DNA from: Nymphaea colorata
Taxonomy: Eukaryota > Streptophyta > Magnoliopsida > Nymphaeales > Nymphaeaceae
Direction: 5' to 3'
DNA length: 64,000 bases
Assembly (NCBI RefSeq): GCF_008831285.2
Contig: NC_045138.2
Location: forward strand, 37,067,115-37,131,114
Position numbers and translations under genes: made by a program. The notes below the pieces were generated by a model that was given only the letters and a program-made list of their open reading frames with translations, was not told the DNA's origin and did no database searches. Shown here in pieces: positions 1-64,000 of this stretch (within the stretch, counting starts at the first letter, position 1; each line of letters opens with the position of its first letter).

Positions 1-453
1 GCTGATAGGCTTTAATAGACAGATTTGTTCTACCTTTTTAACCTGTACAATGTCTGGCTTTACATGTAACAAGTTATTGTTTTATTTTTGTTGGTTTTCT
101 TTTTCTTTCTTCTGGGGTACATCTGAAGCTGAAGGGTCTTAGCTCTTAAGTCGCCTCCCTAGCCAGGTGGAGGAAGCTCATTGGCGTCCTTGGTATAGCT
201 GGAGCAAGATAGAAACTCCAATCTGAATCATGCCATTTGGAGATTTCCTCTTTTGTGGTGAATGCTAGGGAGTTGATTCAGGAACCCTTCATGATGGTTA
301 CGTTGTGATGATAAATGATGTCCTGTTTTTGCAACTCGAGAAACAAACCCTGTTATGCATCTTATTTAAGCTTCCATTTCCTCCTCTTCTCTTTGTTGTG
401 TTGTGCGGCATCATATATTCTGCTCTAACAAATCCTTCTTTTTTTCCCTGAAG
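1..453 (+). other. Intron of the aldolase-like gene
   Basis: No coding frame that fits the aldolase N-terminus is visible. The stretch ends in a pyrimidine-rich tract and an AG at 452-453 directly before the first recognised exon, so it is read as the 3' part of an intron whose upstream exon is outside the window. Confidence 0.6.
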
Positions 454-956
454 CATGGAGCTGGCAGTGGAAGCAGCACGTGCAGCTCTGAGTGGTGGTA
501 TCTCTTTGGTGGGAATTCTTGAATCATATTATTTTCTATCTCCTTCCTTCCAATTCCTTATACAATTGTCTTTATACCTTTTATGGCAATGGCATTCAGT
601 TTTCATGGGAAAACATCCTTCTAGTTTAATTCCTATGGGTACATAACCCACTATAGGTAGATGAAGTGTGCTAATTACCACATGGATGTGTGTTTTTTAT
701 GCCATTACAAAATATTTTGCGTTTTTCGTTGTTAATCTTGATGGTATTCAGAATTCATGCTCATTCTTAGGAAATTTAGTGGCTGATGTTCTTGTCTTCT
801 AGTTGTAGATGATAAATACATGTCTGATGTTTCAAAGTGCCAATGCATTGAATACGCTGATCGTATGTCATGTAGGGGAATTTGAGTAACTTTGTTAGGA
901 AAGCAGGGAAATTTTTCCTCGTTTTTCATCCATTGATGATGAATCTGTGGGGCTTT

Positions 957-1013
<57 letters not shown>

Positions 1014-4000
1014 AATATGGACTTCATTTATGAAAATGAGTATTTCTTTGATATATTTTAAAATATTTTACTCTCTAATTTGCAGTTGGAGATCATCATT
1101 TCTACACCAGGTGTGTTCGAGGTTGTTTTTGTACAACTTTTGGTTTGCTCTCTTGTTTTAATCTTGAATTTCCATTGCTTTTTTGAGTCCAGAAACTAAA
1201 GTATGTTTTCTTTCTCCATGTGCAGGCAATTCAAGAGCTTGTAAGAGAATATCCATCATCCCTTATAGGAGTAAGTATATAATGTGTAACTTAGACGCAA
1301 TGTCATGCAGTAGGTCTCAACGTATGAACTTAATTTTCTTCTCTGTTTCTATTGTTAGGATAGTGGAAAACTTTTGTCAATTAACTATGATATTGGAATA
1401 TGCCTTTAACGAATTAGAACTAGATTTTGAGTAAACTGTAAATTCTTCAGTTTTCAGACAAGTTCTTTCGATATATTGTTCTATGATGGATTATAATTTT
1501 CAACGGTTAGAAGCACAGTGTATAAGTGTCATAAGCTACATATACCACTGAAACAAGGTAATGGTACATGACAGCCTTTGCTTATTTCTGGATGTTTGAA
1601 TTAATGTGGTCTTCAAGGCTTCTTCTTGGTTCCAATGGGAGATTTGTTTTTTCTTTAATGTTTTAAAATATGTGCACTTTGTAATGAAATTCCATTCTTT
1701 AATTGCGCTTGCCACTCTAATTGGAATGTGAATTATACCTTTCTTTAATCATGTCCATTCTAGAGAAGGATCACCACTAAAGGGAAATGAAGGGAAAACA
1801 GGCTATTGTAGGCTCATTTTTTTTGTGATCTGGTCTTGAACTTGTTCATCTGACTATTGCATGCGGATCATAAGTTGCAAACACAACATGGTTTCCTAAT
1901 GCAGTGTATAAGTCCGGATGAAGTTCTACCAGAAATGCTACTGTAGAGGGATTTCAATATTTTAATGGTTTTAGATTAAGAGTGATGATTTGGTTTTGGA
2001 CATGGATAAAAATGTTAAGCAGGCTATTTGAGGCCAGGGTTTTCACCTAGCTGACAGTTCACGTGGGTGTAATGTCATAACTGACACACACGAGTGCATG
2101 CTTGCTGTGATTGGTTGGGGCAAGACATATGTGTGAGAAGTGGTTCATCATGCTTTATGTATACTATATATTATTTTGTTCTTTAATGATAAGAAGCTCA
2201 TGGAGCACCCACCTAGATCTACTGACATTGGTTTTTTGTGATAAGGTTAGATATGCTCACGGCTTTTAGTTATTACTGAAGCTAGAAAAAGCAAACAGAA
2301 GAGTAGATTTCCAAAGCTGAAACCAGGAGTTATTAACTTTCTTTATGTCTTTTTCATGTGTCCATGCACCAAGCCGCTTTGGTAAGTCTCTCTTCCCTCA
2401 TGCATGCACAGATAGAAAGACTAATTTATTTCTTGTCACAGCCATTGGATCTCAACAGGTGAAATGGCGATGACTAGAAGCTAATGCTCTAGGAGCTCCA
2501 TTAGTTACTCTTAGTCCGTACAATACATATAAATGTATCATACAGCTTTATGTTACTATATAATTATAGGTATGTATATGTGTATATTGTGAAGATATTC
2601 TAGCTGTTGCTTCATAACCAATCATGGCTGGTAACTGATCACTATCCATGCTTACCATGCTTCCTAAGCTTTCGTAAAAATCTCTACAAAAGCACTCGTT
2701 AATAGACAACTCGAGTTTGAGAATCTGTTGTGCAGGTTGTGCCTTCCACTTTTTCTTCTCTGCTCCTCGTCTCCTAACATGTCATTTCTTGTCAATGTTT
2801 AACACATGCTTCTATAAAATGTGCGTGTGTGTTTTATCTTCTCTCAAATTGGAATAATGTGGCTTTGCTATTGCCTAGGCGGGTACAGTCCTCTGCTCCA
2901 AGGATGCAGAACATGCTGTACAAGCTGGGGCAAAATTCCTATTGAGTCCAGCAACTATTAAGGTTTGACTATAAAACTTCTACTGAAATAGGACATCATT
3001 TATCTGCATTTGTTATCTATTCAGAAAGTAATGTGACTTGTATGGCATTTGAGTTGCCTTTTTGCATCATGTCTTTGTTAACAGAAGAGAGAGATTGGTT
3101 AGAAACTCTTGAGTTGACTAAAAGGAAAAAAAGAAGGAAAAATGAATAGAAAGCATAAGAGGTAGATGTGTAAGGAGATTAGACAAAGAACCAGAAATAA
3201 TACCAGGATAATAAACAAGAAACACACATAAGACCGTGGAAGACTGCACTCTCACTCTCAATTGGACTGTAAGAACTAAAAAATGAAAATAAAAGGATCC
3301 AGATCATGATGCCAAACAACATTCAGTTACAGTTAAAGGCTGCCAAAAAAGGACAAGGGGCTCTAGAAAATGAAACACAAGGAATTGATCTTGAAAAAAT
3401 TACTAGGAGGAAGAAAGGTTAGAACATTTCAACTGAATTCTGGAAAAAAATGTGAGAAAATAATAGTTTCATATACACAAAAATTCTGAATTTCAACAGT
3501 ATCAAATCCTTTATTTCATGTGCACGGTACATGCCATGAGAAGATAGAAGTAATTCAACCTGAATTGTGAATGCATAGGGTACTCAAGACTCAACAGCAT
3601 AAATGTTTGGATGCTTAATGCTAATTTTTCTATTTCCATGTCCAGGCACCATGGAGGTACTTTTATTCTTGTATACTGTATCATACATTGTCTGACTACA
3701 TTTGTTTTTAGCTTTTTGAGAAGTATCTTATGTAATATTCATGTACAAAATTTTCCAAAATACCATGAAGAAAGTAAGGCGATACATCATTGATGTGCAT
3801 TATTTTTCTACTAGCCATGCAAATGGTTGAAATATGAAAATTCTTCCAAAGCATGGATTTTAAGTATTTAAGATATTTGTTTATTCCCTTGTCTTGCCAA
3901 GCTGAATTGGACTATGATGTTGTATGATACTTGGAGTTCTCATGTTTTCCAGTTTTCTGGCGATAGTGCATCTCGGATTTTATACTGGGAATTGTTTTAG

Positions 4001-7000
4001 CTTGGAAAAATGGAACACTCTTGTTATACATCTTTGCGGATGAAAGTGTAATTTTGAAAGAAATGAAGTATTCCGTGTGGCAGCCTGAAGCTTTTTATTT
4101 GACTTACTTCCTCTTATTTTCTGCTTCTCTTTTCTCCACGTTGATCTCCAATTTTGTTCTGGCAAGAGGGTTTTGGTTCTCCTCAACTGAAGATACAATT
4201 AGCTATAGGTGTTGATGCGCTTTTGTGGCTTTTGTAGGATATCATTGGCGATTTGAGAAGCAGTTCTGTTCTTTATCTTCCTGGAGTAATGACCCCAACA
4301 GAAGTGAGATAATCTTCTCTTGTGCTTATCTAGTCTTAGTTTTAGTTGATTTCTTTTAACTAAGTAACCATTTGTATCATCATGTATAATGTATGGCGTG
4401 TCTTTGATGTGGATTTGTGTATATTGAATTTTTTAGTAGTCAGCATATTTAAATCTGTATCCAACCAATATGGATGTTGATGCAGTCATTGTGGACTATA
4501 GAAGATACAACTGATCTAGTTTGGAAGAAGCAGTTGGGTGTGTAGCTGCTGTATGTCTGTATGCCAGCAGCTCCAACTTTATCTCTCAAAGTTTGATTTT
4601 ATCAGATCTAAGTTTTGAGTTTGATGAAAGATATGAAGTAGAATCTTAGATATGCTGTCCAAGTCAAATTCAACCTGGGATGAAGCAAGACTTTAGTCTG
4701 AATTGAGACACAGGTTAAGACAAAGCTAATGCCAAGTTGAATATCACCTGGTCAAATGAAAGCATGTGGACAGCTAAACCTCTATTCCTCAAAAGCACAC
4801 ACATGCACACACACAGATGACTCAAGAGAACTGAGGTGGCATTGTGATAGCTTGTAGAAGGTAGGATAAGTTGTTCAGGAAGATTCTGCCTTATTCTTAA
4901 AAACAGAACATAATTTGTACTAAGTACAGTATACAGCCTGCCATTTTGTCAATGTATGCATAGCACCTACTTTTGTTGTGCTCATCCCGAATGATATGGT
5001 ATCCCAGTATAAGCAAGCTAGGCATTTGAATTCATTTTATCTGGAGTCTTAACTTTGGAATCCTTTTTTGTCTGAATAATAATTACTCTCTTATATTTAA
5101 CAAATTATCAGGTTTTAACTGCATATGTTGAGGGTGCCAGAGCTGTGAAGGTTAGAGATTTTGTCTTTCTTTTGAGTGTACATAATGCATTATATCTTTT
5201 GATTTGGATCTCATTACGTGATTGATATACTTTGTCTTCTACATCTTATGTGATGGCGTTTTTGTTGGTAATGCCATCCTCTGATAGGCACATACATACT
5301 TGGTCTTTCTTTTAAAAATGTTCAGAAATTTTCTTCGTTCAATTAGTTTGGTACTTATCACGTTCTTTGGTTTGCTACTTCCCATTATTTGTGGTAAGAA
5401 ATATATGTTCCCTGTGAACCTAGAACTTGTTGAATTTTTGGGAAGTGCTTTGCTTGTAAGGGAGAGGGTCATCCTTTTTGTCACCCTTTGATTTGTTATA
5501 ATGAGAGCCAAGGGCTGAAGTAGTTAGCCACCTTTCCGATGGTATTTAGTAAAACCACCAGAACAAAGTTGCACACAAGCACATGGAAGGGTCCGACTTG
5601 GGTAGATTGTTTATTCTTATTTGCCTTATTTTAGGGGTCCTCATTCCAATCAAATTCAGGTTATCCCTATCAAGAAAGGATTTTGTGGATGAAGGGCTGA
5701 CCACATGTTATGTCCATTTTATGACACTAGGATACCAATGTAGTAGCATTCAGCATCGATTTGAGCCAGATCTGGACATTTCGATCCATGACACCAGCTC
5801 TATATCCAATAAATATGGTTATACTAGCCAGGTTGAGGTTTGTAATGGAACCATTGGATTTTTGAAGCAGATATGCTTTGATCATGCTAAGAACTAAATC
5901 AAACTTCACCTACTTTAGTTTCTCCGCGTTATAGTAGATGTCCCTATGTCAGGAAATTCAGCACCACTTGGACTGAAATTATAATTACTCTAGGATTTTA
6001 CTTTAAGGTGCACAAAGGTTATTGTTTTTGTCACATCCATGCTTGCTAGCGACTTTCAACATGCCAAACAGCCTCACATCTGTTTTTTTCAGAATGATAT
6101 CCATCCAAACCTGAGCTTTTAGTACTTTGTGTCCTAGTTTATAACTCTTTTTTGGTGTCGAATCAAGTAGGACAAAGAGTAGGTTGGGATCTGTCAGTTC
6201 GGTTGTGGGCTTCCGGTTAATTTGTTCTTCTCCTTGTTGATCACTTCTGCTTTGTGCTTGTCATAATTCCCCATGTATGTGTGCTTTATATTTGACTGCT
6301 ATTTGTGATTTGGTTTGCCAAGATTTTGTGATTTATGTCCATTGACTGTAGTAGTCTCAGTATTATTTTATTTGTCTGGATCGGATTGCCATTGTCATGC
6401 TTCCTTTGTGTCACATTAATCTTTTAACAGCTTTTACTTGTGCAGGTTTATCCAGTTTCATTACTAGGAGGCCCGCAATACATATCAGCTCTTAAGAAGC
6501 CATTTCCCAATATTCCAATGGTTGCTTCTCAAGGCATCACAATAGGTCTCTCGGAAGAGCCAAACTTGTAATTGTCAAAGCATGTTTGGAGTCTGATTCT
6601 GTTCTGTTTGCTTGATACCATTGAACGTTTTTCATTTGTTCTGACACATCTGAATATTTGATCGAGGGAATTTTTGGTCAAAATTAGATATCATTATGGA
6701 ACAACATTTTTGTTCAATGGAGAACCTTAGTTAGAGCATCAAATGGGTCAGTTTAAGTCGCGTCTTATTTGAAAATAATCTGATACTTCTGCATTTGGCT
6801 CATTAATTTATAGCAAAATGTGCTTGGGTTGAAATTCAGATTTAGTTCAGGTTCAGACACCAGCATTTAAATCACTGTCAGTTTGGATCTGAACAAGATC
6901 CAACTTGACTTCAATTTTTACATTAAAAGTGTATGTTTTTTTTATCACTCCTTATCAGATCAAGTATGTTGTCTGTCACCTTTTATCAGATCCCATTGTA

Positions 7001-8087
7001 TTACAGAGTTCTCTGATCTAGATTTGACACCAGTTTATTGGATTTATTTGGATTAGGATTCTGATATTCAGCTTTTAGATCTGATATACTGGAATCTGGT
7101 CCAGACACAGTCCATTTTTGCCACAAACCATGGCTGATGCAAGCTGGTATAGGAAGCTTGACTGAAGCAAGCTGCCTGTACATACTGCCTTGACTTTCTT
7201 TAAGTGCCTGTTTGGGGATATGCACAACAGGTTCAGAGTTATGGTTGCTTGTGAATGCATCATAGTTACTGATCCTGATAAACTGTTCTGATTGCTTTGT
7301 CCATGCCTCATTTCTATTCAACGAGTGTCATGGCTGATAGTGAAATGTGGTTTCCAGATCATACTAAAAGTACAAAAAATTTGCTGGAATGAATACATGG
7401 AGTCTCACTCCTGCAGTTAATTATGAATCATTGGATATATCCGTGTTAAGCTAGCATCATATTGTACATTTGATCCATTATGCAGATATTCTGCACCATG
7501 GATTGGTGGCAAAAAAGATTTTTGGGCTTGCTAATATGTTCTCTAGTAGCGTGGAAGGCTTAGTCTGCTTGCATTTGATTTATCGAGGAACTTACTGCAC
7601 TTCAAGTTCCAGTTTATGTATCCAAGTCATACATAGTACCTTGAGGGTAATGCCTCACATGTTAGCAGGCCTCCAGTTATTCCTTAGTGATCCTAATGTA
7701 CTTCCGGTTGCTGAATGTCTATGGACATTGTGACTCCTTAGCTTTCACATACTTCTTATATACTCTTTTTTACACTTTATGAAGTTTATTTTAAGATGAA
7801 TGTGGAAGCGTGATAATCACTTCATTTTGGATCCAGTGTTTCTCAAAATGATCCACTAGATTAACTGGAATAATTGGCACTTTATTTGATATCTTATTTA
7901 TTTGTATAATTTTTTGGTTGCAGATTCAATCGAACAATATATTCATTGTGGAGCTTCAGCAGTGGTTTTATCTGATGCTATATTTAACAAAGTATCAGTG
8001 AGGCAACGAGATTTTGACAGAATATGCCAATTAGCTAGAGATTCTGTTTCTCGAGCTAGCAATGCCATGCAGAGGTATGAACCATGA
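454..8087 (+). CDS. KDPG/KHG aldolase-like protein, 5'-partial
   Basis: Class I aldolase of the 2-keto-3-deoxy-6-phosphogluconate / 4-hydroxy-2-oxoglutarate aldolase family, a small TIM-barrel enzyme that cleaves a keto-acid to pyruvate plus an aldehyde. Exons read as 454-508, 1086-1121, 1226-1270, 2879-2962, 4238-4303, 5112-5150, 6446-6545 and 7924-8087; frames stay open across all joins (about 195 codons). Family landmarks in order: ELAVEAARAALSGG, LEIIISTPGVFE (its Glu fits the catalytic Glu), AGTVL..A..AGAKFLLSP, LPGVMTPTE, GARAVK-VYP (Lys ending exon 5112-5150 fits the Schiff-base Lys), LGGPQYISALKKPFP, VASQGIT, and GASAVVLSDAIF. The N-terminal strand of the family is missing, so at least one exon lies before position 1, and the ATG at 455 is internal. 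The end is uncertain: reading on gives TGA at 8085-8087, but a GT donor at 8075 would allow a further exon. The physiological substrate in plants is not settled. Family assignment is strong. Confidence 0.88.
961..1010. repeat. (AT)25 microsatellite
   Basis: An uninterrupted run of 25 AT units in the intron between the first two visible exons of the aldolase-like gene. Likely length-polymorphic. Confidence 0.97.
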
Positions 8088-8803
8088 TCTCCTTTCGTTA
8101 ACCATGTAGAATTTTTTCATAGTCCATGGGACATGGGTATGTCTATTACTTCAAAGCGATAAAGTGCAGCTACCTGAACTTAGTGTACCATTGTTCATCT
8201 TAATGCCTATTCTCTAAAAGTTGCTATATGAAAGGATTATGTTCAATTCAAAACAAAGTTCTCTTGCTTTGTCTGTGTTTCTTGGCTTTTTCAACTGTTG
8301 AATTGATGTAGACAATTACCTGAATATTCTGCTTCCAGAGTATTTACGGCCAATTAGACACATCAATCATTGATACGTTGCAGTCCATCAGGTATTCCAC
8401 TGCCAATTATGAGTGAAATTGTTGAATGCTGGGGATGACTCGGCAGATGTTGCCTACATATTTTGTGCTGATATGATATACAAAATGCGAACATTCCCAA
8501 GCTGAAGGGGCATCACTAGTACCGTTCTCTCGAGTGTGCATCCTCACTGTGAGCCTCATGTCAAATTGACATAGTAGTAGGTTTGTCATATTCTCTAACT
8601 AGTTTGGATCTATATTCTCATATATGCATATAAAGAAACTAGATCTTGACTTCTACAAATCCTAAGAACTTCAACTTCTGAGTCTCTCTCTCTCTCTCAT
8701 TGAATGTTCACTATCGAGCAGTCAATAAGGAAAAAGAAAAACATATTACTCGTTGGTGTGATATTTGTTAGAAGTTTAGATATAGCTTATATATATATAT
8801 ATG

Positions 8804-8835
<32 letters not shown>

Positions 8836-11030
8836 TATATTTGTATATATGTAGAGAGAGAGAGCGAGAAAGAGAGAGAGATCATAGTTCAGGTTATTAG
8901 AGCATTGGCCCATTAACCGATGAACTCTGATAGATGTCCAGTCCAAAGTGTGGTATTATCTGTGCCCCCGGTGCTGTTTGTCTTGTGGTCCTTCAGCCCT
9001 TGGGTGAATGCAATCTTTGAAGTGGTCATTTCAATTTTTGTACAGTGAGCATTTCTCATGAATTAAAAAAATCAATGTAAAATTTCTCGGTTTCCATGCA
9101 GGAGGAAGAGAGAAATGGATCCTTGATTTCCTGCATCTATTTTTCTCCATACATTACTCCGGAGTGGCCATTGGTAATTTGTTCTGGACAAGGCAGCATC
9201 TGTTTCTACTACCAAATGTGTGGAGTGAGGAAAGGTATGAATTATGACACAAGTTTCATCCTCACGCTGTGACACGATCTTTCCAGTCCATGGATGACTT
9301 AGAAAAAGGAATTTGTGCATTCTATACAAAATCAGTTCTAGTCTGCAACAGTTTCTGTTGCAAAGCAGCTTCTTAATCACGGCTTTTTTGTTCTCTTTTA
9401 TTATTTCTATTATTATCATTGCTCTTAACTTTTTTCTTGTTTCTTTTCCATTACTGCTGGGAAACCTGAAGCTGTCAGATCACCTGTGCACCATCCTATA
9501 TAATAAAAAGGTTAGGAAGCATTTCAGAAGCAGAGAGGACACAATATGGAGGCTTATTCTTGCATACAAGGTTGTTCAAGAAAAGCAAGTCCTTTGGCAA
9601 ATTTGCAAAACAAGAATCAGTAAGTGGACCTCCAGTCTCCAAAGCATGATGGCACAGCATTAAGTTCAAAAGCTCTAGTATTTGTAGCAAGTGATATTCC
9701 ATTTACAACCGGACACCAAAAGATGTCAAGCATGCACACAAAATGTAACCTTGAAGCAAAAGAGGAGCTCTCAATCAATAGCTTGGATATTGTGTTTCTT
9801 ATGCCAATGGGAATCTGTTTTTAGCTTCGTTTCCTTCAAGTTGGAAATGGGTATGCCGCTCCATTGCCTACGACCCGTTATATTCTTTTGAAAATGAGTG
9901 AACTTGAGTTCAGGACGTCTAGCTTGGACTTATCAGGCATTCTGTGTCTCTGATGTGCACAAGCGGTGCCTAAACACAGGCCCGCCTATTACATGTATCT
10001 CTATTTGTAGTATGGAAACGAAGGTGGTACATGACCTAAGAGCTGTGAAAGGAAGTCTTTCATCAGTTTTCCAGAAAGCGAGTGAGTTTCTATTTGGAAA
10101 GTTTCGTGAAAGTGAGTGAGTTTTTAAGAGCTGTACACTTGGTGAGGTTGATCAAGCTTCCTTTCTAAATGTGAGTGGAGAACCACTGTTCTGCTTAAAA
10201 GAATATTATAAAATGTACAATTTGACAGTCTTAAGCCAATAAAGGCTCTTTTTATCTTACCAAATTAGAGGCCCGTAAGTTAAATGAAAGAGTATGACGT
10301 AAGGAATGGTGCTTTTAGGCATAATCTTGGTAGGGAGTTTGCCTTATCTGAGTCGTTCTGACAAGAAGGGGAGAAAATGTAGATTTTAGCTTGAGCCTTA
10401 CATTGTTTAGTGTGGTTCCTATTTTCTTGATTTCTTAAAATTGGCCCTTGGGAATTTTCCCGAAGGCTGCTTATGTGGGATAATAAAGAATTAGGAAATT
10501 ATGTAAGATGGAGCGGATTTGGATTGGATTTATGCATATCAAAGAACCATTTCTTTTTCTTTCTCTCAGCATCCAAATTCAGCGCCAACTTCAATATAAT
10601 TTGTTTGGCAATCCTAAACCAATCAATGTAATTATCTGTTACACCAAGTACAAGGCGAACTCAAACAACTTAAGTGCCGACATTCATTAGACTTTTCCTT
10701 GCTTTACAAACTCGTACTTTTGTGTCAAATTACCTAGTTAAGTGCTGATGGTCACGTAATGCGTATTAGCATTATATGGACTTGAGGTTAAATTAGACTC
10801 AGAATACAATATTCAATTGTCATTCTAACTGGGTTTCTTTGTCCAGTTCAAATCCAATAATGGCAAATCGCCCTATATATAGGCAGGGATCAGGAATCTT
10901 ACTGGCAAAAAGCAAAAATATAAACGAAGAGCGAGTGAAGGAAACTTGGGGTTCTTGTTCATGTTCCAAGTTTTTCCTTGGATTTTGTTAATGATCCAAC
11001 ATTTTCCTTTGGATTATCCGGTGATGTGGT
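8088..11030. other. Spacer downstream of aldolase-like gene
   Basis: Several short open frames occur (for example 9072-9419 on minus, 9313-9663 and 9898-10119 on plus), but none shows a recognisable domain, splice structure or conserved motif. The first part may carry the 3'UTR, or one further exon, of the aldolase-like gene: an acceptor-like TGCAG precedes 9102. A TATATATAGG string at about 10873 has no gene assigned to it. Confidence 0.5.
8779..8882. repeat. Compound (AT)n / (GA)n microsatellite
   Basis: AT repeats broken by three TGTA interruptions run to about 8850 and pass into GA repeats (about 8852-8881). It lies 0.7 kb downstream of the aldolase-like stop codon. The open frame across it encodes only YIYIY-type residues and is not a gene. 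Confidence 0.93.
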
Positions 11031-11034
11031 TAGC

Positions 11035-11225
11035 CAAGAGCGAGAATTTTGAGTTTGGGTGCAAAATTGTAGTTCACATATTTTGTCGAGGAGGAATTCG
11101 ATGGATTTATCCTTTTTTTTTTTTTTTTTGCTTTCGGTTAATCATGAATAGAATGGCAGAGGAATTTGCTCGTTCGGAAAACTTGTGATTCCGAGATCGG
11201 CTTGGGCTGGCATGAACAAGACGGA
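11035..11225 (+). pseudogene. Decayed fragment resembling UBA-gene 5' intron
   Basis: This stretch aligns by eye, with many substitutions and a poly-T insertion, to the 5'UTR introns of both downstream UBA genes (about 14055-14235 and 21180-21345). Shared strings in the same order include a GCGAGA start, TGGGTG, TTTGTCGA, GGAATTCGA, GGTTAATC, a G(A/T)GAATTCCG-like region ending TCCGAGA, and CGCTTGGGCT-like text. No UBA coding sequence accompanies it. It is read as a relic of an older copy; a dispersed repeat family captured in all three places is the alternative. Confidence 0.6.
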
Positions 11226-13159
11226 TCAAAACTTAACCATAGGGGCAGGGGAATAGTTTTGGAAGTTACACTCTTCCATCGAATGACTAAGTGGTGTGTC
11301 ATTGTCCCCGTTATGGTTCAAAATTGGATTTCCTTTTTCCAAGAACACACTTAAAGATGAATTACTTCACAATCAACTATTCTAATCCAAATAGTTGTTA
11401 TGGTTGCCATTAGAGCTAACATCAGCCCAGACCCGACTGGCACAATATTGGACAAAGCTTGGCTCAGTAGGTCCAAAGCTCTTGTTGACAGCTTAAACTC
11501 TGCCCATTTAGTTATTGAGCTGCATCTTCATGTCGTCTTCCAGCTTACTAGTTAGTACCCAACTTTGTTCAAAACCATCGTCTTCTGGCTTCGTACCCAT
11601 CCTTGTTCAAAACCATCAGCATTTTTTTTTTAATTTCTTAAAAACGTGGTCAGCGAAATCCTCATCCCGTTTTTTAGATTTTTCGACAATTCAGACAAAC
11701 ACGGGATCGAAATCCCGGATTTCTGAACGATTTTCGGGATTTCGATCCACCCCTATTGGAGTATTTTTGTGCCCGTTGGGGTTCCCATCGTCTTCCTCTT
11801 CTCATCTTCATTCTCCGCCGCTGCCTCACCCTGCTGCTGCCTCAACCCCCACCGCATCCTCAACACCACTGGTGCGTCCCCCAACTGCTGCCTCAATACC
11901 ATCGCCCTCTTCCGTCGTCGCAGCCATCTCCCACTCATCTCTCTCTCCGTCTCAACACCACCGCTAACTCGCCCCGCCGTAGCCCCTTTTTTCCCAACAG
12001 TTTTCCGTTGACGGAATGGAAATGGCCCTCATTAAGACGGTGGACTATCGGCACTCCTCTGCAGAAGCTCCTGCTGCCAAGCGTGTGCCCTCTTGACAGC
12101 CCCTTTTCCCTGCAGAAGCTCCTACTCGTCACCAAGGGTGTCCCCTATTGAAGCTCTGCTGTTCATGTTTGGGCATTGAAGCTCTTTTGTTCCTGCCGAA
12201 GCAATCGACAGCCCCCTTCTCCAGTTAGCAATGGATAGATTAAGCAATTACTGCACCTTCTTGTCCTTGTTAGCCGAATTTTAGATCGTGTTCTGGCTTT
12301 TGCTTTTATGTATTTCACCATGAGAGCAGTTTCTCTGTTGCTGTAAGAACGCAGAGAAAGAATAGCAAAAGTTTGGTGATTTTCGAGGGTGCCCAAATTA
12401 AAAATGACTGATTTCTTATTTCTTTCATTTAACCATATGTTTAGTGTGCAATTGAGGCAATTACATGAAAAACATAATCGTATAGAGAGAAACTTTATCA
12501 AACAGATCAATTTTAGGGTTTGAATAAGTTGTACTTAAAAATTTTAACAATGTTCCAATTTGTTTTCCATGTTGTCAACAAGCACTGGATAGAAATCCAG
12601 TGGATTATAATTCAAGTTCAACAAAAAGCCTGCATTTTGGAAATCCTCATTCTGCTGATCCTTTCCAGGAAGATTTGAATCTCAGGATTTAAATCTTGGT
12701 GCTGCCCAACCCTACCTTATAGGGTTTCTGTATTTTTAAAAAGAGAATGCACCTGTCGGAGACTGACAGTGGTTGAGAAACGGAGTTGGCTGTTGGAGTC
12801 TCGCCAAGGAAGAGGAGAGAGAGAGAGAGGCAACAAAGTGAAAAATGCCAGAGATACAAGGTTTAAAAGTATGTATCAGAGAAAAATGCCAGAGATACAA
12901 GGTTTAAAAGTATGTATCAGATTGAGTTGAGCCCCGGTCCAGCCAACCTATCCCATTATTATATATGTATAATTTTTAGGTCATGAGTTTGGGTTCATTT
13001 AATTGAAGCTTGTCAGACTACCCATTTTAATTACATACAAAGTTCCAGTCTCGCCCTAGTTGATTGAACGATTCAAATCTGAATTTAAATTTAGATTTTT
13101 TTGCACAAGATCTAATTAAATATGGTTTGATAAAAGTTGGATTCGACTGGAATCCGTAC
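11226..13159. other. Spacer before UBA gene 1
   Basis: Contains a C-rich, simple-looking block (about 11760-12140) with overlapping open frames in several phases, encoding Pro/Ser-rich or Leu/Arg-rich peptides. Open frames on both strands at once indicate base composition, not a gene. A (GA) run lies near 12813. No convincing exon was found. Confidence 0.5.
12841..12921. repeat. Two-copy tandem repeat, 41-bp period
   Basis: A 40-bp unit beginning AAAAATGCCAGAGATACAAG is repeated essentially perfectly after 41 bp (copies at 12841-12880 and 12882-12921). The near identity implies a recent local duplication. Confidence 0.95.
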
Positions 13160-13594
13160 TCTTACATTCTCTATTTTATGGACTGGCAATAACATAGGAA
13201 AATCTAAACCGACCCGACCCGACAACGTGGGTTTGTAAGAAAATGAAGCCGCCCGAATTTGGGTCCCGAAATAAACGGAGGGCAAACGCGTTCTCGGGTG
13301 GAATTATCGGCGTCAGCCAAACGCCGCTGGGGAAAGCGAGGACGGACCCGCTTGCCCATCCCAATTTAGTTAATTCGTCGGAACCCAAAGGCCTCCCTTC
13401 ATATCCACCTAAGGTTGGCCAAGAGGACTCTTGGAAGAGAGAAAGGTAGAAGGAGGGATCACAGGAGCGAAAGCAAACCCTAAAATCATCGAGGCGTCTC
13501 GATCGCTTGATCCGTTCGCCTGACCAATTTCTGGCCGTCCATTTCTCGTTCCGGCTAGGTCTCCGTTGCCCCATTCCGATCTCTGTTTCCGGTG
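13160..13594 (+). promoter_or_regulatory. UBA gene 1 promoter and non-coding exon 1
   Basis: This block is conserved with 20345-20760 in front of the second UBA gene, including GACCCGACCCGACAACGTGG, AATTTAGTTAATTCG and CATATCCACCTAAGG. It contains a telo-box (AAACCCTAA, 13475-13483), an element typical of highly expressed growth-related plant genes. A GT donor (GTATGT) follows 13594, and the coding exon begins only at 16166, so the block ends in a 5'UTR exon. The transcription start cannot be fixed from sequence; the C/G-rich string before the telo-box is the likely core promoter. Confidence 0.65.
13475..13483 (+). promoter_or_regulatory. Telo-box AAACCCTAA
   Basis: Plant telo-box motif in the leader or promoter of UBA gene 1, matched at the equivalent place (20650-20658) before UBA gene 2. 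Conservation between the paralogs, embedded in the same flanking sequence, supports a regulatory role. Confidence 0.6.
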
Positions 13595-15275
13595 GTATGT
13601 AGGCACCTGCTCTCGCTTTCTTCCATCCGCTGTTTCCTGGTTCAGCTTCTCGTGGCTTAAATTCTTGTTGTTTTGGCCGGAATTTGTGGATTGTGAGGTT
13701 TCCGTTTTGTTCCGTGAGGTTGTAGTGGTCCCAAGGAGGATTTGGTACTGAAATGGTTTGTTTTCTCCTGCTCTCTCCCGTTGTTTTATTCATTTTCGCG
13801 TTTGTGGTTGAAGATTTGAATTTTGTGTCGTTTTTTCACTTTTGTTTGGTGTGTGGGGCGGGAGATTATCGTGATTTGGAAACGTATGTGCTGGTTCTTG
13901 ATCCGTGGTTTCGGCTTCACTGTTGATCGGTGGTAGTCTGGCGGATCAGCTTGGAATTCTTTCTTTTTTTTTTAACGGTTTTTAAAGCTTTTCATGGTCG
14001 AAGGAAGGAAGCTTCGGTTTCAGATTTCTTACTTATATTTTAAGGATGTATCGATGCAAATGCGAGACTTTTACATCTGGGTGTGCGAGACTTTGCACGA
14101 TGTGTTTGTCGATAAGGAATTCGACGCGTTTATTTTCACGCTTTATTTTGGTTAATCGTGGATAAAATCGTGGAGAAATGCACTGATTTGGGAGATCTGT
14201 GACTCCGAGAACCGCTTGGGCTTGTACAAAAAACGACCAATCGAAATATACCTGATCTTGTAAGCTGAAATGGAGCTAGCAGCGCATGGACTCAAATTGC
14301 GGAGGCAATGGGAAATGATGCGGTTCTATGCTGTTAAACATGGGGTTACACACTAGATGTTTGGGAAGGTCCTAAAAGTTTGAGGACTGAAGGTATCCTA
14401 TAATGTGCAATTTGCTCATGGATATTAGCGATGTTGATATTGGTAGTCATGAGGGGAAGAATTTCTGCGTGTTGCTGCTTTAATTTCATCTAAAAATGGT
14501 AGTTATGCAGGCTGCCAGTGACACGATAAGGCACGACTTGTATACGTCTCTTTGCATTCTTAGTTATGCCGGTATCCTCTTATGACTTTCCAAATTAGTT
14601 GGAATTTTTGCCGTATGTCACCAGTTGATTTCACTCTCTGGGTTGCCAATGCTTGTCTTGCCTGGAATGGTTTTATGCTGAAATAAACATTAACCCCATT
14701 AACTCATCTCTGCCATTTCTCTATCTTCTTCCTGGAAGAGTTGATAGAAGGCCGTTATAAGAATTGAGGTTCTTCAGTGGGCGTTGTTACCTCAGACTCT
14801 CAGAGTCAGCATATGACGGTAACAATTCTGGCAATTGCAGTTGCAAATTCTTTCATGTCAGTTGATGGTTGGGTATGTCATATGTGGTTAAGATCTGTAG
14901 AGGCGCTTATTCCTAAAAGCTGATTGTAAGTTGCTAGTGAACTTGTATGCAAGTGGAGGGCATAGGTTTTTTGTTGTCTTAAGTGTGTAGTTGATATGAT
15001 TTTAGAGATGCTGCAGATTTCTTGCAATTTGCTATTCCTCCATTTCTTCCTATGAATATTGGAAAATTTTCTTTTGCATTCACAAATCCATCTTTCTCCA
15101 TGCTGATGACTACCAATTTGGTCCTCCTTCTGGTTCCATTAGTTCTAGACTGCTAGTTCTTTTTTTTTTTTTTGGTTAGGACTGTACTCATGGAGGGGGA
15201 CTGGATTCCCTGGGCCTGCCTGACCTGTGCTTGATTAATGTCTTGTAAGTTTGTGTTTGACTGAAATATGGGCCT

Positions 15276-15566
15276 GCACCTCAGGAATTTTTACCTTGAA
15301 CCTGCTTTCTCATTGTAAGTGTCGTATCTTAACATTCTTTCAATGTGAAGATTACCAAAGGCGAAGTCTGATATGGGATGGGATGCAATAACAAAAGATG
15401 GTCTTGAGGAGGATGAAGTAGCACCTCAGGAATTTTTACCTTGAACCTCCTTTCTCATTGTAAGTGTCGGTATCTTAACATTCTTTCAATGTGAAGATTA
15501 CCAAAGGTGAAGTCTGATATGGGATGGGATGCAATATCAAAAGATGGTCTTGATGAGGATGAAGTA
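15276..15566 (+). repeat. 145-bp tandem duplication in UBA gene 1 intron
   Basis: A 145-bp unit starting GCACCTCAGGAATTTTTACC occurs twice in direct orientation (15276-15420 and 15421-about 15566) with only a few differences. The paralogous intron has a single diverged copy near 22458-22600, so the doubling postdates the gene duplication. Confidence 0.93.
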
Positions 15567-16186
15567 GTTGGATTTCTGGATTTTTGCAACTGTTAGCTCA
15601 ATAATGTCAAAGTCACCAACTTGTTTCATGGTCAATTAATCTGAGTTGCTTGTATCCATTGGAGCAACCGTTGGATGCCATAACAGAATGCAATCTTCTC
15701 AACTCTTTTTTTGTTGTGCGTGATTGATGCCAGCACACACTTCTGATTTGTATGCCATAAATTGTTATTATGTGTAATATAGTATGCTATACACGACCTG
15801 GGGAAATGTTGAATTTATTCCTGTTGCGTTATAGTTCCAATTTGTAGGAATTTGTACGTATGAGGTGGCTGTTTTTTTTTTCCGTGAGGTGGTTACTTTT
15901 GTCTGGCACTGTGTCTCCACCATGCAGGAGTGCATGTGAGAGTAAAATTCTTCTCGAAACATGTTCGAGTGCTAATGCATAAACACATTATGCACATTAA
16001 GCTCCCAGTGTTGTTATCAGAGCCTGTTCATCAGAAGTAGTCAAAATAACACGGTAGCAGATGAAGTTCAGTTTAAATCCTGTTCTTTCTTACATAGCTT
16101 CCTGTCATTATTTATGGACTTTGATTTTGCTGTTTAAAGCTGAATATTTGGTGCATTTTATGCAGTTAGTTTCCAATTTGGCAACC

Positions 16187-18160
16187 ATGTCGCCTCAAGC
16201 CAGGTCCAAATCAAAGGAGAAGTCCTCCTCAAAGGCCACTAAGGAACAGAAAAGCCCTTCAAAAGTGGCGAATGGCAACGCTAGTGCTGGTAGTCCGGCA
16301 AATGCATATAACCCTGTTTCTGGTACATTTCACTCACTTGAAACGGTAGCCGTCTCACCTGCTGCATCTCCTAAAGGGCGGTATAGATCTATTGATGAAA
16401 CGGATGATCATTCTGGCAGTTCACTTGGAACTACAGCAGATTATGATTCCGTGTCTAACAACGAGAGCTGTTCTGGGGAGTCAGAAGATCTAAAGGAGAA
16501 GGCCTCTGTTGCTCCAAGGCAAGAACCTCCCCCTGGTTCTGGGTCCTCTGGAAATGAGAAACGGGACAAGATCCGTCAAAAGAATGAGAGGAAGCATCAG
16601 AGGCAGAGAGAACGGCGTGCACAAGAGCTCCACGACCGCTGCAATGGTTATCTGATGTCATGGAAGCTGGAAGCTCTTTTGCAGCAACTTGTGGCGATGG
16701 GATTCTCATCTGATCGGGCAACAATGGCACTTATCATGAATGAGGGCCGTGCAGAAGAATCGGTGGCATGGCTGTTTGAAGCTGGTGAGGAAGTTCAGGC
16801 AGCTGAGGCAAAAGTAGGAGCAGGAGGAAACCTTAAGATAGATATAACCGAAGAGCTGGCGCGGATGGCAGACATGGAAATTAAGTTTAAATGTACGAAG
16901 CAGGAGGTGGAACGTGCTGTTGTTGCCTGTGAAGGTGACCTTGAGAAAGCAGCAGAACTTCTAAGGACCCAGAAACAGGAAACAAAATCTTCAAAACCTG
17001 AAGAGCCTATGGACCTACCCTCTAGTGCTGGCACGAAGCAAGTAGCTGCTGTGCCATTGAGTGTTTCAAAGGCGCCGTCAATTGCCAAGGCTGGAGCTGT
17101 TCCTCTGGTTCTGCAGAGACGAGAGGAGCGAGATTTTAACTATGCAAGAATGGTGTCTGATCCTGGCAACAGACAAGTTGTGGCTGGGAGAAGAAGCCAA
17201 GCCAAGTCAGAATGGGCTAGGAATCAGCTACCACCCACAACAGATAGGAAGTCGTGGCCAAGTGCTAGTGCGAGTGCCTCCGTCTCCTATTCTCTGGCCA
17301 CAACCTTGTCTGGGGTGCCATTGGCACCAAAGACGTCGCAGCCGGATGCGAGGGGCCTGGCTGGGGGTAACGAGAGCAAGACTAGTTCTCAGACAGTGAC
17401 TGTTAGGGAGCCTGTGATTGTTATGCAGCGACCTCAGTCCAATAACTCGAAGCAACATTCAGCAACCAATCCGGGCGGTACTTCGGCGATGGTGAGTTGG
17501 AAAACGAAAAGTGATGGTGGCATCGAGCATGTGCCGAGCAGTGGCCCTGTAGATACGGTGGCCACAAGTACCTCGACCTCAAATGCTGGTGCTCAGCAAC
17601 ATAAGCCAAGTCAGTATCAGCCATTCATGCCTAGTCCAGTCGATGCCATTGCCGCAAGTTGGAGTGCAGCAACTAGCATCGCCGGTGGGTATGGGGGATC
17701 AGCAGACCCACAGATACCTGCCGGAGCTGGATGGAGCGCACAAGGGCACCAGCACCTTGGTGTGTCGTCAGCGCTGGGTGTGTACGCAGGATGGAGTTCA
17801 TCGGGTCCGTCTGGTAATCCTTTCTCCCCATCAACAGCAGATTGGAGTAGAGGCCGGTTGATGATGGAATGTGATTACACCAACATCGATTGGAGTTTGA
17901 CACCATCGTCCTGTATATCTCGGCCAGGTCAGTCGACGCCAGGTTTTAGCTCGCTCAGTTCTAACAGCCAGGCATATGAGCCATGGTTGGGGACGAGCGA
18001 CTCAAAGGGCGTTGGTGGCCTGTTCGGCTCCCGGCAGCGGGAGCAGAACAGTGGTGTTGCGCCGGAAGGATCGTCTGCATTGCATGATTGGACGTCTCCC
18101 TTTGCTGGGAAAGATTTGTTTAGTCTGCCAAGGCAGGTCGTGACCTCTCCGTCTCTTTAA
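16187..18160 (+). CDS. Two-UBA-domain protein, tandem copy 1
   Basis: Intronless coding exon of 657 codons for a plant UBA-domain protein of unknown function; UBA domains usually bind ubiquitin. The start is the ATG of MSPQARSK: it follows an acceptor TGCAG at 16161-16165, and the paralog shares MSPQ. In-frame sequence upstream (from 16061) is intron. Regions: Ser/Lys-rich head (1-30), a Ser/Asp/Glu-rich low-complexity part (about 65-105), a highly basic Arg/Lys coil (about 123-148), UBA 1 with the MGF motif (about 158-198), a second UBA-like three-helix unit (about 218-260), then a long Ser/Pro/Gln-rich disordered part and a conserved C-terminus with NIDWS, EPWLGTSDSKG, LHDWTSPFAGKDLF and TSPSL. 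The paralog at 23231 retains all of these. The basic coil could bind nucleic acid, which is inference. Confidence 0.93.
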   Translation: MSPQARSKSKEKSSSKATKEQKSPSKVANGNASAGSPANAYNPVSGTFHSLETVAVSPAASPKGRYRSIDETDDHSGSSLGTTADYDSVSNNESCSGESEDLKEKASVAPRQEPPPGSGSSGNEKRDKIRQKNERKHQRQRERRAQELHDRCNGYLMSWKLEALLQQLVAMGFSSDRATMALIMNEGRAEESVAWLFEAGEEVQAAEAKVGAGGNLKIDITEELARMADMEIKFKCTKQEVERAVVACEGDLEKAAELLRTQKQETKSSKPEEPMDLPSSAGTKQVAAVPLSVSKAPSIAKAGAVPLVLQRREERDFNYARMVSDPGNRQVVAGRRSQAKSEWARNQLPPTTDRKSWPSASASASVSYSLATTLSGVPLAPKTSQPDARGLAGGNESKTSSQTVTVREPVIVMQRPQSNNSKQHSATNPGGTSAMVSWKTKSDGGIEHVPSSGPVDTVATSTSTSNAGAQQHKPSQYQPFMPSPVDAIAASWSAATSIAGGYGGSADPQIPAGAGWSAQGHQHLGVSSALGVYAGWSSSGPSGNPFSPSTADWSRGRLMMECDYTNIDWSLTPSSCISRPGQSTPGFSSLSSNSQAYEPWLGTSDSKGVGGLFGSRQREQNSGVAPEGSSALHDWTSPFAGKDLFSLPRQVVTSPSL

Positions 18161-18246
18161 GCAAAAATGGTAATAGTGGGATAGGGTTTGCAGTGAAAAA
18201 ATGGACAAAATTGTGATTTGCTGTTGATGAGTGCTATCGAGTGTTG

Positions 18247-18247
<1 letters not shown>

Positions 18248-18306
<59 letters not shown>
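18248..18306. repeat. Compound (CT)n(GT)n(AT)n microsatellite in 3'UTR
   Basis: CT, GT and AT dinucleotide runs follow one another directly about 90 bases after the UBA gene 1 stop codon, so they are probably transcribed in its 3'UTR. The paralog has only a (CT)n run at the matching place. Confidence 0.95.
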
Positions 18307-18307
<1 letters not shown>

Positions 18308-18426
18308 AAAGGGTGTGTAGCGCCATCTCATTAAGCAAGTTTCAACGTCACTGGATTCCGTAGATTTTGTGACTCCAAGGGTCAAAAATTTTTTGAAAGC
18401 TAGGCATCAGCTTCGTTACTTTATTG

Positions 18427-18432
18427 AATAAA
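18427..18432 (+). terminator. Putative polyadenylation signal AATAAA
   Basis: AATAAA lies about 270 bases downstream of the UBA gene 1 stop, in an AT-rich setting. Plant poly(A) signals are loose, so this is only a candidate 3' end. Confidence 0.4.
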
Positions 18433-20344
18433 AAACTGTAATATTTCCGAAACCTCTCGAGGATGATACCGCTGAAAAGTTCCGACGATCTAGGTGTTCA
18501 ACCTAATGTCTAACTATTTCTGCTGAAAAGAACTTGCAGAACTATAGTATTGAATTGGTACAATTGTTAAACTACGAAATTTATTATATCCTATTGTTAA
18601 AATTGGTAGAAGGAAGTCCCACAGAAATGTGATCCACAGAAGTTCTTTTAGCCGTTAAATATTATGAAAATAAAAATAAACTAGTTTGTCCGTTTCAGTC
18701 GATTAAAAATCGATAATGTTAAATTGTTAAGCAAATAACTATAATTTTTTAAAATTGGATGAGTTTCGGCCACCAATTTTAGAAAGGAACACACCGGCTC
18801 AATGGAGACTTTGGTTGTTTATTTACTTCCATCTAGCGCTTTCTACAATCTTTTTTTAGATATTCGTGGCGGTGGTCTTGCATTTTGTTTCTCATTATTG
18901 CATTTGAAACAAACAACTCAAGTTTATTAGAGCTACCAATACGGGTTAAATCTCTTCATGGTTTAGATTACGAGGAATAATGTTAAGCGTTGATATTTAC
19001 AAGATGGATATTTGATAGAAAAAAAAAATTATTCATTGCCTTTAATAGCTTCAGATTTAAGATACAAAATGATTTGAGATCATTAAAAGTTTCAAATCCA
19101 TGGATTTGAGGTCAGACTTCTCTCTCATCTGACCTTCAAAATGACGTTTTGGCCCATAACCTGAGGATCTCAACTCTTCCTTCCCATACAATGGTAAAAT
19201 TGGGTGTTTAAACAAAAGCTATTTGTACCTTTTACTTTTGTTTTGTTCTTAAATAGTATAAAAATCACTTTTTTGTAAATATAATCGTACAAATAGACTT
19301 AAAACATCAAATTCAATAAGAACAAAAAATAAAAAACTATGTGCGAATTAAGTTCTTGATTTTTTTAAATTACTGGTCTTGCACTTGTTTTTAAGTACGC
19401 TGTTTGGCATGCACGAAGTGAGCACTCATCCTTGAAGACTTGAGATTCTTATCTCTTTTGGATTAATTAAAATGCATTGTGGAGAGCAATACTTGTGGAA
19501 TGGTTAGACTTTAGAGCAATGCATTCTGCGCCACATATATAGCATGCGTCTCAATTACGTAAACAGATCGTGATGTTCGGGTGAGCTGATAAAACAAGCA
19601 CTGAAGTTTTCCAAATTCATGCATACTTCATGCACTATAAAAGCATACTTTTGAAACTCTACGATACCTGAAGTCATTTTGGAACTAAAAGAACACTCAT
19701 AGTTTTCATAGTTTACGATAATGGTGTTGCACCATGGCTGAGGATGCTTGGCATACTTGATTACGCCAGTGGTTGGTAGGCAGTCAGTTATTATTTCGAA
19801 TATCATGACCGCTATTGCCCTCCAACTAGAGGCCTCGTTCGAGTCCCAACTCAGATGTAAGAATGCGTTTAAAAAAGAAAATAAATTATTAACAGTAATC
19901 AAATTAACCGAGGCATTAAGTTGGAGATGGTTTTGGAGATTAAGATAAAAAGCAAAGATTAGTTGAAATCAAGACTGATATGAATGTATTTCAGCCTCGT
20001 ACATGGCACATGTAAACAAAGATTGATCTTCTGTAGAGCTTCACATAACTGATAACGACAAAGGCAGAATAATTTCTATTTATGCATGACTATTACTAAC
20101 ACTATGTGTCAATTCATCTGTGACTAGACTACATAATTCCAAAGCATATATAGAAAAGTATCTTATGAACCACGAACATAAATGGATCGGGTCAGGATTT
20201 GAATTCATCCAATTAAAACTGTAGAGGACGTCAGTATGCACTTTCATAAGGTAACCAGTATATCAGAGTCTAATATCCAACCCAATTATGTACAAATGTC
20301 CGGTCTTATGCTAATTGGATCCGAATTCGAATTCTGACATCCAT
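18433..20344. other. Spacer between the UBA paralogs
   Basis: AT-rich, with no recognisable exon on either strand. Overlapping short frames near 19555-19950 (plus and minus) lack any conserved motif. This stretch separates copy 1 from the conserved promoter block of copy 2. Confidence 0.55.
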
Positions 20345-20760
20345 ATTGTGGACTAGCAATCATCTCAGACAATGTAGGCCACTCTGACCCGACCCGACAA
20401 CGTGGGTGTGGCATGCTTTAAGAAAATCGGGACGGGACTAGTCGCGAAATAGACGGCGGAAAACGCGTTCGGAGACGGAATTATCGGGATCTGCCAAACG
20501 CCGGTCGTGAAAGGGAGGACGGACACGATTGCCCAACCCAATTTAGTTAATTCGCCGGAACCCAAGGGCCTCCATTCATATCCACCTAAGGTTGTCCGAG
20601 GCCTCTTGGTCTTGGAGGAGAGAAAGGTGGGAAAGAGAAAATCAAAAGCAAACCCTAAAGTCATCGACGCGTCTCGATCGCTTGATCCGTTCGCCAAATC
20701 CATTCCTGGCCGTCCATTTCTCGTTCCCGCTAATTCTCCGTCGGATCTCGGTTTCCGGTG
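20345..20760 (+). promoter_or_regulatory. UBA gene 2 promoter and non-coding exon 1
   Basis: Counterpart of 13160-13594, with long shared strings around ACCCGACCCGACAACGTGGG, CAATTTAGTTAATTCG and CATATCCACCTAAGGTTG, and a telo-box at 20650-20658. The exon ends before GTACGT at 20761; the acceptor is the CAG at 23207-23209. Conservation of promoter, donor and leader shows that the whole transcription unit was duplicated, not just the coding exon. Confidence 0.65.
20650..20658 (+). promoter_or_regulatory. Telo-box AAACCCTAA
   Basis: Same motif and setting as 13475-13483 in the first copy. Confidence 0.6.
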
Positions 20761-21569
20761 GTACGTCGTCACCTTGCTCGCCTTTCTCCATCTGCTGTTT
20801 CGTTGATCTGCCTCCCGTGGCTTAAATTCTTCTGGTTTTTGTCGGAATTTGTGGGCTTTGAGGTTTTCGCTTTGTTTGAGGTTGTAGTGGTTCCGATGAC
20901 GATTTGGTACTCAAGTGGCTTGTTTTTCCCTGGTCTCGCCTGTTGATTTTGTTCTTAATTTGATGATTCCTTTCTTTCTCTTTTGGGTGGAGGGTGGGTT
21001 AGGAACATATGTGCTGGGTCTTGATCCGTAGTTCCCGCTTCACAGCTGATCGGTGGTAGACTTGCCGAACGGCGTGAAATAGAATTTTTAGAATTTTTCA
21101 TGGTCGAAGGATGAAAACTTGGGTTCCGTGTTCATAATCGATTTTTTTTTTCCTTGGTTCTTCGATGGATGTATTGATGCAAATGCGAGACTCTTACGTC
21201 TGGGTGTGCGAACTGTGGACGATGTGTTTGCGAATAAGGAATTCGACGCTGTTTTCTTCACTTTTTCTTTTGGTTGATCATGGATAAAATCGTAGACAAA
21301 TTGCTGATGTGGGACGTCTGTGAATCCGTGAACAGCTTGTGCTTGTATGTAAAAGGTTACCTGATCTTGGAAGCTGAAATGGAGCTAGCAGCGGTTAGAG
21401 TCAAATTGCGGAGGCAATGGGAATGATACGGTTCTATACTGCTTAATATGGGGTTGCATTCTGGATTTTTCGGAAGTTCCTAAAGTTTAGGGGCCTAGAG
21501 AAGGACTGAAGGTGTCCTAAAATGTATAATATGCTTACGGATATTAGCGATGTTGAGATCGGTAGTCAT

Positions 21570-21650
21570 GTTGTTGTTAGGGGGGGAAGAGAGGGGGGCC
21601 GAAAAAAGAGAAGGTGGTGGCTGGGTTGGCGGGGTGGTTCGTGGGGGGAG
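21570..21650 (+). repeat. G-rich insertion in UBA gene 2 intron
   Basis: The intron of copy 1 passes directly from GGTAGTCATG to AGGGGAAGAATTTCTGC. Copy 2 carries about 75 extra bases at this point, including G7, G6, GGGTTGGCGGGG and G6 runs on the transcribed (+) strand. Such a string can form G-quadruplexes in DNA or nascent RNA. Confidence 0.75.
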
Positions 21651-21761
21651 GAATTTCTGCATATTGCTGCTTTTGGAGGTAACACGAAGGAATATGACGC
21701 ATCTACCTTCTGTTTTCTTAGATTGTCTGATGGGTAACTTGGCAGACATGCATTCAACAGA

Positions 21762-22010
21762 ATTAAATACCATTCATCGGGTTTTCTTAGCTAATGGACG
21801 CTACGCTCTCTTTGAGCGAGTAAGGATGTCAAATTAAGTATACAGCTTCATGTAAAATTGATGATTTAGCTGGCCAAATTCCATGGAATTTGGGATTTTG
21901 GTCAACTAAATCATCAATTTTACATGAAATAGACTTAATTTGACATCCTTACTTGCTGAAAGGGAGCCTTTCGTCCATTAACTGTGAAAACCTAATGAAT
22001 AGTATTTAAT
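21762..22010. mobile_element. 249-bp foldback element (MITE candidate)
   Basis: A nearly perfect inverted repeat with arms of about 120 bases. The outer ends ATTAAATACCATTCATCGGG and the complement of GAATAGTATTTAAT pair; the inner arms share ATGTAAAATTGATGATTTAG; the centre is the palindrome AAATTCCATGGAATTT (21876-21891). It sits in the 5'UTR intron of UBA gene 2 and has no counterpart in copy 1. No clear target-site duplication could be fixed. A non-autonomous DNA transposon is the best reading; a young hairpin small-RNA locus is possible. Confidence 0.75.
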
Positions 22011-22754
22011 AATTTCTTTTTTAGCATTTTTGTTTGTTACTTGGTAGTTGGAGGTCAACGGACACAAAAATACAGACACACACATATTTTATGGTTGATT
22101 TTTAATCTCCTTGAAACCTTTTTTTTTATTTCTTCTTGTATCAACACTTCCTCTTGGTACTATTTTTGTTGCATTGTTATCATATTCTTTATCTAGAAAT
22201 TCTTGTCCTTTTGACTTTATCAAGTTGGTAAATCTGATTCTATGTCTGCCAAATTAGTCATCTGAATGTTTCGTTTTGGAGATCCTACTGGATTTTAACC
22301 GGTCTATAAGCATATGCCAGATGTTTATAGCCAGTTCGTTGGGAAAGAGAGAAGAAGTTGGGGAGGGAGGGGTTGTAATGTTTATAGCCCTATGTACTGC
22401 CTGACTTGTGCTTGGTTTAATGGCTTTGTAAGTTTATGTTTGACTGAAATATGGGCCTGCACCTCAACAATCTTTACCTTGAACCTGCTTTTTGTTCCAA
22501 ATGTAGTTACCTTAACATTCATGGAAGGTGAAGGTACCGTAACATGAAGTTCTGATATGGGATTGGATGCAAAGATGGATTTGAGGAGGATGAAGAAATT
22601 GGATATCTTGATGTTATAGCTGCAGCTCAATAATGTCAAGGTCACAAATGTGTTTTATGGACAATTTGGCCAAATTGCTTGTATGTATTGCAGTAACGGT
22701 TGGGTCATGGGTGCCATAACAGAATGTAATCTTCTCAACTCTGTCTGTCTGTTT

Positions 22755-22802
22755 CACATGGATGATGCTAGGACACAACACATGGATGATGCTAGGACAC
22801 AA
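22755..22802. repeat. 24-bp tandem duplication
   Basis: CACATGGATGATGCTAGGAC followed by ACAA occurs twice in direct tandem in the UBA gene 2 intron. The matching part of copy 1 has no such doubling. Confidence 0.93.
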
Positions 22803-23230
22803 TCCTGATTTTTTATGGGGGACGTGATTAATATGTTGAACGATATGCTGGACAAGATATAGGAAAAATTGGTTTCCACGTCCGTTCCCATTTGTTGGAA
22901 TTTGTACATATGAGGTGGCTGTTTTTTTGTTTGTGAGGTGGTTACTTTTTGCTGGCACTGCGCACCGCTATGCTAGAGTGCCTGTGGTGGACAGAAATTT
23001 TTTTCCTAGGAACGTTAAGTGCCGGACACAAACGCATTGTGCTTGTTAGGTTTTCAGCATGGGAGATCCTGTTCACCAAAGGCCGTTAAAAGAACTCAAG
23101 AGTGCATGGAAGTTCAGTTTCAATCTTGTTCTTTATTATAAAGATGCCTGTCGCTATTTATGGACTTACATTTGTTGCTTAAAGCTGAATATTTATGCAT
23201 GTTACGCAGGTAATTTCCTATTTGACATTC

Positions 23231-25171
23231 ATGTCGCCTCAAGGCAGGTCCAAATCGAAGAAGTCCACAAAGGCCACCAAGGAACAGAAAACCCCTTCCA
23301 AAATGGTGAATAGCAATGCGACTGCTGGTATTCCAGCAAATGCATACAACCCTGGGTTTGTCACACTTCACTCACTTGAAACGGTAGCTGTCTCACCTGC
23401 CCCATCACCTCATGGGCGATCCATATCTACTGATGAAACCGATGAACATTCTGGTAGCTCACTTGGAACGGCAGCAGAGTATGACTCCGTCTCTAACAAC
23501 GATAGCTGCTCGGGTGGGTCAGAAGACCTGAAGGACAAGGTCTCTGTTGGTCTTAGGCTAGAACCTCCTCTTGGCTGTCCATCCTCTGGAAATGAGAAGC
23601 GGGACAAGATTCGTCAGAAGAATGAGAGGAAGCATCAGAGACAGAGGGAGCGGCGTGCACAAGAGGTCCATGACCGCTGCAATGGTTACGTGATGTCATG
23701 GAAGCTGGAAGCTCTTTGTCAGCAACTTGTGGCTATGGGATTCTCATCAGATCAAGCAACCATGGCGCTTACCATGAACGACGGCCGCATTGAAGAGTCT
23801 GTTGCATGGCTGTTTGAAGCTGGTGAGGAAGTTCTTGGGGCAGAGGCAAAAATGCCCACAAGAGGTAACCTTAAGTTAGATATAACTGAAGAGCTCTCTC
23901 GAATAGCAGACATGGAAATTACGTTCAAGTGTACGAGGCAGGAGGTTGAACGAGCTGTTGTTGCCTGTGAAGGTGACCTTGAGAAAGCAGCAGAAATTCT
24001 AAAGGCTCACAAACAGGAAGCAAAATCTTCAAAACCTGAAGAGCCTATAGGTTCACCTTCTAGTGGCAGCACCAAGCAAGCAACCTCCGTGCCATTGACT
24101 ATTTTGAAGTCACCGGCGGTTGCCAAATCTGCAGCTTCTCCTCTGGTTATGCGAAGACAAGATGAAAGAGATTTCAACTACACAAAAACGGTTGCAGATC
24201 CTAGCAACAAACAAGTTGCAGCTGCGAAAAGAAGCCAAAGCAAGACAGACTGGGCTAGGACTCTGCGACCGTCCTCCACAGATAAGTTGTGGCCGAGTGC
24301 AAATACGAGTCCCTCTTATTCTCTGGCCACAACCATGCCTGTGTTGCCACTGGCATCAAAGGCATTGCAGCCTGATTCTAGGGTTCTGGTTGGGTCTAAT
24401 GAGAGGAAGACTAATTCTCAGACAGTAACGGTTAGGGAGCCTGTGATTGTTATGCAGCGGCCCCAGTCAGTTTACTCGACGCAACACTCAGCAGCCAGTC
24501 CGCGCGATACTTCAGCAACGGTCGGTTGGAAAACGAAAGGTGGTAGCACCGGCGACCAAACTGGCACTGAAGACACAGTGGCGGTCGGTACCTCGACATC
24601 AATTGCTGGTGCCCAACGCCGTCAGTTAAGTCAGTATCAGCCGTTCATGCCCAGTCCGGTTGATGCAATTGCTGCAAGTTGGAATGCAGCAACTAGCATC
24701 TCCAGAGGTTGTGGTGGATCAGCAGACCAACTGCTACCTGCTAGTGGTGTCTGGAGCGCTCCAGTATCACTCGATTCTTTGCCGTTCGCGCTGGGTTCGT
24801 ACACGGCGCGGAGTTCATCAGGGCCGTATAGTAACCCGTTCTCGGCATCACCAGCAGATTGGAATAGGGGCCGGTTGATGGTGGACTGTGATTACACCAA
24901 CATCGACTGGAGCGTAACACCTTCGTCCTGCATATCTCGGCCGGGTCAAGCAAGGCAAGGTTTTAGCTCGCTGAGTCCAAACAGTCGGCCGTATGAGCCA
25001 TGGTTGGGAACGAGCGACTCAAAGGGCAAGGGTGGCCTGTTTGGCTCCCGGCTGCAGGACGATGGTGTCGCAAGGGAAGGATCCTCTGCGTTGCATGATT
25101 GGACGTCTCCCTTTGCTGGGAAGGATTTGTTCAACCTGCCAAGGCAGATCGTGACTTCTCCGTCTCTTTAA
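23231..25171 (+). CDS. Two-UBA-domain protein, tandem copy 2
   Basis: Intronless coding exon of 646 codons, paralogous to 16187-18160. The start is MSPQGRSKSKKS, placed just after acceptor CAG 23207-23209; frame upstream of it is intron. Kept features: basic Arg/Lys coil (RDKIRQKNERKHQRQRERR), UBA 1 around LCQQLVAMGFSSDQATMAL, a second UBA-like unit from DITEELSRIADMEI to the KAAEILKAHK stretch, QTVTVREPVIVMQRPQS, and the C-terminus CDYTNIDWS...EPWLGTSDSKGKGGLFGS...LHDWTSPFAGKDLF...TSPSL. Differences concentrate in the Ser/Pro/Gln-rich linker, where residues and small gaps vary freely; the domains are nearly unchanged. Both copies are open throughout, so both look functional. A function is not known to me. 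Confidence 0.93.
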   Translation: MSPQGRSKSKKSTKATKEQKTPSKMVNSNATAGIPANAYNPGFVTLHSLETVAVSPAPSPHGRSISTDETDEHSGSSLGTAAEYDSVSNNDSCSGGSEDLKDKVSVGLRLEPPLGCPSSGNEKRDKIRQKNERKHQRQRERRAQEVHDRCNGYVMSWKLEALCQQLVAMGFSSDQATMALTMNDGRIEESVAWLFEAGEEVLGAEAKMPTRGNLKLDITEELSRIADMEITFKCTRQEVERAVVACEGDLEKAAEILKAHKQEAKSSKPEEPIGSPSSGSTKQATSVPLTILKSPAVAKSAASPLVMRRQDERDFNYTKTVADPSNKQVAAAKRSQSKTDWARTLRPSSTDKLWPSANTSPSYSLATTMPVLPLASKALQPDSRVLVGSNERKTNSQTVTVREPVIVMQRPQSVYSTQHSAASPRDTSATVGWKTKGGSTGDQTGTEDTVAVGTSTSIAGAQRRQLSQYQPFMPSPVDAIAASWNAATSISRGCGGSADQLLPASGVWSAPVSLDSLPFALGSYTARSSSGPYSNPFSASPADWNRGRLMVDCDYTNIDWSVTPSSCISRPGQARQGFSSLSPNSRPYEPWLGTSDSKGKGGLFGSRLQDDGVAREGSSALHDWTSPFAGKDLFNLPRQIVTSPSL

Positions 25172-25279
25172 TAAAAATTTAAAAAAGGATAAAGTGGAAT
25201 AGAGATTTCCGTAAAAGAAATAGACAGATTGTGATTTGCCGTTGATGAGTGCTATTGCATGTTGCTGTGAAACGACTGG

Positions 25280-25313
<34 letters not shown>
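25280..25313. repeat. (CT)n microsatellite in UBA gene 2 3'UTR
   Basis: CT-rich run with one CC interruption, about 110 bases after the stop codon; it corresponds in place to the compound repeat behind copy 1. Confidence 0.93.
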
Positions 25314-25318
<5 letters not shown>

Positions 25319-26202
25319 TTTTCTCAGCGTCAATTGTCTGGGGCTATGCAGCTGATGGTTCAGCAAACGGTAAAAGGTACCATTCTCCAGGTTCATCGAT
25401 ATATGGCACGTTCATCCATGGTCACAGAAAACGCATCCATTGTAACATTTGTTTCTATTTTATTTATTTAACGTTTGTTTCTATTTTTTACATTTTTTAG
25501 TTATTGGATTTTTGTTTTCAAAATTTTTTACGTGGTATTTTTAGGATCTTTTCTTTTGTAACTTGTTGAGATTTTACTGATATTTTCCCAAAAAAATAAC
25601 TGATGTATTATATTTAAGAAAAACTTTATCGTTTAAAATCCGCAAGTAGTATTTATTGTAACGGTTTCATCTATTCATCTATAGTATGACTGGAAGGCTA
25701 GCTTCTGCCTACTGCAAAAACGACTTCATTTGTGAGGCAAATTTTCGTTCATTCTTCAAAATAAGATATGCGTTGTTTATTAATAAGATATGCAACATTG
25801 TTTATTAAAAATTTGAATCTTTAAAAAAAATGATGGGAGTATTAAAGGTGAAAGGCTACTGAACGGCCAGCTTTCTTCTTGAAATTGTTCTATGACAAAT
25901 GGATAATGCATTACTAAAATTCAGTTGTCTGTGAGAAGTTGTGGGCATAAAACGTGTAACATTGTTCAATCAATCAGAAAGAATAAGCCGAAACTGTTAA
26001 ACGATTGATATAATCTTAAAGGTTGAAAGTTGGATAAGTAAAATCGATTCGATTTGAGTTGGACAAATTCAGGGCGATTGGAATTGATTTCAGCTAAATA
26101 CAGGTCGAGACTTTCCGCGCTTTTGCTCGGGCCTACCAACAAGGGGGAACATGAGTTATCCCCTTCAGAGAGGAGAGCGAGCTTTTCTTGGAGAGAGATC
26201 TC

Positions 26203-26246
26203 TTTTTTTTTTTTTTGGGGGGGGGGGGGAGGGGGTGGGTGGGTGG
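26203..26246. repeat. Poly-T / poly-G tract with G-quadruplex potential
   Basis: About 14 T followed at 26217 by about 13 G, then AGGGGG, TGGG, TGGG, TGG. Four or more G-runs with one-base loops meet the usual G-quadruplex pattern. It lies between the convergent UBA gene 2 and CMK genes, so it could influence their transcript ends. Confidence 0.85.
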
Positions 26247-26661
26247 TGTTCTTCCAAGAAGTTGAAGTGCAACCAGTTTCAGTTTTATTGGAGCACAATT
26301 TCTTAGCATGAAACTTGAGATTTTCTCATTTGGGATGATGGAACAGGGAGCATGGAGGTAGTCGTTGATCCTAGTGACTTAATATGATCGCTAGTCCTTT
26401 CCATACTGCAATAAAGGTATCACTGCATTATGCAAATTCTCATATATAAAGGAGGTCCACAATTTTGATCTGTTCACACTTTGTCATTGCCAAAATAAGA
26501 AAAGATTATACCTCAACGGAAACTAATTATGCATCACTGATCATGCTTACATCAGGTATCCACTCTCTTGAGCACTAAAATAAACAATTACAGCATTTAC
26601 TTCCATCGTGTTTTACAATCGCTGTATGTCAATTTGTTTATGACACATGATTTGCACTCTA

Positions 26662-29600
26662 TCACCTTGCTGATTTGCTGTCGCTGCTATCATTGCAAGG
26701 CGTGGCCCCAGGCGAGATCGGTTCAGTGTACCATTCATTCTCTCTTCGAGTGAGAAAATATGCCTCTGATAAATTACGTACTAATAATAAATGAGCAGCA
26801 AAAACAACGTATAACAATAAACTTCAGTTTCATCCATCAAACCAAATGCTTACCTGATACAAAGACATTTTGGTATTCGTCATCATCATAGATGAACTGT
26901 GGAGGATCTGGATCTCCAACACCAACTATGGTGCTTCCACTACAGAAAATAAGTCACGTGAACATGCAACCCATCACACATGGACATAATAGCAAAAGAT
27001 AATTCTCTAATGGGAGATAACCAGATGGGATTGTGACTTCTCATTGGAATGGTTGGCGAAATAAATCTTCCTACGTTAAGAAGAACGAATGTGTGGAGAT
27101 CACTTCGATGAGCTTCAGCAGTAAATATCCTATACTTAATGATCCCAAAGGCTTATTCTGCTATCCTATTGTGACTTCAAGGGCTACTTACAACAAATAT
27201 ATTTTGGTTGTTAACTTTTGTACTTGATAGTTTTGCTCAGCCCTATACCGTCTGGGAACTTAAATTGAACTAGGACTACGATGCTGCAGCTTCTATTTGT
27301 AGATACAGATAGCAGGTTTCTTTTTTAATAGTGGTTTTGTATGCCAATTTCGAAGAATACAAGATTTACTCCATAACGTGCCATATCAGCTCTAGGAAAA
27401 TAACAAACCTCCATCAACACCCTTAGTGAACAGTGTCACTTTGCTCTACGCAGCTTCCCCACTTGTTTCACACGATTAATAAATTTATTCATCCAAATGC
27501 TCTTGGCAGCTTCTTCTCGTTTACAGATTACTATCTAAATGAAAACGATTGGTATGCAAAGGAACATGGCCACTTGATGAATATAAAAACTTGATCCTAA
27601 AAAAAAGAAATCGGTAGCCAACAGATTTCAGGTTAATGTACCACCAAGATCCCTTCCAACAGTTCATCTATTCAAAATATACATATGCGTGCAACACCAG
27701 TTGCTTCCCTACAAAAAATGGAGAAACAAATGCCCTATAAGGAGAAAGGTTTACCTTCCTGACATGAAAACAGCAGCATATTGCCCACGCCCTGCAGCAA
27801 GGATCCTTTGCTTCAACTTTTTCAGGGACGGCAAGACTACAAAAGCAGGGGACTCTAGAGAACAGCGGACAATTTCATCAGCTAGCAAGGAAAAATATTA
27901 TTATAAGACTACAAGGTTTCCATCCAAGCATGTAGCATACCCAGGTCATTGATACAGACATCTTGAGAAAACCCACTTTCCCTGATCTTCTCCAACAAGG
28001 ATAAAGGATCAGCTGAGCTAGTCTGGTCTAGGCGAAGGTTCTGCATATTTAGAACACTGTCAAATGAGCACCACACAAGCTTAACAGCAAGAATTGAAGA
28101 TCAGCTCATTTTTACTAACGTACCCTATAAACTTCACCAGTAGGGCAAGCTTCTTGAGGCTTTATTAAAACCAATGGCATATCCATGGGAATTGGTGAAG
28201 GAATATCCTGAACGACCTGGACAGTCCAACTATTCAAACTTTTTAAAAACATAATCTTGAAACAGTTAAACCCTGAACAGCATAGGCATGGTTGAGATGT
28301 AATAGAAAAAGAGATAGGACTACTACCAAATAAGAATAAGCAAATAATAACCCGCGAAGAGATATGCAACAATGTCATTTTTTATTTCTCCTAACAATCA
28401 TTGGTGGCCATGCCTTTAAGGTGCAAAGAGCATACCTCACCCCTACCAGTACAATATGCTGCTCCATGAGAGAAAAAGAAGGGAATATCTGAACCAATCT
28501 CACTTGACCATTCTTGAAGCTCCTTTTCTGTAGCAATGCCTCCAGTAAACTGGTTTGCAGCCCATAATGCAGTAGCAGCATTACTACTTCCACCACCAAG
28601 CCCAGCACCAGAAGGAACCTTTTTGTCAAGATGGATCTGCAGGCATCCGTAAACAATAAGATGGGGCAGTCCAGTTGCTCCACATTCATGTAAAGTTCAC
28701 ACGTTCAAAAAATAATGATGACAAATATTATGAGATCCTAATAGTAGATACCCAGAAGTAGTTGTCAGTGCCTGTCTTCTTTCTGTAAAGATTAAGTGCT
28801 TTGATAATCTGGCAAAGATAACATAGGTCAAAAAATTAGAAAGAACAACCTTTAGGTACATGGAAGTTCATCAGCTTGATGTGAACAGAATTCGCGTATG
28901 GAAATGACAGAGCATGTCCAAAGACTGGTAAATTACAGAGACCTAAGAAATCACAACTAATACAGAGAACATGCCATCATAGGATAATGAAAACATCCAA
29001 TCTACTCTGGCACTTAAATTTGAAATCCAAGTTTTGTTTAAGCTCACCAAATTGCTCTCGTCGAGAGGGATTCCTGGCACATTAGTTGACAACCGGTCTC
29101 TACTTTTTGTCGGGGACAATGAAAACTTAATTGTATCTCCTAAACTGATTACCTGATCACAAAATGAACACAAGGCTAAGAATATTCAAGATAACTTCAT
29201 ACAAAACTCGATCTGGTGTCAGTTTGCACAAGTATATAACGTTTAATCCTGCTCATCCAGAATCTCTGAGAAGTCTAAGGTCTCGTGCAGTGAAAGTGCC
29301 AATAACTTAGTTATGTGACTAATCTTCCTATGACTTTGTTACGAATTCTCAAAAGAACAGCAGATTTAGAATAAGGAAAGCGTAGTCGTACAGGCTTACA
29401 TGAAAAAGAGAAGCTAAATCGTGGTACCCGTCGTCTCTCCTGCTTGTTATTCTCAAGAAGACATTAATCTGGCTTCCACAAGGCGCGATATAATCAAAAC
29501 CAGCAGACAGAAAATTAAAATTGCATTGCTACAAAAGCATCAGAATGGTAAAGCAGGAACATGACGATATGAGCCTATTGAACTAATAATGTGGTACCTT

Positions 29601-29966
29601 ACAAGGAGAAAAAAGTGTCAGCCTTGAAAGTCCTGCCTGCTTATCCACCTCGTCAGCCAACCTATTGATTCTTTCATCTGGGTCATAAACAATCTACGGG
29701 CACATTACCCAGAAAAGGAATAAGTCTCAATAAACAGGAATATGAGACAGAAAGAGATAGAGAGATGGTGGTAGGTTCCAATTCACCTCTATCTGTCTTC
29801 TCTCCGACTTGCTGTCGGAACACACGATTCTGGGGAAGGGGCATTCTCGAAACCGAGAGCTTCGAGAAGTTAACATGGGGAAGAGGAACTTCCGACAGTA
29901 ACGGGCTTCATCTTTCGGTTGTATGGAAAAGCAGAAATGGTGGGGAAAGAGATTCGTGGAGATCAT
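26662..29966 (-). CDS. CMK (ISPE): 4-diphosphocytidyl-2-C-methyl-D-erythritol kinase
   Basis: Plastid MEP-pathway kinase that phosphorylates CDP-methylerythritol with ATP on the way to isopentenyl diphosphate. Eleven exons (minus): 29966-29787, 29693-29598, 29468-29400, 29152-29048, 28808-28752, 28636-28436, 28216-28124, 28040-27941, 27854-27755, 26939-26854, 26765-26662; every join keeps frame, giving 396 codons against roughly 380-400 in other plants. Residues 1-60 are a Ser/Arg-rich plastid transit peptide. Lys92 (SPCK-INVFLRI) begins the GHMP fold; RRDDGYHDLASLFH follows; the ATP loop is VPSGAGLGGGSSNAATAL (about 176-193); catalytic Asp is in EIGSDIPFF (about 219); the GHMP motif 3 is AVFMSGSGSTIVG. 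The C-terminus has the plant extension (LTRRENEWYTEPIS). A six-codon upstream ORF overlaps the start codon. Confidence 0.95.
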
Positions 29967-29983
29967 TGTCGCCGTAATGGCAT
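29963..29983 (-). promoter_or_regulatory. Overlapping upstream ORF (MPLRRQ) in the CMK leader
   Basis: The first ATG upstream of the CMK start opens a six-codon frame whose TGA overlaps the main start as ATGA (main ATG 29966-29964, uORF stop 29965-29963). This arrangement permits termination-reinitiation and could lower translation of CMK. Whether the transcript includes this ATG is not shown by the sequence. Confidence 0.55.
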
Positions 29984-29986
29984 GAA

Positions 29987-30010
29987 CGAGAGAGAGAGAG
30001 AGAGAGAGGA
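29987..30010. repeat. (GA)n tract in the CMK leader
   Basis: A short GA run (CT on the coding strand) directly upstream of the CMK uORF. CT-rich tracts near plant transcription starts often act as initiator-type (Y-patch) elements. Confidence 0.7.
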
Positions 30011-31705
30011 ATCCGCGGACGGCTCCGCAGACGGCTGCTCCTTAGTTTCCGCCGCCCCGTGGAGAAAAAGGTGACGTTTTTTGACAAATCCAATCCGAAA
30101 GCTCATTATGACAATATATTTTATACCGTCCAAACATCAGGGTACATTTTTTGAACCCAACCCTTCTAGCAAAATTCCTTGTGACATAATATATTTTATA
30201 TAACATTACAATGTTAATTGAACATTTTATCATCAAATTCACCATATTATAATACTATTATCATTTTAGTATTAAACATGTGATATATACGTAGTAAATA
30301 TTTGGCATGTCATTCCTCCGGTTAATCGGGTTTCACCTTCTTGACCTGGATCCGCGCTTTATCACACTTTGATTTAGTGAAAAAATCCTCTTCACACCAT
30401 AGTTCTTAGGATTAGGGGCAAATGGATCCAGTACAAGGCTAAATCATGTTTGAATTGGAATTAAACTGGATGAGACAAGATCCAACGACCTCCAATCTTA
30501 CTTAGCTTCAAGTCCAAAAAGTTGCATGTAATAAACTATTTTAGGTGTAGAGTGCTTTATTATAGTGCGACATAAAGGAAGCCTTCTCAATAATGTAAAA
30601 GTCTGAGGTGAAAGCTTGAACCAGATAAATGAATCTCATATTGGAGGCATATAAGTGAGTGGTCGTATTTTTATAAGAAACTCTCCACGTTTTATCCATT
30701 ATGCTTCAATCCATGATGTAGCCAACGGGCGTAAATGGCAGGACTCAGATTCCAAAATCAGATTCAATTAGGATTTGAATTCTTACTAGTATCAACTTCT
30801 TAACTGTATCTGAATCACTTATGAATCCAAGCTAAAATCTGATCCCAATTAGATATTCATGCATCTTTTAAGTTTATTCAAGTTCAGATTCAAATTTGGC
30901 TAATCATATCCGGCTCCGACCTCTGTGACTCATTAGTTCTGAATTCCTTGCCAATAATAATTAATAGGGTAGGCGGGCACTCATTATTTTTTCTACTGTA
31001 ATAACAAAACCAATCTTTTGACCTGTTATTATAATGCTAAACATTAAAGAATATTGATGCAGCCGTTTGTCCTAATGAAAACTTGCGTATTCTACAAATT
31101 TCAATAGTAAAGCACAATCCAATCAAGTGTCCCTGTGTTACAGATAAATGCTCAGGGATGGTCCTAAAGCAAGATTGGTGTCAGCTACTGGATAATACAA
31201 CACCTTACACCTAGCCTATGGTGGACCGTATCCACAATTGCAGCTAAATGACTGTATTGCAAAACCAGAGTCTAACCAGGTTGATTTCAGGCACTTTTTT
31301 GAGAGTAAAAGAAACAAATTGCTTTGCCAAAGTTGCAAATTTCCTGGACAGGGTCGAACTACACACGTTAAAGTCAATTCGTAATTGAATTCGGATACAA
31401 CTAAAATTGACAAAACGCCTATATGAAATTCAACCCATCTGTGTTCTCTAGCTATTAGCCCAGGTCCTAGAAGTGCCGATGAAGTTAGAGGAAGTCGCGG
31501 CTTACAAATGTAAAATTCCACCAGGACTAAGTAATTTCGCGATTTCTTTTAACATAGTCAGGACAATGACAGGAATTATGGGGCATTCCGACAGATGTTG
31601 TATCATGCCGACTGACATCTTAATTCTGGATTTCAGCGCACCCAATGAAGATGGTCAGGTTAATGAGTTTCCAGTAAGTGATTGAGCACCAATGCGCTGC
31701 ATAAC
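30011..31705. other. CMK promoter side and spacer
   Basis: Holds the CMK upstream region. The rest is AT-rich with degenerate repeat-like text (for example around 30730-30900) and no gene I can support. The frame at 31216-31521 (minus) has no recognisable domain. Confidence 0.5.
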
Positions 31706-31828
31706 TCATCCAACCCCATCTACCAATCGGCGGATAAGTTCAAAAGCTTTGGCTGCTATTCCAGCTGACTCACCAACTCGGAGTCCATGAAGTAGTTTCT
31801 CTTGGAGGACATTTTCTGTACTTTTAAA
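31706..31828 (-). other. Coding-like orphan exon downstream of DPE2
   Basis: On the minus strand an acceptor (ATATCTTACAG) precedes a 40-codon open frame with protein-like composition: FKSTENVLQEKLLHG then LRVGESAGIAAKAFE then LIRRLVDGVG, ended by TGA. It lies about 280 bases after the DPE2 stop. A GTGAGA donor inside the last DPE2 exon, after ATTAAAGATCTGGTG, would join it in frame 0 and replace the DPE2 C-terminus. It could also be a pseudogene scrap. I do not recognise the family. Confidence 0.4.
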
Positions 31829-32105
31829 CTGTAAGATATCAGTTCATTACCAATTTAAATGCAAAACCTGTGGCTTATTGTTTATAATAGCAATAGACAA
31901 TATGCAGAAAGAAAGAAAAGCAGCTCCAAACAGATGAAGTATCTTATACATAGCTCATTATTCATATTACAGCTGAAAAGCTAACTGCTGGCAAACTGCA
32001 TCCATGATGATTATTATTAGGCGTCAAATTTTCCAACAGGGTGAGACATGATGCTGACCGTATCCACCGGCACTTATCACTGAGATTCTTATTGTCGTTC
32101 TCCGC

Positions 32106-35100
32106 CTAAGGGGATGATCGACCACTTCTCACCACCAGATCTTTAATGGTCATTGTGAGCTCATTGTCGCTCAATAGTGTCTCCAAACTCACATGCATAC
32201 CTGAAATGTGAGTTGGATAGATCCAACAAACAGAATAAGAGCATGAGATGTAAAAGAACATCTGAAATCATCATGTAGTTTGGAACCGCAAGAGTAGCGT
32301 ATCATTTGTGCAGTTCGGTTAAATGTAGATAAGACACATAGGCCTATAAGCAGCTAAACTCAGTCTTTGTTAATCCTTCAGTAACTAAACGGGACTAAAC
32401 CCATACACAAGTCTAATTTAATGTATTTCAGCATTCACAAATGTGTCTTTAGCTCCTACAGTCAACTGCTTGGAGAAGTACAATGCCATGGGAAGACATG
32501 ACAACCACCAAATAGAAAGAGAGTAAGATCATCAGACCAACTCATCAACTCAGATATGTTTTCAACTCTTTGAACTGCCAAGGTAAGTTATTTTGGACTG
32601 GCAAAGATCTATCCATATGTGTGCCATATGTTTCTCAGAAGGCCCTTACCATGCATCATATATAGGTGTAACCAGGATGGTTACCCAGTAAGGGCCCAAC
32701 TGAATATTACGTTTACCCAGCTTTCTAAGACACAAAGCTGGTGATACCTTATTTTTCTTATGTAAATGTCAAGCCTAGGAATCTTTGATGTGCCTGATAA
32801 AGAAGATGATGATCAGATTCATCCGAGTGCTTTTTCATCTTCCACACGTGTTTCCATCCAAGTTGCTTAGCAAGAGACAATACTGAATATGTGATGCTTC
32901 AAGGGCCTGAGAGTTCACTAGTTTCACCACCCAATGCAGTAACAGTCACTCTAACTAAAGAAAATAAAGTTGAAGAAAAAATGACCGTCAGATGAACAGC
33001 TGGGAAAGCAAAGTGAAAACCAAAACAATAAAAATAGGCTATCTTTTTCACCGAAAAGAGGGTGACCAACTTACGATATCGCCAGTAGTGTTTTGGGTTT
33101 GTTGGGTCATTGATTGTCTCCTCCACTGCAGGTCGGATTGTATATATTTCTTTCAGTGCCAACAGATCCTGCACATGAATAGAAGGTTACCAGTAAATGA
33201 TGCACATTCTCAAATTTCTAACTGTGGGGTTACAGTGAATTGTTTTAGGCAAACAACAATACCTGGAGAGGGAAAATTGCCCACATTGATGGTGACTCAA
33301 AATGCTGCTGTATGATGTTGTATGCGATACTGGGAACACAGGACGAAGGCGGTATACCATCGTCTCCGATTATTTCCTTAAAATATCGTTCTCTTCGTTC
33401 CTCGCTTTCTTCCCACCAAGCACGCAGTGTCGAGCAATCATGACATGATGGTGCACAAACCTGGAAATAGTGAAAGCAGTCTAGTTGAATTATAGTCAGG
33501 TTTGCCTCTCACAGTGATTTATGAAGCAACAATATTTTATTCCCTTCTAGCACATGACCTTGAAAAATGCCAAGGCCAGTTCAAGGACTGTGTATTCTAG
33601 GGTTCCAGGTCATATTCAATAGAATTCTCTAGTCAAACTGGAAAACCTGGATCATGCTTAAAAGAACTTGCTTGGCATCATCAAAGACTCAACAAGATGC
33701 CAGTTGATGCATAAATCCAACTAGTTCACTAGTCTTGAGTCTTGACAGTCATTTTAAAGATGAATTATAACTTACTGTCATGTAGTCATACTTCGATGGG
33801 ATACCAAACTCGAGACCCAGGTCGCTAGGCATCCGCTGAATGCGGAGTCCAATTATACCAAGCTCTTGCATAACCTGAACAGGGCACCCAAGGTCAATAA
33901 ATAAGCAAAGATGCTTACAGTAACGGATGAGTAGAAAGAACATACAGGATGAACACATGAAGGAATAAGTCCAAGATCTTCTCCACAAGCTAACATATTT
34001 GATGAGTTCAAGAGGGCAGGTAGGGTCTTCAGTGCATTTTTACGCCAAAGGATTTCTTGCCGGTGGAAATAATACTCATAATATAATCTTCTCAGTACAT
34101 TTTTACTGCATGACAAGAAAATAATGCATGAGGCCAGATTTTTAATTTGACAAGAAATAGAACAACCAAAACTTATTTAGAGATAAATAGAGAGATCCAT
34201 CATAAGTGATAATAAACTTATTTAAAAGAGAGAGGAACCCATAAATCTTTCCTAACACCAGCAAGAGCACATGATGCTCTAGTAAATTACAAAATGATGA
34301 AAAACCAAGAATTAAGGTAGATAATAATAATTCTAGTAATTACAACAAAAGAAAAAACAGCAGCAATAATAAAAATAATATCATTAATATTATAGTAATT
34401 TTATTGTTACCAAACATTGACTGGGCCCAATTCAAGTACCTGTGATCGTCTAAATCTTTAAAGCTAGATGTATCTTCCATATTAAATCGAGGATAAAATT
34501 TTCTTGTATCTTCTTCATCTCTAATAAGAACAACATTCTGCAAATAAAACCAATCAGCATATTTCCAAGTGACAGTTGCACTAATCCTGAGGTAAGAAAT
34601 GCAGAACTGTAGTAACTGTATCTTCAAAAGAATCACGGAAACTATTTAATAAGATACCTTTAAAAGATCAAAAAGATCATTTTGTATTTTGTTCTCTTGC
34701 TCTATCCACAAGATCCTTTCGGTGGCTGACTTAAGCTTGGCAGCAATTCTTTTTTCCGTGTTGCAGTCCTCCTTGAACTGGAATTGTCATTAAGAATGAG
34801 CTTTGCTCATTTTTCTACAGGAAGAGTGAACAAAATGAAAGAAACAAGGTCTTGTGCATTTTATTTCTAAAAATCTATTGATCCATGAATTTAACAGATA
34901 AACGCATGGACATCTAGGAATCTTGAAACCTTCTCAGCAGAAGAATTTGTAAGTGCAGGGTGAGACATCCTAAATTACTGAATATGTTTCCTATGAAGTA
35001 CGAACAAACATCCTAGACTTATAGCTTTTCAGTTATGTGTTCTGTTAGTTTTTCAAAGGAGGCAGCAGTTTGGAGGATCTGTAATAAACCTACCACAAAA

Positions 35101-38100
35101 CACAAATCAGAAGTACTTGAACCAAAGGAGAAGAAAGGAAAACTGCAAAAAATGATAAATGAGTAACTTTTTTTAACGCAAAGTCATATAATAAGGCAAG
35201 TTATTCCAATAGCCCTACAATCATCAAAACGGAACAGCAACCAAAACAAAAGAGCAGACATTGGAAACTCCAACACAGGAACTAAAATCACCTCATAGCA
35301 GAGCTTCTGGTACTCATTCAAGAAGGTTGAAGCAATAACCGTCCACAGGCATCCAAATTTCCCCTGACATACTCACAGTAATCAGACAAGAAAAACTGGA
35401 TAGGATATCGCAAAGCTCAAAATATGTTCGTACAAATACCTCTAACATGTCTTTTCGAATGTATGGATGGGTGAGTCGATTGAAATCCCATATACCTTCC
35501 TTCTCAAGCTCTTCCTGGAGAGTGAAAATAAGATGCAGCCAAGAAAAAATGTCAGTAGGTGCCTTGTCTTATATATTCCTTATATGCTAAGTTGCTGACA
35601 ATAGATGTAGTAATGCAGTAAATTGCTCAATGGAAAATGCTATTCTAGTAGATACCAATACCTGGCTAAGAGGGATGGATGGCCGAAATTTTCCCAGTAA
35701 ACCAGTAATAGCATGTTCAGGCAGTTCCCAGATTCGAAAGAAACCCAAAATATGGTCAATCCTGTATGCAGTGAAATACTTCCCCATCTGAAGGTAATAT
35801 GAAATAAATCACAGGTAGATAAGTCTATGGTGTCCTCAAGTACACCGAGTACAACCTTGAAAATGATGGCGTCAAAGATATATTAACATGATTTATTAGA
35901 AGGATGTCTATCAATTTTGAAGGACAAAGGAAAACTGTATGACATAAACAGCTATAAGATAAGCAGGAACCTGTGACAAACGGTAACGCCACCAAGCATA
36001 ATTATCTTTTGACATCTCCTCCCAGTTATAGGTTGGGAAACCCCAGTTCTGCCCATTTTTGTCAAAATAATCAGGAGGTGCTCCAGTTGATGTGTTCATA
36101 CGAAAGAGATTTGGGTAAACCCAAGTGTCAACACTCCATCTATCCACCCCAATGGGTAGGTCACCCTTCAAGACTACTCCTTTCCTTCTTGCATAGGAAG
36201 CTACCTCTGAGAGCTGATATAATAAAAAACAAATTAATATTTATATGCATCCCAAAACAGTAAGTTTTCCACTGCAATATAATGTTTCAGATAATTCAAC
36301 TTGGATCACCTGTAGGTGTAGATGATATTGGATATAGTAATGGAAGCATATGATGTCATAGTGTACTCTGTTTTTTGAAACAATTTTCTCCAACTGAAAT
36401 ATCCAAAAAATATCAACAGTGGGAAGAACTTGGAAAGGAATCAAAATATAAACAATTTACGAAAGTCAAACAATAGAAAGTTTTGAAATGCTGTGCAAAT
36501 AATCTAGGAAACTAAATTACCTTCTCAACCGAATATTTGGCAAAAGAACCCCACTGAGTGTGATCTGATGTTTCAAAAAATTCCTTTAGGAAACAGAAGG
36601 CTGCATAAGGTTTCAACCAATCCTGTCCATAGTTGATAGAAGGTAAAAGAAAAATAAGGTCCCCGCTGATATGTAAACAAGAAAGTGGTAAGTTAAGCAG
36701 CAAGCCTGAGCGTTGACTAATTAAACACTAAACTTTTTCTTCAAGCATGACAGATATGTAGAACATATACAAAAGTTAATGGGCATTGAAGATGAAAACA
36801 ACAGATGGCTTTCACATGTTGTACATGATATTGCAGGGGCTGTTGAAAAAAAAAAAAAAAAAAAAAAGATGATATACCTCATTCTCAGAAAAGAATTTCT
36901 GAAAGGAACTGGAAGAAAGCACAGCATCCTTCTCTACTGAGAAAACCTTCTTGGCAATGGAAATTTTTATGTTCATGGTAGCTTCATAATCCACATCCTG
37001 CATTTGACCCAGGTAAAAATAGAACAGATCCTAACACCAAGTATAATGAAGCAACACATGTTGCATGCGAATTCCACCATATCAAAGATTTTAAAATGGC
37101 TAGGACAATTCTGAAATGGAATAACCTCCATAGCATGAAGAACAAAAAAGAATTTGTATTTGTGGAGCATAAAGTAATTGGTTGTCCAATAAAAATGACC
37201 AATAGCCTGATTTATGAACAAAACATTTTGTTAAAACGTTTGATGTTGATCTTATCCCACAGCTTCAATGAGCTCAAATGAAGTTGATCAAGTTAAACAT
37301 AAAAATTCATTAATGCAGCATTCTCAATAACCACATCTCACCGTGCCACAAGCTAAGAACAAGGCAAAAAGAAGCAAACGTAAATTGGAAAATCAAATCA
37401 TGGGTCCCAACCAATAAAGAAACAAAAATATCTTTATAATAGTGTATTAAGGGTCCTACGTTGGCATCGGTAAGCTTGTTCCTGTGCAATAAAAAAGGAA
37501 CGCCTGAATTACCTTAAGGTCTAGATTACTTTTAGCCTGTATGATCTCGTTCTGCAAGAATATGAAACACAATTTCTAAGTACATAATGAAATTTGCAGA
37601 ATTTGTTTCAAATGGGAACACATCAAGAAAAAGAAGATTTGCATAAACCATGGAAAGCTAACCTAAAAAATTGTAGAACATAAGTGCTCAGTAAAAGGTA
37701 CCTCAATTTCATCTGAAAAACTCTTTGAAAGGGCTTGTACTCTCAAATACAAAGGATGCAACGCAAAGACGGATAGAGAACTGCACTATAATCTCATTCT
37801 TACTTCACATGTTTCAAATTCATAATGAGTCACTGCAAGGCTCATACAAACTTGTGTATATGCATGTTGGCCCTACGGTAACCTCTGTTTATTTTTCTGA
37901 GTTCAACAAAGCAACCAGAATGATATTCTTACCTGTAGGGATATGAATCCCACCACATTCCATGGACAGATGTATCATTGACAGGCAAAAGCTGAATCAA
38001 GTGAAATCCTGAATCAACTGCCCAATCGATTAATAACTTAAGGTCAAGGAATTCTCCAACTCCGAGGTCATCTTCTGATCTAATTGAAAACATGGGAATA

Positions 38101-39624
38101 GCAATGCCAGCACCTCTCCAGGAAGCTTCCTGCAAAACATTGAAATCTGTAGTGAGCATGGAAAGGCATACTCAAAAGGAGAATATCAAGAACTAAATAT
38201 TACCCGGAAGACACCATCAGATGCCAAAATATGCCTTGGTATCCTGTCTAAGATTGAATCAATTGTATGATCTCTGTTGGGGCCAATTTCCAGGATTGCA
38301 TTTCCTCTCTTGCTTATTTTACCATATTTGTATGTACAGAAGTTAATAAGGAAACCAATGTGTATGAATTCAAACGTCATCATAAACAAGTGCTGTTCAC
38401 GTGATTAATGTGTGCATACTTGTATATATATATGTATGCATCCATCCATGCCCATATGACAAAATCATGTTTGGAAGGATATTTTATAGGAAATTCACAT
38501 TTGTTTACTATACAATCTGCTTGCCAAATGGATCCACCTAAACATGTAAGTTCTAGTCCATTCTTCACCTCCCATCTCCCAAGCATGCTACAGCTTCCAG
38601 TCACAATAACCTGCACATGTTCTTATAGTGAACAAGTCTTTGAATATCCAGAAACAACTGGATAAGTCAACATATGACTTACCAAGAGTTAGGATAAATT
38701 CATGAAGCATGTTATGCATAAAGGTTTGCATGGAACACAAGATATTCATGTAATTATTGAATACTTACAGACACACCATCTTCCAACTTTGGGCAGTTTA
38801 TTCTGAAGTGAATGTACACATAATCCGTTCCTGTACCCAAAGCAAGTTGAAGTTGAAAAGAGAAGAAGAAAAAACTCAAGTTTTCCTTCATTGACCAGAA
38901 AATGGACACCTGCTAGCAATGGCTTGATTCCCTGCTGATTCAGAGCCGCCTTGGAATTTTGACAGCCATTTTGGGCAACATAAGAATCTGAATTGCTCCT
39001 CCTATGAAAAATAACGTCCTTGAATGCACTTCTATTGAAGAGAGCTTCTTTTGCAGTCTGATTAGGACAATTACCATCAGCATGCTTTTTATATGCATCA
39101 ATGTTTTAAATGAACTAGTCACCATAGATAGTCCTGCTCAACCAACGATAGCTTAACAAAAAAGCATGAAAATGAGAGAAATGTGATATTTTATGCTTAC
39201 AAGATGATGTTTTGTTATAGTGAACAGGATACAATCGCGCCCAGTATTTCACATGATAGGATTACAACTAAGGTGCATTTGAACTTCGATTCCCTTGCAC
39301 GACTGGAACAGTAAGGGTATAACAAAACCTTCATCAAGTTATCAACGAGTAAACCAGCAAAATTATGACGAACGACCTGCATGAAAAGCTCAAAGTCTTG
39401 CATTCTCCCCATTTGGCTGGTGGATATGTTTACTTATCAAGCCCACACACACACTCATGCAGCCAATCAACCAGAGAAACCCTTCCTAGATTTTTTAATA
39501 AATAAGCGTAGACATTTCAATTCCGCGTTCAAATTGCTAATGATTTATCACAATAATGACGTACAAACGTCAAAAATACTCTGTGGCCACTGTCATGGTT
39601 CATACCTATGAAACTAATTCCATG

Positions 39625-39674
<50 letters not shown>

Positions 39675-40439
39675 TTCAATGCCTACAGGCGAAAATCTTT
39701 ATGTAGTGACCTCAAGTAAAACATATTCCAATTTCATTTCATGTAACATAAGAAACTAGAGAAAATTCTCCACGAACACATAAAGGGCCATGTATTGTTC
39801 AGAACGTTGGGTCTTAAAAGCCCATGAGGGACTTGAGTGCTAAAAAACCGTACTAATTAGAATTTTTCCTGATAATTTAATTGAATTGACCTTAGGGATT
39901 GTCATAGGTCGGACCCCATAGTCAAGATTCACACATGCACACACTCACAGCAGCACATCACAGGTAAGCATAAGTCCCAAAATCCAATGCGATAGCACGA
40001 GCTAGAAGCCTCAAACTATAAAAGTGAAGCGAGAAGGAACTAGCTGGCAAGAAAACGAAGAACAACATGCCAAAGCAAATTGGATTACCTGCCAAAGATC
40101 ATGGATCTCAACTACCTCTCCTTCCTGAAATTCAGAGGTTAGAGCGATGGTGTGCCTGCTTCCCTCCCATCTCAACAGCTCTCTCTCGTCGTCCACCAAG
40201 AAGTAGCCGTACTCGCACCTGAAACCAACGGGAACGCTGAGCGTCCCGCACCAAAGAAGGTCGTTGTTGGCATGAACAGGGGTTAGAAGGAGCCCCCGCT
40301 TCACGTTCCATGATCCCAGGACCGGTTCCGAGCCCGAGACGAGTAGGCTCTGGCCCCATTGAGTGTGGTAAGGGATCCTGAACGACAGGAGGAGCCTCTT
40401 TGATGGGCTTCGTGGGGATTTTAGATCGATGGTCGCCAT
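32106..40439 (-). CDS. DPE2: 4-alpha-glucanotransferase DPE2 (disproportionating enzyme 2)
   Basis: Cytosolic GH77 enzyme that moves one glucosyl unit of maltose to a heteroglycan and frees glucose, central to night-time starch use. Twenty-two exons (minus): 40439-40089, 39057-38910, 38830-38769, 38610-38483, 38333-38204, 38129-37933, 37780-37702, 37551-37513, 36997-36878, 36622-36521, 36393-36310, 36213-35971, 35787-35662, 35514-35440, 35363-35292, 34777-34658, 34537-34440, 34105-33946, 33874-33776, 33460-33263, 33168-33075, 32200-32106; 939 codons, all joins in frame. Two N-terminal CBM20 starch-binding modules (about 10-120 and 165-265) precede the catalytic domain. Nucleophile Asp572 (AYRIDHILGFF), acid/base Glu767 (LACGEDLGLIP) and Asp819 (VCAPSCHDCS) are present. 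The insertion typical of DPE2 (about 605-715) is present. Intron 4 is AT-AC. Start: MATIDLKSP; an in-frame ATG at 40475 would add 12 residues. No transit peptide is evident. Confidence 0.95.
36844..36867. repeat. Poly-A tract in DPE2 intron
   Basis: A homopolymer A run of over 20 bases on the plus strand, just after exon 36997-36878 on the minus strand, where it gives a T-run in the intron. Confidence 0.9.
38334..38482 (-). other. AT-AC (U12-type) intron 4 of DPE2
   Basis: No GT-AG pair joins the two halves of the second CBM20 module. Starting the 149-base intron at ATATCCTTCC and ending it at CTTCTGTAC restores FPIK-YKYGK exactly as in other DPE2 proteins. ATATCCTT is the U12 5' splice-site consensus; TTCCTTATTAAC, about 10-20 bases before the terminal AC, fits the U12 branch region. 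Confidence 0.88.
39626..39670. repeat. (AT)n microsatellite in DPE2 intron 1
   Basis: About 22 uninterrupted TA units within the first DPE2 intron (40088-39058). Confidence 0.95.
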
Positions 40440-40475
40440 TTTTTTCAGAGATTGAAGTGAGAACTCACAGTCCAA

Positions 40476-42040
40476 TGCAAGTGTTCCGAGATCACTCCAG
40501 TTTGTGGTGCGGAAGTCACTCTTCCAGTTCGTGATTTATTACAGAGGTTCGTCGCAATCGTGGTTGCGTAAAAATTCTGTCACGTTACGAAAATCAATGT
40601 TCAAACGTTCTACTATCAACGTGATAAATTTAACAGACATGAACCGCACCTAAATAGTTGCCTAGTTCTTGAAATACAAGTTCATAACGATAAAACTCAG
40701 CAGCCTAAAAACCTTTAAAATTTTTTAACTACAAACTGCGTTTTGTACATCAAAAAACATTATTCATAGTCGTGTACTTTATAATTTAATAAAAATGAAT
40801 GTCAACAAGTAATTAAAGCTGTGCAATTAGTATAAGTGGAAACAAAGGAGGATAAAAGCCCCTTAAACAGATTTTCTTCCGTGATATTCGGCGTAGTTCA
40901 GTTTAATGTTTAATCAGATAAATCATCACTCGCATCCTCATTTTTCAATTAAGAAGGATTTAAGTTAATAAAGTGAATTCACGTGCATTCATCCTTCACA
41001 CTTTTTGAGTGGGAGAAATTGTGGCGGCGACACAAAAAAGAAAAAAGAGATAGAAGTCACTAGAAAAGTCCGACCTCTTTTCCTGGGAAACCTTTTACTG
41101 TTTATACACGAAAGGAATATTTGAGATAATCTTTCTCATCAACAAACGCCCCATGTCCTAACAAATCTTCCACTTCTTTACCTTCATATACTCTCATATT
41201 TCCAAGGGAAATGATGCTTTTTAATTGGGAGCTCTCTTGGTTGCCAAAAAACGAAAAAAAAAAAAAAAAAAAAAAAAATCTTGGTAAGAGGAGCATTTTA
41301 TTCCTTCACTCAATTTAAAAGAACCGAAGCTTTCATCTTTTTTTCCCATTCTATAAGGTACCAAGCATGCTTTCATATATCGGAGTGACGTTTTACTATA
41401 CTTCAACTTACATTAGAAAGTAGTTCAAAATAAAAACTAGCCTTATATCAACCTTCTCATTATACCAACCTCCTTATAAACAAATTATTAGTTTTCTTTA
41501 AAAATTAAAAAGGAAAAGAAAAAGGTTCCCAGCAAAGTATCCAACTTTTGGTGTTGGAGCGACAATGCGCTTATGTTTCCATGTAACCTTCAGTTTCGGT
41601 AGCATTTCAGGTCCTTAAAAAAGAAAGTTCAAAACGAAAGCATTTATGCGCTACGTTTTTGTTCTCACCATCTCCCTTATTCGGCAAAACTGATATTTCA
41701 AATAAGAAGCTGGGGCTAAACAAACCCACATCACATTTTACTAATTTAATGGGAGAAAAAATGAGCTATATACAAGCCATAAAGTTTATAAAAGAATGTA
41801 CAGCCCAAGAATAAAATCTGGCCAAACTTTCAAATTCGAAGGCTGTCTCTGCTAAAATTTTTATCTACCTAATTTGTATAGTAACTCATCCATGTAGATG
41901 TCACCTTTGAATATATATATATATATAAAAGGATCCCACTGATAACAGCCGCCCGAATTGCATGAAGTACACATACATGTTCACAATACATGTTCGCCAA
42001 ACGTAATCCGGAGTTGATGGGTTTAAGATAGCTGGTTGGT
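40476..42040. other. DPE2 upstream region and spacer
   Basis: AT-rich. Includes a poly-A run at about 41253-41277 and an (AT)n run near 41911-41926. No exon is recognisable; the frame at 41102-41296 (minus) spans the homopolymer and is not a gene. The DPE2 promoter should lie in the first few hundred bases, but I see no clear core motif. Confidence 0.5.
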
Positions 42041-42349
42041 GGCACTTAATTCAATTTTCAGGGACGCTATTCCTCTCAAGTGCAAATTCTCGCATAAGAC
42101 CGTGTAGGTAAAGAAGCAGCCCTAGAATCTAGGGTCAGGGAGACGAGGAGATAGTGTACAACAAGAGACGGAGGGAGGGGGAGGGCCACCTAGGCCATGG
42201 CCCTACCCGAGCCAATTGAAAAAAAAATCACATTGAAAAAATTAAAAAATTTTAGTTGCGTCATATATTGTTTGGATTCGAATTCAGTCTTACCCCACCT
42301 GGATGTTCGGGATACTCTAAAAAAATCCTGTGTAACAACCATACTCTTG

Positions 42350-42440
42350 AGAAAAAACGACAAAAGAAAAGAGATAAAAAAAACCTTTAGCCATAGAAAA
42401 AAACGACAAAAGAAAAGAGATAAAAAAAACCTTTACCCAT
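42350..42440. repeat. Two-copy 46-bp tandem repeat
   Basis: A unit reading ACGACAAAAGAAAAGAGATA then AAAAAAACCTTTA and CCATA is repeated with a 46-bp period and a single obvious base difference. The plus-strand frame across it encodes a Lys-rich repeated peptide that is best seen as a by-product. Confidence 0.95.
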
Positions 42441-43053
42441 AACGTGGAAGGAAAAAGTTAAAGATTTTCAGAGTGCTGGAAGAGTTAAAACGCAACTACA
42501 ACTGTATGTCCGTATGGTCCCTATCAAACGACCATCCACCTCCACTCAGTTTGGAGCTTTGTACAAGAGAGGTGAGGAAGGTCAAGAAAGAAGAAGAAAG
42601 ATCCCTCTTGCACTTAATCTTGAGATTCAAACCAGTCAGAGGTGATCATCTCTAGAATGAAGAACTGTTTTAGGGTGTGACGAAGAAACAGTGCATCTGG
42701 AAATGCAGATGCTTGCAGAGGGAGAGGGTCAGCGTCCAGGATGTCCCATTTGTTTTGATGTTTTGTCTTCTACTGTTTCAAGGAAGAAAGAGTTTTCCAT
42801 ACATGGTTCTCGTGCAAAGGCAGGTGGCGAAAGAAGGCAAGAATGGATTCCTCCATCGACACGTTTCATGGGTCAATTATTGCTTGTCTTTCTGGTGGAT
42901 GCGACGAGTGTGGGTTGGAATTTCGATTTGAAGCAGCTTAATCTATTGAAAACTGAATCCGAATCGGATCCTGTACAGTGAGAATAACAAAACATTCAGC
43001 AGCTGAGGGATTTGTGTTGAGCACTGCCATAAAAATTGGATCTGGTTCCTATT

Positions 43054-43253
43054 CTCAAAAATTAATGAAATGTATGTGCACATATATGTGTGTGTTTACA
43101 AAAACGGGAAAAACATTAATAATTTTGAAAATATTTTAAAAATAAAAATGTGGCATATCTCAAAAATCAATGAAATGCATGTGTGTGTTACAAAAACAGG
43201 AAAAACGTTAATAATATTTTGGAAATATTTAAAAAAAAAATGAAATTTGGCAT
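43054..43253. repeat. Two-copy tandem repeat, about 105-bp period
   Basis: Both copies start CTCAAAAAT(T/C)AATGAAATG, continue through a GTGTGTGTTTACAAAAAC-like stretch and GGAAAAACRTTAATAAT, and end in TGG CAT. Copies are at about 43054-43157 and 43159-43253, with scattered substitutions, so the duplication is older than the other tandem repeats here. Confidence 0.88.
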
Positions 43254-44097
43254 CTTTTGTCGCTCTCTCAATTGAATTGGTTTGCCACTTCCTCGATTCG
43301 AATTTGTTGTTCATGCAGGTTTTTGGAATGCACCAGAGCATGTTATGCCATATTGTAGTTAAGAAAATTTCTCAGTTGGTTAAAGTTATTCGGTTATGTT
43401 TTGATGTAAAATATCTTTTATGCTCAACAAGTTGACATTATCATCAGGAGAGGCAGCAAAAGCTTCCATACGTATTAAAAATTACGGTGATTAGTGATCG
43501 ATCCTCAGAAATTCAACGATGAAGATCGAACCAAAGCAGTCTCAAATCGGACACTCACCATCTCTTTCTCATCTTCTGTCCACCATAGGTGTGCTTGAAT
43601 CAAATGGGCTGCCGTGTCTTGTGTGCCACATCAAGCTAAAGGTGGAAGAGACAGAGAGAAACAAAGAAGGGGGAGAAAGGAGCACAAACACAACCTCAGT
43701 CGTCTTGAAAGCCCACAGGACCTCTCACCCTCAACTCTTACCTCTCAGCATGAGCCGTTATTAGAACATTATAAAGTTGGATCGGTCTAGAGATCAGTGG
43801 AACAAAGCTGGTCAATGAAACCTCATTCAAGATCACTCCTCCTCCTGAGATTCTTGGTGGTTAGTAAAAAGGACTCGCAAAGCGAAATATTGCACAAAGC
43901 ACTCCTCCCAATCTGATATTGAAGGCCCTTCTGAATTGAAATGTTGAAGCTTCTGATAAGTTAGATAAAGATGGAATCAATGCTGACCAAAAATGTAATG
44001 CCCACATGAATTGAACCTGAGACCTGCTATTCATGAATTGCAGTTGCACATTGGTTAGCAGAGAGTTCTTTATTTCTGCTCTCCGAAAGGCTTGACG

Positions 44098-44240
44098 TGA
44101 ATAGATTCTTACCAACTGATGCCCCCTAAAAAAAATACATTTCGAATATCGAATTTTTGGCGCTCTAAATTTAATATATGTCTTAAGATTTCACTTTTTC
44201 CTTTGAAAAGCTGACCCTGAATAGATTCTTACCAACTTGT
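44098..44240. repeat. Pair of 20-bp direct repeats, 120 bp apart
   Basis: TGAATAGATTCTTACCAACT occurs at 44098 and again 120 bases later at 44218, each preceded by a related GAAA(A/G)GCT(T/G)GAC string. This looks like a decayed tandem duplication or a pair of footprints. Confidence 0.8.
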
Positions 44241-44316
44241 GGCAAAAAAAAGGATACAAAATCGAATTTCCTGACCTTTTCATCATAAAAAATGGTTGAT
44301 CAACCCCAAAGGGTGA

Positions 44317-44568
44317 ATCGGCTTCATAGATGACCCACACTCCAAGCTGCAGCACTGTCAATGGCTGGCAGCCAACCGCAAGAGCAACATGGCGATGACG
44401 CGAAGCAAATGGATTGACGCCTCAAACGTCATTCCGCCTGAGCTCCACGAAATCTGTGCCGCGAAACCTGCACAGATGTATCACATGCGCAGTGCGGCCA
44501 CCCCTCACCAACTTGCCGCGGTGGCTGCCAACTTCAACTCTCCTATCCCTAATATTCCTTCTAGGTGA
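44317..44568 (+). other. Unexplained 83-codon open frame in a GC-rich island
   Basis: Within AT-rich spacer a GC-richer stretch is open from just after a TGA (44314-44316) to a TGA at 44566-44568. Its peptide has balanced composition (segments QWLAANRKSNMAMTRSKW, IDASNVIPPELHEICA, AKPAQMYHMRSAATPH), unlike shadow frames. Only internal ATGs occur (about 44388). It may be an exon, a fragment of a decayed mobile element or a gene relic. I recognise no family. Confidence 0.3.
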
Positions 44569-46157
44569 CAGTGGGTATGTCTAATTATATGATAAATCAT
44601 TGTATCCACAAAGTCATAGATACGACGTTATGTTTACTCTTCACTCTGATAAAACCCCCTCTTCATTCTGATCAAATCCCCAGAACCGAACGGACAATCG
44701 AAATAGAAACTGCAGTTGCATGATCTAAAGTCACTCACACCAAGCAAATTCAGAGAAACAATTTTTCATAATTTTAATTTGATAAGCTTCAAAAACTTCA
44801 AAAGGTAAACCCATAGATACGATAGGGGCGGGCTTACCAGTTTCCCGAGCAAGAAGTGTTCGTTTGGTGTGAGGCATCCATAAATTTTGATGGTTGTTGA
44901 AAAAGCAGGCCCCTCATAGTGATGCCATCACAAAGTAAACATTGTTGAAATATTATTATGCCGCTGGTTGAATCGTTGATGAGGTTCTTATCTGTTTTTA
45001 TACTGCCAAATGTTATTTGAGGTGAAACTTTCTTATGTAAGGTTTCTGTTTTTACATCGTCCAGGAGCTTTTCTATGTTGGGTTACCATCCGATTAAAGA
45101 GAATGTTCCAATCCCATGTTCATGACATCGTTTCCTGGGATATAGTAGTATAATTCAGCGACTGCAAATAGAGTAGTGCTCAACGATTTTGAGCTGTAAC
45201 AACTGGGGCAACAAAAGAGAGCGCACCCTAGTCAATCCGTCCAGCCTCTGTGGGGTTATCTCAATGTTGTCATCATCAGAGTACTCGAACAAGACAACAG
45301 CCACCGAACTCAAAAACGTATATAATTAACAATTTAAAATAAATAAATAAAACAAAAGAAGGGGAACGGGGACACCTCCTGCCACCATCACCGAATGAGA
45401 TGTAAGGATTTTTTTTTTTTTTTGGGTGATGAAGCTCCAAAAGAACTACTACGCAAATTTTGGTCAGAACAGAGGAGAAAACCACGGACAAACACCGTTC
45501 ATCCCTATCCATGAAACGGACAAGAACAAACCCGTTTGCGGGCTTGAGAGATGAAGACAGGACAGTCATACAAACATAAGCTTGGCCGGAAATAGAAAAA
45601 TTACATTAAATTCAAGTTATTTGTTATGAATTATTGAAAATTTGAGTGGAAATGCAGCGACAGTCAGTGAGAAAACTACAAAATGCTATCACGAAGTAAA
45701 CAGGATAATGCCCTTAATGCATTTGCTGAAATCACCAATCCTGTCTCCCTTTTTCTCTCCGTCTTTCAACTTTGGGACCATATACAAACAACAAAGCCGC
45801 GTTGCAGACAACCGACGAGACCTAGGCAGACAACAGTCAGTAACAAGAAAAAGACTGAGCAAAACTTTCTTTTTCCCTCGAAGGAAAATGTAGGGGGTCC
45901 GTAACAGCAATATGTATAATAAAGGGCCTGCCACTTCTGGCTTCGACCAGAAATACATATTTGCTGGTAACACCACATTACATTAATATATACACACAAA
46001 AAAGAAAATTTCCACCTGATCCTGGACACCCTTTGTGCCACTTTTCTCAAGGGAACTCCAACATATCTTTCCTTATGCAGAGAGAAACCAAAAGTCACTT
46101 TGTGACCTGAAAGGTTTCGGGCAAGGGGAGGGAAAATGAACAGTTTTCCTGAAGTTG

Positions 46158-48282
46158 TCACACCTGCACCAACAATGCTCCAAGCAGAAGAGCCCATGGA
46201 ACCATTAACATGAAGGAAGCTGCATCAACAGCAGATTCTTGTGTCATCACCAGAACAGAATACAAGAGTTAAGGCAGTTGTGTGTTGTGAGTCTTGTGAC
46301 CATATTTACAAAAACCCTGAAACAAGGGCAACGTCCAAGTGCTAGATGCACCCAGCTGAACAAATTGGTTGAATCAATTTCAACTTTTAGGAAATAACTT
46401 ATTCCAGAGTTGTCAAAGAACCAAACAGCAGTGCAAGTTCTGAACACAAAGATAGTAAAAATAAACTTTGGTTGGAAAGTCCTCTCTGTGTATGTGTATG
46501 TGTATGTGAGAGTGTGTGTGAGAGAGAGAGGGAGAGAAAGAGAGCATACATGAAGCAGGAGATGGCGATGGGGAGGAAATCAACGGCAAGACCCGATTGG
46601 CATCACCTGGACTGGCTACAGGAGAACTTTCAACACTTTTGCTTGGAGCTGCAGTTATACTTGGAGGATGAACATGAGCAAAATAGACTGCTCGCAAAGG
46701 TGGTGCTGCAGGAAATCTGACTGATGATGCAGGACGGTCCCCTTTTGGCTGCACTGATGCAGAAGGAGAAGTAACAGGGGCAACATGGGCATTTCTTTTA
46801 TGACCCAAGGAAGATCCAGTATGGCATTGGGATGGAGGCAATGCATAGCGGTGGTGATGAGGAGAAACATAATTAGTTGCAGGGCGAGGAGAAGGTGCAG
46901 AAGCTGGAGCTACATGAAAATTATGATGGTGGTGATGGTGCCCGTGGTGGTGGTGGTGGTGATGGTTTTGGTGAGGAGCAGGAGCTGGACTTGGCGAGCC
47001 ATCACCACCAAGTGAATATGGAAGAGAAGATGATAATCTGACCTCCTTCACTTTACCAAAGACCCTGTGATTCAGACCAAGGTTTCTTTCTGGCGAATCA
47101 GTTATGGTTTGGGCCAACTGCTTCACCCTTGGTGCAGCAAGTGGAAGTCCAACTTCTGCAAAAATTGATGCCTGAACTATAACTGGAGGGGACAATGTAG
47201 AACCTTTTAAATTTGTCAATTTCACATACAAAGCCTGCAATTGAAAGACAGCTTTAATCAATGTATATTATCAACATTATCAGATAGAATGCATCAGAGA
47301 AAAGAACATAAATAAATGTCGACGCCAATGATTAACTTGAATCTTCAAAAAGTGTTAGGTGAAAAGATGAGGAAAACCTCATGCTGCCTGAGATGCAAGC
47401 CCAACTTAAGCTGGTTCTTCAACTCATCAAGATTATCTTGGATTTGGTATATGGGATAATTCAATGTGAAGTTAAAACGAACTTGAACTTTCTGGAGAAG
47501 GAACACATGTTGGTCTGGAGTAATAGTTATTCCCCCAGGGAATTTCAACACCTCAAAAGACGAAGGAACCCCAAACATGCTTGGAGTCAGCTGCAGATTT
47601 GACTGCTGTATAACCAAAGATACCAAAGAGGACCTCAGTATACTCAACCCAGCAGAAGAAATAGGTGAGTCTTCAGCATATGGGAGAACACCAAACACAA
47701 CATTTGTCCAGTTTGATCGAGAATGGGAGTGCAGTGATATAATAACCACCTGTTCATATTACAACGTCAGCCATAGCAGCTTGGAACTGATCAAATAACT
47801 AGACATGGAAGGAATGCAAACAAAAACCAAACCGTGGTGTTCGGAACTCCAATTTCTCCAAGTATATCATATTCAAGCTTTAGAATCGTAGATTTCGCAC
47901 GCAGGAACGACACAGGCCCTTGCAGTTTGAAACTTGCTTCAATTTGAGCTGCAGAAAAACTTCTCTCAGATCAAAAACTTCCAAAATATTTGGGTAGAGA
48001 ATTAGACAGAACCTTGTAAAGGCAAATAATAACAAACAAGCGCACAATATGTTAATCAGTAAGTTCCTATCATTCTGTACTATGTCATACGGACTCTTCA
48101 AAAAAGGGGCCGCACCCGTGTCGACACGACGCTGGTGCTGGTGCTGCTCCGACACGCACCCCAACTGCATCCTTTCTTATGCAAGTTCAAAATATTTTCC
48201 TTTTTTTTTCTTCTCCCTGTCCCTTTCTTTCTTTATGTATAGTAATAAAAGTGAAAAGACAGATTAAGCTAAGAAACAAGCT

Positions 48283-48343
<61 letters not shown>

Positions 48344-50137
48344 ACCTCGCTGCACCCTTGCACAGAAATTTTTTGGGATACGTCACACCGGCACCCACAT
48401 CCGCACCCGGCACTCATGTGACATAGATTCTGTATGTATACACTCAGAGGCCCAGTTAACCTCATATTGCTTGGTGTAGTTACTAAAAAAGAAGACCAGG
48501 AATGTACTAAAAGAAATTCTAAATGAAACCAAGAAAACTGGAGGTTTCACTTTTTCTCATATATCTTTGTTGATGCTGCTTCCAGTTCTAGAATCAAGGA
48601 CAAACAGTTCTTCTAGGAAATTATGGAACCAAGTCATTATCAAACTTTAACAACATAACCACCAATAACACACATGAAAGAATTATACAATCCACAGATT
48701 CCATCATCACTTTTCAGATAATCATCGACTGTTGCTTGTGTACACAACTTTTGAGCCTCATAATGCAAGAATATATTAACCTTATGTATAATTATTTTAT
48801 TTAATCTATTATAGAAACTAATGGAACTAAGCGTAAATCACATCTACAGTGACGCCACATTACTTGTCAAAGCAGCACCCCAGCATGGATGATGAAATGG
48901 AAGAGAACAAAGAGTTCTCGGCCTCTGGCCAAAGAAAAAATTATGAAAAATAGATAAAGTTCCAACACACACAAAGAAACAGCAGCTCAAAAAAAACATG
49001 AAAGGAAAACTGTCCAAGAAAAGGATAACGCAGGGCACAATAAAATGAAAAGGTGAAAAATTGGTAAAACAGTCCAAGAATGTGATAACAGAATTAAGTT
49101 GATATATTACATGACTAACAACAAGTGAACAACACACGACCAACTTGAAACGAACTGAAGTAAAGTTCATTCCTCAAGACCATAAAATAGTTAAAACATG
49201 GATGCTTCATATCTTACAACATCCTAGGTTATACAGATGAAATAATAAAGAATCTACTTGATAAATAAACATAGGATATTAAAAAGCCCATGCTCTTAAT
49301 GAAAATATGCATATAAAAAGTAGAGGATGCAGCAGCTACCTATGTAAAGGTGGCTTCTAACATCAAGATAAAAGAACTTAAGTGATTTATTAACAACGTG
49401 CAACGATTGTTACTTATCAACATGGTTACTTGAACGTTGGAACGCAAAATATCAGACAAAGAATCGTACATTAGGACTGTTCATCTAATCACTATAACAG
49501 ACATAACTTGCCACACAAGAATGTAGATGTGCAAAATGACATCTTACTCAAGATATATCAATCTACTGGATAATTAGGAGTTAGGACAGATATTTAGTTC
49601 TACAAAACAAAAAGATACTCCAACCCAGGGCCAGAGGTACAAAAAGAGTGGTACACTGAACTTTCATATAGACGATATCAGTGAAAAGAACCGAAACAAA
49701 ATTTACAGCATCTGAGAGTTTCAAAGCTAGTTTATGTTCTCACTTATCTCACTTTCAAAGATCAATTCCATTCGACATGATGGAAATTCTATAATTCTGT
49801 TCACAATATCATAATTAAATGTTTAGATTTGTCATTAAAAATGAGCAGCTCTTTTTCCTTTTCCTGTTTTTCAGCTTCTCTCTGGCAGACCAAGTGTAGC
49901 TTACAGCATCACCAGTTAGAGAAGTAAACCATGATAAACATATAAGTCTCAGCAGTCTAGCAACCACTGGTCCACTGTAAAACTCAAAAAGTAAGCACTA
50001 ATCAATTCTGAAGTTCGTCTATAAAATGCACCCGCGTCATGTTCAAAAATCCATTCTGCTGTTTCTGCTTTCTCAAACAAACGTATATTTTTCAAGATCA
50101 ATCCAAGCCAGCACTTGCAAAAGAAGACCGGGTAGGA

Positions 50138-50189
<52 letters not shown>

Positions 50190-51340
50190 TTATTTATTTA
50201 TTTATTTATTTATTTATGAAAAGACGCTTGAACTACGAAACCCATATAACAAGCAATAGAACGAACAAAGAAATTTGATATTGAGTAGATGAACCATACT
50301 GTAAAAGTCATCAACCAACAGTAAATTTGGAAATATGAAAAGGAGAGGACATCAATATCATCAAATGGAGAAAACCAGACCCAGTTCAGCTGCCGGAATA
50401 AAAAGAAAATAAGAAAAAAGGGAACAGCAACCGCAGCCCTTAAAGCACGAAGGATACGTAGATATTACAAAATCCCAGTCCAATACCGTGGAAAATCGGG
50501 AGGATGAGGAAGTGAGAAAGGAAAACTGGCGCTCCACATCAACTTCTTGATTCAACAGTTCGGAGTTCGATGGGGAAAAGGAGAAAATTGTCCCCATTTC
50601 AGGGGCCCGGAAAGGAAAAAGAACAAGAGTAAAACAAAGACCATGAAGCAGAAAACTTAACATACATGATACAGGAGAATAACAACATCACAAGGAGAAC
50701 CTTAAATTCCATGTACACATCGAATTACTGCGACTAAGGTTAAGACAACAGACTTCCAAGACCCCATAAACTCAAAGAAAAGGTGCTCGGAAAATGCATC
50801 CAAGTAGATGAACCTACGTTTCAAAACCAACCCCTGAACGGAAATAAGAAAAGGGAAAGGAGAAAACCAAAACTTGTTGGAAATTAAAGAAACCAAGAAA
50901 ATCAACAATGCAGATGACTCCAGATTCCAATTCACCAAATGCAAACCCTCAAATCAAACTCTTCAACCTCCGGAAGCAGAGATCCCAACCCATGCCCCTC
51001 CAAATCACCACACAACACTTATAAACCCTTCCTCCTCCCAAATGCAGCTCATAAGCCAGCAAAAATAGAAACCAAAGCACACGATCTTACCTCCGGAACG
51101 CCATAGTACCAGATCCTCACGATCAGCCCCCCGGATGTAAGACAGCAACCAGAAGACCGAGGAGACGATGACGGCGAGACTGAAGATGACGGAAAAAAAG
51201 CACTTGAGACTGAGAAACCGGCAGATTGCCCTGGATCTACAGCCGCGGCCTCTGCGAGGATCGGTGGAACTCGAATCGGCTGCCGACAACGACGACGAAG
51301 ACGACGTCACGGGAACCCCTTCCTCGTCGAGCTTCCCCAT
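46158..51340 (-). CDS. Membrane-anchored Pro/His-rich protein, DUF7036-like
   Basis: Plant protein of the type annotated 'hydroxyproline-rich glycoprotein family'; no biochemical role is known to me. Five exons (minus): 51340-51091, 47948-47833, 47749-47378, 47234-46550, 46219-46158; all joins keep frame, giving 494 codons. Residues 1-45 are Ser- and Arg-rich; one strong membrane helix spans about 47-67 (FFSVIFSLAVIVSSVFWLL). Two similar beta-rich modules follow (about 85-180 with ASFKLQGPVSFL, and about 185-275 with ITPDQHVFLLQKVQVRFNFTL). Then comes a Ser/Pro-rich region with a block of 13 His broken by one Gly (about 337-350), and a C-terminal hydrophobic end (SFMLMVPWALLLGALLVQV). The hydrophobic end could be a second helix or a GPI-type signal. 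The 3.1-kb first intron could hide a small extra exon, though none is needed. A 5' ATG with a Ser/Thr-rich context supports the start. Confidence 0.82.
46917..46962. repeat. Trinucleotide-like His-codon repeat
   Basis: A (GGT/GAT/GTG)n-like tract on the plus strand encodes the poly-His block of the minus-strand gene. Such tracts change length by slippage, so the His number may vary between individuals. Confidence 0.85.
48284..48341. repeat. (AT)n microsatellite in intron 1 of the DUF7036-like gene
   Basis: About 28 uninterrupted TA units within the intron between 51090 and 47949. Confidence 0.96.
50146..50217. repeat. (AT)n passing into (TTTA)n
   Basis: An AT run is followed by ATTT units and then seven TTTA units. 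It lies in the same long first intron of the minus-strand gene. Confidence 0.95.
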
Positions 51341-53521
51341 GGCAGCGCATCCTCCGGGCCAAAATCACCTTCCCCGGAGTCTCAGCTCCCACTAAAAAGT
51401 GCTGCGGAGGCGGAGCGGTGGCGGAACGGCTTTCCGGCAGACGGCGTCTCGCTGGGGCATCGGCCGTGTTAGGGCAAAGGCGCTCCCTGCGTCGGCTGCT
51501 TCCACTCTAAAGCGCCCATTTTTTTAAAAAAGGAGAGAAAAAAGATGAAGAAATTAAGCGCTCTTTATTGGAAGAGAGGACGAGCTCACTTCACCCTGTG
51601 TGCTGTACACTCAATTTTTTTTCCTTTTCTTCAAAAAAACCAATATATTTTAAATGAAAGAGAACGAAAACCAAAAGGAGGAAGGATTCCGGATCCCTGA
51701 AATGACCTAATTGCCACTGTCTTCTGGCTCCATGGACAAACACAGGCCTCCCAAACGAATCTCCTAGCTTTTGTTTTTTGGAGGAACAGAATATTACGCT
51801 GAACTTTGGCCTTTTTATTCGTACAAATGACCAACTCGTCCCCCAATACTGGGGTATGGATCTGGACTTACATCCTTTGGACCCGATTTTTAATGTGATC
51901 TGCGGTTCCATATTATCGGATCCTGAATCAAGTGGTAATGTGCCCTTTCACATGCATACCAGAAAATCTCGACCCAATCAAGAGGCTGAATGTGAATATT
52001 TAAATGTTATTTGTAGACATGATAATATTTTGAAAAGTACAATTGCCAATTATATAGCACTCATATGATTAGTTAATTATGAGTTCAAACATCACTGTAA
52101 CTTTTATGGATCCACGTTTGGATTTAAAGACCCTTTACTTTAATACATGGATATGGATCTACATTTTGGTTCTATCCTACACAAATCAGATGCGCACATG
52201 AAAGGGTCAACAGCTTTTACCATAAGTTTTGCTATCAAGATCCGGGACCCGAAAGAGAGGACACGTTAGTACTTAAAGGTGGATCTTATATTGAGTGACG
52301 AAAGTAGCCCTTGCGTTTTTGGTGACGTCCAGCTAGGCGCAAAACAGTCTTATCACCTGTGCCTTTATTTTAAGTTTTCAACTGTAGCGTAGAATGTAAA
52401 TTAAGTTTATTCTGTGACAAATGACATTACTACCCTCAGCCGGAGACACGTAGACGGTATAATCCAAGCGAGCTTCCCGCGTGCTTTCGGTTAAAATTTG
52501 GAACCTTTAGCCGAAAAGTCAAAGGGCAAGGCCAGTTGGTTTCAAATTTCGAGTATATTTTCGTCCACGAGTAGAGAGGGGCACGCCTTTCTTATCCCCG
52601 TCCCAGTAAATTTCGCCTTCCTATATTTCCGGTAAGCTGACAAAAAAAAATTATTAATTTCCATTTTATACCCTCAGTAGTAGAAGTGCTTGCTCTTCGA
52701 ACGGGGACCATTTGGTGAATGTTGCAAAAGACGCGTCCATTTTCGGTGGGTAATGATTCGCGCGAAGACTTGCTAAGGCAGAAAAGGTCGCGCGGTGAAA
52801 GGGACGCTAACCAACGATCCTTCCTTCGAAAGCACCAACGGTTACTTTTCCTTACCCGCCGCGCGTCACCAAAATCCATGGTCAAGTTCGTGAACTCGGG
52901 ATTTTGTGCCGGCCAGGAGCTGAATTTCACGATTCTCGACGCTCGTTCCGCGGCAAAATCACGGAAGTTCGTGATATTGTTTGTGGTTTGGGTGACGGGT
53001 TTTAGTGGTTGGCGCCGATCGTTCGTGAACTCAAACGCGCTCGCTATGGCAAATGCGATTAAGTTCGTGAATTTGGTTCGGAACGAAATGGATACCGAAC
53101 TTTCTAAACGATGAAGTTTGGTTGAATGGCCGACGGCGTTCCGTTCCTGGCAATTTCACCGCTGGGGTTAATTTTGTCTGAGAGAACCGAGGGCGTGGTT
53201 AGTTCCGGCATCGGAATTTTATGGTCACAAGTGAATTTATCGTATTTGTTTATTTGTGTTTTATGAGGGAGGGGATGGGTCCCGCATGCATTATAAAGAT
53301 TCACATGCTGCTTCCGCCCCAGTATTGAAACGGCCCGTGAATTCTTTAAGAAGGAGAGGTGGCCGGATGTTCCCAGTGGAAAGTGGGTGAACGGAAGAAT
53401 CAGATAATATTTGCATTTTTTATAATGCGTACAAGTGTTTAAATGTCATCATTTGAATCAATTTTTGGTAGGACAAATATAGATCCAACAACTTTAATGA
53501 TGCATTCTAACTATCTCTTTA

Positions 53522-53557
<36 letters not shown>

Positions 53558-55962
53558 ATAATATGTGTGTATTTATGTGATAAACTACACTGTGCACTTG
53601 CAGGCAATTTAAACGATATTATGTGCAAAGGTGCTTTAAACCCACAAATCAAAGTTTGTGTTTTTTGTTTAAACAATGTTTAACAATAAAAGTTTTGACC
53701 ATAAAAATTATCAAAATTTAAAGTTATTGTCCATGTGTCAATAACATTTACGCCTCATAAAAAATTTGGCTAGTCCAACCAGGGATTGGAGAAATGTCTC
53801 TCGTTCGATTCTTGTAAGCATCAACACCCAGCACAAGGTTAAGTTACTTTTGATGTGTAATTAAACCTTCACATATACATACATCACTTATGCACCTTAT
53901 AAAAAACATATATGATGGATGTTATTGCAAGCCTAAGCATGCGCTTTTCATAAACGGTACACGTTTCCCACTGGGGTCATTTGGAGGGTTTTGCCCTTCT
54001 GTTTTTATTTTTTGTAAAGCACTTTACTGAGTCCTATCTGGACCCAACTTATGCAACTTCCAATATTAATTTAACACCTTCACGATGAACCCTTCTACGG
54101 CATGATGACACTTCAATTATCAGCGATAGTGAAGAATCAATGCTCGCAATTTATGAAAGTGGGGTTGAATTAAATATCTCATAAAGAACCACGTCCCAGT
54201 CAACTTTATCATGTGAATTTAGTAAATGGATCGTATTAAATTGTGCCTCAAAAGCTACTCATCTCATGCGTTTGAAAAAGAAGAGTAGATTATTGTTTAG
54301 ATAAAACGGTAATTAACTGGACCCCCTCTATGTGAATAGAAGAAGCAGGATTTGGTTTGTTAAGTCGTCGGTTTAAATTTGAGCTGTTGTCTCTTTGCAG
54401 GCAACGATAAGCAAGCACCTCCACATTTCAAACTGTGTTGAAAATTGATTCTTTGTTAATTAAAAAACCATGTAACTTTATTTATGTCAAATCAACTGTT
54501 GAATTGTTGAACGTTAACCTATGGTAGAGCCAGGGAAAAGCTTGGCGAAACAGCGGCGGATTCTCCGTCGGTGGTTAAAGGTGCGGTCTATATGGCTGGA
54601 TTGGATCTGGCCTTATTGTCATTTGCAACCTGTATGGTTTTTTTTTTTTTTTTTTTTTTTTTTCACGAGTGGTTCATTCCATCTTCCTTCAAAGAGGCCA
54701 TTGCCTCTTTATGTGTCTGTACTTTATAGGTTTTCACAGTACATGTTTAAAGACATTTTACGGTTCATAGGTAAAGCACATTGGGACATGACAGTGACTA
54801 CTTCAATAGTGGAACCTGAATCCTTAAAGGAGCCAGACTACCATGCCATCCAGTACAGTACCACCTTGCCGCCCATATGATTTATAGAGGGCATTCCGTA
54901 ATGCGAATATTTTTTCTAAAACATGATATACTAATGGAACACTATGGTTGTGTTTCTCTATTGTAGATGGTAAATCTGTAGTGATATGAGATCCCCAATG
55001 ATTTTAAATTAATTGATTTAAAGTAGACTTGCTTCTTATATGACCTTAAATGTATGTTTTGTATTAATATATCATGGATTTGAGATCTATGTTGTTGATA
55101 TCTGCTGTTTCTTTAAAATGAGGACCTTCCATAGCACAACTTTTAGAGCAACATTGGATTTCACGTCCGAGACTATCAAACATGGCCTATGTTCTAAACA
55201 ATGCAGTTTTTTTTTTTGTTACCAAATACCCTCACATGGCAGTTGTCCAAATGTAGCTCTGCCACTAGCTTTGAACAAAAATAGAGCTAGGGGGTTGGCA
55301 GGGGCCATGCCTCTTCCCCTCACTTTTTGAGCATTTAAAAATTATATATTGAAATTTAAAAAATGAAAGTTTGGCCTATGTATAACTTTTGAAAATAGGT
55401 GTTGACCCATGTGAAAATTTTCAAAAATTATATATAGTTTGTTGCATGATCATTCGGCCCCCAAGGGCAAAATCCTAGCTCCGCCCTTGGTTTTGACCCC
55501 TACAAATGACATGAAAATATGCTCAACCTTAGGATATGCTTAGTTTAAAAACATGTAATTGATATTTTCTTTTTAATAGAAAATAGTTTTATGTCACGTA
55601 TTTGAAACAAACCATAAGAAAGACTGCTACTGGTTGTACATTAATTAATGTGACTGCATGTTAAGATGGTATCTGAAAACTAGTTATGATCGCGAAATGT
55701 ATTCGTATTGAAGACGTCGGAATCGTTTATATCGTCAACTCAACTTAAGTTGGACGTCATGAGGTTTTCTCTTATTGAATCAGCAGAAGTTAAATACGTT
55801 TTTAACGGTTTCAAACAGTTAACTACGTGATTTATTCGGCCAAATCTTTGTCAGTGCGTGTTAAAAAATTTCCCCTATTGTTGCAGCTCTCATGTCATTG
55901 AAATGAGATTGGCGATCCATCGGTAGTTGATTGACACGCTTGGTGTGTTATTTATTTGACCT
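51341..55962. other. Spacer and promoter side of the DUF7036-like gene
   Basis: Starts with the upstream region of the minus-strand gene. A frame of 131 codons (52719-53114, plus) is open but repeats VKFVNS-like text from a recurring DNA motif and has no recognisable domain. A poly-T run (about 54638-54663) and an (AT)n run (53524-53552) are present. The 54.5-55.5 kb part looks like degraded repetitive DNA. Confidence 0.45.
52884..53071. repeat. Cluster of GTTCGTGA motifs
   Basis: GTTCGTGA, usually as AAGTTCGTGAA, appears four times in less than 200 bases (about 52886, 52967, 53021 and 53063) in the same orientation with irregular spacing. The intervening DNA is not otherwise repeated. Confidence 0.75.
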
Positions 55963-56380
55963 TAAGAGCTTGTTTGGTAGGAGGGAAATAGAGGGATTGA
56001 GCAATCTCTTATTTGTTTGGTTTGCTAAATTAGAAGGGAGAGAAATGTACAAAATGTGTTTGGTTGCAAGGGGAGGGAAACGAAAAGAAATGAAAGGGAG
56101 GGACTGTTTAGTGTAAATCTATTCAATACCAAATCAAACGGATTGGGAGGGAAATAAAAGAAATGTAAGTAGAAGAGTTTTTTATTTTCATACTATCCAT
56201 CCTTTCTAAATCCATGTGTTATTTAGTATTTTTTTTCTATTCATTTCCAATCCCTTTATATCCAAACAAACTTTTTAATCACTCTTTCCATTCATTTCCA
56301 TTTCATTCATTTCCCTTCCCTTTCCTTCCCATTCCCTCCCTTTCCATCCCTTCATTTCCCTCTAACCAAACAAAGCTTAA
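55963..56380. mobile_element. Tourist-like MITE candidate (about 412 bp)
   Basis: Ends form imperfect terminal inverted repeats: AGAGCTTGTTTGGTAGGAGG on the left and, at the right end, the complement of CCTCTAACCAAACAAAGCT. The ends are flanked on both sides by TTA/TAA, the 3-bp target duplication of PIF/Harbinger elements. Long subterminal purine-rich (left) and pyrimidine-rich (right) arms continue the inverted symmetry. No transposase frame is present, so it would be non-autonomous. Confidence 0.75.
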
Positions 56381-57913
56381 ATGGCTCGAGTTTAGTGGTC
56401 GAATCTCGTGTTTTAAAAGCCCTTCTCACATTTTTTTCATTTGCAAGGAGGCAATTGTTGGAATGAAATGCATTTTTTCTTTGTATAAATATTAGTTTAA
56501 ATTTTCATGAAAAAAAAAACTCAAGAGAAAAATGAAAAAAATAACTTATATATATATATATATATGTGTGTGTGAGAGAGGGAGAGAAATAGAACAAATT
56601 CAAATATGCCCACTGCTAGAATCTGCCGAATGATAAAAAATTAAAATCTGTAATTGAAAATATACACCAAGGATGGTCACAAAAAATATTGAGATATGCT
56701 TTTGTTTCAACTATTTTCTTGCAAGACATTTAATTTTTACCCAAGCGGATCTAAATCATACGAGACTATGACTATGAGTAGATCTGGCCGTCTGGGCATT
56801 GGCCCATCCCAGCTCGGCTTGGCCTGGCTGATACCCGAAACTCAAGTCTAAATCCGATACACAAAACCCGAGTCTAGATTATGTATAATAAAAAATAAAT
56901 ATAAAATAAAGATTTGAATATAAAATATTATATTTTTAATAAAATATTTTTATTTATTTATTATCAAACTAAATCAGTCCCGTCGAGCTCACCGAACCAG
57001 GTCCATACATTATTGAATCGGGTATTGGGTACCCGGTACTTGGCCAGGTCTGACTATGAATGGACTTAATACATACTGTTTTACCACTGATTATATATAT
57101 ATATATATATAAAGTGTGTATTTGTTACTGCCCGTTACTTGGTTACTGTTTTTTAACAATAAAATGCTCATTTTTCGATGTTGTTTAACGACATAAAAAA
57201 AAAAAAATGGTGGGTATGATATAGCATGGATCATGGACGAATCTAAGTCCGGTATTTCCAGAAAACGGCTCCATCGAATGTAGGCCTGTTATTTGAATAA
57301 GCCGTATTCGCTAGTTTTTTTTTTGAAAGTAAATAGTAGTCGAAATTCTAAAAAAGGTGCATTTTTTTATAGCTTTTAAGCTTATAAAAAGGATACTCTT
57401 TTAAGCGCATGGACAATTAATTTTCACAAAAAAAAATAAAAACCATACCAAAGGATAGATATTTGACTTTTTTATTCCTTCACCGTTATGGTTGTGAATC
57501 TCCCCAAGAAAGTTATTTATAATATTATTGTCTTAAAAAACTAAAAGAGATATTTTTTTGGTCCTTCAGTCAACGACATGATAGTTGAAAACAATGAAGG
57601 GAAAAATATCGACAAAACTTTTAGTAATGCATCCTATTACATTATTAAATCGTCTGATTTACATTGTTGTTTTGGATATTTATTAATTTCTTATATTTAA
57701 ATAAATAAGTTAAAATCGAATAAAATAGTTTGTTTTTAAATTGATACAAATAAAAATGTTTTAACGAGTTAGACACGACTCTTACCAATTTTAATAAATT
57801 TAACGAGTTTAAAATAAATCACCTGACTCGTGCCTCTAGAATCGCTGGTTGGTCCGACTCGTTCGCCTTCGTGTTGAAACGCGCGCTTTGTTGCAGCCTT
57901 TTACGAGCCTCTG
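56381..57913. other. Spacer upstream of SPT6
   Basis: AT-rich, with short (AT)n runs near 56549-56566 and 57092-57111 and a (GT)/(GA) tail at 56567-56588. No exon can be supported on either strand. Confidence 0.5.
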
Positions 57914-57920
57914 TATAAAA
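57914..57920 (+). promoter_or_regulatory. Possible TATA box of SPT6
   Basis: TATAAAA in a locally less AT-rich setting, about 235 bases before the SPT6 ATG and followed by a pyrimidine-rich leader (57990-58080). The spacing fits a transcription start near 57945, but this is only pattern-based. Confidence 0.45.
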
Positions 57921-58153
57921 AACCGGTTCTCAGAAACTATTTTGTCTTCAGTTCTTTTGTTTTAATTGTCGGAAAAATCGTAAAAGAGAGCGAACTCTTC
58001 GCTCCTCTCCATTTCTCTCTCTAGGGTTGCACTTCCTTCGCTCTTCCTTGATTCTTTCTCCCGCTCTCTCCCTCCCCCCACTCTAGGCTTTCGGGTGCTC
58101 CGGTTTTCTTTTCTTCGGATTGTTGCTGGTTCGCTTCTTCCGTGGTTCGGAGA

Positions 58154-61100
58154 ATGGGCGGCAGAAACGTGATCTCGGACGAAGAAGGTAAGCAGTAAAC
58201 AATCCCCAGGGGTCTTCTCGTTCGGATTTGCTTTTTCTATTTCTTCGTTTGATTCACTGCTTACTAGCTCGTTGAGTTTGAGCTTCACTAGCGGCTCCAA
58301 ACCTCGGATTTCTTGAGCCGAAACAGTTCAGGGATCGCAGGTTAGGGTTAGGGTTTGCGGGAGAAATGCGTTAGCTCCGCGTTTATTTTCACGATGATCA
58401 GGACAGCAGCTTATGAAATATTTAATGGTTGTGAATGGTGATTTCCCTAATTGGTTTTCCTCGGTTATGTTGTTTCTTGTTGCGACGCAATGCACCTGGA
58501 GCACTGGGTCAAATGCTGGGGTTTTTGTTCGTTCTCCTTCTTTAACTGACTCTCGATGTTGTTTTGTTCATGTGCGCATTCTGCTATTTCAAGGTTGGCT
58601 TTCTTTTGCATGATCACACCGGTGGAGAAATTACGTGGTTCTTCCTTCGTAGGTTAGATGCCGTCTGTTGGGACCCCTTTGCTGCGTCTGAAGACCACGA
58701 GCTGATTTACTGCTCATCCCTCACACGTTTCTGTCTTTTAGAATATAGAAACACGAATTTTCAAAATTTGTGCTTCCGTGTTAGTTTGAAGTGTATGTTC
58801 TATTTGAGGCGTATACGTATAGCTTGATATAAGGTTAATTATCTGAGGAAATGAATGTAGAAATATCTCATGCTAATATTAGAGAGTACTAGGTTTCGTA
58901 ATAATTTGACGAATTTTTGTTTTCTTCTGGAAAAGTGTCAAGAATTCTGTTCCTTATTAGTTTCTCTTACCTTGGTTGGCTTGTGTTACCTTTTCCTACT
59001 TTACCAAATGGTTCGTTTTTTTTTTTTGAATCAAAAGCGGGTTTCACAAAGGTGTTTGATTTTTTTTTCCTTCCATGGTTATGGCAAAGACACACTTAAT
59101 GTTAATGTTCATCTTCGTGAGAACAATATTCTGTCACTTCGTAATATTACCGGATCTCGTAGCGGTAGAGCTTGTTTCCATCTGCTCAATTTGTTATTCG
59201 TCTTTGTATCTTGTGTCAACTTTTCTTGTGCATAGTGCCAGAAAGGAAATTTGAAATGCAATAATGTTATGTTTTATCGGTTGCCAAATTGATTGTGCGC
59301 GTGAACTCTTTGTGCTTGTTATACATGCAACTGCATGCTTTTCCTTTTTCCTCCAACCTCGTTTTCTAAATTGATTCCATGATAGATGAATTTGAGGATG
59401 TGGTCCGTGGCCGTGAAGCAGGAGACGAGGTTGATGCAAGGGATGATGAAGAGGATGATGAAGAGGAGGAAGGTGAATTTCACGTTTTATGTTGTTGTTC
59501 TTCTGTTCCACTGTTGGGTATAGGAGATCTGGTCCTGTGTTTGTTTTTTAGGGGATTTTATATTATGTCTAATGTTAACTTTTAATTTTTACAAGCTGGA
59601 AAGGTTGCATCCATACTTATTTTCATTCCCTTGAGTATGCCTCTGAGAATATTAATGTTGACAGAAGAAGGGCAAGATGAATATGAGAAGGATGGGTTCA
59701 TTGTTGATGATGTAGAAGAAGAAGAAGAACAGGAAGAAGAGGAGGAGGACCAGGAGGAGTTAAGGTCCAAAAAGAAGAAAAGAAGGAAAAGGTTCTTACT
59801 GCTTGCTCATTCCTTTTTATTAGATAATCATGATTTTTGAGATTTCTCCTTTAAGCAAGTTTTTTTCGACTGATATTCTAAGAGATTCTCATTAGTGTGT
59901 GTCTGCTAATTTAGGGAGACTGAGGAAAACTATGAACTCGATGAAGATGACTATGAGTTGCTTCAGGAGGCCAATGTTACAGGATTCCATCGACCCAAGC
60001 CTGTGAGTTTCCATATTCTGATTATTGTTTTTTTTTTTCTTTTCTTTTCTTAGGTTTATTGGTTCCTGTCATTCATGTGGCAAATATATATGCAGGGCAG
60101 CAAAAAGTTTAAAAGACTAAAAAAAGCTGGTCGGAACAATGACCATGAAGAGGGATCTGGCTTTACTGATGATGAAGAGATCAATGAAATTGACCGGAGT
60201 GGTCGTACTGCTGAAGAAAAACTGAAGCGCAGCTTGTTTGGTGATGATGAAGGTAATCATATTCATGCTTGAGGGGTAGGATCTTTGAAGGGAGTGAGTG
60301 AGTGATAACCAAGTCTCTCTCTCTCTCTTTTTTCTCACTCTTTTTCTTATACAAGCATGCATAGACATACTCTCTTGCATGTGGATATGTATATATAAGA
60401 GCCCATACTCATAAAGGGATATTTGAAAGCAACCACATGTATCTTTCTTTTCTATTTTTTTTTTTATATCTGAATAAATGAATATCAGGGTTGTGTCATT
60501 AGGGGTGCCACAAGATATTGCTGAAGAGGAGGAACTGCAAGAAGATGTGGAAGAAGAAGAAGATATTGGTGAAGAGGATGAAATGGCTGATTTTATTGTT
60601 GACGAGGAAGAAGTTGATGAGAATGGAGTTGTTATGAGGTAGGCACCTTCATCTCATATGAGAAGGCATATTCATATTGTCCTAGTTTACTGATAACAAA
60701 TCTCCACAAACACAAGCGGTCATCCTAGTCACTCATTGCCAATATTTTGAAAATATGCGGAGATTGTTGCCACTTTGTAGCCAGCCAATAATATAGGCAA
60801 AATATTGTGTTTGCATGGGATGTTTTTCTTTTTATCTCCTTTTGTTTTTATTTTCATTACTTGTTTTTTGATGATTTTGCAAAAAATGCTCCAAAGCTTT
60901 CGTCTCAACTTTTTGGTTCGTTTATGTTTTTCAATATTTAAATTTAATTTTTTTTGGTTTCCCTGACATTTTTCAAGAAAATCACGTTTGGAAAAAGGCT
61001 TCTCAAGAGAACGTTTGCAGAGAATGTTGTAGGTGACTCTGTATATTGTCTAGCATGTATTCTTACTAGCATTTTCCATTATATATTGTGTTAGTGGTGC

Positions 61101-63956
61101 TTAAATATTCGTTTCAATAAGTATCTTCCGGTTTACAAGCTTAATGTTTGTATTTTCACTTCATTTTAGAAAGAGGAGGCCAAAAAAGAAGATTTTAAGA
61201 CAGGCTCCTGGAGTATCATCATCTGCACTACAAGAAGCTCATGATATATTTGGTGATGTCGATGAGCTTCTTTTGCTTCGCAAGCAAGGCCTTAAAAAGG
61301 GTGGCGGTTATGATGATTCTGGTGATTGGAGAGAGAAAAGACTTGAGGATGAGTTTGAACCTAGTGTTATCAAGGAGAAGTATTTGTCAGAGAAAGACAA
61401 TCAGATCCGTGACAAGGATATGCCTGAGAGGATTCAGGTACACTCTTCCATTAACTAATTATTAACAGTATTTCACTGAACTGTCACTTTGAACATCTTC
61501 AATGTCAGGCTAGACATTCCGTATGTTTCTAGAATTGCAATACCTGTGACATTTTCATATTATACTCATGTGATCAAAAGTTAAGAGTTGGTTGTTTCAG
61601 TTTTAAAAAAGTATGCTGTATCACGAAGTTATTTTACCAAAAAAAGAAAAAGTGTACATTTTCAAGACATAAGAAAGTGGATCTTGTTTTCATCGGTGCC
61701 ACTTTACTTGTTAGCCTCTGTATTTTGGTGATTTAGTTTCTTTCATATGCTCTTTTGCCATTTCTGATTATGCAACAATTTATGGTTCTTTTGGTCTAGT
61801 CTCTCTCTCTCTTTGCCTGATTCCATTTTTTCTCTTCAAAGACATTATTGCTAGGTTTCAGGAAACATTTTGCACTTATTTCCTTCTCATTTTTGTCTAG
61901 TTCATTCTTCATATTATGCTAACAATATCATGCATGAAGCTCCTTACTCTGTCCCAAGTTTTAAATGAATAGTATTTGATTTTGGATCCAGAATGATAAA
62001 CTGATATTCTTGCATTTGTTTTTTCTCCATTTAGAAGACTTGTGACATATATTTGAAATTTTGCTTCTTTATCATCTAAGTGAGTTTTGAGTTTTGCCTG
62101 GTTAAGTTTATTAGGATTTCAAAAGGCATATGTCTAAATAAATACTGTTATTTTTATTTGATTAGGTTTTATAAGTTAGATCTTTCTGTTTCTACATCCG
62201 GTACAAACAAAATTGATGATGGAAATTGATCTGCTTCATACTCCCAAGAACAGAATGATTGGGAATTGTATGTTATTTGGCAATCATTCATTATCTACTT
62301 CTGATTTCTTTGACCATTTTATTGTTCTGGAAAAAACATGAGTAGCTTGATGCAATATCAACCTTGTCTTAGTTCATATGGACACAAAATTGATTGCCTT
62401 GTTTTTCTGTTGGAGTCTTTCATTATCTAAACTTATTATTTAAGGCTAGTGATGGGGACTGGCAGTATTTTACATGAAGCTATTCTGGTTGTTGAGGGAA
62501 TTTAGGAATTAGTTTGACAGAAAAGGTCGAGGTACTTAGGATACTAGCTTTCCAGATTTTGAGATCAACAAGTGGGCTCTGGAACATATTTTGTTTTCCT
62601 CTTTTTAAATGCAAATGCATCGACTGGCTGGTCCCAGAATTATGTGCCTCGTCCTTGTAGAAGAACCGGCATCTTGTTGTTTGCCATCTCTTAGTGCATG
62701 GTAACTGTCTGATTTTCAATTTCCGGGCGAGGATTGGTTGCTATGTTTTCTGAGAGCATGGAAATTTATCCTTTGTCTTGATTAGCTTCTATTTGTGAGA
62801 GGGTGTCTAAGTTAGGGTTTAGCCAAGTTCCTTGTCAGGTTTCTGACTTGCACTTGCCTGATTACAATTGCTGATAAATTTTTCTAATGGAATTCTGCAG
62901 TTATTTGAAGAAATGGTTGGTCCTATTCCTGAAGATGATGAGAGTATACAGGCGGAGGCAACTTGGATTTTCAACCAGCTAAGTGGCTCTGCAATGTTGC
63001 GTCTGTTTGGAGAGCATGCTGCAGTCCCGGAGATTGACAGGGAGGACATTGCCAATGTCCTGGGAATGCTGCACGTTCAGAAGTTTGAGGTGAGCTTTGA
63101 AGATGGGAATGTTTCAGATACACAGGGAAGCTGGTTGTTTCTGTGTACATGATTTTCTTTTCTGTTTCAGATTCCTTTTATTGCAATGTATCGAAAAGAG
63201 CTATGTCTCAGCTTGTTAAGAGATCCAGTTCAGGATGCTGCAGCAGGTGAAGACAATAAACGCCATGTGAAGTGGCATAAGGTGATTGTGTTTACTTTTG
63301 CATGCAAGCAGCCATGTGCTTGCTGAAAATTGTGCATGATCTGATTACTTATCCTTCAAACAATTAAATTTGTTGCTCACTTCGTCAGAGGAACTTTTTG
63401 CAGTTGCTCTGGGCTGTGCATAACTTGGATAAAAAGTGGCTTCTTCTTCAGAAGAGGAAGAATTCTCTGCAGTTATATTACAAAAAACGAGCATCTGAGG
63501 AAGCGAACATTGATGTGTCCAAAAAGAAACTTCTTGAGTCGCTTGTTGATATGCTTAAGAATGCTGACTCCGAGAGAGTAGTTGATGACATTGATCTGAA
63601 GTTTAACTTGCACTTTCCTCCTGATGAAGTGGATGCAGAGGAGGGACAATTCAAACGACCAAAGAGAAAATCCCTCTACAGTATTTGTCGTAAGGCTGGA
63701 CTAGGTGATGCAGCAGGCATGTTTGGGCTCAGTCCTGAAAAGTTCGGAAAACTTCTTGGACTGGAGGAGATGGTATAGGTCCCTTTCTGCCCAGAATTAT
63801 TTTTCAGTTGCCAAATATAATGAGAAAGCTAACTTAGACCATTTGCAGGGTGAGCAAGTGGTTGATGCTAGGGAAACACCTGAGGAAGTTGCACTAAAAT
63901 TTCAATCCAGAGAGTTTGAGACTCCTCAGGATGTCCTTAAAGGTGCCAGGCACATG
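58154..63956 (+). CDS. SPT6: Transcription elongation factor SPT6, 3'-partial
   Basis: Histone chaperone and RNA polymerase II elongation factor. Visible exons: 58154-58187, 59386-59472, 59665-59791, 59915-60002, 60096-60252, 60503-60638, 61170-61437, 62901-63089, 63171-63281, 63404-63772 and 63849-63956; 558 codons in frame, about a third of the usual plant length, so the YqgF, HhH, S1 and SH2 parts lie beyond the window. The start is MGGRNVISDEE. The acidic N-terminus (about 12-85) has DGFIVDD and long Asp/Glu runs, then a Lys/Arg cluster, DYELLQEANVTGF, another acidic DFIVDEEE stretch, and KRRPKKKILRQAPGVSS. From about 300 the conserved core starts: LFEEMVGPIPEDDESIQAEATWIFNQL, then EIPFIAMYRKELC, HNLDKKWLLLQKRK and LKFNLHFPPDEVDAEEGQFKRPKR. 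The last visible donor is GTATGG at 63957. The 61.4-62.9 kb intron shows nothing else. Confidence 0.94.
58342..58356. promoter_or_regulatory. Telomere-like motif in SPT6 intron 1
   Basis: TTAGGGTTAGGGTTT, whose reverse complement contains the telo-box AAACCCTAA. It lies about 150 bases inside the first intron, where plant growth-related genes often carry enhancing elements. Confidence 0.5.
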
Positions 63957-64000
63957 GTATGGCACATATCATGTTTTACATCTGCTATTCATATTACAAA

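Follow-up and report, generated by a model that had tools for sequence, protein, structure and literature searches.

A DPE2-type gene and its surroundings in Nymphaea colorata

The window analyzed here, a stretch of 64,000 nucleotides of the Nymphaea colorata genome, carries on its minus strand a gene for a DPE2-type 4-alpha-glucanotransferase (Table 1). The model divides into 22 exons and 21 introns, and Pfam recognizes in the product two stretches of CBM20 (PF00686; 94.8 bits) followed by GH77 (PF02446; 458.2 bits), which places the protein in the DPE2 type. Two CBM20 modules and a GH77 domain are the make-up of plant DPE2, and it is in this architecture that the window gene resembles it. 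PMC3789958 describes plant DPE2 as a glucanotransferase with several domains that takes part in breaking down leaf starch.

To build the gene model, open stretches were linked through GT-AG or GC-AG introns, with exons 4 and 5 joined via AT-AC. The donor and acceptor matrices used for joining were rough ones; for introns 3, 8, and 9, the second-listed splice pair was picked for its fit to Arabidopsis DPE2 rather than for its splice score, and introns 14 and 15 were positioned by hand. Among the 21 introns of the model (40088-32201), 16 are in phase 0 and three are in phase 2, the AT-AC intron among the latter. A search of the species' own genome (407.8 Mb in 783 contigs) for a second or processed copy of DPE2 returned 3 matches, all of them exons of the same locus.

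Just downstream of DPE2, the stretch 28394-28696 (minus strand) contains a GHMP kinase N-terminal domain according to Pfam, and we take it to resemble the isoprenoid-pathway kinase ISPE. Elsewhere in the window, two long open stretches on the plus strand (16058-18157 and 23189-25168; 700 and 660 amino acids) have near-alike starts and UBA-type domains and are probably a tandem duplication, and at 46416-47267 on the minus strand a DUF7036 domain precedes a run rich in histidine and proline.

The predicted fourth intron of DPE2 interrupts the second CBM20 module. The removed piece starts with ATATCCTTCC, ends with TTCCTTATTAACTTCTGTAC, and has an A+T content of 66%. Exon 4 ends in ...CCT ATA AA and exon 5 starts with A TAC AAA TAT GGT, which together read FPIKYKYGK; with the ATG at 40439 as codon 1, the split codon comes after 229 complete ones.

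Table 1. Features of the window considered in the text (window positions; a slash marks a splice boundary)
Feature	Position	Strand	Remarks
DPE2-type 4-alpha-glucanotransferase, coding sequence	32106..40439	minus	22 exons, 939 aa, CBM20-CBM20-GH77; our model and Pfam
Exon 4, first part of second CBM20	38483..38610	minus	Ends ...CEFPI plus two bases of codon 230 (AA/A)
Predicted U12-type AT-AC intron 4 of DPE2	38334..38482	minus	149 nt, phase 2; first in ending-blind scan, plus motifs
U12-type 5' splice site ATATCCTT	38475..38482	minus	8/8 to RTATCCTT
Branch-site-like string TTCCTTATT	38345..38353	minus	8/9 to TTCCTTRAY; A at -14, T replaces second A
Alternative branch string TTAAC (CTTATTAAC)	38342..38346	minus	6/9; As at -11 and -10
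3' splice site TGTAC	38334..38338	minus	In-frame AC restoring K-Y-K-Y
Exon 5, remainder of second CBM20	38204..38333	minus	Completes K230, then YKYGK
Second AT-AC signature (ATATCCTT, CTCCTTGAT, AC near branch distance)	61421-61353	minus	Antisense to open coding-like stretch

Splicing signals of intron 4

Both signals named in the original prediction, a 5' splice site matching the U12 consensus and a string at branch distance, were recovered. The 5' site matches in full (8/8), and the branch-like string TTCCTTATT matches at 8/9 positions, with its A at -14. The branch consensus used for motif scoring, TTCCTTRAY, appears in PMC5932401. The other 20 introns of DPE2 reach at most 6/8 at the 5' site and at most 7/9 at the branch. 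The A at -14 is separated from the exon by 13 nt, and the two As of TTAAC by 10 and 9 nt. The optimal branch-to-3' distance of U12-type introns is given as 11 to 13 nt in a passage of PMC3584512, which also states that either consensus A can serve as the branch point. Since a T stands in place of the second consensus A in intron 4, the branch A may be either the one at -14 or one of those at -11 and -10. The U12-type features found together in this intron are its 5' site, a branch region with A at the purine position, a short branch distance, and AT-AC ends, and its position in phase 2 agrees with the tendency of minor introns to avoid phase 0 that is described in part of PMC10639083.

Taken singly, these motifs carry limited weight. 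RTATCCTT occurs 5 times in the window (both strands), where 3.4 occurrences are expected for ATATCCTT alone; the count is near chance, and the 5' motif by itself therefore means little. The window contains 26 RTATCCY sites, the one at 38482 among them, and only those at 38482 and 61421 have the complete signature within 200 nt. We rejected 61421-61353 as an intron and regard it as a chance signature, as it runs antisense to positions 61105-61455, which are open on the plus strand. This open stretch presumably belongs to SPT6; a Pfam scan of it returned no family. The presence of a whole signature at the antisense site indicates that motifs alone are insufficient. The chance of finding the 5' motif at one of the five equal best joins described below, together with AC and the branch motif at the proper distance, is about 1e-7 (5 x 3.9e-5 x 0.051 x 0.0085, with rates counted in the window and the intron 4 site included).

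Matches to three RNAs of the minor spliceosome were also found in the genome. Matches above the family cut-offs comprised one for U12 (88.9 bits), one for U11 (75.0 bits), and five for U6atac (97.6 to 34.9 bits). U4atac had no match in the genome, and the same search gave none in any control genome either. Upstream of the U12 gene are a TATA box and an element of the plant snRNA type (2 mismatches in 11 positions). When the last 30 nt of intron 4 were paired with the core of the genome's own U12, the predicted energy was -11.2 kcal/mol, the best among the 21 introns (the next reaching -7.9) and equal to the value for the consensus branch site; 28 of 2,000 shuffled sequences equaled it. This best pairing is continuous and leaves no bulged A. 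Pairing at the 5' site was not distinctive, with 284 of 2,000 shuffles as good for U6atac and 534 of 2,000 for U11, and some other DPE2 introns pair with these two RNAs as well as or better than intron 4 does.

If intron 4 were retained, the reading frame would run 33 residues beyond codon 230 to a stop and yield a 263-residue product without GH77, and the Pfam CBM20 score, 33.7 bits for the joined sequence, falls to 17.6 against a cut-off of 23.3. The intron might be retained often enough, or spliced slowly enough, to act as a throttle on the level of DPE2, a possibility that we consider unlikely. The early stop upon retention and the branch site lying one position off the consensus would suit it, as would the generally slower removal of U12-type introns reported in a passage of PMC3584512. 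It is from this general slowness that a dependence of DPE2 expression on minor-spliceosome efficiency would follow. However, intron 4 is rich in A+T and its branch string has kept an A at the upstream purine position, both of which favor U12 splicing in plants according to part of PMC5932401.

Choice of the junction between exons 4 and 5

The original prediction had placed an intron with AT-AC ends at 38334..38482, and on the minus strand its coordinates and the strings that it cited proved exact to the base. The join that it gave at codon 230, FPIKYKYGK, was reproduced from the sequence and rebuilds a strand that is conserved in bacterial homologs, and the remaining introns are GT-AG, as it had said, in 20 of 20 cases in a model for which the search at those junctions covered GT-AG and GC-AG only. 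Its statement that the segment can be removed in frame only with AT-AC ends was too strong. Within a 407-nt stretch, and with a minimum spacing of 50 nt between the two ends, the frame stays open for 29 of 176 GT-AG, 23 of 109 GC-AG, and 118 of 471 AT-AC removals, although the GT-AG and GC-AG removals score lower. Because AT-AC ends are not forced by the frame alone, homologs were used to judge the joins.

A scan of prokaryote genomes supplied 51 relatives, mostly from Bacteroidota by record title. The bacterial CBM20-CBM20-GH77 proteins (39 aligned) share 34 to 40% identity with the DPE2 of the window over the protein, and their reading frames are uninterrupted, unlike the DPE2 gene; proteins of this kind are a handy outgroup for checks of gene models. 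A scan of viral contigs found 2 stretches with the pattern, neither of them a relative, and a search of solved structures with a 118-residue query gave 11 matches up to E = 1, the best of which (E = 0.011) was to an unrelated enzyme. A hidden Markov model (HMM) was built from 39 of the 51 bacterial relatives, with no plant sequence included; 10 were dropped as shorter than 800 aa, and 2 gave no reading frame by marker strings. Every removal of at least 40 nt that left an open frame was then considered regardless of its ends, and the 14,437 such removals, corresponding to 8,299 different proteins, were scored with the HMM.

The protein resulting from the AT-AC join 38482/38334 ranked first of the 8,299, with 144.5 bits. 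Five neighboring removals yield this identical protein, one of which is AT-AC with a U12-type start. The runner-up protein scored 144.0 bits, a margin of 0.5 bit that is too small for the HMM to locate the boundary to a single base. In a control scan of 10 GT-AG introns of DPE2, which left out intron 20, the best of the GT-AG, GC-AG, and AT-AC choices agreed with the model in 8 of 10 cases, the exceptions being introns 3 and 5. The residues that follow position 230 are conserved across the 39 homologs: Y occupies position 231 in 36 and F in the other 3, position 232 is K in all 39, and position 233 is F in 26, Y in 12, and L in 1. We assume that Arabidopsis DPE2 reads FPIKYRY in this region. 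On the strength of these sequence comparisons, the predicted AT-AC join is one chosen by homology, not by frame.

Removal of a standard GT-AG or GC-AG intron instead, with an altered CBM20 segment as the result, seems very improbable. Such removals do leave the frame open in the numbers given above, and the pair formed by GT 38419 (CAA/GTATGC) and AG 38313 is the top GT-AG choice by the rough matrices. Its splice score, however, is -0.9, compared with 1.9 to 11.4 for the 18 listed pairs that were chosen at other junctions, and its removal loses the YKY strand of exon 5, in which the K is invariant among the homologs. In the ending-blind scan, the best GC-AG removal reached 137.3 bits (rank 103) and the best GT-AG removal 133.7 bits (rank 477). 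Splicing of these ends by the major spliceosome, as in a U2-type AT-AC intron, is scarcely credible. AT-AC termini do not by themselves settle the class (a passage of PMC3584512), but the 5' site ATATCCTT is of the U12 form and is accompanied by a U12-like branch string.

A predicted minor intron in a starch-turnover gene

The segment 38482..38334 is very likely a U12-type AT-AC intron, by far the best reading and a prediction to which the ending-blind homology scan, the 8/8 match at the 5' site, the 8/9 match of the branch string, the branch distance, and the genes for three minor snRNAs all lead. Its splicing in the cell, the recognition steps, and the branch point are what we infer from these features. 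By the known workings of the minor spliceosome, U11 and then U6atac would recognize AUAUCCUU, while UUUCCUUAUU, close to the 3' end of the intron, would be paired by U12. Attack on the 5' end would come from the A at -14 or from one of those at -11 and -10, and joining of the exons at ...GUAC/A would rebuild the second starch-binding module of DPE2.

The plain reading would be that of an ordinary minor intron whose removal is needed for the production of DPE2. A more far-reaching idea, which we hold to be improbable, is that the off-consensus, overlapping branch (TTCCTTATTAAC, with no bulged A) makes removal slow enough to set the amount of DPE2 and couples starch turnover to the minor spliceosome. 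If that were true, the level of DPE2, a nighttime maltose enzyme, would be set by the slow removal of intron 4.

As a minor intron, the predicted intron 4 of DPE2 has a close counterpart in intron 4 of CBP20, a plant U12-type AT-AC intron described in part of PMC5932401. Both have AT-AC ends and a branch region of the TTCCTTRAY type, and each is the single minor intron of its gene; the host genes differ, and the DPE2 intron has a T for the second branch A. With its 149 nt, the DPE2 intron falls within the short class of 76 to 284 nt given in the same passages. AT-AC introns make up 13 to 26% of the U12-type introns in four plant genomes according to part of PMC7367187, or 4.8% by the transcriptome count in PMC5932401, and by these shares DPE2 intron 4 would be otherwise ordinary. 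For the annotation of Arabidopsis, a section of PMC5716242 lists 81 AT-AC pairs.

A literature search covering main texts found, among the papers listed, none linking DPE2 with a minor intron, and gene terms for DPE2 are absent from the main text of PMC4892727, PMC2426677, and PMC5716242. The predicted intron 4 of DPE2 is best described as a new example of a known intron class, one that existing catalogs may well already list. A gene finder limited to GT-AG introns would garble the starch-binding module of a starch-turnover enzyme here. DPE2 intron 4 also offers a simple test of whether plant maltose metabolism responds to defects of the minor spliceosome.
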